Shown here: positions 1 to 64,000 of the stretch, in pieces
How the letters are laid out: every line of letters begins with the position of its first letter
How positions within the stretch are numbered: the stretch's first letter is position 1
Assembly (NCBI RefSeq): GCF_016592435.1
Contig: NZ_AP014545.1
Span: 2,178,693-2,242,692 of the forward strand
Length of the DNA stretch: 64,000 nt
Direction: 5' to 3'
DNA from: Amphritea japonica ATCC BAA-1530
Lineage (GTDB): Bacteria; Pseudomonadota; Gammaproteobacteria; Pseudomonadales; Balneatricaceae
Notes under the pieces: model-generated
The model's input: only the letters and a program-made list of their open reading frames with translations
Database searches by the model: none
What the model was told of the DNA's origin: nothing
Position numbers and translations under genes: made by a program

Positions 1-2
1 TG

Positions 3-167
3 ATAATTAATGATCTGAGTGATATCGATAGCGACCATTTTCTGGGCCCCGAATCTAAACGTAAAAAACGGAACAACCGGAAAAAACCTAACCGTCAGAT
101 GATTGAAGATTACATAGAAGAACGTTCACTCAAACGCCGCATAACCGAATCTTACGACATGCTTTGA
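3..167 (+). CDS. C-terminal part of a small basic protein (5' end outside window)
   Basis: The frame is open from the left edge to a TGA at 165-167, giving about 54 residues. The middle is very rich in Lys, Arg and Asn, and the end is a charged, probably helical stretch (EDYIEERSLKRRI) finishing in YDML. This resembles small PA3496-type proteins (putative envelope integrity, about 60 residues), but that is a recollection of the pattern only. The start codon is not visible, and the gene converges on the radical SAM gene that follows. Confidence 0.5.
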   Translation: MINDLSDIDSDHFLGPESKRKKRNNRKKPNRQMIEDYIEERSLKRRITESYDML

Positions 168-197
168 GCCTGACGTGCCACGTTCCCATACCAGCGC

Positions 198-2444
198 TCA
201 GCGCTGTTGCTTTTTAACGCTGCTTTGTCCCGTATTCTTGCGCTTTTTACCCTGGCGCGAAGCAGCGGTTTTTTTCCCTCTGACTCCATTTTTTGCCATA
301 GGAGCAGGCTTATTTCGCAGCTTAGTCTTCAGGCCAGCATCCCGTCGCTTAGGCTCTTCCTCAGGCGCAACCAGCTGCCCTGGCCGGGAACCAATCAGGT
401 CTTCGCGTCCCATCTCTTTTAACTTCACCCGTAAGGCGGGCCAGTTTTCCGGGTCATGGTAGCGCAGCAGTGTTTTATGGGCTTTGCGCTGGTCCTTATC
501 CCGGGGAATATAAAGCGTCTCACTCTTGTAGGTTACCTGCTTCAGCGGGTTTTTCTCAGAATGGTACATCGCCGTCGCCAGAGACATCGGCGATGGATAG
601 AAGTTCTGCACCTGATCTACTTTGACATCATTGTCCTTCAGCCAGAGTGAAAGATTAAGCATATCTTCATCTTCGCAACCCGGATGTGCGGCAATAAAAT
701 AAGGAATCAGGTACTGCTTCTTACCTGCCTCACGGGAAAAGCGATCAAACATTTTCTTGAAGTCGTAATAGGTATCCATACCCGGCTTCATCATTTTATT
801 CAGGGTGTTCTGTTCACTGTGCTCCGGGGCGATCTTGAGATAGCCACCAACGTGATAAGTTACTAATTCACGCACATAATCAGGGTCTTTTACCGCGAGG
901 TCATAGCGCAAGCCTGAAGCGATAGCGATGTTATGAATCCCCTCCATCTTTCTCGCTTTACGATACAACTGAGTCGTTGGGCTGTGATCGGTATTCAGGT
1001 TCTTACAGATGACCGGATAGACACAGGAAAGCTTACGGCAGTTCGACTGGATTTCATCATCGTTACAATTAAGAAAATACATATTTGAAGTCGGCCCGCC
1101 AAGGTCCGAAATAGACCCGGTAAAACCAGGCACCTTGTCTTTAATATCCTCAATTTCGCTCAAAATCGACTCATGGGATCGACTCTGAATAATCCGTCCT
1201 TCATGCTCGGTAATAGAACAGAAAGTACAGCCACCAAAACAGCCTCGCATAATATTGATCGAAAAGCGGATCATGTCATAGGCAGGAATCTTATTCTTAC
1301 CATAGCGGGGATGCGGAATCCGCTGATAAGGCAAACCAAAGACACCGTCCATCTCAGCAGTTTCCAGCGGTATCGGCGGCGGATTGACCCAGATCTCCCG
1401 GTTCCCGTGCTTCTGAATCAGTGCCCGGGCGTTATGCGGATTTGATTCCTGATGTAATACCCGGGATGCGTGGGCATACAGCGATGAATCTTTAGCGACC
1501 TTGTCAAAGGATGGCAGACGTACATAAGTCGTGGCTGCATCGAGTTTTTCTTTGCGCTTTAACGGCATTGGAATGATACGTATCGGCGCTACGTGATCAT
1601 CTTCAGACTGTGTATTAACCGAATTATCAGCACCACAACGTTTGGTTGTTGGGTCCAGTAGTTTATCCGCACCACTCTGATCGTTGCCAAAATCGTAAGG
1701 ATTGGGAAGCTTATCGATATTTCCCGGCCAATCTATCCGGGTTGAGTCCAGCTCAACAAAGCCTGCTGGAGGGGCCTGGCGAATATGTACCGTTCCACGC
1801 AGATCCCAGAGCTCATCCAGGGTTTTACCGGCTGCAAGTCCGTGACTCAATTCAACAATCGCCCGCTCCGCATTGCCATAAAGCAAAATATCAGCCGTCG
1901 CATCCATCAACACTGAACGACGAACCTTATTACTCCAGTAATCATACTGTGCGATACGCCGCAAACTGGCTTCAATACCTCCCAGTACCACTGGTACATC
2001 GGTATAAGCCTCCTTACAACGCTGGCTATAAACGATGACCGCCCGATCGGGACGTTCCCCTCCCTTACCCCCAGCAGTATAAGCATCATCATGACGCATC
2101 CGAAGATCAGCCGTATAACGGTTAATCATGGAGTCCATATTACCCGCCGTAATACCAAAATAGAGATTGGGCTTTCCTAACGCCATGAAAGGATCTGCAC
2201 TACGCCAGTCTGGCTGAGCGATAATCCCGACTCTGAAACCCTGTGCTTCAAGTAAACGCCCCATCACAGCCATACCAAAACTGGGGTGGTCGACATAAGC
2301 ATCACCGGTAACAATGACAATATCGCAGCTATCCCACCCTAGTTGCTCCATCTCCTTGCGACTGGTTGGCAGAAAAGGAGCGATACCAAAGCATTCAGCC
2401 CAGTAGCGAGGATAGGAAAATAGATCAGGCGCAGTTTTTTTCAT
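198..2444 (-). CDS. ygiQ: YgiQ family radical SAM protein
   Basis: Large radical SAM enzyme of 748 residues, the usual YgiQ size; its substrate is not established. The N-terminal domain carries the family signature around [20 protein letters not shown] (residues 38-57). The 4Fe-4S/SAM cluster motif CFGGCTFC supplies Cys402, Cys406 and Cys409 and is followed by [13 protein letters not shown]. The last 50 residues are Lys/Arg-rich and low complexity, as is common for the family. Residues about 245-290 form a polar linker that I would expect to vary between homologues. The ATG at 2442-2444 is the first start after an upstream open region. It is transcribed divergently from the small gene at 2603. 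Confidence 0.95.
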
Positions 2445-2602
2445 GGAAGTTCAGCGAGACGACATAATTCGAGGATGTTTATTGTCTCAGAAAGCGCTAC
2501 CAACAGGTAGTAAAAATACGGCCTACACTGATGTTTACTGGGCGCGAGGGCAAAAACACAGTAAAATACTCGGATTTAGGCCATTACAAAGTATGCAGAG
2601 CG

Positions 2603-2770
2603 ATGATGAACCGAGAAAAACCAACCCCGCCCGCCAACTCTGAATGTTGCGAAAGCGAATGCTCCCCCTGTGTATGGGATACTTACTTCGAAGAACTGAA
2701 AACCTGGAATGCAGAGCAAGCAGCATTAAAAGAATCTGAAACCCAAAAAAACAAGACTGAATCAACTTAA
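2603..2770 (+). CDS. Oxidoreductase-like domain small protein
   Basis: Encodes 55 residues from the ATG at 2603 (a second ATG follows at once). The core PTPPANSECCESECSPCVW matches the short cysteine-rich oxidoreductase-like module (Pfam Oxidored-like, PF09791), with four Cys and a Pro-rich lead. The function is unknown; the cysteines suggest metal or redox binding. The frame is open upstream to 2531, but the conserved module starts a few residues after 2603, so the shorter form is preferred. It lies 16 bp upstream of the thioesterase gene and is probably co-transcribed with it. Confidence 0.7.
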   Translation: MMNREKPTPPANSECCESECSPCVWDTYFEELKTWNAEQAALKESETQKNKTEST

Positions 2771-2786
2771 CGAAGAGGCTGAACTG

Positions 2787-3275
2787 ATGTCCAATAAGGC
2801 GCCGGTTATCTATCGCACTCAGATCAAACAAGAGTGGCTGGATTATAATAACCATATGAACGTTGCTTACTATGTCCTGATATTTGACCTGGCAGGCGTT
2901 GAGCTGGTCAGTCAACTAGGGCTGAGTGAAAAAGTCACTGAGGCTACGGGCATTTCCTGGATGGTATTGGAAAATCACATCACCTATAACAGTGAAGTCG
3001 TACTAGACCAGCCAGTTGAGATCCGCTGCCAGCTCATAGACCATGATACTAAGCGCCTGCACCTCTACTTTGAGATGTATGCCCAGGCGGAAGATGGAAC
3101 AGAGTACCTTGCTTCAACTCTGGAACAGATGGCGATGTGTGTTGATCTCAATAGCCGCAGCAGTTGCGCGTTTCCAGAGGCGATAGCCCTGACAATTAAC
3201 AATATGGCAGAGCAACAGTCCAACCTCTCGATGCCGACTAATATTGGACGAAGAATAAGTATTCGCCGCCGCTAA
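2787..3275 (+). CDS. Acyl-CoA thioesterase, 4HBT hotdog-fold family
   Basis: A 162-residue single-domain hotdog thioesterase expected to hydrolyse a small acyl-CoA. The motif WLDYNNHMNVAYYV near the N-terminus is the 4-hydroxybenzoyl-CoA-thioesterase-type active-site segment (D/N-x-x-N-H-M-N). The following E-x-H-I-T-Y and HDTKRLHLYFEMY segments resemble thioesterases of carnitine/betaine catabolism. A GAAGAGG ribosome-binding site precedes the ATG. No carnitine genes are adjacent, so the substrate is open. The C-terminal tail IGRRISIRRR is basic. Confidence 0.82.
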   Translation: MSNKAPVIYRTQIKQEWLDYNNHMNVAYYVLIFDLAGVELVSQLGLSEKVTEATGISWMVLENHITYNSEVVLDQPVEIRCQLIDHDTKRLHLYFEMYAQAEDGTEYLASTLEQMAMCVDLNSRSSCAFPEAIALTINNMAEQQSNLSMPTNIGRRISIRRR

Positions 3276-3338
3276 AGGAGGCAATACCCTCCTCCCTCTT
3301 ACCTATACGGCAAAATAGGTCTAAGCTACTGCTTTTAA

Positions 3339-4328
3339 ATGCCTTTAGGAAACATTGTGGACAGAGAGACTCTGGAAAGAGCGGCCCGGCGGGGCATCAT
3401 ATCTCAACAACAGCTGAAAGAATTAATCGTTTTCAGTACTGCTGAAGGTTCCGATGAACCCGTTGGCGAAGAACAGCTACGCTTCGTGCGAAATTTTGGT
3501 GATATTTTTATCACCTTAGGCGTACTGTTTGTCACCTTCTCTGTCGCGGCAATGGATCTGACACAGCTACAATGGCTACTGCCGGCAGCTCTTTTTCTGG
3601 GCGCTGCCGAATGGCTTGTACGTATTCGCAGACTGGCGCTCCCAGGTATCGCCATCCTGATATCAACACTCTACTTTCTCAGTAAAGCACTGGGTATTTC
3701 TGAGTTTGAAACGGCAAGCTTGCAGTTTATCACCCTCAGTGGTTGTTCATTATTGTTTTACCTGCGTTACCGGATGCCTTTCAGCCTGTTACCCGTCGCA
3801 GCAGGGCTTGTCGCCGCAACGGTCAGCACTGTAGGTATTGATATGTTTAAACATCAGATACTGTTTACTGCGCTTGGACTCATCGTTTTCATCACCGCAA
3901 TGGGCTTTGATGCCCGCGATCGCAAACGCCAGCTGCGGGCCAGCGATTGCGGATTCTGGCTCCACTTGCTGGCATCACCATTAATTGTCCATGGCATGAT
4001 GACCACTCTGCTGTTTAGTGAAACAGGCTTGCTCGAAGCCGGCACCAACCGCGAGATCGGACTACTAATATTCTTTATATTTTTTCTGCTCACCGCACTC
4101 TTTGTCGACCGCCGGGCGATGCTGGTCTCCAGCCTGTCATACGCAATCTATGCAATCTTTCAGGTTGTCAGCAGCAACCTTCTCGATAGCAGTAACCTGC
4201 CACTAATCATTTTTATCGGTTTTGGCGTATTCATCGTTCTGTTCGGCACTTATTGGTACAAACTACGACGATTAATCTTTGGGGCTCTTCGCAGCAGCTG
4301 GCCTGCCAGGTTTGTGCCCGAGCTATAG
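3339..4328 (+). CDS. Multipass inner-membrane protein, unknown function
   Basis: A 329-residue protein with a cytoplasmic N-terminal helix region (about residues 1-50) and roughly nine hydrophobic segments from residue 55 to the end, closing with a basic tail (KLRRLIFGALRSSWPAR). I do not recognise a catalytic motif. The soluble helical head followed by a run of transmembrane helices recalls DUF2157-type proteins, a plan also seen at 14,719. It is preceded by a 60-bp gap after the thioesterase gene and could be in the same transcript. Confidence 0.65.
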   Translation: MPLGNIVDRETLERAARRGIISQQQLKELIVFSTAEGSDEPVGEEQLRFVRNFGDIFITLGVLFVTFSVAAMDLTQLQWLLPAALFLGAAEWLVRIRRLALPGIAILISTLYFLSKALGISEFETASLQFITLSGCSLLFYLRYRMPFSLLPVAAGLVAATVSTVGIDMFKHQILFTALGLIVFITAMGFDARDRKRQLRASDCGFWLHLLASPLIVHGMMTTLLFSETGLLEAGTNREIGLLIFFIFFLLTALFVDRRAMLVSSLSYAIYAIFQVVSSNLLDSSNLPLIIFIGFGVFIVLFGTYWYKLRRLIFGALRSSWPARFVPEL

Positions 4329-4438
4329 CTGTACACAGGCTGAATCACGTAAAGTTTAAGCTGAAAAATGATCCACTTGAAAGTGACTCACCAGGCTTCT
4401 GGATAGACTAAAATTTAACTCAGAGATGAGGTTGAATT

Positions 4439-4885
4439 ATGTATTATCTAAGAAGCCTGTTATTAATTTTATGCTGCCTTCCACTAAGCCTTCAGGCAGA
4501 TAGCGATATCCGCGTCCATGCCGGCATCACTATCGACACGGGCAATGTACGTCTATATCTCAGCGATCGACAACTTAGTAGCCATCTATACTTCGGACGT
4601 AATGATTTCTATAACGACAGATTAAATCACAGGTCAGATCGCTATAGATCACAGCATTACTATCGCAACAGCGGTCATCGTAGCTATAACAATCGTGGAT
4701 ACAAAAAACATAGTTATAACGATCATAAGCAATATAGAAAGCATTACTCTTCCAGACACTACAAAAGCCCTGGGCATAATCGACGTTTCAATAACCACCG
4801 CCACAATCGACAAATAATTATTCGTGACTCCCGACATTATGATTATCGTAAATTTCGTCACCAGCGTTCTTACAATCATTGGTAA
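4439..4885 (+). CDS. Secreted His/Tyr/Arg/Asn-rich low-complexity protein
   Basis: A 148-residue protein with a clear signal peptide (MYYLRSLLLILCCLPLSLQA, predicted cleavage near residue 20) and a short ordered part to about residue 65. The remaining 80 residues are almost entirely His, Tyr, Arg, Asn, Ser and Lys, in irregular repeats such as HYYRNSGHRSYNNRGY. The His density suggests metal binding or an adhesive/periplasmic buffering role, but no family is recognised. The ATG follows GAGATGAGG. Base use is unusually A-rich for the window, in line with the Asn/Lys/Tyr content. Confidence 0.7.
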   Translation: MYYLRSLLLILCCLPLSLQADSDIRVHAGITIDTGNVRLYLSDRQLSSHLYFGRNDFYNDRLNHRSDRYRSQHYYRNSGHRSYNNRGYKKHSYNDHKQYRKHYSSRHYKSPGHNRRFNNHRHNRQIIIRDSRHYDYRKFRHQRSYNHW

Positions 4886-4989
4886 TGACGTTATTACGCA
4901 CAATGTTCACTCTTTCCGTATGAACAGCGGCGATTCAAATCATAAAAAAGCCACCTAACTCTCCAATGTAGGCTTTCCAGAAGGTACAA

Positions 4990-5844
4990 TTGCTGAAATT
5001 TTTTCGTCAAATCGGTATTCCTTTGCAAAACCTATACGAACAAACCAAGCAAGCTTTCCTCACCGCGGACCCTGATCTGAAGATCGAGCAAACCCGGCAG
5101 GTTGTCAGCCGGTGGAATGCGGGTGAACTTGAATGGCTTGAGGGGGCCCGCCCGGAGCTTTTAAACCAGCCTGGTCGACTCGACACACCTGAAATAGTGG
5201 CCCCTGCTGAGGTAAACAAGCGAAAATTTGGAAAGGAAAAAGGACGCGCGGCACTCATTCATGCGCTGGCGCATATCGAACTGACAGCCGTCAACCTGGC
5301 GTTAGATTCTGTTTACCGCTACCGTGATATGCCCAAAGAGTTTTACGCTGACTGGATGCAATGCGCTGGAGAAGAAGCCAATCATTTTATAGCCCTGCGT
5401 GGCCGTTTACGAGAGATGGGTTATGACTACGGCAGTTTTTCAGCTCACGGGGAGCTTTGGAGCATGGCCGTTGATACCGGCGATGATATGCTTGAAAGAA
5501 TGGGTATCGTTCATCGGGTATTTGAAGCCAGAGCGTTGGATGTGATACCCAAAGCGGTTCAGCGCTTCGATCAATTAGGCGACAAAAAAATGGTCGACGT
5601 TCTCACTATGATTGCTAATGAAGAGGTCGGCCATGTGAGCTCCGGTACTCGCTGGTATCACTATCAATGCAACAAACGCCAACTCGATCCGAATCAGACC
5701 TTTATAAATCTGCTTTGGAAATATATGAAAGGGCCTCTGAAAGGGCCGTTTAACTATGAAGAAAGACTCAAAGCGGGGTTCACACAACCTGAGCTGGCCA
5801 TGATGGAAGCAATGGATAAAAACAAACCACCTGTAACCCTATAA
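4990..5844 (+). CDS. DUF455 ferritin-like diiron protein
   Basis: A 284-residue four-helix-bundle protein of the DUF455/MiaE-like ferritin family. The diiron ligand set is visible: HIE (first Glu), EEANH (Glu-x-x-His), FEAR (third Glu) and EEVGH (second Glu-x-x-His). The family is thought to perform oxygen-dependent chemistry; the substrate is unknown. The start is TTG at 4990, preceded by an AGAAGG ribosome-binding site at a good distance; there is no nearby in-frame ATG. Confidence 0.85.
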   Translation: MLKFFRQIGIPLQNLYEQTKQAFLTADPDLKIEQTRQVVSRWNAGELEWLEGARPELLNQPGRLDTPEIVAPAEVNKRKFGKEKGRAALIHALAHIELTAVNLALDSVYRYRDMPKEFYADWMQCAGEEANHFIALRGRLREMGYDYGSFSAHGELWSMAVDTGDDMLERMGIVHRVFEARALDVIPKAVQRFDQLGDKKMVDVLTMIANEEVGHVSSGTRWYHYQCNKRQLDPNQTFINLLWKYMKGPLKGPFNYEERLKAGFTQPELAMMEAMDKNKPPVTL

Positions 5845-6027
5845 TTACCCACTTTGAGAAATGATTCAGCCCGTGTTCAGACCGAATCATTGCACCAAAA
5901 TTTTTACCGTATAGACTGAAGGTTATCCGGGCCCTTCTCAAATCGACGCTAGGTTCTTTCCAGCAGAGCCTGATTTATGCTGCAGGGCCCGGATCTCTTC
6001 ATCTTAAGCATCGCTGTCCAGGTTTTA

Positions 6028-6570
6028 TTATTTTTCAAAGTGAAGCTGTACCGCTTTCAAGCTCAGATGATTATTACTGTCGCTCAAATACAGCTCGCCA
6101 TCGCTAATCGTCAAAGAAAGCTGCATCGAACGACTAACGAACATTTCTAGCGGCTCTACTTCACGGTCCTCAAACCGCCACACCGTCACCTTTGGCAAAC
6201 CTGAAATAGCCTGCCCCTGCTTTTCCCACCAGGTATCAACCTCTCGGCCGTACGCGTAAAGGGAGATCTTGGGCGCTCGGCTTACCGCTTTACGTAACCT
6301 GTCTGGCGATGCCTGCCCCAGCTCTATCCAATGCTCGATCTGACCATCAGGCCCCACCTGCCAGAGTTCAGGTTCATCTGTACTCGATAGCCCCCGGGTA
6401 AAGCTCAAATCCTGATGGTAATTAATACCAAAAACCATCAAGCGTACCATCATCCGCTGCAACGTCTCAGAGGGGTGCTGCGCCAGAGTCATATGACAAG
6501 TTTCATAGCAATGTCTATCCGTGTCACTCAGTTGCAATTCTACTTTATAAATTGTTGGCTTCAGTGCCAT
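6028..6570 (-). CDS. yaeQ: YaeQ family protein
   Basis: A 180-residue cytosolic protein, the standard YaeQ length, with the family pattern MALKPTIYKVELQLSDTDR at the N-terminus, a WWEKQG segment, and the C-terminal SDGELYLSD segment. The YaeQ fold is PD-(D/E)xK-like; its biological role is not settled (historically linked to hemolysin/RfaH complementation). It is transcribed away from the cysteine-cluster gene at 6618, with which it shares a 47-bp upstream region. Confidence 0.92.
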   Translation of the reverse strand: MALKPTIYKVELQLSDTDRHCYETCHMTLAQHPSETLQRMMVRLMVFGINYHQDLSFTRGLSSTDEPELWQVGPDGQIEHWIELGQASPDRLRKAVSRAPKISLYAYGREVDTWWEKQGQAISGLPKVTVWRFEDREVEPLEMFVSRSMQLSLTISDGELYLSDSNNHLSLKAVQLHFEK

Positions 6571-6617
6571 GCAAGTACGCCTTTTTGTCGATGAGCTTAT
6601 ATTGTGAGCTTATATTG

Positions 6618-6929
6618 ATGAGCAAGCAGCGCTATTATAGCGATTTAGACATGGGAACATATTGTTATATGAAATGCCGTTCAGGTTGCGCCGCCTGCTG
6701 TATTGCACCGCACATCAGCACCCCTATTCCCAATATGCCTGATGGCAAGCCTGCGGGGATCCCCTGCAAAAATTTAGATGAACACCTGAATTGCAGAATA
6801 TGGAACACTTTAGACTACCCTCCCCTTTGTCGTGCATTTCTGCCCAATGAAGAACATTGCGGTGAGGAGCGCCACCAAGCACTTAAAATCCTGACCCAAT
6901 TAGAACTGGAAACAGCGCCAGGTAGTTGA
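6618..6929 (+). CDS. YkgJ-type cysteine cluster protein
   Basis: A protein of about 103 residues with an N-terminal CRSGCAACC cluster, then CKNL, CRIW and CRAF cysteines, matching the CxxCxxCC zinc/iron-chelating family (PF03692, YkgJ). PNMPDGKPAGIPC is the typical middle segment. ATG 6618 (MSKQRYYSD) is preferred over the open frame back to 6552; ATG 6651, just before the cysteine cluster, is an alternative. Probably a metal-cluster-binding cytosolic protein of unknown role. Confidence 0.82.
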   Translation: MSKQRYYSDLDMGTYCYMKCRSGCAACCIAPHISTPIPNMPDGKPAGIPCKNLDEHLNCRIWNTLDYPPLCRAFLPNEEHCGEERHQALKILTQLELETAPGS

Positions 6930-7001
6930 TCGCCCCCCTGAATAAGCTACACTTGCCCGTCATCATTATGAACAACCGAATATACAACCGGAACACACCC
7001 T

Positions 7002-8066
7002 ATGGATCTTAAATTTCTAGCTATCCGAGAACTGATAAAAGAAGCCGACGACAGCGTTGCAACCATCAGCGAAAAAGGTGGCCCGTTAGATGTTTCTGAT
7101 CCGATGGCTCAACAACTGTTTAATGCGCTGGTTACCGCTTATGGGCGACGATCGACTCTCACCCACGGTTCGTTCAACCAGGAAAATAGTGAAGGTTACC
7201 CATTCATTTCGGGATTCGAAAACTTCATTAAAGGCCCTGTTGACGAAGGTAAGTTTCTGCATCTCTGTGACCAGGCGCTGGCCCAATTGGCTGCCTCGCT
7301 TCAGCAACCCTCAGCCCGTTCAGCGACCGGCGGCTATGCGATCTTTATCTACTATTCATCTGATGTATTTGATTATCTGTTAATTGCTTTAGTGCGAGAC
7401 AAAACCGGACTCGCTTTTGATGAAGAACTGAACCCCACGAAGGTCATCGAAGTCGATTTGGAAAAGCTACACCAAGCGGCCAAAATAAATATCACCACCT
7501 ATAAAGAAGATAGTGATAGTTATCTAAGCTTTATCGGCACCCGTCAGCAAGGCAATATTACCCACTACTTTTCCAATGCCCTTGGCTGTACCGATGTTGT
7601 ACCCTCGAAAAAATCTACATCCGACCTTATCCGTGCCAGCGAAGATTTCTGTCGTCGTTATCAACTGCAGGAAAAACAGGATGAGATCGTTGAAGATGTC
7701 GTTAGCTACCTGTCACGCCAGCGAGAAGACCGACAGTCCGCGTACCTGCCAGACGTTGAAAAAATCTTTGATGATCATTTGCCCCCAGAGCACGTTGAAA
7801 AAGCCACGGGCGCTTTTGGTAAGTTTGCCAACTCCGAAGATTACCAGGTAAGCCAGGAATTCCAGCCTCATACCAGCACGATAAACGCCTACACGCAGGT
7901 TAAAACCAAAATGGATAACTGGCAATTAGACTTTGCCCGCCGCTCTCTGGGCCACCTTCATACCGACAGTGAAATAGAATTTGATGCGCAAACAAATTCA
8001 TTGCGAATTAATCGTCTCTCCACGAAAGTAATTGCACAATTGAAAGAAGCACTGGATATCAGCTAA
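7002..8066 (+). CDS. yejK: Nucleoid-associated protein YejK/NdpA
   Basis: A 354-residue protein matching the 37-kDa nucleoid-associated family throughout. It has the GGYAIFIYYSS segment, FIGTRQQGNITHYFSNALGC in the centre and a long charged helical C-terminal half. The family copurifies with the nucleoid. It stands alone between YkgJ and the phasin genes, and its length is normal (about 335-355). Confidence 0.92.
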   Translation: MDLKFLAIRELIKEADDSVATISEKGGPLDVSDPMAQQLFNALVTAYGRRSTLTHGSFNQENSEGYPFISGFENFIKGPVDEGKFLHLCDQALAQLAASLQQPSARSATGGYAIFIYYSSDVFDYLLIALVRDKTGLAFDEELNPTKVIEVDLEKLHQAAKINITTYKEDSDSYLSFIGTRQQGNITHYFSNALGCTDVVPSKKSTSDLIRASEDFCRRYQLQEKQDEIVEDVVSYLSRQREDRQSAYLPDVEKIFDDHLPPEHVEKATGAFGKFANSEDYQVSQEFQPHTSTINAYTQVKTKMDNWQLDFARRSLGHLHTDSEIEFDAQTNSLRINRLSTKVIAQLKEALDIS

Positions 8067-8223
8067 GAAGCTCGAAACGCACTCTGGACGTAAGAAAAAG
8101 TCTATGAGTGCCGCTTTCCCTTCGCCAGCTCTGCGCAACCTACACAAGGCAACAATTTTTCCCTTACTTTCACATTGTCACCTAAGTGTCACACCAGACT
8201 GATAACATGCAGTCGATAAATTA

Positions 8224-8300
8224 TTTTTTTGTGCGCTGCACAAAAAAACTTGACCGAAGCACTTTTTACTCTAAAATAGACTTTATTGTGCGCTGCACCA
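8224..8300 (+). promoter_or_regulatory. Phasin-1 promoter bracketed by two PhaR-like inverted repeats
   Basis: Box 1 (8224-8248) is a perfect inverted repeat: TTTTTTTGTGC, spacer GCT, then GCACAAAAAAA. A sigma-70 promoter follows, with -35 TTGACC (8250-8255), a 16-bp spacer and -10 TAAAAT (8272-8277). Box 2 (8286-8300) repeats TTGTGC-GCT-GCACCA at the expected transcription start. Paired TGC/GCA repeats around a phasin promoter are the known design for PhaR repression in other PHA producers. Assigning PhaR here is inference; phaR is not in the window. Confidence 0.78.
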
Positions 8301-8319
8301 TTAATCTTAGGAGATAACC

Positions 8320-8628
8320 ATGATCAACGCTAACATCGATTTCAAGAAGCCTTTCGAGTCTGTTCAAACTCTGATGGGCCTGCAAACTGCTGCCATCACT
8401 AAGACTGTTGAACTGCAGAAGCAGGCTGGTGAGCAACTGGCTTCTTTCTTCAAAGCTGAAGCTGGAAAAGCTCAAGAACTTAAATCTCCAGAAGATTTCG
8501 TTAAATTCAACGTTGAATCTAATAAAGCTCTTTTCGAATTGCTGAAGACTCAAGGTGAAGCATTCACTTCTCTGGCTAAAGAGTCTAGCGAAGAAGCGAT
8601 GGCTGAAATCCAGAAAATGGCTAGCTAA
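8320..8628 (+). CDS. Phasin family protein (copy 1)
   Basis: A 102-residue, almost wholly helical amphipathic protein with the phasin pattern: FESVQTLMGLQTAAITKTVE near the N-terminus, then PEDFVKFNVESNKALFELL and GEAFTSLAKESSEEA. Phasins coat polyhydroxyalkanoate granules; small ones of about 100 residues are usual in this group. AGGAG sits 6 bp before the ATG. It has its own promoter and terminator, so it is monocistronic, and is roughly two-thirds identical to the second copy. Confidence 0.9.
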   Translation: MINANIDFKKPFESVQTLMGLQTAAITKTVELQKQAGEQLASFFKAEAGKAQELKSPEDFVKFNVESNKALFELLKTQGEAFTSLAKESSEEAMAEIQKMAS

Positions 8629-8646
8629 GCGAACCCTTTTCAAAAA

Positions 8647-8677
8647 GCCTGGTAGCTAACACTACCGGGTTTTTTTT
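8647..8677 (+). terminator. Rho-independent terminator of phasin 1
   Basis: Stem CCTGGTAG / CTACCGGG (one T-G wobble), loop of six, then eight T. It ends the phasin-1 transcript before the second phasin promoter. Confidence 0.88.
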
Positions 8678-8724
8678 CGGCTGAATTTCAGCAGTTAGGC
8701 CTCTGAGAGGCTATTTTTTAATTA

Positions 8725-8801
8725 TTTTGTGCAGTGCACAAAAAAAGTATTTGACTTACCCGCAGAGATGCATACAATAGGCTTCATTGTGCACTGCACC
8801 A
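8725..8801 (+). promoter_or_regulatory. Phasin-2 promoter with the same paired inverted repeats
   Basis: Box 3 core TTGTGC-AGT-GCACAA is at 8727-8741. The -35 is TTGACT (8751-8756), with a 16-bp spacer and -10 TACAAT (8773-8778). Box 4 TTGTGC-ACT-GCACCA is at 8787-8801. The layout matches the phasin-1 promoter: upstream box just before -35, downstream box 8 bp after -10. Both boxes keep the 6-bp arms while the 3-bp spacer changes, as expected for a dimeric repressor site. Confidence 0.78.
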
Positions 8802-8821
8802 TAACTTACTGGAGAAACACC

Positions 8822-9127
8822 ATGACTAACACAATCGATTTTCAAAAGTCTTTCGACTCTGTAAAAACTCTGATGGAAATGCAAGCTGCTGTCATCACTA
8901 AATCTGTTGAACTGCAGAAGCAATCTGGCGAAGAGCTGGCTGCATTCTTCAAGACTGAAGCTGAAAAAGCTAAAGAATTGAAAACTCCTGAAGACGTAGT
9001 TAAGTTCAACGTTGAAGCTAACACTTCTTTGTTCGAACTGTTGAAAGCACAAGGCGAAGCCTTCACTTCTCTGGCTAAAGAGTCTGGTGAAGAAGCTCTG
9101 GCTGAAGTTTCCAAGTTAGCTAAGTAA
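8822..9127 (+). CDS. Phasin family protein (copy 2)
   Basis: A 101-residue paralogue of the preceding phasin, collinear over its full length. Shared segments include the ITK-VELQKQ, PED-VKFNVE and QGEAFTSLAKES stretches. The ATG at 8822 follows TGGAGAAACACC. An open frame continues upstream to 8729 but runs through the operator and promoter, so the shorter start is right. Local duplication with retained regulation suggests dosage selection or division of labour on granules. Confidence 0.9.
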   Translation: MTNTIDFQKSFDSVKTLMEMQAAVITKSVELQKQSGEELAAFFKTEAEKAKELKTPEDVVKFNVEANTSLFELLKAQGEAFTSLAKESGEEALAEVSKLAK

Positions 9128-9146
9128 TTTTCACTTAGTTCCCTTT

Positions 9147-9174
9147 AAGCCCCGCACTAGCGGGGCTTTTTTTT
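9147..9174 (+). terminator. Rho-independent terminator of phasin 2
   Basis: Perfect stem AGCCCCGC / GCGGGGCT with loop ACTA, followed by a run of T. The following 240 bp, up to the hemerythrin gene, hold nothing else I can identify. Confidence 0.93.
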
Positions 9175-9413
9175 GCCTTCTAAATGTGCATTTCTGAATC
9201 ATATACGGTCATACCTCCAGGCAGACCTTTTCACTGGGTTATCATTCCACACCCCTCCTCCTGATGAAGAACTTTTCAACCTTCAGCCTAAGCCTTGATT
9301 TTAGACAAGGTATCACAAAGCAATTTAAGTACTCTTGTTAAAGGTTATTTATAAGGTCCTCTATTACGCTCTTTGATAAAGGCGCTCAAGAAACCATTTT
9401 TCAGGATACAGAT

Positions 9414-9848
9414 ATGGAACGGTTAACAGCGACACAGATCCCAACGGTAGAACTTGATTTCATGAACCACGATCATGCCGAAGCCAGCCAACAGATAAAT
9501 AGTTTAGACCAGTTGATCAAAGACGGACTAGCTGGCGACTTATCATCGCAAGAAAAAATTGAGCCACTGTTGATAGCGATGTATGAGCACAGTGAAACTC
9601 ATTTTGCCCGTGAAGAGGCTGAGATGATGCGGGTGAATTTCCCAGCGTATGGCTGCCATAGTGGTGAGCACAAACGAGTTCTTGAAGAACTCAGCTCGGT
9701 ACTACAACAATGGCAAGAAAGCGGTGACCTGAATCAATTGGCAGCTTATGTAGATAAAACACTGTGCGACTGGCTGATCAATCATATTTCAACAATGGAT
9801 ACCGTAACAGCGATGTTCGTCGGGCGTTACGACCAATCAGCAGCCTGA
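9414..9848 (+). CDS. Bacteriohemerythrin-type oxygen-binding protein
   Basis: A 144-residue hemerythrin-domain protein with a diiron centre for O2 binding. The ligand pattern is visible in order: NHDH (first His), YEHSETHFAREE (His-x3-His-x3-Glu), CHSGEHKRVL (His-x4-His) and WLINHISTMD (His-x4-Asp). Bacteriohemerythrins serve in O2 sensing, delivery or storage. The gene is monocistronic, and a large dyad and the small-RNA pair follow it. Confidence 0.88.
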   Translation: MERLTATQIPTVELDFMNHDHAEASQQINSLDQLIKDGLAGDLSSQEKIEPLLIAMYEHSETHFAREEAEMMRVNFPAYGCHSGEHKRVLEELSSVLQQWQESGDLNQLAAYVDKTLCDWLINHISTMDTVTAMFVGRYDQSAA

Positions 9849-9882
9849 CCCCTACCAGATACAACCGATCTATCAGACAGGT

Positions 9883-9944
9883 CTATAACACTATAAATTG
9901 ATATACTTAATTAGTAAAAATCAATATAAATCATAGTGTTATAG
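9883..9944. repeat. 62-bp AT-rich dyad
   Basis: A perfect 12-bp inverted repeat CTATAACACTAT (9883-9894) / ATAGTGTTATAG (9933-9944) encloses a second inverted pair, ATTGAT / ATCAAT. It lies 34 bp after the hemerythrin stop and 36 bp before the first small-RNA promoter. It lacks the GC-rich stem and T-tract of a terminator, so a regulatory site or cruciform is possible. The role is unknown. Confidence 0.6.
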
Positions 9945-9980
9945 AAAAGTTAAAAATAATTCAAAAAAAATGAATTTTTC

Positions 9981-10018
9981 CTGAACTTTATCTGAACAAT
10001 CGTCTCTATATATATACA
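9981..10018 (+). promoter_or_regulatory. Predicted activator-dependent promoter of small RNA 1
   Basis: Two TGAAC boxes, 11 bp apart (9982-9986 and 9993-9997), form a CTGAAC direct repeat like the 11-bp repeats bound by OmpR/PhoB-family response regulators. No good -35 is present; a -10-like TATACA sits at 10013-10018. The element recurs 186 bp downstream. The regulator is not identifiable from this window. Confidence 0.5.
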
Positions 10019-10020
10019 TC

Positions 10021-10082
10021 AACGTACTACGCAAGACAGAGAACTGCCCGGTGGCCCCCCTTTCCACCGGGCAGTTTTTTTT
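10021..10082 (+). ncRNA. Predicted small RNA 1 of a tandem pair
   Basis: A short transcript is predicted from just after the -10 element to an intrinsic terminator. The terminator has a perfect 13-bp stem (AACTGCCCGGTGG, 10042-10054, with its complement at 10064-10076), a nine-base loop CCCCCCTTT and a T-tract. No credible ORF with a ribosome-binding site lies between promoter and terminator. The C/U-rich loop could pair with Shine-Dalgarno sequences. The RNA identity is inferred; the structure is seen. Confidence 0.55.
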
Positions 10083-10166
10083 ATTGTAGCCCCATATACC
10101 TCACTAAGAAGCTAACCGCCTCTTATAAGCAACCGCTTCGATTAATGTAATTAAATTATTTTTTTA

Positions 10167-10204
10167 CTGAACTTTTTTTGAACAGTTGTCTCTAAACCAA
10201 TACA
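10167..10204 (+). promoter_or_regulatory. Predicted activator-dependent promoter of small RNA 2
   Basis: This is a second copy of the promoter element, with TGAAC boxes at 10168-10172 and 10179-10183 and the same 11-bp period. The following GTCTCTA and TACATCAACGTACTA segments match copy 1, with -10-like AATACA at 10199-10204. The offset to copy 1 is exactly 186 bp. Confidence 0.5.
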
Positions 10205-10206
10205 TC

Positions 10207-10287
10207 AACGTACTATGTAGGGTCTTTTTAAGGCTTTATGTAAACTACAACTGCCCGGTGGAACCCCTTCCTACCGGGCAGTTTTTT
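10207..10287 (+). ncRNA. Predicted small RNA 2 of a tandem pair
   Basis: It begins with the same 5' segment as small RNA 1, carries about 21 extra bases in the body, and ends in the same hairpin (10249-10261 with 10271-10283) plus a T-tract. One stem position has changed to a G-T pair, so pairing is kept. The loop is AACCCCTTC, again C/U-rich. Conservation of promoter start and hairpin with a diverged body is what a duplicated small-RNA gene would show. Confidence 0.55.
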
Positions 10288-10513
10288 ATTCTGAACAAAG
10301 AAAAGAGCCTACGCCTGCCCCGGGCTTTAGCCCAATATCTGACTTCTGCTACTGGCAGTTTCAACCTCTATAAAGAAATAGCTGGCTTATTCTCTCCATC
10401 TCTAAATCGCATATAGCGGGAACATCCCCCTATTTGATATGCTTGATCCTTACCAGTGCTACTATGTAGCTCACTTCCTGCAACCTCTTTATAAAAGCGA
10501 CCCGCGATCCATC

Positions 10514-11575
10514 ATGAGCAAATTCTGGAGCCCGGCAATCAACCAGCTGACCCCTTACGTTCCGGGAGAGCAGCCCAAAGTTGATAACCTGATCAAGCTA
10601 AATACAAATGAAAACCCTTACCCTCCCTCGCCACAAGTCGAAGAGGCCATTCGTAATTACCCTATTGAACGTTTACGACTCTATTGTGACCCGGACGCAA
10701 CGGCTTTAAAGCAGTCACTGGCAAACCATTTTCAACTTGAGTACAACAACGTCTTTGTGGGTAACGGCTCCGACGAAGTACTGGCGTTAGCCTTTATGGC
10801 TTTTTTCCGCCAGGACCTACCCCTGTTGCTTCCAGAAACAACCTACAGTTTTTACGATGTATATTGCCACCTGTACGATATTGACTACCGACAGATACCT
10901 CTCAATGATAAGTTTGAGATCGACTTTGCTGACTATAACCAGCCAAATGGCGGCATTATCTTTGCAAACCCGAATGCGCCAACCGGGCGCCTGACGACAC
11001 TGGAGCAGATTGAAACTCTGTTACAAAGCAACCGGGACTCACTGGTCATCGTTGATGAAGCTTATATCGATTTTGGTGGTCACTCTGCCGTTGAACTAAC
11101 CCGCACCTACGACAATGTACTGGTTATTCAGACTTTCTCTAAATCCAGAAGTCTGGCGGGTCTGCGAATCGGCTTTGCTTTAGGCCATGAAGATCTTATT
11201 GCCGGTCTCGAACGGGTCAAAAACTCGTTCAACTCCTATCCTCTGGATAGCATCGCTATCATCGGCGCAGTAGCGGCATTAGAAGACAATGACTACTTCG
11301 AAGAAACGACGCAGAAAATTATCGATTGTCGGGAATGGACTACAACACAACTTGAGCAACTGGGCTTTGATGTTGTCCCCTCGAAAACTAACTTTGTATT
11401 CACCCGTCACAGCTCGTTAAGCGGTGCAGAGTTAATGAGTTATCTGCGCAGTAACAATTTGCTGGTACGTCACTTCGGTAAACCCGGTATCGAAAATCAC
11501 CTGCGTATTACTATCGGTACACCAGAGGAGATGAATACTCTGATTGAAACGCTAAAACTACATCCGAAAATCTGA
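10514..11575 (+). CDS. hisC: Histidinol-phosphate aminotransferase
   Basis: A 353-residue fold-type I PLP aminotransferase converting histidinol phosphate and 2-oxoglutarate to imidazole acetol phosphate and Glu (reverse direction in biosynthesis). It has LNTNENPYPPSP at the N-terminus, FANPNAPTGR for substrate/PLP contacts, and the Schiff-base Lys in TFSKSRSLAGLRIG. The frame is open back to 10439, but MSKFWSP at 10514 fits homologues. No ribosome-binding site is strong. It is not in a his operon here, so specificity for a related substrate (aromatic amino acids) is possible. Confidence 0.85.
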   Translation: MSKFWSPAINQLTPYVPGEQPKVDNLIKLNTNENPYPPSPQVEEAIRNYPIERLRLYCDPDATALKQSLANHFQLEYNNVFVGNGSDEVLALAFMAFFRQDLPLLLPETTYSFYDVYCHLYDIDYRQIPLNDKFEIDFADYNQPNGGIIFANPNAPTGRLTTLEQIETLLQSNRDSLVIVDEAYIDFGGHSAVELTRTYDNVLVIQTFSKSRSLAGLRIGFALGHEDLIAGLERVKNSFNSYPLDSIAIIGAVAALEDNDYFEETTQKIIDCREWTTTQLEQLGFDVVPSKTNFVFTRHSSLSGAELMSYLRSNNLLVRHFGKPGIENHLRITIGTPEEMNTLIETLKLHPKI

Positions 11576-11595
11576 TTCTGATTTCATCAGGCCGA

Positions 11596-11632
11596 CACTC
11601 AAAAAGCAGTCGCTTGCTCTGCTTTTTGAGTG
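11596..11632. terminator. Strong inverted repeat after hisC, possible terminator
   Basis: A perfect 14-bp inverted repeat CACTCAAAAAGCAG / CTGCTTTTTGAGTG with a 9-base loop lies between two convergent genes (hisC and the MFS gene). There is no clean T-tract outside the stem, but the stem contains A5/T5 runs. It probably ends transcripts from both sides. Confidence 0.6.
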
Positions 11633-11731
11633 CCTTGTTAATACTTATGATGCTACGTTAAATCAGCTCTGCCTGAATCACCGTACAGACAAACTCTCTT
11701 GGTTTTAGTCTTACTTCGCTCTCTTCTCGGT

Positions 11732-12949
11732 TTATTCAGGGACACTTTCTGCTAAACAGCTATCCATAGCACAGTTTGCTATTGATCGTTCAGTTACACA
11801 TATATAGACGGCGAGTAACACCAATAACACTGCATCGATCGTGATAATCCAATAAACACCTGCAAGACTCTCACTGAGAGTCCGGACAAATCCCGCCAAA
11901 AAATTACCCAGCGCCCCACCCAGCCCAAAGGTAACCATTCCAATACCATTTATCTGCATTGTCACTGTCGAGGAGTAATGCTTATTAACCCAACCAGCGA
12001 TAATCCCCCACATGGGAAAATACATCAGGCCGTATCCAAAGCCGGCTAATACAGCAAAAGAAGCTGGATCATAGACAAAGGCGAGTTGTCCCACAGCAAA
12101 GCCACCAAAAACAATTAACAGTGCCACTCCATGGCCTTTACTATCAGCTAACTTACCTGACAAAAAACCAGCGGCCATACCCGTGACACCTGACATCGTC
12201 CATGTGTAGCCACCCAGTGCTGGCGGCAACATAAGTTCTGCCAAATAGGTATTAAGCCAGGTAGAGAACGGCATTGTTGCAAATCCCACCATAAAACAGA
12301 TAAGGCAAGCAAAAAAAGCTGCCCGCTCCCCTAACACAACCTTCAACAACTGCCCTGCCGGCAGCGCAGCAGGCGCTTTGGTCGACTGGTGAACCACGCG
12401 TTGCTTGAGACTTTTTAAAAGAAACATCGTCAGAATAACAGTAACCGTCCCCAGCATACCGGCCAGCACCCAGCTACTGCGCCAGCCCAGTAACGGCACT
12501 ACCATCAATATAAGCAAGCCATTCAGTCCATAACCCCAGGCAGTACCACTAGAAGCGCTCGATAAACAAGTTGAGCACAATGCCGGTCGGGCATAGCGCG
12601 TAATCAATTCAACAATAGCCCCCCAACTAATCGCAGCGCTGGCTGCCATAAAACTAAGCAGTAGCAATACCAGCAGCGGCTCATCAAGCGCAGCCATCAC
12701 AAACAACAGTACACTGGTAAACGCACCGGTTATCAGCACCAATCTACCTGAATCAACGCGATGACCAATCAGTCCCAATAGCATCGCCCCACCCAGGTAT
12801 GATAATTGAGTTAAGGCACCGATCATTGCAAGGTACCAGTGACTGATGGCGATTGATTCCTGCATCAAAGGAACCATTGCAGCAAACAGAAAAACGCCGA
12901 AGCCGTGGCTGATTATCTGATTAACACCAAACGTTGTGGTCATGCGCAT
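11732..12949 (-). CDS. MFS transporter
   Basis: A 405-residue integral membrane protein with about 12 hydrophobic segments. A charged loop between helices 2 and 3 (GHRVDSGRL) and another in the second half (GKLADSKGHG) correspond to MFS motif-A positions. The substrate cannot be read from sequence. It diverges from a LysR regulator across 146 bp, the usual arrangement for a transporter controlled by its neighbour. Confidence 0.85.
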   Translation of the reverse strand: MRMTTTFGVNQIISHGFGVFLFAAMVPLMQESIAISHWYLAMIGALTQLSYLGGAMLLGLIGHRVDSGRLVLITGAFTSVLLFVMAALDEPLLVLLLLSFMAASAAISWGAIVELITRYARPALCSTCLSSASSGTAWGYGLNGLLILMVVPLLGWRSSWVLAGMLGTVTVILTMFLLKSLKQRVVHQSTKAPAALPAGQLLKVVLGERAAFFACLICFMVGFATMPFSTWLNTYLAELMLPPALGGYTWTMSGVTGMAAGFLSGKLADSKGHGVALLIVFGGFAVGQLAFVYDPASFAVLAGFGYGLMYFPMWGIIAGWVNKHYSSTVTMQINGIGMVTFGLGGALGNFLAGFVRTLSESLAGVYWIITIDAVLLVLLAVYICVTERSIANCAMDSCLAESVPE

Positions 12950-13055
12950 CTAACGCTCTCCATAACAGTTACATCGTTGTATAACGAATTTATAAAGTCG
13001 GTATGAGTAATTAACGAGTCATCCTAGGCACTTGCCTTTGTTCGGTAAATCGATA

Positions 13056-13080
13056 AATATTGACAACTACATTCAATATT
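13056..13080. promoter_or_regulatory. Probable LysR-type operator between divergent genes
   Basis: Perfect inverted repeat AATATTGA (13056-13063) / TCAATATT (13073-13080) with a 9-bp spacer. It ends 15 bp before the LysR start codon, a typical place for an autoregulatory site controlling both divergent promoters. Confidence 0.6.
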
Positions 13081-13095
13081 ACTGAATTCTGACAT

Positions 13096-13950
13096 ATGCG
13101 AGATTTACCAATTGCCTTGTTACGAACCTTTATGGTCGTTGCTGAAACACTTAACCTCACGGTCGCTGCAAACCGGCTTAACAAAGCTCCTTCGACTATC
13201 AGCATGCAGTTAAATCGGCTAGAGGAGCTGGTTGCAAACCCTCTCATGGAAAGGGGACAACACGGTGTTAGATTGACGGCGACGGGGATGCAATTGAAAC
13301 ACCATGCCCAGCAACTGCTTAATTTACATGATCAGATTGTGGGGGCATTTCAGAATATTGATATTGCAGGAAAGGTCCGCCTTGGCACCCATGATCAGTA
13401 TGCAAGCCGGACGCTAACCCCTTTGCTACAGGCATTTATTCTGAGCTATCCCGAAGCGCAACTGGAGGTCCACTGTGATCATCGACCAAACTATCTGACG
13501 GACATGTTGAAAAAAGGCAAGATTGATATCGCCTTGGTAGAGATGCCAGTAACCTCCGAGGGAGGCTTGCGCTTACGGCGTGATGAACTGGTGTGGGTTC
13601 GTGCCAAAGACCATAGCGTCCACCAGCAGGCCGTTCTGCCATTAGCTGTTTTCGACGAGGGGTGTTACCACAGAAACTATGCCCTTGAAGCATTAGAGTT
13701 ATCAGCCAGGCCTTATCGTATCGCTTTCACCAGTCAGAGCCGGGCAGGTGTTCTAGCGGCGGTAAGGGCCGGGATTGGTGTTGCCATCATTCCACTCCAT
13801 ACCCTTGAGGAAGATCTGATTACGATAGACAAGGAGCTCCCCTCGCTAGCTGAGACAGAGGTCACACTGTTTACCGCACCAAACGTAAATGAAGCCACCC
13901 TGAGACTGGCGCAAACAATTCAAGACAGTCCGTTATTTGGCGATAGCTGA
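13096..13950 (+). CDS. LysR family transcriptional regulator
   Basis: A 284-residue regulator. Its N-terminal winged helix-turn-helix is at residues about 5-62 (LRTFMVVAETLNLTVAANRL, then APSTISMQLNRLEE), followed by a periplasmic-binding-protein-like effector domain. The DQYA and CYHRN segments resemble the LrhA/HexA-like branch. It probably controls the divergent MFS gene. The effector is unknown. Confidence 0.88.
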   Translation: MRDLPIALLRTFMVVAETLNLTVAANRLNKAPSTISMQLNRLEELVANPLMERGQHGVRLTATGMQLKHHAQQLLNLHDQIVGAFQNIDIAGKVRLGTHDQYASRTLTPLLQAFILSYPEAQLEVHCDHRPNYLTDMLKKGKIDIALVEMPVTSEGGLRLRRDELVWVRAKDHSVHQQAVLPLAVFDEGCYHRNYALEALELSARPYRIAFTSQSRAGVLAAVRAGIGVAIIPLHTLEEDLITIDKELPSLAETEVTLFTAPNVNEATLRLAQTIQDSPLFGDS

Positions 13951-14122
13951 CATTGTTAATATAACGAGCAACATGCAAAGAATAATCCGACAGCGTCAAG
14001 GTGTTTAGCTGACCTTTCAGCCAGGTAATACTTGATAACAGAGAGCGATTGTACTGATATAATCATTACTTACGAATGCTTATGCTATGTGTTTACATCA
14101 CTGGACGACGAGATAATCAGGC

Positions 14123-14722
14123 ATGAAAACATTTCTCCGAGAGAACCCTACTATCGCTTTTGGCCTGGCTTTGCCACTACTCCTGGTGGTGGTATTTCTG
14201 TTGCTTTCGGGTGTTCCTTCTCTTCTGGTTGCCCCGCCACAATACGATCTTCTGTTCGCAACTGAATACTACAATTACCAAAAAGGGCTAAAGATTTCGG
14301 TCATCAACAAGCAGGTTCAGATCACCAACCTGGGACAGCCGCAAAATAACCAAAACCCTCGAATCTGGCGTTACACTGCCACCACCGGAGCGGTCAAAGA
14401 GATCGCCTTTATACTGCCGCCTGATCCGACTCTATCAATACATAAGCCCAACACTGCCGACACTTTGTCACCAAACACTCTGATTGAAGTTCCCGACTTG
14501 AAAGGCTTGACGGTTGATTCATCCAGCATTGCACCTGATGGTTACGAATTCAGTATCGGCAATCGTTCATCACGTAATATCTTTGGCGGCTTATTCTATT
14601 CTTCACGCTATCGGCATGATGCAATACTGACAAAAAATGGGCGCAGCATTCATTTACCCGATGCGACTGGACGCTACTACCGGGGTAATACCCACTTCAT
14701 TGGCTGGGTCGTGTCACCATGA
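14123..14722 (+). CDS. Membrane-anchored hypothetical protein
   Basis: A 199-residue protein with one N-terminal hydrophobic helix (about residues 12-37) and a polar, probably periplasmic remainder without recognisable motifs. Its last four bases overlap the start of the next gene (ATGA), so the two are translationally coupled and probably act together. I do not recognise the family; the pairing recalls GDYXXLXY/DUF2157 gene pairs, without the signature itself. Confidence 0.65.
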   Translation: MKTFLRENPTIAFGLALPLLLVVVFLLLSGVPSLLVAPPQYDLLFATEYYNYQKGLKISVINKQVQITNLGQPQNNQNPRIWRYTATTGAVKEIAFILPPDPTLSIHKPNTADTLSPNTLIEVPDLKGLTVDSSSIAPDGYEFSIGNRSSRNIFGGLFYSSRYRHDAILTKNGRSIHLPDATGRYYRGNTHFIGWVVSP

Positions 14723-15912
14723 TGTCACTCTTGGTCGTTATCGTCATAGTCATACTGATTGGTGGCGGTTTCTGGGGATGGCCGTTGCTAGCAGGAGCCC
14801 TCGGAATCTCTAACATAACGAATAAAGCTGATGCGTTGCGGCATATTCGCCAACTGATGAATACTTACGATATTACGCCCGCTGAGGTCGAAATTGCTTT
14901 ATCTATTCCTGCCTCTGAGCATTCTGCTACCCATTCACGCAGCAAAGGAGATATTGCAAAAATACTCTTTGCTTTACTCGGTTCAATTTTTATTTTCGCA
15001 GGTATTAGCACCTATATCGGCATGTTTTGGGATAGCATGGGCTCTGTAATGCGGGTTCTGATCACCCTGGGGGTTGGCTATGTCCTTCTCATTATTCTCA
15101 TTTCAGCGCTACAGGAAGAAAAATTTCCCAAATTCATTCTGCCCCTGACTTGTGCCGCTGTATTTATGATGACCAGCGGTTGGTTTGTGCTGATTCACGA
15201 ACTTTACCCGCAAGGCGATAACTGGCGTACAGCCGTACTCGCTGTGTTTGCGGTGATGGGTCTGCAACAAGGCGTATTGTTCGGGAAATACAGACGTACC
15301 GCACTGCTATTCACCAGCCTGTTTTTTGCCTATGGTTTTCTAGAGGTAGGACTCGATTTACTCGGCGTTCCCGTCGCTTATATCTCCATTGTTTTAGGCT
15401 CATCCATCTTTCTTGTGGCTACAGCCCTGGAAAAGTCACCCCATAGGGTATTGGCAGAACCCGCCTTGCTCATTGGCGCCTGCTGGCTCAATAGCGGTTT
15501 ATTCGACCGCATAGACCTATTCACATCAACCAACTGGGCTAGCCTGATCACAGGTACCTGCATAATGTTGACTGCTTACGGCATGCATAAAACAGATCGG
15601 TATCCTCGCCTGATAGCCCTGGGTTATTTTATAGGCTCGATCATGGCCTATGTGGGGTTATTCGATCTGCTTCAGAACAGTGCAATTGAACTGCTCTACC
15701 TCGCCGTCACGGCCTCCACTCTCTATGCCTGTGTCGTACTACAAAGCCGTGCACTCTTATTGACGACGGTAATTGCGATGCTAAGTTTCATTGTATATTT
15801 TTCAGAAAAGCATTTTGCAAACTCATTGGGATGGCCTGTTACTTTAGTGCTCATAGGTATTGCTTTCCTTGGTGTTGGCGCTATTGCCATCAAACTTAAA
15901 AAGCGTATGTAA
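14719..15912 (+). CDS. Multipass membrane protein, DUF2157-like
   Basis: A 397-residue protein: an N-terminal membrane segment, a short cytoplasmic helical region (about residues 30-75), then about ten transmembrane helices to a KLKKRM tail. The plan and helix spacing resemble the protein at 3,339. A second ATG at 14722 is an equally good start. It forms a two-gene operon with the upstream anchored protein. Function is unknown. Confidence 0.65.
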   Translation: MMSLLVVIVIVILIGGGFWGWPLLAGALGISNITNKADALRHIRQLMNTYDITPAEVEIALSIPASEHSATHSRSKGDIAKILFALLGSIFIFAGISTYIGMFWDSMGSVMRVLITLGVGYVLLIILISALQEEKFPKFILPLTCAAVFMMTSGWFVLIHELYPQGDNWRTAVLAVFAVMGLQQGVLFGKYRRTALLFTSLFFAYGFLEVGLDLLGVPVAYISIVLGSSIFLVATALEKSPHRVLAEPALLIGACWLNSGLFDRIDLFTSTNWASLITGTCIMLTAYGMHKTDRYPRLIALGYFIGSIMAYVGLFDLLQNSAIELLYLAVTASTLYACVVLQSRALLLTTVIAMLSFIVYFSEKHFANSLGWPVTLVLIGIAFLGVGAIAIKLKKRM

Positions 15913-16075
15913 CCGGATAAGCAGACCTGCTCGGCCGTTAAACATAAACCTCGTCTGCCTGCCCTCAAATTTTGTTATGAGTTGGATCATGCGGTCTTAA
16001 TTCTCAATCTTGTCAAACGACTTTTAAAAGATTAATTTCACGGATAGTTCCAGTTATTTAAGTACGGACGATTAT

Positions 16076-16366
16076 ATGATTTATGCTGAGATGGAATATG
16101 AAGCCCACTATTCTGAGCTTCATCAGGAACTTGTAAGCTATTTAAAGGAAACGTTTTCGACTGTAGAACACGGTCTCCAGGGAGACTCCTGGATCTGGAT
16201 ATTTGAAGGTGATGATAAGGTTGAAATTGATACCTTCTACTCTATGAAGCATCAGATTAAATCAGCGAATACAGGGTCATTTTTAGCGAAGGCAGTGATC
16301 AAGTATATCAGCGCCAAATATAAGGTTAATGCCTACAGCGCACCTGAACCTGAGCCCCATGAATAG
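16076..16366 (+). CDS. Small hypothetical protein
   Basis: A 96-residue acidic protein with no signal peptide or membrane helix. Central WIWIF and VEIDTFYSMKHQIKS suggest a small alpha/beta fold. The C-terminus is a Pro/Glu tail (APEPEPHE). It is isolated in its own intergenic space on the plus strand. I do not recognise the family; composition and codon use look genuine. Confidence 0.55.
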   Translation: MIYAEMEYEAHYSELHQELVSYLKETFSTVEHGLQGDSWIWIFEGDDKVEIDTFYSMKHQIKSANTGSFLAKAVIKYISAKYKVNAYSAPEPEPHE

Positions 16367-16461
16367 TCATCCAGGCCATATTCTCTACGAGCTGAGTGTA
16401 AGCCTTCCGTATGGAATGCCTCATTACTCTATACGTCCCGACACTCCAGTTTCAGTCGTTA

Positions 16462-17367
16462 TTACTCACTGCCACTAATACGGTTACCGCCCTGCTGTTT
16501 TGACAGCTGTAAACAGTCTTCAGCGCGACCGTACATGTCATCTGCACTATCTCCCTCACCAGTCAGAGTCGCCACGCCAATACTCACGGTAAAACGGACC
16601 TCAGTACCAGAATGAGGTGCTGACAAATCTGACACCATATTACGCACTCGCTCTGCTGCCAGGATACCCTGTTCAGCATTTGTTTCCGGTAATAGAATAG
16701 CAAAGCCATCCTCACCCACCCGGGCAAGAAAATCCGCCGTTCGTTTTAAGCTATTAAGGGACTCAGCCAGACGTTTAATAATCTGGTCACCCACATCCCA
16801 GCCTTTCTCCTCATTAATCAGTCTAAGGCTATCGACATTGATCAGCATCAGACTACAGATCCAATCATAGCGAAGTGCCTGAGCGATGGATTGAGTCAAT
16901 ACCGGCATCAGCGCCCGGCGGTTGTACATTCCAGTCAGCAGGTCTCGCTGAATCGGGGAGCTCTCTCGCTGCGCTCTTTTTCGCTGACTAATATCATCGA
17001 TTCGGCACACCACGCTTGGCTCCGAACCAGCAGAGGGAGCCATACGCACTTCAACCCAGCAAGACTCTTTCATCCCCTGGCTACGAAGATAAGTAATCTC
17101 CTGTGGATCGAGCAGCAGCTCTTTTACCGCTAATTGATTCAGACTCAGACATTGGTCAACCATCCCCTGTAGCGAAAGAAACAATGGCGTTGGAAAGATA
17201 TCACTGAGGGTTTTACCAATGAGATCATCACTACTTCCCCAGGGAATAGCAGAATCCGTATGGGTTGAGAAAATAATAGTGCCTTGCTGACTTAATATCA
17301 GCACATCTTCAGACAAGACATTGAGCAATGCATCAATACGGGTTTGAAGGACATTGGCGTTTTTCAT
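16462..17367 (-). CDS. PAS-GGDEF protein with a degenerate GGDEF motif
   Basis: About 301 residues. A PAS-like sensor domain lies at about 10-130 and a GGDEF domain at about 140-300 (DLLTGMYNRRAL opens it). The signature GGDEF reads GEDGF, changing the second Gly and the Glu, so cyclase activity is doubtful. The inhibitory-site motif RTAD sits exactly five residues before it and is intact. Such proteins can act as c-di-GMP receptors rather than synthases. The ATG at 17367 is chosen over a GTG at 17379 because GGAG precedes it at normal spacing. Confidence 0.82.
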   Translation of the reverse strand: MKNANVLQTRIDALLNVLSEDVLILSQQGTIIFSTHTDSAIPWGSSDDLIGKTLSDIFPTPLFLSLQGMVDQCLSLNQLAVKELLLDPQEITYLRSQGMKESCWVEVRMAPSAGSEPSVVCRIDDISQRKRAQRESSPIQRDLLTGMYNRRALMPVLTQSIAQALRYDWICSLMLINVDSLRLINEEKGWDVGDQIIKRLAESLNSLKRTADFLARVGEDGFAILLPETNAEQGILAAERVRNMVSDLSAPHSGTEVRFTVSIGVATLTGEGDSADDMYGRAEDCLQLSKQQGGNRISGSE

Positions 17368-17473
17368 TCTCAACTCCACTAGCAGATACGGGTTATGCCT
17401 AACTTATAACATAGCAACGCTATTCTACTGAAGAGAGGGGTCCCATTCTGTGGAGGTAAATCAATACAATAAG

Positions 17474-17498
17474 CAAAAAGAAACCCGCCTGAGCGGGT
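17474..17498 (-). terminator. Rho-independent terminator of the decarboxylase gene
   Basis: On the minus strand, the stem ACCCGC / GCGGGT with loop TCAG is followed by TTCTTTTTG. It lies 24 bp after the decarboxylase stop codon. Confidence 0.88.
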
Positions 17499-17521
17499 GT
17501 TCTTGTATTCGAACCCTTTAT

Positions 17522-18679
17522 TTACTCAAGTACATAGGACTTTAAAGGTGGAAAACCATTAAATTCAATTGAGCTATAACTGGTTGTGTAAGCCCCTGTA
17601 GAGCACCAGTAGAGACGATCGCCGATCTCCAGGGATAAGGGCAACTCATACTTATAATCTTCGTACATAATATCCATGCCGTCACAGGTAGGGCCTGCTA
17701 AAACAACCTCTTCCGTTTCACCACTTCGCTCGCTCAACAGCGGGTATTTAATCGCCTCCCCCAGCGTTTCTATCAGGCCGTTAAACAGCCCGACATCACT
17801 AAATACCCAACGATTTAACGAAGTCGAAGATTTACGTGATATTAAAACGACCTCACTCACCATCATGCCGCTGTCACCTACCAGCGAACGGCCCGGTTCC
17901 AGAATAATCTCGGGGGGGTTATCACCAAAATCTTCTTTCAAAAAACGAATAATTTCCTGACAGTAAACCGAAAACTCGTTAGCTTTTGTCAGGTACTGGG
18001 CCGGAAAACCGCCCCCCATATTGATCATACGCAGCTGTATCGCCTGCTCTTCTCTCAGCCTGTCAAAGATCACCTTCACTTTTGCGATAGCAGCATCCCA
18101 CACGTCTATATGGCGCTGCTGTGAGCCTACATGAAAAGAGATACCGTAAGGTTCAAGCCCCAACTTTTTCGCCAACACAGCCAGTTCAACAGCCATTTCA
18201 GGGTTGCAGCCAAATTTACGGGACAGTGGCCAGTCTGCACCTTCAGAGCCCTCAGTCAAAATACGGATATAGATACGTGAGCCTGGCGCATACTCAGCTA
18301 TATTTCGCAGATCAGGTTCCGAGTCAGTTGCGAATAACCGCACGCCTTTTTCATAAAAATAACGAATATCATCTCGCTTCTTGATCGTATTGCCATAGCT
18401 CATCCGTTCAGGCGCAACATTGTGTGCCAGAACCTGGTCCAGTTCATAGACGGACGCAATATCAAAGCTCGATCCCAAATCTGCCAGGTGCTTGAGAATG
18501 CGGGCATGAGGATTTGCCTTAACCGCATAGTAGACAGAGGCGAAGTCAAAACCCTCGCGTAATTCATGATATTTCTCTGCCACCGTTGGCAGATCGATCA
18601 GCAAGAACGGAGTCTGATATTGGTCAGCCGCTTTTTTAAAGCGCGCCCATTTTTCAGTAGAAATATGATCCGGCAACAT
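17522..18679 (-). CDS. Type III PLP ornithine (lysine/ornithine) decarboxylase
   Basis: A 385-residue alanine-racemase-fold decarboxylase making putrescine (or cadaverine) from ornithine (or lysine). The PLP lysine is in VYYAVKANPH near residue 53. FHVGSQ, NMGGGFP and EPGRSLVGDSG are the phosphate/PLP loops, and AGPTCDGMD carries the catalytic Cys/Asp supplied across the dimer. The length matches bacterial SpeC of the Pseudomonas type. It has its own terminator and no linked polyamine genes. Preference for ornithine over lysine cannot be decided here. Confidence 0.9.
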   Translation of the reverse strand: MLPDHISTEKWARFKKAADQYQTPFLLIDLPTVAEKYHELREGFDFASVYYAVKANPHARILKHLADLGSSFDIASVYELDQVLAHNVAPERMSYGNTIKKRDDIRYFYEKGVRLFATDSEPDLRNIAEYAPGSRIYIRILTEGSEGADWPLSRKFGCNPEMAVELAVLAKKLGLEPYGISFHVGSQQRHIDVWDAAIAKVKVIFDRLREEQAIQLRMINMGGGFPAQYLTKANEFSVYCQEIIRFLKEDFGDNPPEIILEPGRSLVGDSGMMVSEVVLISRKSSTSLNRWVFSDVGLFNGLIETLGEAIKYPLLSERSGETEEVVLAGPTCDGMDIMYEDYKYELPLSLEIGDRLYWCSTGAYTTSYSSIEFNGFPPLKSYVLE

Positions 18680-18882
18680 ATTCGTTGTACCTATGATTTA
18701 ATCCGTTTAGACGGCGGATAACAGGCGTCAGTCGACGCTCACTCAAAGCGGCGAAGTATAGTTTAAAAGTGTCGACTGTAAAGTGAAATTTATAGGCTGA
18801 ACCAGGTAAAATACCCCCTTAGATAAGAGGGCCTGAAATATGACCACTGAGTTATGAATTATTAGCAGACGTGACAAAAAGT

Positions 18883-19491
18883 TTATAGGCTCATCTCACT
18901 GCCCTGCGCGACTATTTTCTCAATATCGGCAAAGGATTTAGCTTCGTACATAATGTCAAAGCCAACCTTAAGCTTACGCGATATATCACTAGCCGAAACA
19001 ACGCCTCTGATTCGCTTTATGCCCAGATCGGTTTCATCAACAACCAGTAAATGCTGATCCCCTGAGCTTTTCAGTGTCAACATCACGTCTCCAATCCTTG
19101 AATGTCTGACCTGATCAAAGGTCAAAGAGCGCAGACTAGCCTTATTGAGCATGATATCGCGCACAAGCACTTCCTGCCTACTAACACCACAGCTGTTCAT
19201 GTGCACCATTGCTTTAGTACCGGAGATATCCCGTGCGGTAATAACACCGATAAACTTATCCGCCTCAGTCGTGACAAACAACATCCGAACATGCTGGCTT
19301 TTCATACGCTCCAACGCATCATCCACCTGGACATCTTCGGACACCGTTACCGGCGAAGTCAGAGTAAAATCAGTCATGACTTCATTGGCCGGACTCCTTA
19401 GAGAGACCTGTTCACCGGTATAGTCCGGGGTTAATAAATTTTCCACTTCACTGTTGTCCTGCAACCGCAGGGGATAAAATTCCTCGAACAT
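18883..19491 (-). CDS. CBS-domain pair protein
   Basis: A 202-residue cytosolic protein made of two CBS motifs. The first is at about residues 38-100 (VSEDVQVDDALERMKSQHVR to GVITARDISG), and the second at about 110-180 (RDIMLNKAS to GVVSASDISRK). Such stand-alone pairs bind adenine nucleotides and act as regulatory subunits. No partner enzyme is adjacent. Confidence 0.85.
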   Translation of the reverse strand: MFEEFYPLRLQDNSEVENLLTPDYTGEQVSLRSPANEVMTDFTLTSPVTVSEDVQVDDALERMKSQHVRMLFVTTEADKFIGVITARDISGTKAMVHMNSCGVSRQEVLVRDIMLNKASLRSLTFDQVRHSRIGDVMLTLKSSGDQHLLVVDETDLGIKRIRGVVSASDISRKLKVGFDIMYEAKSFADIEKIVAQGSEMSL

Positions 19492-19575
19492 CTAAACCTC
19501 CACACACATGTCAGATCGTCACTACAGCATAGTTCTGTTTTCAGCCGCTTCGCCAGTTTATTTCCAGGAGGCTCT

Positions 19576-19833
19576 TTAAAAACGCAGAAAGATGGTTAAC
19601 CCCACTCCCATTATGAGTAGCAGAGAAACGGCACTATATATTAGATGTGGGCGCTTTTTAGCTGCTGTAACCTGATGTGCTTTGTTATCCCAAAAGGGCC
19701 GCTTAGCCTCATGAAGAGCATCGGCCCGACTAAGATCAATATCTTTCAAAGCATGCGCATCAAGGTTTCTAAGCAACCTCCGACTGTAATATGTTTCCCG
19801 GTATTGTTTAGCCAGGCGTATAAATTTTTTCAT
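19576..19833 (-). CDS. DUF1127 protein with an extra C-terminal membrane helix
   Basis: About 85 residues. The N-terminal half (REtYYSRRLLRNLDAHALKDIDLSRADALHEA region) matches DUF1127, small Arg-rich proteins such as YjiS. A hydrophobic segment (IYSAVSLLLIMGVGLTIFL) closes the protein, which is unusual, as most DUF1127 proteins are soluble and about 45-70 residues long. GGAGGG precedes the ATG at 19833, making it better than the ATG at 19848. It diverges from a MocR regulator, like the yjiS/yjiR pair of E. coli. Confidence 0.75.
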   Translation of the reverse strand: MKKFIRLAKQYRETYYSRRLLRNLDAHALKDIDLSRADALHEAKRPFWDNKAHQVTAAKKRPHLIYSAVSLLLIMGVGLTIFLRF

Positions 19834-19873
19834 TCTGAATCCCTCCATAACAGGGCTTCAGTTTACGAACATA

Positions 19874-19974
19874 TCTGTTACCATTACAGATTCAGCATTA
19901 TCAACAAAACACCAATACAGATTACAGAATCATACTTCTGTAATGGTTTAACAACATTAAACTGTACTGTTTAA
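19874..19974. promoter_or_regulatory. Probable MocR operator region between divergent genes
   Basis: The region contains two TACAGATT direct repeats (19885 and 19916). A perfect dyad ATTACAGAA-N6-TTCTGTAAT lies at 19921-19944, and TTAAAC-N6-GTTTAA at 19957-19974. TCTGT-N7-ACAGA at 19874-19890 overlaps the first repeat. Such clustered sites between divergent genes fit autoregulation by the MocR protein. The binding assignment is inference. Confidence 0.55.
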
Positions 19975-19996
19975 CACACTGTGCAGGGGCAGCCAG

Positions 19997-21430
19997 ATGA
20001 AACTGTATGAGCAAGTTGCGACAACATTAAAAGATCGGATTGACCTTGGCTATTATCATGAAGGGGATAAGTTACCCTCTGTGCGCGGATTGAGCCAAGA
20101 ACACGGCGTTAGTATCTCCACCGTCCAGGAAGCCTATGGTCTGCTCATGGATGATGGCATTATCGAGTCCCGGCCAAAATCCGGATACTACGTTCTTAAG
20201 CACCAGGCCCCTCCTGAATTACCCGCTACCAGCAATCCGGCACCTCAACCCCTGGTCGTTGCACAATGGCAAAAACTGCAGCATATGATCAATGAATATG
20301 GCAGCACTGCAACGACCAAGCTCAGTCTCGCACTGCCCGACACACAGGCATCTACTCTCAAGCCTTTAACACGTCTTATGTCAGAGCTAAGCCGAAATGC
20401 AGCAACACGAGTCTTAGAATATGAACATGCAGCAGGGTCTGATGCCCTGCGTCATCAGATTGCCAGAGTCATGGTGGACTCTGGCTGTCGTATTAATCCT
20501 GAAGAAATCATTATCACCTCCGGGTGTCAGGAAGCCCTGTCCTGTAGTCTCAGAGCCGTGACCGAGCCCGGTGATATTGTCGTTGTTGATTCCCCCAGCT
20601 TTTTTGGCTCTGTACAAGCGATCAAGATCAATGGCGTAAAAGCCCTGGAGATACCGACAAGCCCGGAAACAGGCATCTCGCTAGAAGCACTTGAAATGGC
20701 GTTTGAACAGTGGCCCATCAAGGCATGCCTCCTGACGCCTACGAATAACAATCCACTCGGCTACTCAATGCCGGACAAAAACAAACTGCGCCTGCTGGAG
20801 CTCCTGAACCACTACGACATCCCTCTCATTGAAGATGATGTTTATGGTGACCTTAGCTACACCCTACCCCGGCCAAGAACCATCAAGTCGTTTGATACGC
20901 AGGGACGCGTTATTCTCTGCTCATCATTTTCAAAATCAATCGCTCCGGGTATTCGGGTTGGCTGGATCGCACCCGGCCACCACCGGGAACATATCATGAT
21001 GGTGAAATATCTATCGAGCCTGTCGACTCCCAAACTTACCCAAATGGCCGTGGCTGAATTCATCGCTCAGGGGTATTACGAGAAGCACCTGCGCCGGGTA
21101 CGCCGTGATTACCAGCGGGATCGTGATGCTGTGATTGGCTGGCTAAAGCGCGAACTACCAGAAGGCACCCGCATCAGCTACCCACAAGGAGGCTACCTTT
21201 TATGGGTAGAGCTGCCCGACCAGATTGACTCAAACGAGTTGAATCAACAAGCTAAGCAGGAAGGCATTAGTATTGCTCCGGGAACCCTGTTCTCCGCCTC
21301 AGGCAAGTACAAAAACTTCATGCGTATCTGCTGTGTTAACAGCGCTGATCCCGCCCTGGAAAAAGCGATAAAAACGCTGGGACGCTTATGTAAAGAGATG
21401 CTAACCCGCAATCTTTTAAGCCAGGATTAG
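19997..21430 (+). CDS. MocR-type regulator (GntR HTH fused to aminotransferase domain)
   Basis: 477 residues. A GntR winged helix (residues 1-68; GDKLPSVRGLSQEHGVSISTV is the recognition part) is joined by a short linker to a fold-type I aminotransferase domain. SSFSKSIAPGIRVGW carries the PLP lysine, and TPTNNNPLGYSM and EDDVYGDL are conserved cofactor contacts. These proteins sense PLP or an amino compound. The likely target is the divergent DUF1127 gene. Confidence 0.9.
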   Translation: MKLYEQVATTLKDRIDLGYYHEGDKLPSVRGLSQEHGVSISTVQEAYGLLMDDGIIESRPKSGYYVLKHQAPPELPATSNPAPQPLVVAQWQKLQHMINEYGSTATTKLSLALPDTQASTLKPLTRLMSELSRNAATRVLEYEHAAGSDALRHQIARVMVDSGCRINPEEIIITSGCQEALSCSLRAVTEPGDIVVVDSPSFFGSVQAIKINGVKALEIPTSPETGISLEALEMAFEQWPIKACLLTPTNNNPLGYSMPDKNKLRLLELLNHYDIPLIEDDVYGDLSYTLPRPRTIKSFDTQGRVILCSSFSKSIAPGIRVGWIAPGHHREHIMMVKYLSSLSTPKLTQMAVAEFIAQGYYEKHLRRVRRDYQRDRDAVIGWLKRELPEGTRISYPQGGYLLWVELPDQIDSNELNQQAKQEGISIAPGTLFSASGKYKNFMRICCVNSADPALEKAIKTLGRLCKEMLTRNLLSQD

Positions 21431-21532
21431 GCACAAAAGCCCAGCGTACTTGAAAACATCTCATGCGCTTTACTCCCATATCCCTATTTTTTGACTAAGC
21501 TTTCCTTATAGATCAAGGGACAGTCCAGTCAG

Positions 21533-21799
21533 ATGACGACTGTCGTTTTCTTTATGGCTACCCAAGGGGGAATGTCTGTGGACGGATATAATCTAGAGTC
21601 CCGTGTTAAAAGTCTCGAGGTACTCACCTCGCTGTTACTCGCAATAACTCAAAACTTACATGACGGTGCCCAAACACCGCTAGATACGCTGAAAAACCTT
21701 TTAAATGCTCACCCTGAAATTATGACTGAGGACCTTTTAACTTATCTGGAAGAGCTCGAAAATACAGCACAACTACTTCAGCAGCCCGCTCAGCACTAA
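21533..21799 (+). CDS. Small helical hypothetical protein
   Basis: At most 88 residues; starts at 21533, 21554 or 21572 are possible. The last (MSVDGYNLE) follows a GGGGG stretch and leaves 75 residues. The protein is predicted to be two long amphipathic helices (LESRVKSLEVLTSLLLAIT and LLTYLEELENTAQLLQ), suggesting a coiled-coil. It has no known family and is convergent with rlmF. Confidence 0.5.
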   Translation: MTTVVFFMATQGGMSVDGYNLESRVKSLEVLTSLLLAITQNLHDGAQTPLDTLKNLLNAHPEIMTEDLLTYLEELENTAQLLQQPAQH

Positions 21800-21833
21800 A
21801 CTCAATCACCGCCTACACACTGAGGGCGATAAT

Positions 21834-22802
21834 TTACTTATCGCCCCAGCGTAGCTGTCGCCAGTCAGCCTGTTCTGCTTTAGAAAGAAACGTCCAGACG
21901 ACAAATCGACTGGATTTTTGTCCCTGCGCCATATCGATGACCCTGACATTTTTAGCGGATACCGACTTCAGAATTCGTTTTATCGGCGCTATATTATCCT
22001 GCCTGGATATCAGGCAACTGAATAGATAACACTGTTCCCCAAATTCCCGGCTTTGAAGAATCATTCTCTTAATGAACGCAAGCTCTCCTCCTTTGCACCA
22101 GAGCTCATTTTGCCTGCCGCCAAAATTAAGCGTTATATCTGAAGACTCTTTGCCGAGATTTTTGAGTTTACGCCGGGTACCCGATTCAGCCTCCTCTGCA
22201 GAACCGTGAAAAGGCGGATTACACAGAGTAAAATCAAATTGTTCTGACGGATTAACAACCCCTTTAAACATACTCTCAGAATCTGTTTGTAATCGATTCT
22301 CGATACGACCTTTCACTACAGGATTCGCCTCGACGATTAAATTGGCGCCGTTAACTGCAACGGGATCAATATCCGCACCAACAAATTGCCAGCCATAGCT
22401 ACGTGAGCCAATCAGCGGATATATACAGTTAGCACCGACACCAATATCTAGCCCCCTGATGCGTCTGCCAGAGGGAATAACCCCCTGATTGTCAGCTGCC
22501 AGCTGATCAGCCAGATAATGAATATAGTCCGCTCTTCCCGGAATGGGAGGACAGAGATAGCCGGGAGGAATATCCCAGAAATGGATGCCATAATTTTGCA
22601 GCAACAACGCTTTATTCAAGGCCTTTACAGCATCAGGATTATGAAAATCGATACTCTCTTCATCGAATCGATTCAGCAAAATAAAGCCTTTCAAATCGGC
22701 AGACAGTCTACCAAGCGCCTCAAAATCATAACGCCCCTGATGTGGATTTCTGGGGTGCAGGAGAGCAGCTTTAGGCCCTTTTCCTTTCAGTGCTTTAGAC
22801 AT
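21834..22802 (-). CDS. rlmF: 23S rRNA (adenine1618-N6)-methyltransferase
   Basis: A 322-residue SAM-dependent methyltransferase modifying A1618 of 23S rRNA. It begins with the typical LHPRNPHQGRYDF. LDIGVGANCIYPLIG is the SAM-binding loop, and TLCNPPFHGSAEEA gives the NPPF catalytic motif of N6-adenine methylases. GRRIRGLDIG and NFGGRQNELWCKGGE are family signatures. Length is normal; it is transcribed alone. Confidence 0.94.
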   Translation of the reverse strand: MSKALKGKGPKAALLHPRNPHQGRYDFEALGRLSADLKGFILLNRFDEESIDFHNPDAVKALNKALLLQNYGIHFWDIPPGYLCPPIPGRADYIHYLADQLAADNQGVIPSGRRIRGLDIGVGANCIYPLIGSRSYGWQFVGADIDPVAVNGANLIVEANPVVKGRIENRLQTDSESMFKGVVNPSEQFDFTLCNPPFHGSAEEAESGTRRKLKNLGKESSDITLNFGGRQNELWCKGGELAFIKRMILQSREFGEQCYLFSCLISRQDNIAPIKRILKSVSAKNVRVIDMAQGQKSSRFVVWTFLSKAEQADWRQLRWGDK

Positions 22803-22881
22803 AAGACGAGATTACTCTGCCAGTAAAACAGAGCATTGTATCCTAACTCAGTGACGAAGTGGGCAACCGGCACAAACAGCG

Positions 22882-23448
22882 TCAGCGAATCTCAAGGTAA
22901 GGCAACCAACGCTTGTCTAAATCTGCTTCATCTACATCAAATTCAGCAATCGGCGGCTGAGTCAGATCATCCGGAGGAGAGGCCAGCATATTCAGATCAA
23001 GAGAGTGAGCAATCCCCCGCATTCCCTCCTCAGTTACCGTCATTCGGTAATAAATCCCGTTCCAGAAGTTAGCACCAAACGCTTCAGGTTTTTTAAACAT
23101 AAAGAGCAGATCATGCTCCAGCCAGCGCAAATCATCACCGCTCACCGTTCTTGGCTGATCATAAGGGTATGGAATAAAACACCAGAGCTCTGCTCCTTCA
23201 AGACACTTCATCTCCTTCATAGACAGAAAGTAATCCTTAAACAGATGGTGATCCAATGTAATTTCATACTGATAGCGGCCAGCCTCTAACGCAGTAAACT
23301 CTATCCCACCAATATGCTGTTCATGGCCATCTTTCTGCTGCAGATAAAGCTGTTTAAAACCCGGGCTAATCTCCATGGACCAGAGCACAGTGCTGGAACC
23401 AAGCATTGAAATAAAGAATAGTACGCTTGCCAAAAAACACTTCATCAT
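22882..23448 (-). CDS. Secreted hypothetical protein
   Basis: A 188-residue protein with an N-terminal signal peptide (CFLASVLFFISMLGSSTVLWS, cleavage near residue 25) and a beta-rich remainder with many Glu/Asp and Trp/Tyr. The VDEADLDKRWLPYLEIR end is acidic. I do not recognise a family. It lies 79 bp upstream of rlmF on the same strand and may be co-transcribed. Confidence 0.6.
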   Translation of the reverse strand: MMKCFLASVLFFISMLGSSTVLWSMEISPGFKQLYLQQKDGHEQHIGGIEFTALEAGRYQYEITLDHHLFKDYFLSMKEMKCLEGAELWCFIPYPYDQPRTVSGDDLRWLEHDLLFMFKKPEAFGANFWNGIYYRMTVTEEGMRGIAHSLDLNMLASPPDDLTQPPIAEFDVDEADLDKRWLPYLEIR

Positions 23449-23639
23449 CGACCTCCTGAGCCATTTATTCCAGTTTAGGAGTTGATCACAGAAGCACTAT
23501 GATACTTCCGTACTGTTTTAGTCGCTTTCAGCACTGTTGTTTAATTGAAATACAGATACAATGCCGGATCATCTCAATCCACTTTGCTATTCGCTCAAGA
23601 ATGCACTGTGTAATCATGAAAAAGCCTGAGAGAGTCTCT

Positions 23640-24482
23640 ATGAATTCTGAATACCTTAAAGGCTTTCTACTGACAGCACTCGGCGTCCTGGTATTGAGTT
23701 TTGATGCCCTGCTAATACGCCTGATCGATGCAGACTCTTTCAGTTTATTGTTCTGGCGTGGTCTACTAATGAGCCTGACGGTTGCTTTCTGGTGCCGCTA
23801 CCGATATCCAGGTAAACCCTTTTTTTACCGAGACTGGCCCAGTATACGTTCAGCGGGACTCTACGCCCTCTGTTCGATCTTCTTCGTCTCTGCAATCAAT
23901 CACACCTCTGTCGCTAATGTGTTAGTAATTATCAGTGCTCAGCCTCTATTTGCAGCACTCATCGCCCGCGTTTTTATTGGTGAAAAGTCCTCAGCGTCCA
24001 CCTGGGTCGCAATTATTATCTGCATGCTCGGCATCGTTTGGGTGATGAAAGACTCGTGGTCAGCCCCCAGCCTTACCGGGGACCTGCTGGCCTTCTGTTG
24101 TGCGATTTGTTTATCGGCAAAATTTGTCAATGATCGTGCCGTAAAGCACCGGGATATGACGCCGGCATTGATAACCGCTGGGTTATTCATCGCTATCACC
24201 AGCTTACCAAACGCATCGCCGCTGGCCCTGTCCGGTGCAGACTGGGGTTGGATGTTGTTACTTTGCGTGATTGTTATCCCGATAGCGTTCGTTTTAATTA
24301 CTCTGGGACCCACGCGCATTTCTGCCGCTGAGGTGGGTATGCTGATGCTGTTGGAAACAGTATTTGGTCCCCTGCTGGTCTGGCTGTTTATAAATGAAGC
24401 CCCAAGCCCTTCCGCTTTGCAGGGCGGTGGAGTAGTGATTGTCACCTTACTGCTTCACGGTTATTTAAAATGGCGAAAATAA
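23640..24482 (+). CDS. EamA/DMT family permease
   Basis: About 280 residues with ten predicted transmembrane helices in two EamA halves. NHTSVANVLVIISAQPLFAA and TRISAAEVGMLMLLETVFGP are the paired family motifs at the ends of each half. The ATG at 23640 (MNSEYLKGF) gives a normal N-terminus just before helix 1; the longer open frame to 23499 adds an atypical leader. The substrate is unknown. It lies directly upstream of hpaR. Confidence 0.82.
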   Translation: MNSEYLKGFLLTALGVLVLSFDALLIRLIDADSFSLLFWRGLLMSLTVAFWCRYRYPGKPFFYRDWPSIRSAGLYALCSIFFVSAINHTSVANVLVIISAQPLFAALIARVFIGEKSSASTWVAIIICMLGIVWVMKDSWSAPSLTGDLLAFCCAICLSAKFVNDRAVKHRDMTPALITAGLFIAITSLPNASPLALSGADWGWMLLLCVIVIPIAFVLITLGPTRISAAEVGMLMLLETVFGPLLVWLFINEAPSPSALQGGGVVIVTLLLHGYLKWRK

Positions 24483-24570
24483 GACAGGTAAAGGCCATAA
24501 CTAAAAAAAAGTTTGCATCACTAAGCATGAATCGTAAGAATAGATAAAAAGCTCTTAAAAAGAACATCCT

Positions 24571-25008
24571 ATGCGAAAATTTGAAGATTCCTTACCACTG
24601 CAACTCCTGAAAGCCCGAGAAGCAACGATGGCTTTTTTCCGCCCCTTGCTTCAGGAGAATAATATTACTGAACAGCAGTGGCGTGTACTCAGAGCCCTGA
24701 AAGCGTTCGGTGAGCTTGAGTCTAAGCAATTGGCAGACCACTGCTGTATCCTTAGCCCAAGCCTGACCGGCATTATCAAACGACTTGAGCACCAGGGCTA
24801 TATCACCCGTAAGAAGTCTGAAGAAGATCAGCGCCGCACCCTGATACGCTTAACTGAAAAGTCTCAAGTATTGTTCACTCGCCTCAGCCCCGATGTAGAA
24901 GCAAAATATAAGCGTTTTACCGATCTATACGGCACCGAGAAATTAACTGAACTGTCTCAACTATTGAAAGAACTCACCGAACTGGAATCAGATTCACAAG
25001 ACAATTAG
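24571..25008 (+). CDS. hpaR: MarR-type repressor of homoprotocatechuate degradation
   Basis: A 145-residue winged-helix MarR protein matching HpaR/HpcR along its length: SLPLQLLKAREATMAFFRP, then NITEQQWRVLRAL, then CCILSPSLTGIIKRLEHQGY as the recognition helix region. In E. coli, HpaR represses the meta-cleavage operon and is relieved by 4-hydroxyphenylacetate or homoprotocatechuate. It lies upstream of hpaD in the same direction, but a 386-bp gap with its own operator separates them. Confidence 0.9.
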   Translation: MRKFEDSLPLQLLKAREATMAFFRPLLQENNITEQQWRVLRALKAFGELESKQLADHCCILSPSLTGIIKRLEHQGYITRKKSEEDQRRTLIRLTEKSQVLFTRLSPDVEAKYKRFTDLYGTEKLTELSQLLKELTELESDSQDN

Positions 25009-25154
25009 CGTCTAAAACAGGAAAAGTAGTACAACACAGGCATAAACGACACAACCTGATCCAATATTTTTCCAAAATCCACTCAGCGGCTAACCTGCGT
25101 TATAACCCTATCGTCATCCAGCAACCTATTGACCCTCTGCAGCTTTCTCTGGGT

Positions 25155-25166
25155 CAGGGCGCCCTG
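25155..25166. repeat. GC-rich palindrome in the hpaR-hpaD gap
   Basis: Perfect 12-bp palindrome CAGGGCGCCCTG. The 386-bp gap otherwise holds only the hpaD promoter/operator; I see no further gene in it. The role of the palindrome is unknown. Confidence 0.4.
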
Positions 25167-25292
25167 GTTCCTCTCCTGTTAGAAACTCACCTATTTCTCT
25201 GGTACTCCCAGTCAAAGTTTACATTTAGATGATCTGGGTCAGGAAATGAATAGTAGCCTTTGACAGTAATCTGCAGACTAACTAATCTTACA

Positions 25293-25316
25293 TATAGTTA
25301 ATATATTAACTATAAT
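25293..25316 (+). promoter_or_regulatory. hpaD promoter with probable HpaR operator
   Basis: A perfect 22-bp palindrome (25293-25314) is centred on TTAATATATTAA. It covers the spacer and runs into the -10 hexamer TATAAT (25311-25316), so bound repressor would block polymerase. An almost identical sequence lies at 38827-38848 before the other hpa cluster. Palindromic AT-rich sites are usual for MarR proteins; the HpaR assignment is inferred from neighbourhood and recurrence. Confidence 0.75.
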
Positions 25317-25394
25317 ACATTTTCCGGGTGCAGGTCATATACAGATTAATCTGGCCCTTTCAACATACTTATAAAAATCAAATGAGGTTTGACC

Positions 25395-26246
25395 ATGGGC
25401 GAGATTGTACTGGCAGCAAAAGTTACCCACGTACCAACAATGCTATTATCTGAACGACCAGGCCCACTGGAAGGCACACGACAGCAAGCCATTGACGGCC
25501 ATAAAGAGATTGCCCGTCGCGCACGTGAAGCGGGAGCTGACACAGTTGTTGTCCTGGATACCCACTGGTTGGTCAACAATGGTTACCACATTAACTCCCG
25601 TGATCACTTCAAGGGCGTTTACACCAGTAACGAGTTCCCTCACTTCATCCAGAATATGGAATATGAATACACCGGTAACTCTGCACTGGGTGACCTGATC
25701 GCTGAGAAAGCGACTGAAAAAGGTGTATACACCCTCTCACATCAGGTTGAATCCCTGGATCTGGAATACGGCACCCTGGTTCCAATGCGCTATATGAATC
25801 CAGAGAGTGACCTGAAAGTTGTTTCTGTTGCCGGCTGGTGTACCGTTCACAGCATCGAATCCTCCCGCATCCTGGGTGAAGCGATCCGTGAAGCGATCGA
25901 AGCAAGTGATAGCAAGGTTATGCTGATTGCATCCGGTTCCCTGTCACACGCTATCTGGGCGAATGATGACTACGAAGCCAATAACGGTACATTCACCATC
26001 TCTAAAGAGTTCAACCGCCAGGTTGACCTACGGGTGTTAGATCTGTGGCAGCAGGGTGAAATCTCTACTTTCCTGAAAATGCTGCCTGAATACGCTGACC
26101 TGTGTAGCGGTGAAGGTGGTATGCACGATACCGCAATGCTGTTCGGCGCCCTGGGTTGGGATAAGTACGAAGGTAAAGGTGAAATTATCGGTGAGTACTT
26201 CCCAAGCTCCGGTACCGGCCAGGTAAACGTTGTTTTCAGTCTGTAA
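25395..26246 (+). CDS. hpaD: 3,4-dihydroxyphenylacetate 2,3-dioxygenase
   Basis: A class III (LigB-superfamily) extradiol dioxygenase opening the ring of homoprotocatechuate to 5-carboxymethyl-2-hydroxymuconic semialdehyde. It aligns over its full length with E. coli HpaD: IVLAAKVTHVP with the first His (about 12), DTHWLVN (second His, about 57), FHIQ/YTSNEFPHF, LEYGTLVPMRYMN and CSGEGGMHD carrying the Glu ligand. ATG 25395 follows ATGAGG at good spacing. It is separated from the other hpa genes by about 7 kb and ends at a strong terminator. Confidence 0.94.
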   Translation: MGEIVLAAKVTHVPTMLLSERPGPLEGTRQQAIDGHKEIARRAREAGADTVVVLDTHWLVNNGYHINSRDHFKGVYTSNEFPHFIQNMEYEYTGNSALGDLIAEKATEKGVYTLSHQVESLDLEYGTLVPMRYMNPESDLKVVSVAGWCTVHSIESSRILGEAIREAIEASDSKVMLIASGSLSHAIWANDDYEANNGTFTISKEFNRQVDLRVLDLWQQGEISTFLKMLPEYADLCSGEGGMHDTAMLFGALGWDKYEGKGEIIGEYFPSSGTGQVNVVFSL

Positions 26247-26260
26247 CTGATTCATTTAAC

Positions 26261-26292
26261 AAAAAAGGAGCTCTAAAAGAGCTCCTTTTTTT
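26261..26292. terminator. Bidirectional terminator between hpaD and the dehydrogenase gene
   Basis: Stem AAAAAAGGAGCTC / GAGCTCC with flanking T7; A and T runs lie on both sides, so it works for both convergent transcripts. Confidence 0.92.
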
Positions 26293-26347
26293 ACCTAAAT
26301 AAGCGAAGTAACAGGCTGTTACCACCGCTTCAGTATCAACATAGCCT

Positions 26348-27811
26348 TTAACGCTGGATACCACCGATACAGATATATTTAGTTTCCAGGTAATCATCCA
26401 GACCATACTTTGAACCTTCACGGCCCTGCCCAGACTCTTTCACGCCTCCGAATGGAATGACCTCAGAGCTGATAGCGGTTTCATTCACGCCAACCATACC
26501 GTACTCAATTCCTTCAGACACACGCCAGATACGACCCACGTTCTCGGTATACAGATAGGCTGCCAGGCCAAACTCTGTATCGTTCGCCATCGAAATAGCC
26601 TGTTCTTCACTACTGAACTTAAAGACAGGCGCAACCGGTCCAAAGATCTCTTCAGAGAAGATACTCATGTTGTCATCTACATTGGTCAGAATGGTTGGCT
26701 CATAAAAGCAGTTACCCAAGTCTGAAGGCTTACCGCCGGTGACAACATTCGCTCCCTGCTTGACCGCGTTCTGAACAATATTATCGATATCACCCAGTGC
26801 TTTTTTAGATACCACAGGACCGTGAGTCGTGTCGGCATCGAAGCCAAGCCCCAGACGGAAGTCATTTACCGCCGCTGCAAATTTTTCAACAAAAGCATCA
26901 TAGATACCTTCCTGAACCAACAGTCGGTTAGCACAGATGCAGGTCTGGCCTGAGTTCCGGTATTTAGACACCAGCGCACCTTTAACCGCCAGATCCAAAT
27001 CTGCATCGTCAAAGATAATAACCGGCGCGTTACCACCCAGCTCCATTGAAGTACGCTTTACTGTATCCGCACACTGCTTCATCAGTAGCTTGCCAACCGG
27101 AGTCGATCCGGTGAACGTCAGCTTTTTAACCACCGGATTAGAGGTCATCTCACCACCAACCTTTGAAGACTGAGAGCTCGGCAGTACGCTGAACAAGCCA
27201 GCAGGTAAACCAGCCCGATTAGCCAGCTCTACCAACGATAGCGCTGAAAGAGGCGTCTCAGCTGCAGGCTTCAACACAATCGCACAACCTGCCGCCAGGG
27301 CTGGAGCAGCTTTACGGGTGATCATCGCGTTCGGGAAATTCCAGGGTGTAATGGCTGCGACAACCCCTACCGGCTGTTTAATCACAATACTACGACGATC
27401 GTTAGCAGAAGGCAGCACATCGCCATACACACGCTTGCCTTCTTCGGCAAACCATTTCAAATATGAAGCGCCATACATGACTTCACCCTTTGACTCAAAA
27501 ACAGGCTTGCCCTGCTCCAGCGTCATGATTGCCGCCAGATCATCGATATTTTCGATAATCAATGCGTGCCAACGTTCCAGTATTTCTGAACGCTGTCCCG
27601 CTGGTAATGCTTTCCACTCAAGCATCGCGGAATCAGCAGCGGCAATAGCTCGTGCAGTCTCAGCCTGGCCAACACTAGCCACCTCGGCAATAGCATCACC
27701 GGTAGCAGGATTCATAACAGTAAAGGTTTCGCCTGCATCGCCATCAACCCACTGCCCATCTATAAACGCCTGAGTCTTCAGCAACGAGGAATCTTTCAGT
27801 TCTAATTTCAT
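26348..27811 (-). CDS. gabD: NAD(P)+-dependent succinate-semialdehyde dehydrogenase
   Basis: An aldehyde dehydrogenase of 487 residues resembling GabD. ITPWNFPNAMITRK and TGSTPVGKLL are cofactor loops, MELGGNAP holds the general-base Glu, and NSGQTCICANR carries the catalytic Cys with a second Cys two residues on, typical of SSADH. PFGGVKESGQGREG follows near the end. It would oxidise the succinate semialdehyde released by HpaI, completing the pathway. The ATG at 27811 follows AAGAGA; the frame extends to 27844 without better signals. Confidence 0.87.
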   Translation of the reverse strand: MKLELKDSSLLKTQAFIDGQWVDGDAGETFTVMNPATGDAIAEVASVGQAETARAIAAADSAMLEWKALPAGQRSEILERWHALIIENIDDLAAIMTLEQGKPVFESKGEVMYGASYLKWFAEEGKRVYGDVLPSANDRRSIVIKQPVGVVAAITPWNFPNAMITRKAAPALAAGCAIVLKPAAETPLSALSLVELANRAGLPAGLFSVLPSSQSSKVGGEMTSNPVVKKLTFTGSTPVGKLLMKQCADTVKRTSMELGGNAPVIIFDDADLDLAVKGALVSKYRNSGQTCICANRLLVQEGIYDAFVEKFAAAVNDFRLGLGFDADTTHGPVVSKKALGDIDNIVQNAVKQGANVVTGGKPSDLGNCFYEPTILTNVDDNMSIFSEEIFGPVAPVFKFSSEEQAISMANDTEFGLAAYLYTENVGRIWRVSEGIEYGMVGVNETAISSEVIPFGGVKESGQGREGSKYGLDDYLETKYICIGGIQR

Positions 27812-27876
27812 AGCTATCTCTTTTAACGTTATCGGGCAGTTCAACCCGGTTATTATGTCTATACTCTATTTCAATT

Positions 27877-28006
27877 TACTTAATAAGTTAAGTACTTTTT
27901 TTATCTAGCTTGAATCAACTGATATAATGACCTCATGAAAGAGCTCTAACCCCTTCATAACTAGCAGACTTATGCTTCTCAGTGTATTCTGTTAACTTAT
28001 TAAGTA
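27877..28006. promoter_or_regulatory. Paired AT-rich operator-like sites between gabD and the MFS gene
   Basis: TACTTAATAAGTTAA occurs at 27877-27891 (continuing as an imperfect dyad to 27894) and, in inverted orientation, at 27992-28006. One copy lies before each divergent gene. The half-site TTAA-AGTTAA resembles but does not equal the hpaD palindrome, so a MarR-family protein is likely, HpaR or another. About 70 bp of AT-rich DNA separates the copies. Confidence 0.5.
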
Positions 28007-28038
28007 TTTTACAGATTACACAACAATACCGGTCCATT

Positions 28039-29235
28039 ATGTCAACATCCACTAGTCGCAGTGATACTCAGATTAAAACCCCTGTTGCACTATTAGCCGG
28101 AATGGCGATCGCCAGTCCTGTTGCACTCAATCTGTATGCGCCAGTAATGCCGGTCTTAACAGAACAGTTCAATACCAGCTCCTTTACCATTCAGCTGGGC
28201 TTTACCTTTTACCTGTTAACACTGGCGATAGGACAGCTGATTAGTGGTCCGCTAGCCGACCGCTATGGCCGCCGCCCAGTACTCTTTTGGGGCTTTCTTT
28301 TACACATTCTCGGTGGGCTGCTGGGGGCTTTTGCCTTCGAAGTATGGCAGCTCTTATTTGCCCGGATTCTTCAGGCGGCCGGGGGATGTACCGGTATGCT
28401 ATTAGCGCGCAGCATTATTCTGGACCAGCACGGTAAAGACAAAGCCGCCGGGATGCTTGGATACATCACCATGGGCATCGCCAGCGCTCAGGCATTAGCC
28501 CCTACTCTCGGAGGTTACCTGAACCTTGCAGCAGGCTGGCAATCAGTCTTTTGGGTCTCCATGGCTCTGGGGACTCTGGTCTGGCTGGGAGCACTCTTTA
28601 CGCTGCCTGAGACAGCCTCCGCTAATGCAAACAGCGGTACCCTGCTACAAAGCTTCGCCCGGTACCGTACCGTCCTCTCGTCCCGTAACTATATTTTTTG
28701 CGCGCTCTCAGCGACGATGATTGCATCAGGCTTTTTTATATTTATGACCAGTGCTCCCTTTCTGGTCGCCGAACAACTGCACGGGAACTCTGCCGACTAC
28801 GGCAACTGGTTTTTGCTGGTCGCGGGTGGGTTCTGGTTTGGAAGCCTTACGGCTGGCCGTATTTCAGCCAGAGTAGGAACCCGCCAGATGATGTTTCTTG
28901 GGAATGGTCTTTCGGCGGGCGGAGCTGTGCTAATGCTAGTACTGTTTTTACTCATGCCTTTCAGCTTTCTAGCACTTTTTGTACCGATGTCCCTCTATAC
29001 TTATGGCCGAGGGCTGAGCCAGCCAAGTGCTCAGGCCGCCGCGATCTCTTCGACAACAGGAGCTGTTGCTACAGCAACGGGAATGCTGGGTTTTTTCCAA
29101 TTAACCTTAGGGTCTCTGGTTGCTCAGCTAACCCCTCTACTAATAGATTTCAGCATCAACATGCTGCCTGTTGTGCTTATATGCCTGGCTATTTTAGCGT
29201 TACTTTTTGCCCTTAAAGGCAGTAAAGGGGAATAA
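28039..29235 (+). CDS. Bcr/CflA-type MFS efflux transporter
   Basis: 398 residues from the ATG at 28039 (MSTSTSRSDTQ), with 12 hydrophobic segments. LYAPVMPVLTEQFN and GPLADRYGRRPVLFWG (motif A) are the Bcr/CflA drug-resistance subfamily pattern. The longer GTG frame from 27982 covers the operator-like site and is rejected. It diverges from gabD, so it may export an aromatic or semialdehyde intermediate. Confidence 0.85.
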   Translation: MSTSTSRSDTQIKTPVALLAGMAIASPVALNLYAPVMPVLTEQFNTSSFTIQLGFTFYLLTLAIGQLISGPLADRYGRRPVLFWGFLLHILGGLLGAFAFEVWQLLFARILQAAGGCTGMLLARSIILDQHGKDKAAGMLGYITMGIASAQALAPTLGGYLNLAAGWQSVFWVSMALGTLVWLGALFTLPETASANANSGTLLQSFARYRTVLSSRNYIFCALSATMIASGFFIFMTSAPFLVAEQLHGNSADYGNWFLLVAGGFWFGSLTAGRISARVGTRQMMFLGNGLSAGGAVLMLVLFLLMPFSFLALFVPMSLYTYGRGLSQPSAQAAAISSTTGAVATATGMLGFFQLTLGSLVAQLTPLLIDFSINMLPVVLICLAILALLFALKGSKGE

Positions 29236-29261
29236 ATAAATGCGCTCTATTCCTCCAATAT

Positions 29262-29630
29262 CTAGCTTATAAAAATCATATGTAATAATCGGCCCGGCAT
29301 CAAAACAGCACCTACTGCAGCGCCAATCGTACCCAGATACGCACCCACAGCATAGCTTCTGTGAGAACGAATATTCCCTCTTCGAGCTGAACCAACAGAT
29401 AAGACAACACAGATCAGAACCCAGATCGAAAGTAGGTGAATTGGGCCATACCCATAAAACCAATTAACAAAGCCAGTAATTCCAAAGGAAGATATTGAAG
29501 CGATTATCATCGCTAACATCCAAGACCAGCCCAGCCGTTTATGCAGTGAAGTCCCCTTGGCCCAGCGCAGCTGAAGAAAACCAATTACCAATACCCATGT
29601 AGCCGCTGACAGGTGAACATAGGTATGCAT
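29262..29630 (-). CDS. DUF2306 membrane protein
   Basis: 122 residues with four predicted transmembrane helices and conserved His residues (MHTYVHLSAA, SLHKRLGW, GPIHLLSIW, RSHRSYAVG), matching the DUF2306 pattern of small possibly heme- or redox-linked membrane proteins. Function is unknown. It is 22 bp downstream of the DinB gene. Confidence 0.72.
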   Translation of the reverse strand: MHTYVHLSAATWVLVIGFLQLRWAKGTSLHKRLGWSWMLAMIIASISSFGITGFVNWFYGYGPIHLLSIWVLICVVLSVGSARRGNIRSHRSYAVGAYLGTIGAAVGAVLMPGRLLHMIFIS

Positions 29631-29651
29631 TACTTTTCCGTACCCTGCATA

Positions 29652-30197
29652 TCAATCCTTTATAACATCTGGAATATCAATTAAAAAATCGGTGCACCCA
29701 ATATCAATATCATGCTGATATAACAGTGTACTAACCTGACCTCGATGGTGGGTTTGATGATTAAAAAAATGACTGAGCAACTCACCGAAATTGCGCTCGC
29801 TCACTACCCCTTGAGAATTGGCATAGACTAAACCACGGGCAAAATCATCCTCGCGAATCTCTTCGTTCAACCACTGGTTAATTGTTCCATCAACAAAATT
29901 TCGAGCTTTTACCAGTAAAACCAATTCCGGGTAAAGGATCTCATTAAGATGTTTTGGCCTTGGCAAAGCACTTAAACCTTTTAATGAATGATAACGAGCA
30001 GAATGCAATGAAAACCGGGACAGCCAAAGAAGATCCCCCACCAGGATATGGTTAAGCGTACCAAGGATGGACGAAAAAAACGCACCGCTATCCGCCCCTA
30101 ATTGGTCGCTATCAAGCTTACTTGAGGCTGTATATACCTGATCGTTCATGCGCTGATTATAGTCAGCCATCAATATATAGTGATTCCTGATATCCAT
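29652..30197 (-). CDS. DinB family protein
   Basis: About 181 residues forming a four-helix bundle. The metal-binding His triad is visible in LNHILVGD and in FFNHQTHHRGQV. DinB proteins include mycothiol/bacillithiol-type transferases and many of unknown role. The start at 30197 (MDIRNHY) is preferred because GGGAG lies 6 bp before it, while it abuts the ATG at 30203. It is the middle gene of a three-gene minus-strand run (DUF1272, DinB, DUF2306). Confidence 0.8.
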   Translation of the reverse strand: MDIRNHYILMADYNQRMNDQVYTASSKLDSDQLGADSGAFFSSILGTLNHILVGDLLWLSRFSLHSARYHSLKGLSALPRPKHLNEILYPELVLLVKARNFVDGTINQWLNEEIREDDFARGLVYANSQGVVSERNFGELLSHFFNHQTHHRGQVSTLLYQHDIDIGCTDFLIDIPDVIKD

Positions 30198-30214
30198 AAG
30201 CATCTCCCTAAAAC

Positions 30215-30523
30215 TTATCTATTCTCAGGTTTGATCGGATTTATCATATCTGTAAATTCAGCGAGTTCATCGGCACTATACGGAGTATGCACACGTAGCG
30301 TGGATGCCGGATGAACATTGAGCCCTACTCCAGCTCTGTATTCGCTTGTTGGTCGTACAGGTCTGCTACTAAAACCCCCACCACAGTTAGGGCATACATT
30401 GTTAAGCTGCTTATCTACGCAATTCCGGCAGAAAGTACATTCATAACTACAGATGCAGGCTTCAGTCGAATTAGGCGGCAGATCGATATCACAATTTTCA
30501 CAATTTGGGCGCAGTTCTAGCAT
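30215..30523 (-). CDS. DUF1272 zinc-ribbon-like protein
   Basis: A 102-residue cytosolic protein opening with MLELRPNCENCDIDLPP and continuing with CICSYECTFCRNC and CPNCGG: nine Cys that probably bind two zinc ions, matching DUF1272. The C-terminal half is low in motifs. It is 17 bp upstream of the DinB gene. Function is unknown. Confidence 0.82.
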   Translation of the reverse strand: MLELRPNCENCDIDLPPNSTEACICSYECTFCRNCVDKQLNNVCPNCGGGFSSRPVRPTSEYRAGVGLNVHPASTLRVHTPYSADELAEFTDMINPIKPENR

Positions 30524-30822
30524 TAAAAAGATCCTCCCTAATCTGGATTGAGTATTAAGTCACCATCGATTTTACTGTTAATAAAACGCTAAGGACAAGT
30601 TATCGAAGTTACTTACAAGCAGTAACAAAGCACAAATCTCATCTATGCTATGGACTCACGCCACCTCAGTAAGCCAATAAGCATACAGCTGAGAATGGCT
30701 CTGAATACAGGTCACTATTAATCTACTATGAGAAATCGCTACGATTAAAGCTCATAAGCTTGTTCTGATAATCGATAGCCCGGATGTACTTACTTAGTTT
30801 GCATAAACCGCCTGCTATCCGT

Positions 30823-31275
30823 TTATTCAGTGACTGCCGCTTTCGTTATACCTGCCAGGGCTTTGGATATTTTTAAGATAACAGCATCACAATCAGAAAT
30901 AGCATGCCGTTTTATTAGATAAGCAGGATCATTATATGAGATCCATACCGTCGATTGATCATCAGACCACACAAGTGCTTTTTGAGGCAGATCCAGAGCG
31001 ACACTTAGCTGACACTTCATCAATGGACTTCCTGCTTTAGGGTTGCCAAAGATAATGAGCTCAGCATCTGCTAACTGAATACCCACACCAGCTGCCGCTT
31101 CAGAGTGTTTTATCCGGTTAAATACCGTCATGCCTTTAGAGGTTAGAACATCATTCAATCTATCGGCTGTTTCTTTAACACTGTGCGGGCTTTGAACATT
31201 GATCACACCCTCAGCCGCTATGGCTGGTAAAGCTATAAAGATCGCAATCAGTGCGAGCAGTACACTTCTAATCAT
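30823..31275 (-). CDS. Periplasmic DUF302 protein
   Basis: 150 residues with a signal peptide (MIRSVLLALIAIFIALPAIAA) and one DUF302 domain: SVKETADRLNDVLTSKGMTVF, then ELIIFGNPKAGSPLM, then PQKALVWSD. DUF302 domains bind small ligands and often occur in the periplasm. The ATG at 31275 has GGGAG at normal spacing. The 299-bp gap on its left (30524-30822) holds nothing I can identify. Confidence 0.85.
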   Translation of the reverse strand: MIRSVLLALIAIFIALPAIAAEGVINVQSPHSVKETADRLNDVLTSKGMTVFNRIKHSEAAAGVGIQLADAELIIFGNPKAGSPLMKCQLSVALDLPQKALVWSDDQSTVWISYNDPAYLIKRHAISDCDAVILKISKALAGITKAAVTE

Positions 31276-31458
31276 TTTCCACTCCCGAATATTTTCCACA
31301 TGGTTACTGATAGAAGCTATCAGACTCTATTGAGTCTAGATGGTATTTAAACAATTGTTCAGAAATTAAGACTCCAAGTTCAAAAGACGAGCACTATAGA
31401 GCGGAAAGACTTGAAACCAGTGGGGATCGATCAGCGGATATATCTGCACATAAAACAT

Positions 31459-31503
31459 AAAAAGGGCGCTATGAATCAGCTCAGGTACTGACCCATAACG
31501 CCC
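31459..31503 (-). terminator. Long-stem terminator of the MscS gene
   Basis: On the minus strand, stem GGGCGTTATG / CATAGCGCCC (10 bp, one wobble) with an inner GTCAG/CTGAT pairing is followed by TTTTTATG. It sits 30 bp after the MscS stop codon. Confidence 0.82.
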
Positions 31504-31532
31504 TACGCTAGCTTGTAGTATAGGAAGACGGC

Positions 31533-32363
31533 TTAAGCCGTTTCATTCACAACTATAACTTTACGATGAGGGAACGGAATTTCGATATTGTTTTCATCCA
31601 GCGCCTTTTTAATCTGCTCAGGTACAGAATAAAGCACGCTGAAATAGTGTTCGCCCTTACAGAAAGGTCGAACGACAAAATCAACTGAACTGTCATTCAA
31701 TGTACTTACCTCAACAAATGGAGCTGGCGTATCGAGAATGTGCGGGTGCTTAGCCAATACCTCATCAATCACCGCCCGTACAGCATCGGTATTCTCTCCA
31801 TAGGCAACACCAAAGCTCATATCAACGCCACGAACCTCGTAATGAGAGTGATTGATAATCTTTTCACCCCAGATTTTGCTGTTTGGGATAATAATCTGCT
31901 GATGATCAAACGTTCTCAGTACGGTAGTAAACATATCAATCTCAGTGACGTTACCGAAACAGCCACCCGCATCAATATAATCGCCCGCCTTATAAGGTCG
32001 GAATATTAGCAACATCACTCCTGCTGCTAAGTTAGACAGCGCACCCTGTAAAGCTAAACCGACTGCCAGACCCGCTGCACCCAGCAGTGCAACAATAGAC
32101 GCGGTCTGTACGCCAAAACGGTTCAGTATCGCAATGAACACAAAAGCCAGAATCACATAACGCGCGAGGCTACTTAAAAAACGGAACAACGTATCATCCA
32201 GATGCGGACTCTTCTTACTCAGGCCGATAATCATCTTACTAACACTGTTCGCTATCCAGAAGCCTATAAGTAGAATAACAATCGCTAGCAGTATATTTGT
32301 AGCCCAGGCGATAGCCGCCGGAAGGTATTGGTTGATATCTATATTTTCAATAATTTCCTGCAT
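31533..32363 (-). CDS. mscS: Small-conductance mechanosensitive channel (MscS family)
   Basis: 276 residues, the classic short MscS size. Three transmembrane helices come first. The pore-lining third helix is ALLGAAGLAVGLALQGALSNLAAGVMLL-like, with the Gly/Ala packing pattern, followed by FRPYKAGDYI and the beta domain (DHQQIIIPNSKIWGE). It forms the osmotic safety valve of the inner membrane. It is monocistronic with its own terminator. Confidence 0.92.
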   Translation of the reverse strand: MQEIIENIDINQYLPAAIAWATNILLAIVILLIGFWIANSVSKMIIGLSKKSPHLDDTLFRFLSSLARYVILAFVFIAILNRFGVQTASIVALLGAAGLAVGLALQGALSNLAAGVMLLIFRPYKAGDYIDAGGCFGNVTEIDMFTTVLRTFDHQQIIIPNSKIWGEKIINHSHYEVRGVDMSFGVAYGENTDAVRAVIDEVLAKHPHILDTPAPFVEVSTLNDSSVDFVVRPFCKGEHYFSVLYSVPEQIKKALDENNIEIPFPHRKVIVVNETA

Positions 32364-32589
32364 GAATCTAATTCCTTATTTTGGATTCGCTGAGTGATGC
32401 CAGAACATAATTGAACTGGTGCAGAGGTACTCACTACCCGATAATTTATAGTTGAGGGCCAAACACCGATCAAGATCACTCGCTATACAATAGCCAATAT
32501 CAACTTGAATCGCCAATTGGTTAAGCCATTTAAAACAATTGGTTATACAGGTTCTTATAATAAAATTTGGAGAATTTTATATTTGAGTA

Positions 32590-33093
32590 TTAATCCAGCT
32601 TATAAACGTAGAACTGAGTCGTCCCCTTCGCCCCGGGAAGAGAGACAAAACCCAAACCTATAAGTAAGTTTGAAGATCTGACATTGGCGATATCGACACC
32701 ACCAATTAATCTGGACCAATGAGCATCTTCCCGACACCACTTGATCAAACCTGACAAAAGCTCTTTAGCGTATCCAAGCCCCCAGCAAAATTCACCGAAG
32801 AGATAGCCAATATGTGCATCAAGATTATCGCTATAAATAAAAGCAAAGCCGATAACTTCTTCCGTACTCTTCAATCTGATGATTAACAAGCGGCTTTCAG
32901 AAGTCATTCGTTCGAACCAACGAATAGCCGCCGCTGTTGATGTAATATCATGAAAATGAGTGGGAAGATGTTCGACAACCGACGGGATCAGAATCTTTAG
33001 CACATCGGCATAAAGCGCATTCAGTTCTGCCTCCGGTGTGTTTAAAGAAGCCTCATCCACCCTAAGACGTGACGTGTCGAATAAACGAATCAC
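32590..33093 (-). CDS. GNAT family N-acetyltransferase
   Basis: 167 residues of RimJ/RimL-like type: an N-terminal IRLFDTSRLRV, HIGYLFGEFCWGLGYAKELLSGLIKW as the acetyl-CoA binding region, and NVRSSNLLIGLGFVSL near the end. The acceptor is unknown. It lies between mscS and hpaF and has no obvious link to the hpa pathway. Confidence 0.8.
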   Translation of the reverse strand: MIRLFDTSRLRVDEASLNTPEAELNALYADVLKILIPSVVEHLPTHFHDITSTAAAIRWFERMTSESRLLIIRLKSTEEVIGFAFIYSDNLDAHIGYLFGEFCWGLGYAKELLSGLIKWCREDAHWSRLIGGVDIANVRSSNLLIGLGFVSLPGAKGTTQFYVYKLD

Positions 33094-33298
33094 TTAGTTT
33101 CCAGATTACGGTTATGAGTTCTTAATCTACAACAAATCACCCGTTTAAATATAGATAATTTATCAGATTATCTACTGAGCAAAGCGCTTAAAGTAATAAC
33201 CCGTCACCAGGACAGCAGCTGATATAAGTAGGCCAGAAGTGGGGATCGGACGTTGCACAAAGATGCAACCGGCGAAGCTGCCGGTTGCGAGCAGAGAT

Positions 33299-33688
33299 CT
33301 ACTTCTTCTCAGCGAGCTTCTTATGAATATTATTCATCCGATAGTTACGTTCTGGATGCAGCTCAATCATTTCAAAACCGATGCTCATCCAACGCTTATC
33401 AAAGGTTGGCTGAAGGCATTGTGTGAACGTTTCAAAAATCTTATCGCAGGCGGCCTTTAGTACTTCAGGTTCACGCCCAGAGCCGACTTTGGCGGTCAGG
33501 TGAACAAAGGTATTGTCCGGATCGCCTTCGCCGATACGAAAGTGATCGCAACGGACAGCCCGGGTGCGGATACCACCGATTGGGAATACACCGGTCCCGA
33601 TAGCTGTTTCATTGAGCTTTTCGAACAGACCAGGGATATCCAGATCGTCTTCTAAATTAGCGGAATATTCCATAATAAAATGCGGCAT
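33299..33688 (-). CDS. hpaF: 5-carboxymethyl-2-hydroxymuconate delta-isomerase
   Basis: A 129-residue tautomerase-superfamily enzyme. The catalytic proline follows the initiator Met (MPHFIMEYSANL). GGIRTRAVRCDHFRIGEGD and CLQPTFDKRWMSIGFEM are the HpaF/HpcD signatures. It isomerises the product of HpaE in the homoprotocatechuate meta-pathway. It is the last gene of the minus-strand cluster but 367 bp from hpaE; that gap is occupied by two structured repeats. Confidence 0.93.
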   Translation of the reverse strand: MPHFIMEYSANLEDDLDIPGLFEKLNETAIGTGVFPIGGIRTRAVRCDHFRIGEGDPDNTFVHLTAKVGSGREPEVLKAACDKIFETFTQCLQPTFDKRWMSIGFEMIELHPERNYRMNNIHKKLAEKK

Positions 33689-33840
33689 AAATTATCTCCG
33701 ATAAGTACTTCAGTACTTAGCTATAAAATAATACGTAATGAGCACAGGCCTGAAAAGAAAAAGCTGACAAAGATTGCTCTTAGTCAGCGTCTGTAACAGA
33801 TCAAGTGCATAACACTTCTAAGCGTTAAGAGCGAAGATCA

Positions 33841-33932
33841 GATAAGGCGAATGAAGGGAAAAGCGCGCAGTTTAGTTTACTAAATGAGCACTTTGAGCCT
33901 TCATTCAACGCCATATGATCAAGCGCAATAGC
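33841..33932. repeat. Structured intergenic repeat, copy 1
   Basis: A 92-bp element with nested inverted repeats: outer GAATGAAGG / CCTTCATTC and inner TTTAG / CTAAA, separated by single-stranded segments shared with copy 2 (AAGCG-G-AG, TGAGCA-T-TGAG, AACGCC-TAT, AATAGC). See copy 2 for the comparison. Confidence 0.75.
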
Positions 33933-33962
33933 TAAGGGTTAAAGCGTAATGAATGCAGGCTA

Positions 33963-34054
33963 GACTAGGCAAAAACTGGCGAAGAAGCGGAGCCTACTAT
34001 TGTAGGTGAGCATTCTGAGCCAGTTTTTAACGCCGTATAGCCAAACGTAATAGC
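33963..34054. repeat. Structured intergenic repeat, copy 2
   Basis: A 92-bp element aligning without gaps to copy 1 at a 122-bp offset. Loop and linker sequences are kept, but both stems are replaced: outer AAAAACTGG / CCAGTTTTT and inner CCTAC / GTAGG. The element ends one base before the hpaE stop codon region (34056-34058). Complete replacement of paired bases with pairing kept shows selection or copying of structure, not sequence. Confidence 0.75.
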
Positions 34055-34055
34055 T

Positions 34056-35579
34056 TTAACGGCCGAGGACAGGCACTTTATGGGTATCATGGGAGATACA
34101 CACGTTCTTCGTTTCCATATAGAAATCAAAGCTCCAGTCTCCGCCGTCACGGCCAATACCGGACATCTTCACACCACCGAACGGTGATGGCAGGTTACGG
34201 TTGTTCTCAGAGTTAACCCACAGCATACCGGCTTCAACTTTATCCGCCATGCGCATTGCGCAACCGGTATTGCTAGTCCAGATGTAGCCTGCCAGACCAT
34301 AGATAGTATCATTAGCCAATCGAACAGCATCTTCTTCGGTATCGAATTCGATAGCCGTCAGAACAGGACCAAAGATCTCTTCCTGAGCGATACGCATGCT
34401 GTTCTTCGCTTCTACAAACAGGGTCGGTGTTACATAGTTACCCGGGCCCATTTCGTCACGCAGAGACTTACCGCCAACAGCGATAGTTGCGCCATCTTGC
34501 TTAGCAATATCGAAGTAGCTGGTTACTTTGTCGTAGTGACCAGTGTGTACCAGCGGACCGACTTCCGTTTCAGGATCAAGAGAGTGGCCAACCTTCAGAT
34601 TTGCAACACGCTCTTTCAGTGCAGCCAGGAATTTATCCTTGATACCGCTTTGAACCAACAGACGACTAGAGCTGGTGCAGCGCTGACCGTTCAGGCTATA
34701 GATCATGAAGACTACAGCATCCAGTGCACGATCAAAGTCAGCATCGTCAAATACGATAACCGGATTCTTACCACCCAGTTCCAGATGCAAACGCTTCAAC
34801 GTTGATGCAGTCTGAGCCTGGATCATTTTACCTGTGGCAGAATCACCTACCAGCGCAACGGCTTTAATAGCAGGGTGCTCAGTCAGTGCTTTACCCGCCA
34901 CAGTACCGAAACCGTTAACCATGTTCCAAACACCTTTAGGCAAGCCCGCAGCGTCAGCACACTCAGCCAGAATAGCACCCGTCAATGGGCTCAGTTCGGC
35001 AGGTTTATGTACAACAGTACAACCGGCAGCCAGCGCTGGCGCGATCTTCCAGGTAGACAACATGAACGGTGTGTTCCATGGCGTAATAACCGCCACTGGA
35101 CCGATTGGATTACGCACAGTGAAGTTAGTGTGCTCAGCCTGGTGCAAAGACAAACCGTTACGCGCTTCAGGTGCCTGATCGGCAAAGAAACGGAAGTTCG
35201 CAGCACCACGAACAGCAGCCTGACGCATAAAGCGCAGCGGCTGGCCACAGTCCATCGATTCAACCATCGCAATCTCTTCAGCACGCTTTTCCAGCTCATC
35301 ACCCAGACGGTGCAGAATTTTCTTACGCTCAGCACCCGGGGTAGCAGCCCAGTCAGCAGCGGCCGCAGCGGCGGCTTCACACGCAGCGTTTACATCTTCA
35401 GTTGTCGCTGCAACGACTTTACCCAGATAGCTCTGATCAGTCGGTGAAGTATTATCAAAAGTGTTCGCTTCAGTACCCTGCGTCCACTCACCATTGATGA
35501 ACAAGCCCAGTGGGTTTTCTTTAAAGCGCGCCAGGTAACCTTCAGCTTTCGCAAGATTCTGTTTTAGTTGTTCGCTCAT
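34056..35579 (-). CDS. hpaE: 5-carboxymethyl-2-hydroxymuconic-semialdehyde dehydrogenase
   Basis: An aldehyde dehydrogenase of 507 residues oxidising the HpaD ring-opening product to 5-carboxymethyl-2-hydroxymuconate. Motifs: ITPWNTPFMLSTWK, VGDSATGKMI, HLELGGKNPVI (general-base Glu), NGQRCTSSSR (catalytic Cys) and SPFGGVKMSGIGRDGG. The ATG at 35579 has AGGAG 7 bp before it; the ORF continues upstream to 35612 without support. It follows hpaG2 by 38 bp in the operon. Confidence 0.94.
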   Translation of the reverse strand: MSEQLKQNLAKAEGYLARFKENPLGLFINGEWTQGTEANTFDNTSPTDQSYLGKVVAATTEDVNAACEAAAAAAADWAATPGAERKKILHRLGDELEKRAEEIAMVESMDCGQPLRFMRQAAVRGAANFRFFADQAPEARNGLSLHQAEHTNFTVRNPIGPVAVITPWNTPFMLSTWKIAPALAAGCTVVHKPAELSPLTGAILAECADAAGLPKGVWNMVNGFGTVAGKALTEHPAIKAVALVGDSATGKMIQAQTASTLKRLHLELGGKNPVIVFDDADFDRALDAVVFMIYSLNGQRCTSSSRLLVQSGIKDKFLAALKERVANLKVGHSLDPETEVGPLVHTGHYDKVTSYFDIAKQDGATIAVGGKSLRDEMGPGNYVTPTLFVEAKNSMRIAQEEIFGPVLTAIEFDTEEDAVRLANDTIYGLAGYIWTSNTGCAMRMADKVEAGMLWVNSENNRNLPSPFGGVKMSGIGRDGGDWSFDFYMETKNVCISHDTHKVPVLGR

Positions 35580-35617
35580 ATCTACTATTCTCCTCGTACT
35601 CTGATTACTCAAAGTGC

Positions 35618-36391
35618 TTAATACTTGTCGCCGTAGAACTCTTGTTCAGACACGATATAGGTTGTCAGGGCACCGATTTTTTCGATCTCGCAAACTACGG
35701 TATCACCCGGCTGCATATCCTTCAGACCTTCAGGGGTGCCGGTAGCAATCATGTCACCCGGCTTCAGCGTCATGATCTTACTCAGGTATTCAACCAGGAA
35801 AGGCACGTCAAAGATGATATCTGCAGTGGTTCCATCCTGAGTCAGCTCACCATTAACATGGGTAGTCACTTTCAGGTCAGAGATATCACCAACATCATCT
35901 TTGTCGATCAGCCATGGGCCAATTGGTAACAGAGAATCACGGCTCTTAACCCGCAGGTTAGGACGGTAGTAGTTTTCAAGATAGTCACGAATAGCGAAAT
36001 CGTTACATACGGTATAACCCGCGATGTAATCCATTGCGTCTTCGCGAGAGATGTTCTTACCTTCTTTACCGATAACCGCTACCAGCTCACATTCGTAATG
36101 CTGGAAATCGATGTTATCCGGACGGTAAGCATTCTGCTTGTTACCGGTCAGAGTGTTAGTACCCTTCAGGAATACCAGCGGCTCTTTTGGTGGTTCAAAT
36201 GCCAGCTCACGGGCGTGATCGGCATAGTTCAGACCCAGGGCAAAAATAGTACCTGGCTCTTTAATTGGAGAAAGCCAGGTTACATCGGCTTCATTAATCA
36301 GCTGACCGTCTGCTTTAGATTTCAGCTGACCATTATCTTCAACGGTTACATCCAGTTCGGAGCCGTTCAAAAGTACGCGTGCGTGTTTCAT
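35618..36391 (-). CDS. hpaG2: HpaG C-terminal-type subunit (isomerase/decarboxylase, FAH fold)
   Basis: A 257-residue fumarylacetoacetase-fold enzyme equivalent to the C-terminal half of the fused E. coli HpaG/HpcE (5-oxopent-3-ene-1,2,5-tricarboxylate decarboxylase / isomerase). Metal ligands are intact: Glu100 and Glu102 in HYECEL, and Asp131 in VCNDFAIRD. LGLNYADHA and ATGTPEGLKDMQPGD are family loops. It is encoded separately from its partner subunit directly upstream (14-bp gap). Confidence 0.92.
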   Translation of the reverse strand: MKHARVLLNGSELDVTVEDNGQLKSKADGQLINEADVTWLSPIKEPGTIFALGLNYADHARELAFEPPKEPLVFLKGTNTLTGNKQNAYRPDNIDFQHYECELVAVIGKEGKNISREDAMDYIAGYTVCNDFAIRDYLENYYRPNLRVKSRDSLLPIGPWLIDKDDVGDISDLKVTTHVNGELTQDGTTADIIFDVPFLVEYLSKIMTLKPGDMIATGTPEGLKDMQPGDTVVCEIEKIGALTTYIVSEQEFYGDKY

Positions 36392-36405
36392 GCTTTAAGC
36401 TCCTG

Positions 36406-37068
36406 TTATTGACCCAGCTGGTTGTTAAGAGATACAACACCGGCGATTTCAGAGGTAACCTTGTCACCCTTGGCAACAGCGGCGCGCTGGCCCGGGAATG
36501 CAACGGCGATCACTTCACCCGGCTGCAGAGTCATAATGTAAGAAATAGTGCTGATCAACTCAGCAACACTACGTACTGAACGGCTCAGCGGCATTTCATT
36601 AACTGTTTCACCGTTCACCTTGGTTGCAACAGTAAGAGACTGTGGATCAGCAATATCTGATGCTGGTACAACAGCACCACCGATCGGAGCAGAACCATCC
36701 AGGCACTTACCCTTGATATCAGGACGGTAATAGCTTTTCTCAGGCAGAGAGAAATCATGAACCAGGGTGTAACCACCAACGTAGTCCAATGCTTCTTCCG
36801 GGCTTACACGGCAGCACTCTTTACCAAAGACGACAGCCAGAGACGCACCTACAACCATCTCTTCAGCTGGCTGACCTTCAGTGACAGCCCACTCAACCTC
36901 AGCACCTTCAGTGCTCCAGGTATTGTGCGGCTTGAAATACAGTACTGGCTGCGTTGGCGCACTCTTGTAAGGTGCTTCACCGAATTCTGCCTGCATCGCG
37001 TTAAACTGATCGGAATCATTCAGCGCAACACAAACCAACTTACCTTTAACGATTGGATTGTTAGTCAT
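36406..37068 (-). CDS. hpaG1: HpaG N-terminal-type subunit (FAH fold)
   Basis: A 220-residue protein equivalent to the N-terminal half of fused HpaG. It keeps the fold signatures DYVGGYTLVHDFSLPE and MTLQPGEVIAVAFPG. At the position of the metal-binding Glu-x-Glu it has Gly74-Ala-Ser76, although the Asp (105) remains. The N-terminal domain of the fused enzyme is known to differ from the metal-bearing C-terminal one, so this half may mainly be structural. It lies between hpaI (16-bp gap) and hpaG2. Confidence 0.9.
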   Translation of the reverse strand: MTNNPIVKGKLVCVALNDSDQFNAMQAEFGEAPYKSAPTQPVLYFKPHNTWSTEGAEVEWAVTEGQPAEEMVVGASLAVVFGKECCRVSPEEALDYVGGYTLVHDFSLPEKSYYRPDIKGKCLDGSAPIGGAVVPASDIADPQSLTVATKVNGETVNEMPLSRSVRSVAELISTISYIMTLQPGEVIAVAFPGQRAAVAKGDKVTSEIAGVVSLNNQLGQ

Positions 37069-37084
37069 TTATCTCTACCTAAAA

Positions 37085-37891
37085 TTAATAACCGCTTGAG
37101 CCAGTGGACTCAGCTTTGTTTTCGCCGGACTTAAAGCTTTCCGCCAGTTGCTTTGCTGCATTGCCCAGCAGCAGGGTATCAACACCGATACCCACAAACT
37201 TAGCGCCTTTAGCCACGTAATCGTGAGCTTTAGCCGGATTGATACAGAGCAGACCACCGGCCTTACCTGCATCATTGATAATCTTCAAACCATTCTCGAT
37301 CGCAGCAACTACTTCCGGATGATCCGGATTACCGATATGCCCCATTGAAGCAGACAGATCAGACGGGCCGATAAATACCGCATCAACCCCATCAACCGCA
37401 GCAATCTCTTCTAAGTTAGCCATCGCAGTCACTGTTTCAGCCTGCACGATAAGACAGATCTCATCATTTGCTTTCTGCAGATAACCCGGAATCCGATTCC
37501 AGTTAGCGGCACGGGCGAGCGAACTGCCCAAACCACGAATACCCTGCGGCGGGTACTTAACCGCTTTAACCAACTCTTTAGCCTGTTCAGCGGTATCACA
37601 CATAGGCACCAGTACTGTCTGAGCACCGATATCCAGAATACGCTTCAACAGTGCCGTGCGCCCCTCTTCAGGACGTACAATTGCTGGCACACCGTAAGGC
37701 GCAATTGCCTGCAGATGACGCATCGTTGAATCCAGTTCAAACGGTGCGTGCTCACTATCGATTAGCAGCCAGTCAAAGCCAGAGCCTGCAACGATCTCAG
37801 CACAGCTTGAGTCTGGCAGACCTAACCATAGCCCCCACATAGGCTTATCACCTTTGAGGCCCTGCTTAAATTTATTTACAGGAAGATCCAT
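37085..37891 (-). CDS. hpaI: 4-hydroxy-2-oxo-heptane-1,7-dioate aldolase
   Basis: A 268-residue class II aldolase of the HpcH/HpaI family, cleaving 4-hydroxy-2-oxoheptanedioate to pyruvate and succinate semialdehyde. Markers: DWLLIDSEHAPFE (active-site His), PQGIRGLGSSLARA, VQAETVTAMANLEE (metal Glu) and FIGPSDLSASMGHIGNP (metal Asp). It follows hpaH by 9 bp. The C-terminus has a short Ser/Gly tail beyond the usual end. Confidence 0.94.
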   Translation of the reverse strand: MDLPVNKFKQGLKGDKPMWGLWLGLPDSSCAEIVAGSGFDWLLIDSEHAPFELDSTMRHLQAIAPYGVPAIVRPEEGRTALLKRILDIGAQTVLVPMCDTAEQAKELVKAVKYPPQGIRGLGSSLARAANWNRIPGYLQKANDEICLIVQAETVTAMANLEEIAAVDGVDAVFIGPSDLSASMGHIGNPDHPEVVAAIENGLKIINDAGKAGGLLCINPAKAHDYVAKGAKFVGIGVDTLLLGNAAKQLAESFKSGENKAESTGSSGY

Positions 37892-37900
37892 AACGCCCTC

Positions 37901-38704
37901 TTAAACAAATTTCACAGAGATACCGCCCAATGGGCCGTAATCCGCATGAACCGTATCACCTGCTTTCACAGGGACAGGCCGGGTGAAAGATCCGGACAGA
38001 ACCACCTGACCCGGCTCCAGCGCGACACCGTGCGGCGCAAAGCGTTTACACACCCAGGAAATACCGTTCGCAGGATGACCTAATACACCCGCTGCCAGAC
38101 CCGTTTCTTCAATCTGACCATTTAAATACAGTAAAGCACCGGCCCAGCGTAGATCCATATCCATCGGTTTGATTGGCCGACCACCCAGAATGATACCGGC
38201 GTTTGCCGCGTTATCAGAGATAGTATCGTATACCTTACGGGTATAACCCGTCTCAGGGTCTGTTCGGTGACAGCGTGCAGCGATCAGCTCAAGCGAAGGA
38301 ATAACGTAATCGGTCGCGTTCATTACATCAAAAATAGTGACATTCTCACCTTCCAGACGCTCTTTAAGCACAAACGCCAGTTCCACTTCGATACGTGGAT
38401 CAGGGAAATCAGAGGCTTTTATTTCAGCCCCGTCAGCGAAAAACATATCATCTAACAGCACACCGTAATCAGGCTGATCAATATTCACAGCCATCTGCAT
38501 AGCACGGGAGGTCAGACCTATTTTATAACCTTTAACAGAAGCACCGTTTGCAATCTTCTGGTCAACCCAGGTTTTCTGGACGGCATAAGCATCATCCATT
38601 GTCATATCTGGGTATTCAAGTGTAAGCGCAGGAATCTGAGTACAATCCTTCTCTGCCTGATATAGCTTCTCTGCCGCTGTTTTTATCTGATCTTTTGTTA
38701 ACAT
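37901..38704 (-). CDS. hpaH: 2-oxo-hept-4-ene-1,7-dioate hydratase
   Basis: 267 residues. It hydrates 2-oxohept-4-ene-1,7-dioate to the substrate of Hpa[39 protein letters not shown] (metal Glu-x-Glu) and NPANGISW-like [17 protein letters not shown] segments match the hydratase/decarboxylase family. It is the first gene of the hpaH-I-G1-G2-E-F cluster, with the operator-like palindrome 123 bp upstream of its ATG. Confidence 0.93.
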
Positions 38705-38826
38705 ATCTAACCTTCCATCCTAGCTAGCGCTGAACGCAGCAACCAAAAAGTGTCGCTCAAAAATACTGACTTGTTTACTTATAGCCATTTACCTCTACAC
38801 AGGTAAGGACTAACATATGCTGATAA

Positions 38827-38848
38827 TATAATTAATATATTAACTAAT
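38827..38848. promoter_or_regulatory. Probable HpaR operator between hpaH and the divergent transporter
   Basis: A 22-bp site matches the hpaD operator at 19 of 22 positions, with the central TTAATATATTAA (38832-38843) and right arm TTAACTA identical. It lies 28 bp before the transporter start codon and upstream of hpaH, so it could control both directions. Confidence 0.72.
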
Positions 38849-38875
38849 TTCCAGTTTTTATTTACAGGCTTAAGA

Positions 38876-40204
38876 ATGACAAGCAAAGAATACACCCGAA
38901 AACTAAGCTATTACTGGCCTGGAGCCCCTTTTACCGGCATCATCATTTTTCTGATGTGTTTGCTTACACTGTTAAATACAGCCCTTCCATTGGGGTTGGA
39001 AGGCATCGCGACGGCACTCGCCTGGCTGTATATTGTGATTGAAACGCCGCGGTTAAAACCAAAACAACGCAAACAGATCCTCATACTTTTCTCAGTCGGC
39101 GTTCTTGCAGCAGCCCTCGCCTGGAGCCAGGGCGCTAACCTATCGCTGCAAGCACTGTTAGGCGAGCACCTGAAGCTGGCGATGCTATTAGCCGCTGTTA
39201 CCTTTATTGGCATGGCCAGTCAGGTAGGTTCCGATATAAGCAGACCCGGTATACGCAGTTTTCTCACGACTCTCTCAGGGATGCACCTGTTTTCATCCGT
39301 GGCTAACTTCTCAGCGGTTATTGTCGTTGGCGATCAAATCAGAAAAAAAGAGGGAATCGATTTTCTCTCCCAACTGGTACTCAGCCGGGGTTTCGGCATG
39401 GCGGTACTCTGGTCACCTTTTTTAAGCCTGTTGCCACTGGTGTTGGAACAGGTACCGGGAGTTGAGCTATCACAGGTTTACCCTTTTTCAATCGCTATCG
39501 CGATAACCGGTCTCCTTCTGAGCATGCTTGAGGCCCGTTTCCGGGCAAGCAGTGAGCTGAAAAGCTTTGCCGGCTATCCCTTAAAAACAAAAACCCTGAT
39601 ACTGCCTGTCACGCTGATCATGATGATTTTATTGCTCAGCTGGCAACTCCCCTCTCTGCCAACGGTCTTTCTGGTCTCCCTGCTGTCAATCGTGGTGCCA
39701 CTCTGTTTATTAATGCTGCGCGAAGGTATCCGTCAATCGGCCAAGAAAACCGCTCACCATATAACCGGAAAACTCTCAGAAAGTCGTGCCGAGATCAGCC
39801 TGTTCATGAGCGCAGGCGTACTGGCTGCCGGTGTGAAGTCATGTATTAGTGCAGGGCTGATCAGCCTGCCGTTTACCGAAACCAATGCCGGTGTGGCATC
39901 CCTTGTTCTGATGATGATTGTTGGACTGGCGTATTTAGGCATTCACCAGCTGGCACTGGTAGCGATCTTCGCAGGTCTCTTAGCAGACATCACGACGACG
40001 CCGAACCTGATGGCCATCAGTTATATTCTGGGGACAGCTCTGGCGATGTCCGGCAGCACCTTCAGCGGCCTGAACTTTATTATGAAGGCCCGCTTTCTTG
40101 CGACCGACACTGAGATTATACGTAACCAACTTCCCTACAACCTGGTGATGATTGGCATAGGCTGCGGCGTAATCTACCTGATGGAAGCGATGGGTATTAA
40201 ATAA
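38876..40204 (+). CDS. Multipass membrane protein, candidate aromatic-acid transporter
   Basis: 442 residues with about 12 hydrophobic segments and short polar loops. No named transporter motif is recognised. Repeated features such as ARFRASSEL, FMSAGVLAAGVKSCISAG and YLGIHQLALVAIFAGLLAD suggest an ion-coupled permease of internally duplicated type. Its start codon is 28 bp from the HpaR-like palindrome and it diverges from hpaH, so uptake of homoprotocatechuate or its precursor is a reasonable inference. It is not the classical MFS HpaX. Confidence 0.7.
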   Translation: MTSKEYTRKLSYYWPGAPFTGIIIFLMCLLTLLNTALPLGLEGIATALAWLYIVIETPRLKPKQRKQILILFSVGVLAAALAWSQGANLSLQALLGEHLKLAMLLAAVTFIGMASQVGSDISRPGIRSFLTTLSGMHLFSSVANFSAVIVVGDQIRKKEGIDFLSQLVLSRGFGMAVLWSPFLSLLPLVLEQVPGVELSQVYPFSIAIAITGLLLSMLEARFRASSELKSFAGYPLKTKTLILPVTLIMMILLLSWQLPSLPTVFLVSLLSIVVPLCLLMLREGIRQSAKKTAHHITGKLSESRAEISLFMSAGVLAAGVKSCISAGLISLPFTETNAGVASLVLMMIVGLAYLGIHQLALVAIFAGLLADITTTPNLMAISYILGTALAMSGSTFSGLNFIMKARFLATDTEIIRNQLPYNLVMIGIGCGVIYLMEAMGIK

Positions 40205-40212
40205 TTTAGTAA

Positions 40213-40239
40213 CTAGATCGTTGCTGCGCAACTTGCTAG
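40213..40239. repeat. CTAG-flanked hairpin repeat, unit 1
   Basis: CTAGA leader, stem GTTGC / GCAAC with loop TGC, then TTGCTAG. One of four related units bordering the accessory patch. Confidence 0.7.
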
Positions 40240-40242
40240 TAG

Positions 40243-40272
40243 CTAGACGTAAAACTGCGTTTTACTTGCTAG
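40243..40272. repeat. CTAG-flanked hairpin repeat, unit 2
   Basis: CTAGA leader, stem GTAAAAC / GTTTTAC with loop TGC, then TTGCTAG. Three bases separate it from unit 1; the flanks and loop are the same but the stem sequence differs. Confidence 0.7.
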
Positions 40273-40285
40273 ATAAGAGCATAAA

Positions 40286-40323
40286 ACCTAACGTGTCTGT
40301 TTTTAAAAACAGTCAGTTTAGAC
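40286..40323. other. Dyad with attC-like ends after the acetyltransferase gene
   Basis: ACCTAAC (40286-40292, a match to the integron RYYYAAC core) faces GTTTAGAC (40316-40323), around a 16-bp palindrome CTGTTTTTAAAAACAG. It is short for an attC (38 bp). It could instead be a terminator-like hairpin between convergent genes. Confidence 0.35.
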
Positions 40324-40357
40324 CCTAAGCGGACATATCTAAGGAGATGTCACTTAC

Positions 40358-40819
40358 TTAAATAGTTGAAAGCTGCACAACCAAAGAATAAGAGTGGAAG
40401 CTTTCATTGGTTTTTGTATATCCAAGCTTTTCATAAAGTTTTTTGGCTGAATAGTTGTTCTTATCTGTGAGCAAATCAATACGCGCTGATCTGGTTTCTT
40501 TAGCATGCTCTCTGGCTTTTTCCATCAGTGAGCGTCCTATATTCATTTTACGTGAATTAGTATCCACATATAAATCGTACAAAATAAAAATCTTTATTGC
40601 TTCAACAGAGCAGAACGATGGATATAGCTGAGTAAAGCCAAGCCCTTTGCCCTGATTGTCTAACGCAAGGAAAATGACAGATTCATTATTTTCTATTCGC
40701 GATTGGATAAACTCAAAAGCAAGTTGACGATCAAATTTACAGTCATAAAACTGTCGATATGAATCGAATAATCTAGCTACTTCAGCAACATGTGATAGAT
40801 CAGCTCGTACTACTTCCAT
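40358..40819 (-). CDS. GNAT family N-acetyltransferase in accessory patch
   Basis: About 153 residues with a standard GNAT layout: MEVVRADLSHVAEVARLFDSY at the start, LYDLYVDTNSRKMNIGRSLM (acetyl-CoA loop with R/K-x-x-x-G-R) and NYSAKKLYEKLGY near the end. The ATG at 40819 is preferred (GGGG upstream; the extension to 40885 looks non-coding). It is more AT-rich than flanking core genes, consistent with acquisition; acetyltransferases are frequent integron-cassette cargo. Confidence 0.8.
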   Translation of the reverse strand: MEVVRADLSHVAEVARLFDSYRQFYDCKFDRQLAFEFIQSRIENNESVIFLALDNQGKGLGFTQLYPSFCSVEAIKIFILYDLYVDTNSRKMNIGRSLMEKAREHAKETRSARIDLLTDKNNYSAKKLYEKLGYTKTNESFHSYSLVVQLSTI

Positions 40820-41066
40820 GGAAACCCCATGATGATTTGTTTCTAAATAAATATAGCTCTTAATGGTCAATGATAGATATACCAACTAGTGGATAGGGGT
40901 TTCCTAACTAACGGTCAATTAATGTTTTTTTGATGTATTTACATATGATCATGTATCGTGATGAGATGAATTATATCGTTTGCTCTAGTATCTCCTCATG
41001 TGACCCAAACGCTTGATCTGACTCGACTCAGTAGTGATTAGGTCGCTTACCGACCCAAAGCAGATA

Positions 41067-41144
41067 TTAACGCTTACATAATGGGCGCGCGGCTTTATGC
41101 GCGTCCAGTCATCTTTGCTGGCGATCATTGATGTTCTTGTTATG
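41067..41144 (-). other. attC-like recombination site downstream of the PIN-like gene
   Basis: In gene orientation it begins ATAACAAGAACATC and ends TATGTAAGCGTTA, like the ends of chromosomal-integron attC sites. The two ends are imperfectly complementary with an extra G. Between them are two internal hairpins, CCAG/CTGG and an 8-bp GC-rich stem (41084-41107). The gene's TAA stop lies inside the first core, as in many cassettes. A GTTATG lies just upstream of the gene start. Confidence 0.45.
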
Positions 41145-41610
41145 TTTGTTCACTGTATTTAATTAGCAACTCTAAAAACTCGCTTGGCTTAACTATATTA
41201 AGGCCATACCCTTGTTTGATAGCATCTGAATGTTTATAAATGCCTACATCAGACGTAACGAAACAACCGCCATACTTTTGAGCTTCAAATATATGGAAGC
41301 AATCAGCTTCTCGCTTTTCTAGATTTCCGTTACCTACGATAATCCTTTGAATATCTTTTAATGTCTCTTGTTCGGAATCAATGAGCCCTAACTTCACTGT
41401 TTTACGCGATCTGGGCTCGATTTCTTGAATCCAATCTGGTGTATTGGGATTCTTGATCTCACTTACTACAGAGTGCATTAACATCACTTTCTTTTTGTTC
41501 TGTTCAAGAACTTCCCGAGCTTTTTCGGAAGCCATCTGCTCTCCATGATCTCCACCGTCAAAAGCACATGAGTCAAAGAATACGAAATCGTCATATGGAT
41601 TAAAGTTCAA
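41140..41610 (-). CDS. PIN-domain-like protein (possible nuclease toxin)
   Basis: 156 residues with the spaced acidic residues of a PIN nuclease: FVFFDSCAFD near the N-terminus, SVVSEIKNP, EADCFHIFEAQ, and FVTSDVGIYKHSD. There is no recognisable antitoxin gene overlapping it. The ATG lies soon after a GTTATG that could be the left edge of a cassette. Function as an RNase toxin is inference; it could be an orphan PIN protein. Confidence 0.6.
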   Translation of the reverse strand: MNFNPYDDFVFFDSCAFDGGDHGEQMASEKAREVLEQNKKKVMLMHSVVSEIKNPNTPDWIQEIEPRSRKTVKLGLIDSEQETLKDIQRIIVGNGNLEKREADCFHIFEAQKYGGCFVTSDVGIYKHSDAIKQGYGLNIVKPSEFLELLIKYSEQT

Positions 41611-41679
41611 AATTCACACCTGAAACATAACAACTTTATTATTGTGCCCATGCAAGGTTCTAAAGCTTGCAAGCTCTGC

Positions 41680-41702
41680 TACCTTACAAGGTACGCTATA
41701 AT
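41680..41702 (+). promoter_or_regulatory. Palindrome plus -10 before the remnant gene
   Basis: The palindrome TACCTTACAAGGTA (41680-41693) is directly followed by a perfect -10 TATAAT (41697-41702). Operators of this kind (ACCTT-AAGGT) occur at toxin-antitoxin promoters. Here no such operon remains downstream. Confidence 0.45.
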
Positions 41703-41719
41703 CCAAGGACGTGTAAAAG

Positions 41720-41915
41720 ATGTATCGCAGAAGCCGTAAGTATCAGGAATATGTGACCAAATATGCGAAGGCAAGGGCTGCCAGAGAGGAAAAAAGGATC
41801 AACGGTGTTCATCCTGAATATCCGTCTGAACTGTCTTAAGTGTCTAGCCGAACTACACAGGCAAATCAAAATCACAGACTACGATACGGGTACTCCAATT
41901 ACCCACCAGATTTAA
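41720..41915 (+). pseudogene. Frameshifted remnant of a small mobile-element-type gene
   Basis: Frame 1 from the ATG at 41720 reads 39 residues (MYRRSRKYQEYVTKYAKARA, then HPEYPSEL) to TAA at 41837. In the next frame, from about 41841, AELHRQIKITDYDTGTPITH continues the same expected protein to TAA at 41913. I recall small proteins with this RKYQ-YV-KYA / PEYPxELPDLRRRI-ITDYD pattern next to filamentous-phage-like replication genes, but cannot verify it here. The C-terminal half of such proteins is missing. Confidence 0.5.
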
Positions 41916-41969
41916 CTATATCCTAGCAGCTCTATTGATGACTACAACTGCTGTTTTTCTGCGCTTTTT

Positions 41970-41996
41970 CTAGCAAGTCGCGTAGCGACATTCTAG
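41970..41996. repeat. CTAG-flanked hairpin repeat, unit 3 (inverted)
   Basis: Read on the minus strand: CTAGA leader, stem GTCGC / GCGAC with loop TAC, then TTGCTAG. Same family as 40213 but opposite orientation, at the other border of the patch. Confidence 0.7.
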
Positions 41997-42003
41997 CCAC
42001 TAG

Positions 42004-42026
42004 CTAGCGGCGAAGCCGCGATCTAG
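42004..42026. repeat. CTAG-flanked hairpin repeat, unit 4 (inverted)
   Basis: On the minus strand: CTAGATC, stem GCGGC / GCCGC with loop TTC, then TAG. It overlaps the end of the DksA/TraR-type gene and supplies its TAG stop codon. Confidence 0.65.
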
Positions 42027-42394
42027 CTCTCTTTCTCTTCCACAACAGACTGGCAACCAAGGCAATAACGACTGTCTGGCCGCGCCAGCATTCGGGGCAG
42101 GTTAATGACCTCATCACAGGCTTCGCAATAACCGTATTCGGTTACACCAAACTTACTCTCAGCGTGAAGTACTTCCTGCAACCTGATGCGACACTGCTCC
42201 AGGTTTGCCAGCGCCATATTCTGCTGTTGCAGCGCATCGCCCCGTGACACCCGGCCAACCGCTTGCTGATCTAACTGTACAGGACGGGCACTCAGTTCCA
42301 GATCGGCAATCTCGAGCTCTAGTTCCTGCTTAAGTTTTTGCAGCGCATCGCTACATTGTTGCAAAGAAATATTATCCATCACTATTTCTAACAT
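42023..42394 (-). CDS. DksA/TraR-type zinc-finger protein
   Basis: 123 residues: an N-terminal helical coiled-coil part and a C-terminal four-Cys zinc finger (CEAC near residue 95, CLGC near residue 113), typical of TraR/DksA C4 proteins that act on RNA polymerase. The tip residues of full DksA are not clear. ATG 42394 or 42379 could be used. The reading frame ends within a CTAG hairpin repeat, so the final residues may differ from those of relatives. Confidence 0.8.
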   Translation of the reverse strand: MLEIVMDNISLQQCSDALQKLKQELELEIADLELSARPVQLDQQAVGRVSRGDALQQQNMALANLEQCRIRLQEVLHAESKFGVTEYGYCEACDEVINLPRMLARPDSRYCLGCQSVVEEKES

Positions 42395-42446
42395 GCTCTC
42401 ATCTGCTTTGATACAGAATCATTCACACCACTAAAATATCAGAGAC

Positions 42447-42475
42447 ATAAAAAAAGGCGGCCATTGGCCGCCTTT
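42447..42475 (-). terminator. Rho-independent terminator of htpG
   Basis: Minus-strand stem AAAGGCGGCC / GGCCGCCTTT with loop AAT, followed by a T-run. It lies 19 bp after the htpG stop codon. Confidence 0.94.
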
Positions 42476-42493
42476 CATCTTAATCACTTACTC

Positions 42494-44401
42494 TCAGGCA
42501 ATCAGATTCATCAGTAGTTTGTTAAGGCGGTTAACATACGCCGCTGGGTCATCTAATTGACCACCCGCAGCCAGTTGCGCCTGTTCAAACACTACTAACG
42601 CCAGCTCACCGAAGCGATCTTCATCGGCTTCATTATCCAGCTTGCTGATCAGCGGATGCTCAGGGTTGATCTCAAAGATCGGCTTGCTTTCAGGCACTGC
42701 CTGACCCGCCGCTTCCATGATCTTACGCATCTGCATACCCATATCGTAGGCACCCAGAACAACACAGGCTGGAGAGTCTGTCAGACGGTGCGTGATACGC
42801 ACTTCGCTCACCTGCTCTTCGAGACTGCTCTTAAGACGCTCAGTCAGACCTTCCATCTCTTTAGCGGTCTCTTCCTGAGCTTTCTTCTCTTCTTCGTTCT
42901 CGGTTTCACCCAGATCCAGTTCGCCCTTGCTGACATCCTGGAATGACTTACCCAGGAAGTCGAACAGCTGACCCATCAGCCACTCGTCAACGCGATCTGA
43001 CATTAACAATACTTCGATGCCCTTCTTACGGAAGATTTCCAGGTGCGGGCTGTTTTTAGCGGTGTTGTAGTTATCCGCTACAGCGTAGTAGATCTTATCC
43101 TGACCTTCCTGCATCCGGGCAATATAATCTTCCAGAGAAACCGATTGCTCAGAAGAATCATTGTGGGTAGACGCGAAGCGCAACAGCTTCAACACTTTCT
43201 CACGGTTAGCATGATCTTCAGCAGGGCCTTCCTTCAGTACCTCACCAAACTCGGTCCAGAATTTCGCATACTGCTCAGGATCATTTTTCGCCAGTTTACC
43301 CAGCATATCCAGAGAACGTTTTGTTAGCTGGGTTTTCAGCTTATCAACTACCGGATCTTTCTGCAGAATCTCACGGGAAACGTTCAGAGACAGATCGTTG
43401 GTATCCACCACACCCTTGATAAAGCGCAGGTACATCGGCAGGAACTGATCAGCTTCATCCATGATAAAGACACGCTGAACATACAGTTTAAGACCGCGAG
43501 GCGTATCACGATTCCAAAGATCATAAGGGGCATGTGCTGGCACATAAAGCAGGCTGGTATATTCAAGATTACCTTCAACCCGGTTATGGCTCCACTTCAT
43601 TGGCTCCTGGAAGTCATGGGACACATGGTTATAAAACTCTTTGTAGTCCTCATCGCTCAAGTCACTCTTAGAACGGGTCCAGAGTGCAGTCGCAGAGTTA
43701 ACGGTTTCATCTTCTGCAGGAGCAGGCTCTTCGCCCTCTTCCACTGGAGCCGCTTCTTTCTGCATGATAACCGGCAGAGAGATATGATCTGAATACTTAC
43801 GTACCAGCGTACGCAGGCGAGAAGCATCAGCAAACTCTGACTCTTCCTCTTTCAGATGCAGAATAATAGTTGTACCGCGCTGAGCCTTCTCAACCGTCGC
43901 AACCGTAAATTCACCTTCGCCCTGGGATACCCAATGCACACCTTCAGAGGTTGGCTGGCCGGCACGACGAGTAATCACTTCAACTTCTTTAGCCACAATA
44001 AAGGCAGAGTAGAAGCCCACACCGAACTGGCCAATTAGCTGTGAATCTTTTTTCTGATCACCGCTCAGCTCAGACAGAAACTGAGACGTGCCCGATTTAG
44101 CGATAGTACCCAGGTGATCAATCACATCCTGACGGTTCATACCGATGCCGTTGTCATCGATAGTCAGGGTTTTAGCGTCGCTATCAAACTCGATACGAAT
44201 ACGAAGCTCACCATCACCTTCATAAAGGTCATCTTTAGACAGCGCTTCAAAACGGAGTTTATCAGCCGCATCAGACGCGTTAGAGATCAGCTCTCGAAGA
44301 AAGATCTCTTTATTGGAATACAAAGAATGAATCATCAGGTGAAGCAGCTGCTTCACTTCGGTTTGAAAGCCAAGAGTTTCCTGCTGAGTTTCTGTGCTCA
44401 T
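42494..44401 (-). CDS. htpG: Molecular chaperone HtpG (Hsp90)
   Basis: A 635-residue bacterial Hsp90 of full normal length. The N-terminal GHKL ATPase includes [18 protein letters not shown] (ATP/Mg Asn), DNGIGM and GQFGVGFYS. The middle domain has [11 protein letters not shown] and the catalytic Arg-containing LNVSREILQ, and a dimerisation domain follows. The acidic linker ([12 protein letters not shown], about 218-230) is longer than in E. coli. It is preceded by a sigma-32 promoter and ends at a strong terminator, so it is a monocistronic heat-shock gene. Confidence 0.97.
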
Positions 44402-44478
44402 CTATCAATTTCCCAATCTTATTGTTGCAAATACTTAGTACTAAAAATGTACAGTCACGAATTTAAGCGTTGAACATA

Positions 44479-44506
44479 AGATGGGGACAGCCCCCCTCTT
44501 TTCAAG
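44479..44506 (-). promoter_or_regulatory. Sigma-32 heat-shock promoter of htpG
   Basis: On the minus strand, -35 CTTGAAA (44500-44506), a 13-bp spacer and -10 CCCCATCT (44479-44486) match the sigma-32 consensus at every key base. The implied start near 44472 leaves a leader of about 70 bases before the htpG ATG. Confidence 0.9.
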
Positions 44507-44532
44507 GGGACTGAATTGAAATTTACCAAAAA

Positions 44533-45243
44533 TTAATCGGTTTGACTGATGACCAGTTGACGCAAGGTACTGGAATTAAACTCTCGACGATAAAGAATAA
44601 TGACTACACCAGAAGTGAGTAACATAAACAGCCAGGGCGTAATAAACCAGGCCAGCACCGACAAACTAAAATAATAGGTACGCAGCCCCAGATTAAAGTT
44701 ATTTGCCGCCATCGAACTCATGATGGCCAGCCGTTTTGCATGGGCATTCAACTCAAGTTCTGTCGCATCTTCGGGTTGTGGCGCACCTCCTATCATGACA
44801 GAGGTAAAGCCGTATTGGCGCAAACTCCAGGTAAACTTAAAGAAAGCGTAGATAAACAGCCCGATCAGGACGAGTAATTTTAACTCCCATTCTGCTTTTG
44901 TCGCATGGCTCGCGAATGGAATATCGCCCACAACATCAATAGCTTTCTCTGTAGAGCCTAAGACAGTCATCAGGCCAGCCAAAATAAGCATGGTGGACGA
45001 TGCAAAAAATGATACGCTACGCTCCAGATTGGCGATTGCTGTCGTATCAGCAATTCTGACCTCCCTATGCAACATACGGGTCATCCATTCCAAGCGATAG
45101 CTATGCATAACGCTGGCCAGACAGTGAGCATCTATGGCGCGTTTTTTGGTGTATGCGTTATAGCCTTTGAAGCAGACCAGAAACCAGACAAAAGCCAGCA
45201 GATTAAGCCAGTTTGTTACGATGAAGTCGGTCAATTGTTCCAT
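44533..45243 (-). CDS. DUF599 family membrane protein
   Basis: 236 residues with about five hydrophobic helices. NAYTKKRAIDAHCLASVMHSYR and MSSMAANNFNLGLRTYYFSLS are the conserved DUF599 segments. Function is unknown. It diverges from the EamA gene with 61 bp between them. Confidence 0.85.
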   Translation of the reverse strand: MEQLTDFIVTNWLNLLAFVWFLVCFKGYNAYTKKRAIDAHCLASVMHSYRLEWMTRMLHREVRIADTTAIANLERSVSFFASSTMLILAGLMTVLGSTEKAIDVVGDIPFASHATKAEWELKLLVLIGLFIYAFFKFTWSLRQYGFTSVMIGGAPQPEDATELELNAHAKRLAIMSSMAANNFNLGLRTYYFSLSVLAWFITPWLFMLLTSGVVIILYRREFNSSTLRQLVISQTD

Positions 45244-45304
45244 GAATATTCCTGGAAAGTATCAGTTACAAGCTATTGTAAATTAAGCAACAGGATAGAC
45301 AACC

Positions 45305-46168
45305 TTGCGCAACCAATATTCCAGACTTCTTACCGGAGCCGCCTTCGCCCTTGCCACGACTCTGGTCATGAGCCTGGCGGCTGCTGCCACAAAATACACC
45401 GCTCAATTCGTCTCTATCGAGCAAATTGTCCTGATACAGTATCTGGTCTGCACCCTGCTTATGCTGCCCTGGCTGGCGCGTAAAGGTATAAGAACACTGA
45501 AAACGGACAAACCCATTCTCCACCTTATTCGCGGGCTGTCAGGCTGGCTGTGCTTTTACACTTACTATCTGGCACTCAAAGAGATTCCACTGGGTGAAGC
45601 CTCGCTCCTGCGAAACTCCGCACCCTTGATAGTCCCCTTGTTGGTGCTGGTCTGGCTAAAGTATCGCATGCCCTGGTTAAACTGGCTCCCGGTGGGGATT
45701 GGTTTTATCGGTATTGGGTTAGTACTAAAACCCGATGGAAATACCTTTAATCCCTGGCACCTGATCGCTTTCGCCTCAGCACTTACCCTGACGATATCCA
45801 TCGTCAGCACCCGGGTGCTGACACTCACCGAACCAACAAATCGAATTTTATTTTACTACTTTAGCCTCTCAGCGCTCTTCTCTCTGCCTTTTGCGCTGAG
45901 TAACTGGCAACCTATCCCGCTTATCAGCCTGCCATTCTTAGCGGGTATCAGCCTGTCAGTCTGGGGGATAATGTGGCTGTACACTCAAGCATATAGCTAT
46001 GCCAAAGCAACTATCATCGCGCCACTGAGTTATTTTGGCGTGTTGTTCGCTGGTTTACTCGGATGGCTTTTCTGGCAGCAAGTTCCTGATATGATGGCTG
46101 TATTAGGTGCAGTGCTGATCATCGGCGGCGGCATAGGTTCTGTATGGCTGGGAAAGGAGCGTAATTGA
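45305..46168 (+). CDS. EamA/DMT family permease
   Basis: 287 residues with ten transmembrane helices and two EamA halves (HLIRGLSGWLCFYTYYLALKE region with SLLRNSAPLIVPLL; YSYAKATIIAPLSYFGVLFA in the second). The start appears to be TTG at 45305 with AGGA upstream; the first in-frame ATG would cut into helix 1. The next gene overlaps its stop codon (TGATG). The substrate is unknown. Confidence 0.83.
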   Translation: MRNQYSRLLTGAAFALATTLVMSLAAAATKYTAQFVSIEQIVLIQYLVCTLLMLPWLARKGIRTLKTDKPILHLIRGLSGWLCFYTYYLALKEIPLGEASLLRNSAPLIVPLLVLVWLKYRMPWLNWLPVGIGFIGIGLVLKPDGNTFNPWHLIAFASALTLTISIVSTRVLTLTEPTNRILFYYFSLSALFSLPFALSNWQPIPLISLPFLAGISLSVWGIMWLYTQAYSYAKATIIAPLSYFGVLFAGLLGWLFWQQVPDMMAVLGAVLIIGGGIGSVWLGKERN

Positions 46169-46485
46169 TGTATCTGGAACTTGCAGATCTATTCTGGTTG
46201 ACCCTGATCGTATTTGCTTTAATGCACTGGTGGCATTCATTAAAGGTAAAAGAGTTCGCCCTTAAAGCCGCCCGAAACTACTGCAAAGAAATGGATGTGC
46301 AACTGCTCGATCAGAGTGTTTATCTGCGGGGTATCTGGTTAAAGCGCGATGACAACGGCAAAGTCAGAATCTGGCGTTCATACCTGTTTGAGTTTACCGC
46401 CACCGGTGACGACCGGGCCCGCGGCCGGGTAGCCATGTTAGGTGGCCGGGTCACCGGTATTATTCTGGACGCTCACAGAATCTAA
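46168..46485 (+). CDS. DUF3301 membrane-anchored protein
   Basis: 105 residues: one N-terminal hydrophobic helix (LADLFWLTLIVFALMHWW), then a cytoplasmic part with the DUF3301 pattern ARNYCKEMDVQLLDQSVYLRG and RSYLFEFTATGDDR. Function is unknown. The ATG at 46168 overlaps the previous stop by one base and has AGGAG upstream, so the genes are coupled. Confidence 0.88.
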   Translation: MYLELADLFWLTLIVFALMHWWHSLKVKEFALKAARNYCKEMDVQLLDQSVYLRGIWLKRDDNGKVRIWRSYLFEFTATGDDRARGRVAMLGGRVTGIILDAHRI

Positions 46486-46515
46486 ACAGTGAACGGGCCA
46501 CATTATACCCGTCAA

Positions 46516-47514
46516 TCAGAGCTGTAATACCACCAGCTTGAGTGGGTACTGCCCGTCCGGTGAAGGAAAATCATTCTCCGGTGCTAATTGTGTAATCTGT
46601 TTAACCGGGCAACCCGCTTTTATCGCACAGCGCGTTACAACATCTACCCACTCGTCATAACCTACACTGGCCACATTATTAGCACAGATTAACTGGCCAC
46701 CGGGTTTAGTCGCTAATAAAGCAGGTTTCAGGACACTGGGGTAATCGCGAATCAGATCCACCGTGCCAAAGGCGCTTTTGGCCCACCGGGGTGGATCAAG
46801 AAAGACCAGATCGAACTGCTCCTGATCGATCCGTGGAAACGGCTTGGGTTTTCTCCCACGACCCACCCGCTGCTTAATTGGAATACCTGCCAGTTGCTTA
46901 GCGGCAGTGAAAAAATCACTCTGGAAAAACTCAACCTGTTGCTCATCCAGATTATTAAGCCGGGCATTGTCACGCCCAACATCTAATGAGCGGGTTGAAA
47001 AATCAACATTCAAAACCCGGCTGGCGCCGGCTGCTGCGGCAACCACGCCTACTCCACAGGTATACGAAAATAGATTCAACACAGATTTACCTGCAGCATT
47101 TTGCTGAATCCAGCGTCTGCCGGCGCGCATATCAAGAAAAAGTAATGGATCCTGCCCTTTGTGTTTACCTCTGACCCGGTAAGACACACCCAGCTCATGT
47201 GCGACCCCTTCCCAGCCATCAACGATTGCGTCATCAGCACGGCGGGAGTTAGCAGAACTTCGATCGTTATATACCAATATTAGCGAGCAACTAAGCTGCG
47301 CCTCTACCAGCTTATGAATAGCTTCCGCCTCTTCAACTGAGATCGGCTGATGAAAAGTTTGTATCAATAATTGAGGGCCGTATCGATCAACAGTCAGACC
47401 AGAACAGCCCTCATTAGAACCGTGATATAAACGGTAACAATCGGTGTTCTCTTCATGCAGAGCATCCAGCAGCTCGCTACGACGAGCCAGCGCGTCTTGA
47501 ATCAGGTTGAGCAT
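46516..47514 (-). CDS. RlmI/RlmK-like SAM-dependent rRNA methyltransferase
   Basis: 332 residues of a Rossmann methyltransferase. LFLDMRAGRRW precedes the SAM loop VLNLFSYTCGVGVVAAAAGAS; LDPPRWAKSAFG is the catalytic DPP motif, and ICANNVAS follows. The RlmI-type pattern is clear, but the N-terminal PUA domain of RlmI is lacking, so the exact target cannot be named. The start overlaps the last base of the LON-like gene, indicating an operon. Confidence 0.82.
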   Translation of the reverse strand: MLNLIQDALARRSELLDALHEENTDCYRLYHGSNEGCSGLTVDRYGPQLLIQTFHQPISVEEAEAIHKLVEAQLSCSLILVYNDRSSANSRRADDAIVDGWEGVAHELGVSYRVRGKHKGQDPLLFLDMRAGRRWIQQNAAGKSVLNLFSYTCGVGVVAAAAGASRVLNVDFSTRSLDVGRDNARLNNLDEQQVEFFQSDFFTAAKQLAGIPIKQRVGRGRKPKPFPRIDQEQFDLVFLDPPRWAKSAFGTVDLIRDYPSVLKPALLATKPGGQLICANNVASVGYDEWVDVVTRCAIKAGCPVKQITQLAPENDFPSPDGQYPLKLVVLQL

Positions 47515-48080
47515 TAAATATCCTTGAGCAGGGAAAGTATCATTTCGAGGCGCTGCAATGAGCTATCGAGCTCCAACAACCGCTGTTTGTCCGCTCCTGA
47601 AAATGGGATAAGCGACGCCAGTTGATAACTGACGGCTTCGACATTTTCGGCATTAAGTTGAACAGACCGGAATGATAGCAGAGGATGATGCCCAAGGAGA
47701 GTTGAAATCTCATCCAGTTTGCCTGAATACTGCTCAGATTTTAGCCCCTGATCAGAGATAAGCGCTATCGCCTCTGCCATTAACAGCCCATCAGACTCCA
47801 CCGTCACACCAGAAATCTCGACGCGTTGCTCCCCTGCTACCTGAATACCAATCATCTGATTCTGCATCGGTTGCCAGTCGATAATCTTCGATAGCGTTCC
47901 TATGGTTTCAAAATCAGAACTTGAGGTACCTGGGCTACGGGTATGCAAAATGACAAACTGCCCATTATTAGCCAGGAGCTCCTTCACCATCCGCCGATAA
48001 CGTATTTCAAAAATCTGTAACGGCAGTACCGTTCCAGGGAAAAACACTAGTGGCAACGGGAATAGAGGCAGGGTTTTCAT
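47514..48080 (-). CDS. LON N-terminal-domain protein
   Basis: 188 residues made of a stand-alone LON substrate-binding (ASCH/PUA-like) domain: LPLFPLPLVFFPGTVLPLQIFEIRYRRMV at the start is diagnostic. No ATPase or protease domain is present. Its function is unknown in bacteria, possibly substrate or peptide binding. It is coupled to the methyltransferase downstream. Confidence 0.88.
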   Translation of the reverse strand: MKTLPLFPLPLVFFPGTVLPLQIFEIRYRRMVKELLANNGQFVILHTRSPGTSSSDFETIGTLSKIIDWQPMQNQMIGIQVAGEQRVEISGVTVESDGLLMAEAIALISDQGLKSEQYSGKLDEISTLLGHHPLLSFRSVQLNAENVEAVSYQLASLIPFSGADKQRLLELDSSLQRLEMILSLLKDI

Positions 48081-48133
48081 ACAAATGAGTATAGGGTTTT
48101 ACATCTATCAATACATATTTATTAAGTACAATA

Positions 48134-48173
48134 AAAAATGCCCCCTTCGATTTATATCTCAGGGGGCATTTTT
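48134..48173 (-). terminator. Terminator after the DsrE-like gene
   Basis: Stem AAAAATGCCCCCT (48134-48146) / AGGGGGCATTTTT (48161-48173) with a 14-base loop. It separates the sulfur-gene pair from the LON-like operon. Confidence 0.88.
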
Positions 48174-48211
48174 ATCTAGAACTTACGTATATTGAAACTT
48201 ACAAACCCGTT

Positions 48212-48643
48212 TTAGAAATTAAAAACACGGGTATCCGCATCGATCAGGGCAGCAGCCATAACCGGTGGTTTTGCAGCTCCAATACCGCTTAGCAGTGCAT
48301 CTGTACCCACACCTTTATTTGGCAGATAAAGCGCACAGACATCAACTTTAGCGCCGCCAGAGATTAATTTTTGCATCAGCTGCTCAGGGGTAACATCTTT
48401 TGGTTTAAGAGGCTCTGATGTATGACCTTTAAGCGCCATATCACCCGCAGTATCACATAATAGCACGCTGACTTTAGCACCTTTTGCCTGCATCATGTTG
48501 CCCAGCACCATCGCCATGCCCCGGGTCTGTTGTTCCGAACTAGTAAGGGTTATCAATACCTTATCCACGGCTTCTGAGGCTGAAACCATCATTGGTGACA
48601 TTAAAGCCACTGCAAGTACCGATGTCGTTAATAACTTTTTCAT
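48212..48643 (-). CDS. Periplasmic DsrE-like protein
   Basis: 143 residues with a signal peptide (MKKLLTTSVLAVALMSPMMVSA) and a DsrE/F-like fold: KVLITLTSSEQQTRGMAMVLGN, then VSVLLCDTAGDMAL with Cys63, then VDVCALYLPNKG with Cys103. Two Cys in sulfur-carrier-like positions suggest persulfide chemistry. It is 13 bp downstream of a periplasmic rhodanese, so the two probably work together. Confidence 0.78.
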   Translation of the reverse strand: MKKLLTTSVLAVALMSPMMVSASEAVDKVLITLTSSEQQTRGMAMVLGNMMQAKGAKVSVLLCDTAGDMALKGHTSEPLKPKDVTPEQLMQKLISGGAKVDVCALYLPNKGVGTDALLSGIGAAKPPVMAAALIDADTRVFNF

Positions 48644-48656
48644 AGTCTATAGCTCC

Positions 48657-49253
48657 TTATTTAGTTGGGTGCCAGGCAATGGCAGGATCAATTTTGTAAC
48701 TCCAGGGTAAGCCTGAGTTGCGCCAGCCATTCAATGCTCGCACACCTTTTGAATTACCCTCTTTCAATGTACTACCTTCAAAGCCATCAACTACCGTCCA
48801 GACCTGCGTATAGCCTTTGGTAGCTAGCAGGTTGACGGCAGGCGCGCTTCGCGATGAGCCAGAACGACACATAATAATGATAGTGGTATCCGGCGTGGCT
48901 CCAGCTTCTGCTAATTTCGCTGCAAGCTGAGCATTAAAACCGGGATTTTTAACCATAGCCCAGCTACTTTTCTTATCACTCCAACCCGCGGCATCCGCTA
49001 GCATCCAGGGAACGTGGATACCTGTTGGTGTTGCCGAACCGGTAAATTTAATTTCAACAGGATCACGCACATCAACCAGAATAGCGGTGTCATCTTTCTG
49101 CAGTTTATCCCAGGCTTCAGCTGCCGTGACATATAGATCAAGGGTAGTCTGAGCTTTAACCTTATTCGGTTTATCTGCAGCCACAGCGGTGACTGCTACG
49201 ATACAACTCAATAGCCCAGCCAGAAGTACAGTCTTATTCACGTCTCTCACCAT
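48657..49253 (-). CDS. Periplasmic rhodanese-domain protein
   Basis: 198 residues: a signal peptide (TVLLAGLLSCIVAVTAVAA) and one rhodanese domain with ILVDVRDPVEIKFTG and the active-site loop Cys129-RSGSSR, a full six-residue loop of active sulfurtransferases. The C-terminal region DGFEGSTLKEGNSKG, WRNSGLPW resembles c-type thiosulfate-handling relatives. It is the first gene of a pair with the DsrE-like protein. Confidence 0.86.
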   Translation of the reverse strand: MVRDVNKTVLLAGLLSCIVAVTAVAADKPNKVKAQTTLDLYVTAAEAWDKLQKDDTAILVDVRDPVEIKFTGSATPTGIHVPWMLADAAGWSDKKSSWAMVKNPGFNAQLAAKLAEAGATPDTTIIIMCRSGSSRSAPAVNLLATKGYTQVWTVVDGFEGSTLKEGNSKGVRALNGWRNSGLPWSYKIDPAIAWHPTK

Positions 49254-49327
49254 CTGATATCGCTAATTTGAACGACAATATATTAGATTATTCTAATAAA
49301 GTGAAGTCTAATTTTTAAATTCTGACC

Positions 49328-49355
49328 AAAAAAAACCACTCCGAAGAGTGGTTTT
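49328..49355 (-). terminator. Rho-independent terminator of mqo
   Basis: Minus-strand stem AAAACCACTC / GAGTGGTTTT with loop TTCG and a T-run. It lies 17 bp after the mqo stop. Confidence 0.94.
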
Positions 49356-49371
49356 AGCAATTCAAAACGAA

Positions 49372-50868
49372 TCAGGCTTGATATTCCTGATCCAGATTTA
49401 GCGTAGACAGCGTTCGTTTTCGTACGCTACGAAGAAGGCTTTCATCTTCGATCAGAGACTGCCCATAAGAAGGCACCAGCTCTTTCATCTTGGCTTGCCA
49501 TTCAGGCGTAGCAAGTCGCTCCGGGAAACAACGTTCAATAACATTGATCATCGTAGGGGTTGCAGTAGAAGCACCTGGAGAAGCGCCTAGCAAAGCTGCC
49601 AGGGTTTTATCGGCCGACGAGATAACCTCAGTACCAAACTCAAGCTTACCTTCACCTTCTGCGTTCTTCTTAATAATCTGAACACGCTGACCGGCGTAGG
49701 ACAATTCCCAGTCTTCATTTTTAGCATCGGGAAAGAAGCGACGTAATGAATCAACCCGGTCACCGTGAGACTGCATAACCTCACTAATCAGGTAACGGGT
49801 AAGGTCCATATTCTTGGCCCCTACCTGCATGATAGGTTTCAGGTTATTCAAGCGCATACTCAGCGGCATATCCATAGCCGATCCCTGCTTCAGGAATTTC
49901 GTAGTAAAGCCTGCAAATGGTCCGAACAGTAATGCTCGCTCACCATCGATCACCCGACTATCCAGATGAGGTACTGACATCGGTGGCGCACCGATAGGCG
50001 CCTGACCATAAACCTTTGCCATATGCTGTTCAACAATCTCTGGCTTTTTACAAACTAACCACTGACCGCTAACAGGGAAGCCACCGTAACCCTCGCCTTC
50101 AGGAATACCCGACATCTGCAGCAACGGTAACGCCCCGCCACCCGCACCAAAGAACAGGAACTTAGTCCGGATTTTTTCTACCTGGCCTGTCTCAACATTC
50201 TTCAGCTCTACGCGCCAATCACCTTCGGTGTATTGAGACATCTCTTCAACTGAGTGACCCAACAGCAAGTCAAAACCATCTTGTTTTTCAAGGAAGTTAA
50301 CCATGTTACGTGCCAAAGCACCGAAGTTAACGTCAGCTCCGTAGCGCATCCGTGTCGCCGCGACAGCTTCATCAGCCGCACGGTTTTGCATTATCAGCGG
50401 CATCCACTGACTTAATACTTCAGGGTCTTCAGAGAATTCCATCTCAGCAAACTGAGGCTTTGCGCTCAATGCTTCAAAGCGCTTACGCAAAAATTCAACA
50501 TTCTCGGCACCCATCACGAAACTTTCATGGGGTACATTATTGATAAAATGATGGGGCTCAGGCAGATCGCCCTGCTCAACCAGGTAAGACCAGAACTGTA
50601 GACTGGTCTCAAACGCAGCATTAATGGAAAAAGCTTTATCGGTATTGATACTACCGTCGTCATTCTGGGACGTATAATTCAGTTCGCAATACGCTGCATG
50701 ACCCGTACCGGCATTATTCATCGCATCGGTACTTTCATTCGCAACATGGTCTAAACGTTCAACCATAGCGATTGTCAGAGAGGGGTCTAACTGTTTAAGC
50801 AAAACGCCCAGAGTTGTGCTCATCGCACCTGCACCGACCAGCAGTACATCAACAGATTTAGAGGTCAT
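49372..50868 (-). CDS. mqo: Malate:quinone oxidoreductase
   Basis: A 498-residue peripheral membrane FAD enzyme oxidising malate to oxaloacetate with electron transfer to quinone. The FAD loop VLLVGAGAMSTTLGVLLK opens the protein; NNAGTGHAAYCELNYT, KFLFFGAGGGALPLLQ, PVSGQWLVC and SPGASTATPTM are Mqo signatures. The ATG at 50868 is used; the extension to 50886 is unsupported. The 418 bp upstream contain only the chemoreceptor terminator. Confidence 0.95.
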   Translation of the reverse strand: MTSKSVDVLLVGAGAMSTTLGVLLKQLDPSLTIAMVERLDHVANESTDAMNNAGTGHAAYCELNYTSQNDDGSINTDKAFSINAAFETSLQFWSYLVEQGDLPEPHHFINNVPHESFVMGAENVEFLRKRFEALSAKPQFAEMEFSEDPEVLSQWMPLIMQNRAADEAVAATRMRYGADVNFGALARNMVNFLEKQDGFDLLLGHSVEEMSQYTEGDWRVELKNVETGQVEKIRTKFLFFGAGGGALPLLQMSGIPEGEGYGGFPVSGQWLVCKKPEIVEQHMAKVYGQAPIGAPPMSVPHLDSRVIDGERALLFGPFAGFTTKFLKQGSAMDMPLSMRLNNLKPIMQVGAKNMDLTRYLISEVMQSHGDRVDSLRRFFPDAKNEDWELSYAGQRVQIIKKNAEGEGKLEFGTEVISSADKTLAALLGASPGASTATPTMINVIERCFPERLATPEWQAKMKELVPSYGQSLIEDESLLRSVRKRTLSTLNLDQEYQA

Positions 50869-51256
50869 ACTCACTTCGCCATTCAATTATAAATAATGGA
50901 GGCAGAGAGGTTTTCAGCAAAAGGCTTGTGGCCCGACAGGAAAATAGCACTAACAAAAGTAAGGCCATAACCAATTGATATAACTGAAAATATCTCTGGC
51001 AGTTGAGTTAAATTTGATAACCGCGAAACAACAGCAGGAAACCTTTTACTCAAACTGAAACTGTGTCGCTGATTATACTCATTCCGGCAGAAAAATCTTG
51101 TGCATTGCGGCATAAATTCATAATCCCTTAGGCTTATTGTTATCCTAAAGTCGTAAGTTTGTGGCGGTTTTACTGCTTTAGTAGCGCAAAAAGGGAAATC
51201 ACCTGACAGAGACAAAATTTCAAAGGTATGCTCTATTTTTCAAAGCACCACAGACA

Positions 51257-51283
51257 CAAAAAAAGGGCCAACCGGCCCTTTTT
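51257..51283 (-). terminator. Terminator of the chemoreceptor gene
   Basis: Stem GGGCC / GGCCC with loop AACC, A-run and T-run on the two sides; it would also work in reverse. Confidence 0.88.
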
Positions 51284-51304
51284 CCTTTCAGTTAATCCGT
51301 GCTG

Positions 51305-52975
51305 CTACTGATTGATACGAAAACGACCAACCAATTTCTGTAACTTGTCCGCATCCTCTAATAGCTTCTTGATTTCGACTCTGTTATCGCTGGCTATCTG
51401 AGAAGACATCTCTGAATGCCCTGCAATCTCCGTAACCGTCTGATTCAAATTATCACAGACCTGACTCTGCTCTTCAGCAGCAGTAGCGATAACGACTGAC
51501 ATATCCTGAATCTGATCCATATGCTCCACTACTTTAGTCAGTTCGGACATCCCTTTCTCTGACTGACTAACCGCCAGATCGGTCTGCTGAAAACTATGTT
51601 GCATACTTTTCACAGCCTCGCCCGAGGCTTTCTTCAGCTGTTCAATACTTTCATGTACCTGGAGTGTACTTGCCTGAGTTCGGGTTGCCAGCGTGCGAAC
51701 TTCATCGGCAACAACCGCAAAACCACGCCCCTGCTCTCCGGCCCGGGCCGCTTCAATTGCAGCGTTCAGAGCCAGCAGATTAGTCTGCTCTGCAATCTCC
51801 TGGATTACACTGACAACCGAGATGATATCCTGAACGTTGACCTCCAGCGTAGAGATCGCTTTGTTTGAACCTGAAACATCATCGGCTAATGTTTTCACCG
51901 CGGAGGTTAATTCATTAACACTCGCGCCAGCCTGACCTATATTGTCTCGTGACTCATTGGTTGAGGTTGCCGTTTCCGCCGTATTATGGGCGATATCAGT
52001 CGCTGTCGCTGACATCTGAGACATCGCAGAAGCGGAATGCTCGATCTGAATCTGTAGCTTCTGTTGTTGCTCATCCACTTGTGAAATTTTTGAACTGATA
52101 GCAGCTGAACGTTGTGTCACACTCTCAGACACAGACACCACCTCTCTAACCATATTCTGCAGGGTTTCAATAAAGCTATTGAAACCATTAGCCAACTCCG
52201 CTAATTCATGCTGACCCTTAACATTCAATCTCGCTGTCAGATCACCTTCTCCCGATGCAAGCTCTTTCATTGATTCGGAGATGCTCTGTAAGGGCAACAT
52301 AACAGAGCGTTTAACCATCACACTGAAAATTATTGCCAATGCCAGCAGAATCAGGCTTGCCAGGGCAAAATAGATCATTAATCCGTTGAGGCTTTCTGTC
52401 GATGTTTCATCCATCTCTTCGAGAACTAAGTTCATATCATCAAGATAGAAGCCAGCACCCACCATCAGGTTCCATCGATCTAAATAAATAGCATAAGAGA
52501 GTTTCTCTTCCGGGACTTGCTGGTTCGGTTTGGGGAAGTGGTAACTGACGACGCCTCCCCCTTGTTTTCCTGCTTTGATAAGCTCCCGGATTATGAACAC
52601 GCCATTCGAATCCTGCAGGTTCCAGTAATTCTTACCTATGCCTTTATTGGTCGTCCCCATAAAGACCCGTTCACCCTTATTGCTATAGCCAAAGAAATAG
52701 CCACTTTTGCCATATTTCAAATTACGCAGGGTAGGTAGCGCTTCTTCAAGTGCTCCACCTGTTTCATAGATATGACGGATGGAGTTATAGGCCATCTCGT
52801 TTAACAGCTTTAACTCTGTTTGCTTCATCTCCAGAAATTTACTTTCTGTCAGGTTAAGCTGATCATCCTTGAGTTGATTACTCTCAATATAAGTCAGTGC
52901 AAAGAGAATAATTGCCAATAAAACAATAGGAGCGGTGCTCATTATTGTAAGGCGCTTACTGATAGATAGTGCCAT
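51305..52975 (-). CDS. Methyl-accepting chemotaxis protein with single Cache domain
   Basis: 556 residues: transmembrane helix 1 (about 12-30), a periplasmic sCache_2-type sensor (about 35-190; [16 protein letters not shown] and [14 protein letters not shown]), helix 2 (about 198-220), HAMP (to about 275), and a signalling domain with the hairpin tip [34 protein letters not shown]. There is no C-terminal CheR-tether pentapeptide. Cache_2 receptors often sense organic acids; the malate enzyme next door is only suggestive. Confidence 0.93.
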
Positions 52976-53092
52976 TAGATAAAGTCCCTGGACGGAAGAT
53001 TTAATATATTACACACATATTATCTTTATATATCAAAGCCTAAGTCACCATTTCGAGGCCAAAAGCTGTTCCTATACAGCCGCTGTTAAACG

Positions 53093-53117
53093 AAAAAAAG
53101 CGGCCGAAGCCGCTTTT
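53093..53117 (-). terminator. Terminator of fabV
   Basis: Stem AAAGCGGC / GCCGCTTT with a 4-base loop and T-run on the minus strand, 16 bp after the fabV stop. Confidence 0.92.
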
Positions 53118-53132
53118 AGAAAAAAATAACGA

Positions 53133-54326
53133 TTAGATATCGATCACATCAAACTCAACCAGCGGACTAACGTCTTCTTCATAGTCAACACCGTCTATGC
53201 CAAAACCAAACAGTTTGAGAAACTCATCCTTATAGAATTGATAATCCGTGTTCTCAAATAAGTTTTCAGTCGTAATGGTAGGCCAGAGTTCACGGCATTT
53301 CTGCTGAATATCATCCCGCAACTCCAAATCATCCATACGCAACCGGTTAGCATCGTCGATCTTGCCAGTATCACCGATAATACCTGTATCAAACAGACGG
53401 AATACCTGCTCCATACAACCTTCGTGAACGCCCTCTGCGCGCATGATTTTGAAAACCATAGACAGATACAGCGGCATAACAGGTATTGCAGAGCTTGCCT
53501 GTGTCACAACAGACTTCAAGACCGCTACATTTGCACTACCGCCCTTCTCACCCAGTTTTGTATTTAGTGCGGAGGCGGCACGATCAACATCTTTCTTAGC
53601 ATGACCCAGAGCGCCATCCCAGTAGATTGGCCAGGTGATATCAGTACCAATATAGCTATACGCAACTGACTTGCAGCCTTCAGCCAGGACTCCCGCATCA
53701 TCCAGGGCCTTAATCCACAGTTCCCAGTCCTCACCGCCCATGACGGTAACGGTATCAGCAACCTCCTCTTCAGAGGCCGGCTCAACTTCTGCTTCAATAA
53801 TCAGATCTTTGTTAGTATCAATCGCGGTTGAACGGTAGGTTTCCCCGATCGGCTTCAGACAAGAACGGATCACTTCACCCGTTTCAGGCAGCTTACGAAC
53901 AGGAGAAGCCAATGAGTACACAACCAGATCAATCTGACCCAGATCTTCTTTAATCAGATCGACGGTCTTTTGCTTGGCCTCATTAGAAAAGGCATCACCG
54001 TTCAGGCTTTTTGCGTATAGACCGGCTTCGTGTGCTTTTTGATCAAATGATGCTGCGTTATACCAACCTGCGGTACCGGTTTTACGCTCGGTCGCTGGCT
54101 TTTCAAAAAACACACCAATAGTGGCAGCACCACAACCAAATGCCGCTGAGATACGTGACGACATGCCGTATCCGCTGGAAGAGCCAATTACCAGTACCCG
54201 CTTAGGTCCATTTTCAATCGGCCCCTGAGCTTTGGTGTAATCAATCTGTTCCTGAATATTGCGCTCACAACCTACCGGGTGGGTTGTAGTACAGATAAAG
54301 CCACGAATCTTCGGTTTAATAATCAT
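53133..54326 (-). CDS. fabV: Enoyl-ACP reductase FabV
   Basis: A 397-residue NADH-dependent enoyl-ACP (trans-2-enoyl-CoA) reductase. The Rossmann loop is [16 protein letters not shown]; the catalytic pair is Tyr-x8-Lys in [21 protein letters not shown] and LKPIGETY are signatures. FabV is typically triclosan-insensitive and is the last enzyme of each fatty-acid elongation cycle. Monocistronic. Confidence 0.96.
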
Positions 54327-55033
54327 TCTCTATCCACTCTCTTGTCGTACGCCCTATCCATTACTTAGAGGTAAGCGCGCGCACTGAATTTGTTACGAAA
54401 AACAGCCCGTAAAGATAACTGATTTCGGCGTTATAATACAGTAATTTGGGAGAAATATAGGGATTACAGGCATATGACAGATGGAAAAAAATAAGATAAT
54501 TGACACTCTATAATCACAATCAATTACGGCCTGAACAGGCCCTATGAATTATCAATTTCGTACTAACAACACATTCTTTAATAACAGGGAAAGATAAGTT
54601 TCTGCAGAACGAGATAAGCAGCTAATTCATAATCTATCTCATGGAAGCCTGGAACCTCCTTGCTTTAACAATCACAACAATAGCCTCTAAGCTTTCCCTT
54701 CAACAGATATTTAACCCCACCGATGTGACCCTCCGTAAAAGCCTGACAAGGCGAACAATCTGATAAAACGTTACAGTATAAAATGAATCTATAGCCCTGC
54801 ATTTTTATCCAACACACACCCTTCCTCCTGAATAAAAAATTGTCTCACTCAAATTGATATCTATCACCGTTCTTTCGAGAGAGGAATGCTAAAGTTCGGC
54901 TTTCGTTTTGTCTGGCGTTACCAGAAGATTTAATGCGGAGTCCGAACACCCCGAAAATCTCAACGGGTGCATGAATGCACTGCCTATATCCCTCAACGCA
55001 TATGATGAAGAGGGTTTCATCAACAGGAGATGA
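54327..55033. other. 707-bp intergenic region without recognised gene
   Basis: It lies between divergent fabV and the radical SAM gene. I see no tRNA, terminator or convincing ORF; two overlapping minus-strand ORFs (54845-55144, 54889-55086) lack support. A small hairpin GTGCATGAATGCAC lies near 54967. Confidence 0.5.
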
Positions 55034-56038
55034 ATGTTGTTGGTTAATACCAAGCAAGATATACATAAACCGGATATGGATCTCACCCGCTATATCAACA
55101 CTTTTGGCCACGCGATGCATCAACGTTACGGTCAAAAGGTCCATAAGGTATCGATCAATGCCGCTTTTACCTGTCCCAACCGGGATGGTACAAAAGGCAT
55201 TGGCGGCTGTACCTTCTGTAATAATTCATCTTTCAACCCTAATGCCAAAGCAGCGCTGGCGGTTTGCGAGCAGGTAGCTGCAGGCAAGCGCATTATCCGT
55301 AAACGCACCGGCGCAAGGAAGTATCTGGCCTACTTCCAGGCCTATACCAATACTTACGCAGAGGTTAGCGCACTAAAATCATTGTACGATCAGGCACTGG
55401 CTATTCCAGATGTAATAGGACTGTCAATTGGCACCCGTCCCGATTGCGTACCTGACAAAGTTCTGGATCTGCTAGCCAGTTACCGCGACAGAGGTTTTGA
55501 GGTATGGCTGGAATTGGGACTGCAATCCACTTCGGATAAAGTCTTGCGACGGGTCAACCGCGGCCATGGCTTTGGCGAGTATGTTGATGCGATACAACGG
55601 GTACAACAACGCAACTTACAATACTGCACCCATCTGATTGCCGGACTACCGGGCGAATCCGTTAACGCCACTGCCAATTCTGCCCGACAGGTTGTTGAAA
55701 TGGGCAGTACGGGGCTAAAATTACACCCGTTGCATATTGTAAAAGGTACGCAGATGGCCCGGGAATGGAAACACGGCGAAGTCACACCAATGACTCTGGA
55801 TGAGTATGTTCAGGTGGTGGCCAACATTGTGACTGAAGCTCCGCCTGAACTTATTTTCCATCGTTTAACCGGCACCGCAAATAAACAGTTACTGCTGGCT
55901 CCGGACTGGACCGAATACAAGTGGAAAGTACTTAACAGCATCTATCTGGAGCTCGCCCGCAGAGACCCGCCACAGGGCACCGTACTGCAAGTATTCGCGG
56001 GGAGTGATACACAGCAGATTACCAGTGTGAATATATAA
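55034..56038 (+). CDS. yhcC: TIGR01212 family radical SAM protein (YhcC-like)
   Basis: 334 residues. The cluster Cys are in FTCPNRDGTKGIGGCTFCNN, spaced C-x9-C-x2-C, the unusual arrangement of the YhcC/Elp3-like group. LELGLQSTSDKVLRRVNRGH and THLIAGLPGE follow. The substrate is unknown. The ATG at 55034 has AGGAG upstream; MDLTRYINTFG at 55076 is the family-typical start and remains possible. Confidence 0.92.
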   Translation: MLLVNTKQDIHKPDMDLTRYINTFGHAMHQRYGQKVHKVSINAAFTCPNRDGTKGIGGCTFCNNSSFNPNAKAALAVCEQVAAGKRIIRKRTGARKYLAYFQAYTNTYAEVSALKSLYDQALAIPDVIGLSIGTRPDCVPDKVLDLLASYRDRGFEVWLELGLQSTSDKVLRRVNRGHGFGEYVDAIQRVQQRNLQYCTHLIAGLPGESVNATANSARQVVEMGSTGLKLHPLHIVKGTQMAREWKHGEVTPMTLDEYVQVVANIVTEAPPELIFHRLTGTANKQLLLAPDWTEYKWKVLNSIYLELARRDPPQGTVLQVFAGSDTQQITSVNI

Positions 56039-56187
56039 ACCGTTGGTTTAAATACTGTTGAAGAAAACAAATTCAACAGAACAACAAGGTGTTAACACCA
56101 ATGTTTATACCTTTGCGGCAAACCAGTTGAAGAAAACACCCTAAACTTGAGTATCACCTTTAAGAAACACATGCCTCAATAAGCTTT

Positions 56188-56631
56188 TCAAACCCGCCGC
56201 TTGAGCATATGTGTCACGATAAAACTAAGCACCTGATTGCCGTGCTGATTAGTCCCACGTACATAATAGCGAACAACGCCCAAATCAGGTTTTGACGCTG
56301 ACGCTTTATGTTCGATTATTTCTAATTCCGAAGTGAGAGTATCTCCCGGGCGTACCGGGGCAAGGAAACGAACTTCATCAATTCCTGGCCCGCCTAGCGA
56401 ACAAGCCTCAAATATACCCAGCTGTACAAGCAATCGAAAACACAACCCCATCGTCTGGAAACCACTAGCAATTAATCCGCCAAAATGACTTTCAGCTGCG
56501 GCATTCACGTCGATATGAAAACTTTGCGGATCATAAGTTAAAGCAAAATCGATGATCTGCGCTTCTGTCAGGGTTGCACTGCGCCCCTTGATCACTTCAC
56601 CTACTGAGAAATCATCAAAATATCTATCCAT
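56188..56631 (-). CDS. MaoC-like acyl dehydratase
   Basis: A 147-residue hotdog-fold R-specific enoyl-CoA hydratase-like protein. YFDDFSVGEVIKGRSATLTEAQIIDFA is the typical start and DPQSFHIDVNAAAESHFGGLIASGF carries the catalytic Asp/His pair (D-x4-H). R-specific hydratases can feed PHA synthesis, relevant to the phasins, but this is inference. A terminator separates it from prpE. Confidence 0.88.
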   Translation of the reverse strand: MDRYFDDFSVGEVIKGRSATLTEAQIIDFALTYDPQSFHIDVNAAAESHFGGLIASGFQTMGLCFRLLVQLGIFEACSLGGPGIDEVRFLAPVRPGDTLTSELEIIEHKASASKPDLGVVRYYVRGTNQHGNQVLSFIVTHMLKRRV

Positions 56632-56693
56632 CAGCCTACTTTCTCCACATCAATTACTGTGTTCATGCGTTATTGATCCCATCAATATAAGCA

Positions 56694-56719
56694 TAAAAAA
56701 AGGGAAGCAAGCTTCCCTT
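56694..56719 (-). terminator. Terminator after prpE
   Basis: Minus-strand stem AAGGGAAG / CTTCCCTT, 4-base loop and seven T. It lies about 180 bp after the prpE stop and before the MaoC gene. Confidence 0.85.
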
Positions 56720-56897
56720 AAATGGTACTTATACAAGCACCAGCACTATTCAAAGCATTAAGACACTGAGCATTTAATACTCAATGAAAGAGCAAAGCCG
56801 CTCTCTTAATCTATTATTGACCACTCGAAGTACAACATAGGGCCTATGCTGTACCCCTTACCTGGCGTTTTAGATTACCTTAAATCAATCTGGCCAC

Positions 56898-58793
56898 TTA
56901 TTTGATCATGCCTCTCTGATCCAGCTGATCCGTTATCTCGCCAAGGATACTTTCATCATCGATGGTCGAAGGCATTTTATACTCTTCATTAGCAACGATT
57001 TTTCGTAGGATCGCACGGAGGATTTTGCCGGAACGAGTCTTAGGCAAACGCTGAACCACAACGGCCTTACGGAAACAGGCCAGTGCACCGACCTGATCAC
57101 GCACCATCTGCACCAACTCTTTTTCCAACTGTTCTTCAGCGATATCTTCACCCGCTTTCAGCAGAATCAGACCCAGTGGCAGTTCGCCTTTCAAAGAATC
57201 AGGCACACCAATCACGGCACACTCTGCAACCGCTGGGTGTGCAGACACAACCTCTTCCATCTCACCCGTAGAAAGACGGTGACCGGAGACGTTAATTACA
57301 TCATCAGTACGGCCGGTAATGAAGACATAACCATCGTCATCTTTGAAGCCTCCGTCACCGGTGTGATAATAACCTTCAAAAGTAGACAGATATGAGCTGG
57401 TAAAACGCTCAGGACTCTTCCAGATAGTCCAGGCTACACCTGGAGGCATCGGTAGTTTGACGACAATATTACCGGTTTCATTGGCTTCGACTTCATTACC
57501 TTCGCCGTCGACAACACGAATATCATAGCCCGGTACAGGCTTGTTGGTAGACCCCAAACGGACATCAGAAGGATCAGGTAAGCCCATCAACGGCGCAGTC
57601 ATCGGCCAGCCGGTTTCAGTCTGCCACCAGTGATCAAGCACTGGGACTTCAAGTAGTTCACTCAACCAGGTGTAGGTTGAAGAATCCAGTTTCTCACCCG
57701 CAACGAAGACACAACGCAAGCTGGAAAGATCATACTTCTTCGACAAACCACCGGTAGGATCTTCTTTACGCACAGCACGGTATGCGGTCGGGGCGCAGAA
57801 CATAGAATTCACGCCGTATTCTTCGATAATACGCCAGAAGGTTCCCGCATCCGGGTTACGGATTGGCTTGCCTTCAAAGAAGATTGCACTGCAACCTCCC
57901 ATCAAAGGTCCATAAACAATCAGGGAATGACCAACAACCCAGCCGACATCTGATGCAGCCCACCAAACATCACCGGGCTGCATGCCGTAAATATTTTTGA
58001 GTGCATAGTTAAGCGCAACCGCATTACCGCCATTATCACGCTGGATACCTTTCGGCTGTCCCGTAGTACCAGAGGTATAGAGCACATAGAGTGGATCTTC
58101 ACCTTTGACCGGCGTACAACCAGCGGGCTCAACACCTTCCTGACATGCGTTCCAATCGAGATCACGTGGCGCAGTCATCTCGGCTTTGATCATCGGACGC
58201 TGTACTACGATGGTGTGATCCGGTTTGTTCGTAGAGAGCTCAATCGCCTTATCAACCAATGGCTTATAAGCAATCTTCTTATCAAATTCGATACCGCAGG
58301 AAGCGGTAATAATTACTTTTGGCGTTGCATCGTCGATGCGAATTGCCAACTCATTCGGCGCAAAACCACCGAAAACCACCGAATGCGGCGCACCAAGACG
58401 CGCACAGGCCAGCATAGCCACTGCCGCTTCAGGGATCATCGGCATATAAATAACGACACGGTCACCTTTTCCAACACCCTGAGCTTTCAGGGCACCGGCA
58501 AAGCGACTAACACGAGCCAACAGATCATTATAGGTGATCGCTTCTTTGATACCATCGGCAGCCGGCGAATCGTAGTACAGGGCAACCTGATCACCGCGAC
58601 CGTTTTCAACATGGTAATCAAGCGCCAAATAACAGGTATTCAACTCTCCATCAGCGTACCACTTGTAGCTACCATGCTCTGTTTTCTCGAGAATATTTTC
58701 CGGCTTTTTGTACCAGGCAATATTGTCAGCCTGCTCTGCCCAGAAGGCTTCCGGATTTTCAATTGAAGCCTTGTAGTCCTCGTTATATCCCAT
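56898..58793 (-). CDS. prpE: Propionyl-CoA synthetase
   Basis: A 631-residue adenylate-forming acyl-CoA synthetase. YVLYTSGTTGQPKGIQRD is the P-loop; DVGWVVGHSLIVYGPL and EGKPIRNPDAGTFWR are PrpE-type segments; KTRSGKILRAILRK has the C-terminal catalytic Lys. Length and motifs fit PrpE better than Acs (usually about 650). It follows mmsB in the valine cluster, whose product is propionyl-CoA, so the pair shares a metabolic node. Confidence 0.87.
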   Translation of the reverse strand: MGYNEDYKASIENPEAFWAEQADNIAWYKKPENILEKTEHGSYKWYADGELNTCYLALDYHVENGRGDQVALYYDSPAADGIKEAITYNDLLARVSRFAGALKAQGVGKGDRVVIYMPMIPEAAVAMLACARLGAPHSVVFGGFAPNELAIRIDDATPKVIITASCGIEFDKKIAYKPLVDKAIELSTNKPDHTIVVQRPMIKAEMTAPRDLDWNACQEGVEPAGCTPVKGEDPLYVLYTSGTTGQPKGIQRDNGGNAVALNYALKNIYGMQPGDVWWAASDVGWVVGHSLIVYGPLMGGCSAIFFEGKPIRNPDAGTFWRIIEEYGVNSMFCAPTAYRAVRKEDPTGGLSKKYDLSSLRCVFVAGEKLDSSTYTWLSELLEVPVLDHWWQTETGWPMTAPLMGLPDPSDVRLGSTNKPVPGYDIRVVDGEGNEVEANETGNIVVKLPMPPGVAWTIWKSPERFTSSYLSTFEGYYHTGDGGFKDDDGYVFITGRTDDVINVSGHRLSTGEMEEVVSAHPAVAECAVIGVPDSLKGELPLGLILLKAGEDIAEEQLEKELVQMVRDQVGALACFRKAVVVQRLPKTRSGKILRAILRKIVANEEYKMPSTIDDESILGEITDQLDQRGMIK

Positions 58794-58873
58794 GCCGTTA
58801 CTCCAGTTTCTTATTATATCGGGAGGCTGCCGACCGTCCGGGCCGGCAGTGGTTATACGTCAAATACTTAGTA

Positions 58874-59764
58874 TTACTGGTCTTGATACAGTTTGATGAC
58901 ACTTGAAAAATCCAGACCACCGTTGCCTTTAGCTTTGTGCAGACTAAACAGCGAACGAGCAGCTGAGCCCATAGGTACAGAAGAGGCACTCTGTTGGCTC
59001 AGATCCATCGCCAGACCCAGATCCTTATACATCAGATCCACCTGGAAACCGCCCTGGTAGTCATTTGACGAAGGTACTCCGTCCATCACGCCCGGTACTG
59101 GGTTATAAACATTCAGCGCCCAGTTACCACCGGAGCTCTGCTTCATTATCTCTGACAGTACTGCCGGATCAAGACCGTTCTTCATACCCATATTCAGTGC
59201 TTCACAGGTTCCGGTCATCAGGATAGACAGCAGCATGTTATTACAGGCTTTTGCAATCTGGCCCGCACCACTCTGACCCGCATGGAAGATGTTTTTACCC
59301 ATCACATCCAATACTGGCTTAGCTTTAGCAAATTGCTCATCTGACGCACCGACCATGAATGCAAGCGTACCTGCTTTCGCACCGCCCACACCACCAGATA
59401 CCGGTGCATCGATAAAGCTCAGACCACGCTCTGCAGCTGCTGCAGATACGCTCTGAGCCGTTGCCGCATCAATAGTAGAAGAGTCAATGATCAACGCATC
59501 TTTAGATATCAGATCAAACAACGGTGCATCGCCGGTCTGGAATAAGCCTTGTACATGCTTACCCGCTGGCAGCATTGAGACAACGAAATCTGCTCCGGTA
59601 ACGGCATCTGCCGCAGAGGATGCCGCTTGACCACCTTCGGCTACAACGGTATCCATTGCTGCTTGAGAAAGGTCGAACGCTTTAACGTTGTGACCCGCTT
59701 TGACCAGGTTAATGGCCATAGGGCCACCCATATTACCTAAACCAATAAAACCAATAGTTGCCAT
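58874..59764 (-). CDS. mmsB: 3-hydroxyisobutyrate dehydrogenase
   Basis: A 296-residue beta-hydroxyacid dehydrogenase oxidising 3-hydroxyisobutyrate to methylmalonate semialdehyde with NAD+. The Rossmann loop is GFIGLGNMGGPMAINLVKAG; DAPVSGGVGGAKAGTLAFMVG is the substrate loop and GQIAKACNNMLL carries the catalytic Lys. It sits in the valine pathway cluster between the hydrolase and prpE. Confidence 0.94.
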   Translation of the reverse strand: MATIGFIGLGNMGGPMAINLVKAGHNVKAFDLSQAAMDTVVAEGGQAASSAADAVTGADFVVSMLPAGKHVQGLFQTGDAPLFDLISKDALIIDSSTIDAATAQSVSAAAAERGLSFIDAPVSGGVGGAKAGTLAFMVGASDEQFAKAKPVLDVMGKNIFHAGQSGAGQIAKACNNMLLSILMTGTCEALNMGMKNGLDPAVLSEIMKQSSGGNWALNVYNPVPGVMDGVPSSNDYQGGFQVDLMYKDLGLAMDLSQQSASSVPMGSAARSLFSLHKAKGNGGLDFSSVIKLYQDQ

Positions 59765-59813
59765 TTTATTTACCTTAATTTTTATTCTGCGGGAACATCG
59801 TCCCGAAAATTTT

Positions 59814-60911
59814 CTATAAATGTGCTAACGGGTTTTTGTCCCAGGGTGACGTAAACAAACTATCTACATACTTAGTATCCACCTCACCCAGTGACGGGAA
59901 GGTCCACGCCGGACAGTTATCTTTATCGACTAACAGAGCACGAACACCTTCCGGGAATTCACGCTCCTGGCAGGCACGTACAGACAACACTAATTCATGC
60001 TGAAATACTTCCCGCAGGGATAGGTGACGCGAACGAAGCCATTGCTGATGGATCATATAGAGTGCCATCGGGCTTCCATGTGCCAGCGTCTTCTGGGCAC
60101 CTTTAAACCAACGGTCATCGCTCTCTTGAGTAAGAATTGCGGTAATAATGTCTTTAAGAGTGTCATGATCGGTGACTTTCTGAATCAGCTCGAAATGACT
60201 CTGAACCGGTGAATGGCGTACCATCTGGTCTTCGGACTCAGCCTCCATCACACGCAACACGCGGTTCACCGATGCATAAGCATCGCCCTGCCAGCTTTCG
60301 CCCTGCAGCCGCTCAATCATTTCCGACAGCTTCTTCGCCCCGACAAAACGATCAGCCAGACCCAGATAGAGTGCATCGGCAGCATTCATCCGGTGACCCG
60401 TCAGCCCCATAAATAACCCTGTGCGCCCCGGCATATGGTTGAGGAACCAGCTGCCGCCCACATCGGGATAAAGACCTATGGTGACTTCAGGCATCGCCAT
60501 ATGCGTTGTTTCAGTCACAATACGGTGGCTACAGCCGTTTATCAGCCCCATCCCCCCACCCATTACAAAACCACTGCCCCAGCAGATGATTGGCTTCGGA
60601 TAGGTATGGATGGTGTAATCTAAAGTGTATTCCCGGGTGAAGAAATCCAACGGAAAATCTTCGTACATCTCGCCAGTCATCGCCTTATACAGGTTAACGA
60701 CATCGCCACCAACACAGAACGCCTTCTGACCACTACTGTTCAACAACACAGCAACGACACTATCATCGCGCTTCCACGCATCCATCTTCGGCTGAATTAG
60801 ATCGACCATCTCCAGTGTCAGCGCGTTGAGCGAAGGCTCCGCGTTCAGACAGATCTCTACGACCTTTTTACCATCCTGTGTCGGATACTCGTTAAACAGA
60901 ACACAACTCAT
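59814..60911 (-). CDS. 3-hydroxyisobutyryl-CoA hydrolase (crotonase fold)
   Basis: About 365 residues, longer than enoyl-CoA hydratases, as is normal for this hydrolase. KAFCVGGDVVNLY, GSGFVMGGGMGLINGCSHRIVTE and MPEVTIGLYPDVGGSWFLN are the conserved oxyanion and catalytic segments. It releases 3-hydroxyisobutyrate for MmsB. The ATG at 60911 is chosen for the AGGGG upstream; a TTG at 60917 is weaker. Confidence 0.91.
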   Translation of the reverse strand: MSCVLFNEYPTQDGKKVVEICLNAEPSLNALTLEMVDLIQPKMDAWKRDDSVVAVLLNSSGQKAFCVGGDVVNLYKAMTGEMYEDFPLDFFTREYTLDYTIHTYPKPIICWGSGFVMGGGMGLINGCSHRIVTETTHMAMPEVTIGLYPDVGGSWFLNHMPGRTGLFMGLTGHRMNAADALYLGLADRFVGAKKLSEMIERLQGESWQGDAYASVNRVLRVMEAESEDQMVRHSPVQSHFELIQKVTDHDTLKDIITAILTQESDDRWFKGAQKTLAHGSPMALYMIHQQWLRSRHLSLREVFQHELVLSVRACQEREFPEGVRALLVDKDNCPAWTFPSLGEVDTKYVDSLFTSPWDKNPLAHL

Positions 60912-60937
60912 TAACAACCCCTACTTCAAATCCGGTG

Positions 60938-61714
60938 CTATTTGTTTTTCCACTCAGGAGCACGCTTCCCAAGAAATGCATTAACACCTTCTTTCTGGTC
61001 TTCAGTGAAAAACAGATCAACAAAAAGTTCACGTTCAAGAATATAACCGGCTTCCCAGTGCTGAGTGCGATTGTTCTGAATCAACTGCTTACAAGACGCC
61101 ACTGCTGTCGGGCTCTGCTGGGCTACGTTTGCTGCCAGCTCCAGTGCTTTTTCTAACGCCTGTCCCTGAGGAACCAGTTCCTCAACCAAACCGATTTCCA
61201 GGGCTTTAGCTGCTTTAATCCGCTCGCCACACAAAATCAGACGTTTAGTCCAGCCTTCACCCACCAGCATTGTCAGATTCTGCGTACCACCTGCACAAGG
61301 TAACAAACCCACTTTCGCTTCCGGCAACGCCATTTGAGACTGTTCTTCAGCAACCCGAACATCACACGCCAGTGCAACTTCCAGACCGCCGCCCATCGCA
61401 AAACCATTGATTGCCGCGATAGAGACTCCGCGGAACTGGCTCAATGTTTCAAAGGCTTCACCGAAATAACGCGCCATATCACGGGCAACACTTCGATCAC
61501 CACCGGCAAACAGGTTCAGGTCAGCACCTGCAGAGAAAAACTTCTCGCCCTGGCCTGTAATCACTAAACTATAAATATCACGATCTGCATTCAGCTCTTC
61601 CACCAGTGCTTTTAAGCCTTTCAGACTCTCTTCTGTCCAGGTATTAGCCGGTGGGTTATTCATTGTCAGCAGCGCAATACTGCCACGCTTTTCAACAATC
61701 AGCTTATCGGTCAT
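60938..61714 (-). CDS. Enoyl-CoA hydratase (methacrylyl-CoA step)
   Basis: A 258-residue crotonase: LLTMNNPPANTW, FFSAGADLNLFAGGD, AAINGFAMGGGLEVALACD (oxyanion hole) and ALPEAKVGLLPCAGGTQ (catalytic Glu region). Position between the acyl-CoA dehydrogenase and the hydrolase gene suggests hydration of methacrylyl-CoA to 3-hydroxyisobutyryl-CoA. Confidence 0.92.
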   Translation of the reverse strand: MTDKLIVEKRGSIALLTMNNPPANTWTEESLKGLKALVEELNADRDIYSLVITGQGEKFFSAGADLNLFAGGDRSVARDMARYFGEAFETLSQFRGVSIAAINGFAMGGGLEVALACDVRVAEEQSQMALPEAKVGLLPCAGGTQNLTMLVGEGWTKRLILCGERIKAAKALEIGLVEELVPQGQALEKALELAANVAQQSPTAVASCKQLIQNNRTQHWEAGYILERELFVDLFFTEDQKEGVNAFLGKRAPEWKNK

Positions 61715-61789
61715 GGTGATCTTCCTTATATATTCTGAGCAGACGTCATGCGTCTTTTATGTTCTTAATCGCGCGTAAAAAATAACTCG

Positions 61790-62947
61790 TTATAGAATCG
61801 CTGCCGCATTTTCCAGCAACAATCGACGGGCGATAATGACGTTCATAATTTCATTAGTACCTTCCAGGATCCGGTGTACCCGGTTATCCCGCAGGAAACG
61901 TTCCATCGGATATTCTTTGATGTAGCCGTTACCGCCAAAGATCTGCAGTGCCTCGTCGGCCACATTGAAGCCCACATCGGTCGCAAACCGCTTTGCCATA
62001 GCGCAGTATGTGGTTTTATCCGGGTGGTTATTATCCAGACGGGAAGCCGCCATACGGACCATTTGACGCGCTGCCACCAACTCTGTCGCGGCATTAGCCA
62101 ATTTAAATTGCAACGCCTGGAAATTCGCCAGCGTTTTACCGAACTGCTTACGCTCATGCATATATTCGCTGGCATTATCTAATGCCTGCTGCGCAGTACC
62201 GATAGAGCAAGTCGCGATATTAATACGGCCACCATCAAGGCCACGCATTGCGATCTTAAAACCATCGCCTTCCTGCCCCAGAATAGCCGACGCAGGAATA
62301 CGCACATCTTCAAACGTAATCATACGAGTTGGCTGACTATTCCAACCCATTTTTTCTTCTTTACGTCCGTAGGTAACACCTGGCAGGTTGGCATCAATAG
62401 CAAAGGCGGAGATCCCTTTAGGACCATCAACACCCGTGCGGGCCATCACCACCAAACAATCAGTAGAACCGGCACCAGAGATAAATATCTTGCTGCCATT
62501 TAATATGTAGTCATCACCATCACGACGGGCTGTTGTCTTTAGAGACGCCGCATCGGAGCCAGCATTCGGCTCGGTAAGACAGTAGGATGCCAGTTTTTCA
62601 CCGGCGGTAAGTTCTGGACACCATTGTTGACGCACATCTTCTGCGCCAAATTCAGAGATCATCCAGGTGGCCATATTATGGATAGTGATGAAAGCGGTAG
62701 TTGAGGTACAACCCATCGCTAACTGTTCGAAGATAATACTGGAATCCAGACGACTCATTCCCAGACCACCAACATCCTCATGAGAATAGAGGCCGCAGAA
62801 ACCCAGCTCGCCCGCTGCTTTCAAAACATCTACCGGGAAAGTCTGCTGCAGATCCCACTCACCAGCATTAGGAGCCAGTTCGTTCTGAGCGAACGCGCGT
62901 GCCATATCAGCAAACGCCACCTGTTCTTCGTTCAGTTCAAAATCCAT
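61790..62947 (-). CDS. Acyl-CoA dehydrogenase (probable isobutyryl-CoA dehydrogenase)
   Basis: A 385-residue FAD enzyme. CLTEPNAGSDAASLKTTA and YILNGSKIFISGAG are the FAD/substrate loops; QIFGGNGYIKEYPMERFLRDNRV and ILEGTNEIMNVIIAR (catalytic Glu) close it. Its place in the valine cluster indicates isobutyryl-CoA as substrate. It is 75 bp upstream of the hydratase. Confidence 0.93.
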   Translation of the reverse strand: MDFELNEEQVAFADMARAFAQNELAPNAGEWDLQQTFPVDVLKAAGELGFCGLYSHEDVGGLGMSRLDSSIIFEQLAMGCTSTTAFITIHNMATWMISEFGAEDVRQQWCPELTAGEKLASYCLTEPNAGSDAASLKTTARRDGDDYILNGSKIFISGAGSTDCLVVMARTGVDGPKGISAFAIDANLPGVTYGRKEEKMGWNSQPTRMITFEDVRIPASAILGQEGDGFKIAMRGLDGGRINIATCSIGTAQQALDNASEYMHERKQFGKTLANFQALQFKLANAATELVAARQMVRMAASRLDNNHPDKTTYCAMAKRFATDVGFNVADEALQIFGGNGYIKEYPMERFLRDNRVHRILEGTNEIMNVIIARRLLLENAAAIL

Positions 62948-63159
62948 TATTCACCTCGTTCTAAAGACCTTGTTCCTAGTGCATCACAACAGGTCATGTA
63001 GATTTTTATTAGTTATTCATCAAAATAATGATCTTCTCTTTCAAGCAGATCATAAAGCACTAACCGCTTAGGGATATCACGCCATCTGCCGGCTGGGCAG
63101 CACCATTAACAAGAGTCAATGAGCAGCCCAAACCGGCAGATAACCTAAACGCAGTCGCT

Positions 63160-64000
63160 TTATTTAAGATTGATAGAGGTATTTACACCTGTATCAATAT
63201 CATCCTCGAACCAGCGAGCGGTCACAGTCTTAGTCTCAGTGTAGAAACGTACTGCCTGCTTACCGTAAGCATGCTGATCACCGTAGAACGATTTTCTCCA
63301 ACCCGTGAAGGAGAACATAGGCAGAGGCACAGGTACCGGTACGTTAATACCCACCTGACCCACTTTGATCTCGTGCTGATACTTACGCGCAGCTGCACCC
63401 GATGAGGTAAACATTGAAGTACCGTTACCGTATGGGTTGTTGTTAATCAGTTCGATTGCTTCTTCAAGTGTTTCAACTTCAAGGGCGATCAACACAGGTC
63501 CAAAGATCTCTTGCTGGTAGATCGACATGTCGGTGGTTACACCGCGGAACATGGTTGGGCCTACCCAGTTACCGTCTGGGTAACCTTCAACCACAACATC
63601 GGAACCATCCAGAATACAATCAGCACCCGCATCTTTACCTTGCTGAATGAAGCCCAGAACCTTCTCTTTTGCTTGTGGGTTAATTTGTGGACCGTAACCC
63701 GCTTCCGGATCATTCCATGCACCCGGGCGAACTTTAGCCAGTGCATCACGTACTTCTGGAATCCACTCTCGCGACTTACCAACAAAGACCGCAACAGAGA
63801 TCGCCATACAACGCTGACCTGCCGCACCGACAGACGCTCCGGCAATGCTGTTAACAACCTGATTTTTCGCTGCATCCGGCATGATAACCATGTGGTTTTT
63901 TGCACCAGCAAAAGCCTGAACACGCTTCATCTTATCAGTGCCGGTACGGTAGATATGCTCACCTACAGCAACGGAGCCGACAAAAGAAATTGCGGGGGTA
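63160..64000 (-). CDS. mmsA: Methylmalonate-semialdehyde dehydrogenase, C-terminal part
   Basis: The frame is open to the right edge (about 280 residues visible); the N-terminus lies outside. [16 protein letters not shown] is the cofactor loop, [14 protein letters not shown] is the MmsA-specific segment, [11 protein letters not shown] carries the catalytic Cys, and [22 protein letters not shown] is the characteristic MmsA end. It converts methylmalonate semialdehyde to propionyl-CoA (CoA-acylating). First gene of the cluster. The ATG at 63930 is internal. Confidence 0.94.

Follow-up and report, generated by a model that had tools for sequence, protein, structure and literature searches.

Predicted twin sigma-E-type small RNAs of Amphritea and a porin mRNA as their candidate target

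Several families of bacterial small RNAs (sRNAs) combine some of the traits considered here. RybB and MicA are described as sigma-E-dependent sRNAs that repress outer-membrane protein mRNAs in Enterobacteria (PMC1804206), and OmrA and OmrB of E. coli as tandem siblings with outer-membrane targets under EnvZ/OmpR control (PMC4211561). LhrC1-5 of Listeria are multicopy RNAs induced by envelope stress, and a C/U-rich motif in their terminator loop helps to bind a target (PMC4132741). In Vibrio, the sigma-E-dependent RNA VrrA pairs with the 5' part of the ompA mRNA and reduces the level of the porin OmpA. MicV is likewise a Vibrio sigma-E sRNA.

We describe a locus of Amphritea that carries two similar promoter-terminator units. 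Our preferred reading of its sequence, to which we give a probability of roughly two in three, is that it encodes twin sigma-E-dependent base-pairing sRNAs that would repress a porin of the Porin_4 family. No paper naming Amphritea together with a small RNA was found in the open library searched, and Rfam gave no match at gathering score in the window (the whole 64-kb stretch of DNA that was analysed). Rfam 15 holds models of RybB, MicA and OmrA-B; they were absent among the 13 Rfam matches at E <=10 in positions 9950-10310.

The twin units and their distribution in Amphritea

A direct-repeat analysis of the window brought out two repeat families. The copies of the first (9957-10029 and 10143-10215) are 77% identical and 186 bp apart from start to start; the second is formed by the terminators (10042-10080 and 10249-10287), 90% identical at a spacing of 207. 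In each of the two tandem units, a promoter precedes a predicted transcript that is short and closes with a strong terminator hairpin, and the site lies upstream of hisC. The features are as follows.

9414-9848, plus strand: upstream flanking gene, hemerythrin HHE-domain protein of 144 aa
9983-10009, plus strand: sigma-E-type promoter of unit 1 (-35 GAACTT at 9983-9988, 16-nt spacer, -10 TCTAT at 10005-10009)
10015-10082, plus strand: predicted small RNA 1, about 68 nt, with a start site inferred from sequence
10016-10029, plus strand: unpaired 5' seed of unit 1, ACATCAACGTACTA, which contains ACATCAAC
10042-10082, plus strand: terminator 1 (13-bp stem 10042-10054/10064-10076, loop CCCCCCTTT at 10055-10063, T-run 10075-10082)
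10169-10195, plus strand: sigma-E-type promoter of unit 2 (-35 GAACTT at 10169-10174, 16-nt spacer, -10 TCTAA at 10191-10195)
10201-10287, plus strand: predicted small RNA 2, which forms an additional hairpin in its body and measures about 87 nt
10202-10215, plus strand: 5' seed of unit 2, ACATCAACGTACTA
10249-10287, plus strand: terminator 2 (13-bp stem with one G-U pair, loop AACCCCTTC at 10262-10270, T-run 10282-10287)
10514-11575, plus strand: downstream flanking gene, class I/II aminotransferase, hisC-like (named by resemblance)

This anatomy agrees with the original prediction, which had seen a tandem pair at a distance of 186 bp with duplicated promoters and terminator hairpins, a common start segment, two C/U-rich loops, a 13-bp stem and a G-T pair in the second stem. 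The 5' segment common to both units is TACATCAACGTACTA (15 nt), and both RNAs would begin with TACATCAAC. If the count starts at TACATC and stops with the last T of the run, unit 1 measures 68 nt and unit 2 87 nt, the difference being due to the extra internal hairpin of unit 2; the insertion that forms this hairpin (10212-10248) was seen among 24 units only here and in unit 2 of one other genome (G012).

Those 24 units come from 15 of 17 Amphritea genomes. The locus is a tandem pair in nine of them (the source genome G000, G006, G007, G009, G010, G011, G012, G015 and G016) and a single unit in six, either typical (G005 and G008) or of a diverged form in which the hairpin differs and the T-run is short (G001, G002, G003 and G013). 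It was not found in G004, an assembly of 490 contigs, or in G014, which is 75% complete. With the whole pair as query, BLASTN matched 13 of 57 genomes including the source genome, all of one genus, and none of 40 genomes of other genera. Unit 1 alone matched 15 of the 17 genomes of the genus, the four diverged ones weakly (E 0.04-0.9); two of these four loci reached E < 0.001 with the longer whole-pair query.

We also searched with a covariance model, a check that had been suggested along with the prediction: homologues were found in 15 Amphritea genomes, four of them weakly (E 0.007-0.05), among 17 matching genomes out of 116 of the family, in a search that scored 34 candidates per genome and may therefore have missed some. 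Two matches were set aside, L064 as an ordinary terminator and L066 as a different sigma-E-like unit. The latter (G122:C72:76332-76446) lies in another genus downstream of a polA-like gene, so called by resemblance, and shows the sigma-E-like promoter GAACTT-N16-TCAAA ahead of a hairpin whose loop is TTCCCC and of a T-run; it is possibly an unrelated sigma-E sRNA. In a collection with one genome per species (84,980 species), the exact promoter-plus-seed pattern occurred in 14 stretches. Twelve of them, on 11 contigs, belong to Amphritea or to Oceanospirillales/Oceanospirillaceae records, A. pacifica having two matches 163 bp apart, and the single matches in Massilia and Methanolinea were taken as chance.

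The predicted RNA folds are far more stable than those of shuffled sequences, at -28.6 kcal/mol for unit 1 (z = -6.5) and -35.5 kcal/mol for unit 2 (z = -5.7), with 0/200 shuffles as good in each case. The first 22 nt at the 5' end of unit 1 are unpaired in the predicted fold, and ACATCAAC is present in 24/24 units. Base pairing in the 13-bp stem reaches 96.2% across the 20 typical units, three stem pairs have changed on both sides (a number reached by 3/500 shuffles), and the stem covariation score was reached by 0/500 shuffles, which ignore relatedness. The loop CCCCTT is invariant in these 20 units and the T-run counts at least six in all of them; such an invariant loop and a kept 5' seed go beyond a terminator's needs. 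The diverged units (L012, L013, L032 and L033) close with a long hairpin and a longest run of only 3-4 T, and their termination may differ. Among the sequence features of Hfq-class sRNAs we found an hfq gene in the source genome, an intrinsic terminator with at least six U in the 20 typical units and a free 5' seed. The conservation of promoter and hairpin within the genus bears out the view that these are twin, apparently co-regulated small RNAs.

Two other explanations start from the place and repetition of the hairpins. The hisC-like gene stands downstream on the same strand in 15/15 genomes with the locus, a steadier neighbour than the HHE hemerythrin-domain gene found upstream in 7/15 (1.5 kb of flank examined), and this constancy leaves some room for a link to hisC. 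That the units are a leader or attenuator of this gene is nonetheless very improbable: a strong terminator of its own closes every one of the 20 typical units, the distance from unit 2 to hisC exceeds 200 nt in the window, 21/24 units are devoid of any start-codon ORF of at least 5 codons (the other three have 6-7 codons), and the kept seed and loop exceed what a terminator would need. A mobile or REP-like repeat would also give near-identical hairpins in tandem, a reading to which we attach almost no weight, as it is already contradicted by the kept place before hisC and by the source genome itself, a single 3.83-Mb contig in which the pair matches nowhere else.

Two further observations concern the region upstream of the units. 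An A/T-rich inverted repeat with 18-nt arms, 89% complementary, lies between the hemerythrin-domain gene and unit 1 (window 9882-9945), and a tandem pair of similar small proteins with no Pfam match is encoded at 8320-8628 and 8729-9127; these proteins resemble phasins.

The promoters and their probable regulator

The promoter pattern kept across units was TGAACTT–N16–TCTA[A/T]–N6–ACATCAAC. GAACTT and TCTA[A/T] were found in 24/24 units, with a spacer of 16 nt in 23/24 and of 15 nt in one, and the gap between the -10 and ACATCAAC was fixed at 6 nt; the unit finder loosely required a promoter-like motif, but it retained every one of the 24 matches that BLAST had given at this site. In the 64 kb of the window, GAACTT-N15..17-TCTAW occurred twice, both times at this locus, for 0.22 expected, and 0/100 shuffles reached two. 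The unit promoters agree with the published sigma-E elements (-35 GGAACTTTT, -10 GTCAAA; PMC1804206) at the right spacing before the RNA. The source genome encodes rpoE (TIGR02939, 321 bits, over the cut-off), and a promoter of the same type, GGAACTT-N16-TCATA, lies about 150 nt upstream of the rpoE start codon.

The original prediction had instead attributed control to an OmpR/PhoB-type regulator, from a CTGAAC direct repeat with 11-bp spacing said to be shared by both units. The second repeat reads CTGAAC in unit 1 but TTGAAC in unit 2. Over the 24 units, the second repeat is an exact TGAAC in only 10, its positions holding 0.5-1.2 bits each versus 2.0 for the -35. Such partial conservation, together with the fact that the closest anatomical parallel, OmrA/OmrB, is EnvZ/OmpR-controlled (PMC4211561), is what speaks for a response regulator acting at the 11-bp repeat. 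We consider this control improbable, since the second half-site is inexact in 14/24 units while the sigma-E-type elements are kept throughout, and since the double repeat TGAACTT/TGAAC, allowing two mismatches at most, showed no enrichment in the window (four found for 5.9 expected), its sole two exact occurrences being these two units. A simple scan of the window listed no sigma-70 promoter on this strand; the same scan also missed both terminators because their loops exceed its loop limit of 8. Membership in an OmpR/PhoB direct-repeat regulon was rejected, the second of the paired half-sites 11 bp apart being exact in only 10/24 units. The predicted promoter fits sigma-E (RpoE) better than an OmpR/PhoB box, and the second repeat is not the defining promoter element. 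Given its partial conservation, a second factor may act there.

A porin leader as candidate target

Since sigma-E sRNAs act on outer-membrane proteins, we examined Porin_4 genes. The porin was therefore picked from prior expectation and not via a genome-wide scan: Porin_4 genes were collected across the genus and their start regions were read. The candidate target is a Porin_4-family porin (MKKS[IL]IALAVAG...) whose leader, about 90 nt long, follows a TTGAAA-like/TATAGT promoter, as judged by eye. In the source genome, this leader matches the sRNAs at three points: GUUGAUG at -74 is the complement of the 5' CAUCAAC, UAGUACGUU at -31 is the complement of AACGUACUA, adjacent to CAUCAAC, and the Shine-Dalgarno (SD) sequence GAAGGGG is the complement of the terminator-loop CCCCUUC.

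G000:C1:2519372-2519396, minus strand: leader core ACTAGTAYGTTRAATATTGAAGGGG of the source genome

As a background we used 246 start regions from 284 kb of the source genome (ORFs of at least 100 aa, from our own ORF calling). A 9-mer complementary to the 15-nt seed was found in 3/246, two separate 7-mer sites in 1/246 and the SD GAAGGGG in 2/246, and the porin alone belonged to all three groups. Its best accessible single seed site ranked 4/246 in energy. Without accessibility, the porin ranked 8/247 for the seed, 26/247 for the loop and 9/247 for the sum, and 129/5000 permuted seeds paired with it as well as the real seed. The suggestion that the loops could pair with ribosome-binding sites holds for the complementarity to the porin SD, but pairing energy of the loop against start regions placed the porin only 26th and was discarded as a target criterion of its own for lack of discrimination.

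GUUGAUG was present in 0/12 start regions of OmpA-domain and TonB-receptor genes, which leaves a broad outer-membrane regulon unsupported, and we saw none by eye in about 75 nt of start region of other porin types. The 10-mer ACGTTGATGT was rejected as a target motif: among the matches listed (20 regions, 50 loci) it mostly corresponded to coding words like NVDV. The start region of a minus-strand ORF of 483 aa (near position 13177 of the reverse complement), which resembles malate:quinone oxidoreductase, contains the 9-mer GTTGATGTA, which matches the sRNA seed, possibly by chance within coding sequence.

The porin leader was found in 15/17 Amphritea genomes. GUUGAUG occurred within the examined stretch in 14/15 of these leaders and further upstream in the fifteenth (G007), because of an insertion. 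In 10/15, G007 included, it lies in the loop of a 5' leader hairpin, GCGU-AGUUGAUG-ACGC, which in one species becomes GCGC-AGUUGAUG-GCGC, a compensatory change of the stem noted by eye. In the five leaders without the loop site, GUUGAUG spans the start codon at -4 and overlaps the coding sequence; both sites together were seen in 0/15. In other genera, GUUGAUG was present in 4/35 leaders read (37 matches found), always at the start codon, and the hairpin-loop site in 0/35 against 10/15 in Amphritea, a comparison of one clade with others for which a Fisher p overstates the contrast.

The other contacts varied more. The clade whose SD reads AAAGGGG has CCCCUUU in the sRNA, the others having CCCCUUC except for unit 1 of the source genome, which has CCCCUUU; the CCCCUUU/AAAGGGG pair counts as one compensatory event, and the motif belongs to the linker instead of the loop in the clade concerned. 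Full-length pairing of UAGUACGUU was found only with AACGUACUA units (G000, G006, G010 and G012) and is incomplete in many species. For 21/23 unit-leader pairs, permuted seeds reached the observed hybrid energy in 0-11% of trials. The two units of G007 failed this test (137/400 and 249/400), their GUUGAUG lying outside the tested stretch.

The leader itself is more widespread than the sRNAs. Its core ACTAGTAYGTTRAATATTGAAGGGG, with at most three mismatches, was found in 51/116 family genomes and 8/16 genera, and UAGUAYGUU…GAAGGGG is kept outside Amphritea in 36/99 family genomes and 7/15 genera. No homologous sRNA was recognised in those seven genera by the covariance search, with 34 candidates scored per genome. 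We had predicted that sRNAs with a UCAAC seed would be found there behind a sigma-E promoter, and the pattern search, which covered 47 of 49 genomes of the seven genera (G076 and G109 were left out), returned nine matches, none convincingly sRNA-like by eye. This failed prediction counts against recognisable siblings in other genera. UAGUAYGUU and GAAGGGG are thus not kept through this sRNA alone, and the corresponding contacts might match by coincidence a leader that is conserved on other grounds; since these motifs persist in genera in which no such sRNA was recognised, it is mainly GUUGAUG that carries the target claim. The leader core may be a family-wide regulatory RNA element.

It follows that the twin sigma-E sRNAs could be real while the porin is not their target, or not the main one, the leader being kept for ribosome binding, mRNA stability or another regulator. 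The occurrence of the leader element in genera without a detectable sRNA homologue favours this possibility, as do single-site energies that are good without being unique. We nevertheless consider it unlikely, in view of a hairpin-loop GUUGAUG confined to Amphritea, the presence of GUUGAUG at one position or the other in 15/15 Amphritea leaders and its absence from the OmpA-domain, TonB-receptor and other porin start regions inspected.

Proposed function and comparison with known systems

According to our preferred reading, regulation of the porin by sigma-E sRNAs, the locus would produce two sibling trans-acting sRNAs of about 65-90 nt, each from its own sigma-E promoter and ended by its own intrinsic terminator. 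Envelope stress would free sigma-E and both RNAs would be made. The free 5' CAUCAAC would pair with GUUGAUG of the porin leader, in the hairpin loop in most species and at the start codon in others, while UAGUACGUU near -31 could be bound by the neighbouring AACGUACUA, and the SD GAAGGGG by CCCCUUC/U of the terminator loop. Translation would thereby be blocked, the porin would fall and the load on outer-membrane assembly would be relieved. The conserved units, promoters, terminators, complementarity and phylogenetic pattern are read from sequence; we infer transcription, sigma-E dependence in vivo, use of Hfq, the sign of regulation, the joint contacts and the porin being major.

A more ambitious version, which we put forward as tentative and on the whole doubtful, joins these elements. 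The twins would hold the porin mRNA at two or three points, the 5' seed sitting on the hairpin loop at its 5' end while the terminator loop covers the SD, the seed site would have shifted between leader hairpin and start codon during evolution, and the family-wide leader would serve as a landing pad for fast-evolving sRNAs, mostly not yet recognised.

If the sRNA reading is true, the envelope-stress response of a marine genus includes an sRNA arm peculiar to it, to which no Rfam family corresponds. It would also offer a natural case of sibling sRNAs with a predicted binding site that shifted while the RNA seed stayed fixed, and the presence of the porin leader in Amphritea and seven other genera raises the question of its reader elsewhere.

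The original prediction had likened the pair to PrrF or Qrr. This analogy is weaker than those with OmrA/OmrB for the anatomy and with RybB/MicA for the control and the target class. The Amphritea RNAs resemble OmrA/OmrB as adjacent twins with a common 5' end and 3' terminator, a differing middle, an outer-membrane target (predicted in Amphritea) and a single copy in some relatives; they differ from them by a promoter of sigma-E type rather than EnvZ/OmpR control, and by having no Rfam match. With RybB/MicA they share the sigma-E promoter, a length of about 70-90 nt and the terminator hairpin, and the mRNA that they are predicted to bind likewise encodes an outer-membrane protein. Unlike these, they are tandem twins without Rfam match, their terminator loop is predicted to act on the SD, and they have so far been found only in Amphritea.

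The likeness to LhrC1-5 lies in the multiple copies, the induction by envelope stress and the C/U-rich terminator-loop motif, induction and target binding being predicted in Amphritea; LisRK control, a Gram-positive host and another anatomy set LhrC1-5 apart, with sequences compared through the Rfam search only. VrrA has in common with the Amphritea RNAs the sigma-E dependence and the pairing at the 5' region of a porin mRNA, both predicted here. VrrA and MicV are not known to be tandem twins, unlike the Amphritea pair, and their sequences were likewise compared with it only through Rfam. The Amphritea RNAs are a new predicted sRNA of a known control type, which combines its features in an unusual way and has to date been seen in this genus alone.
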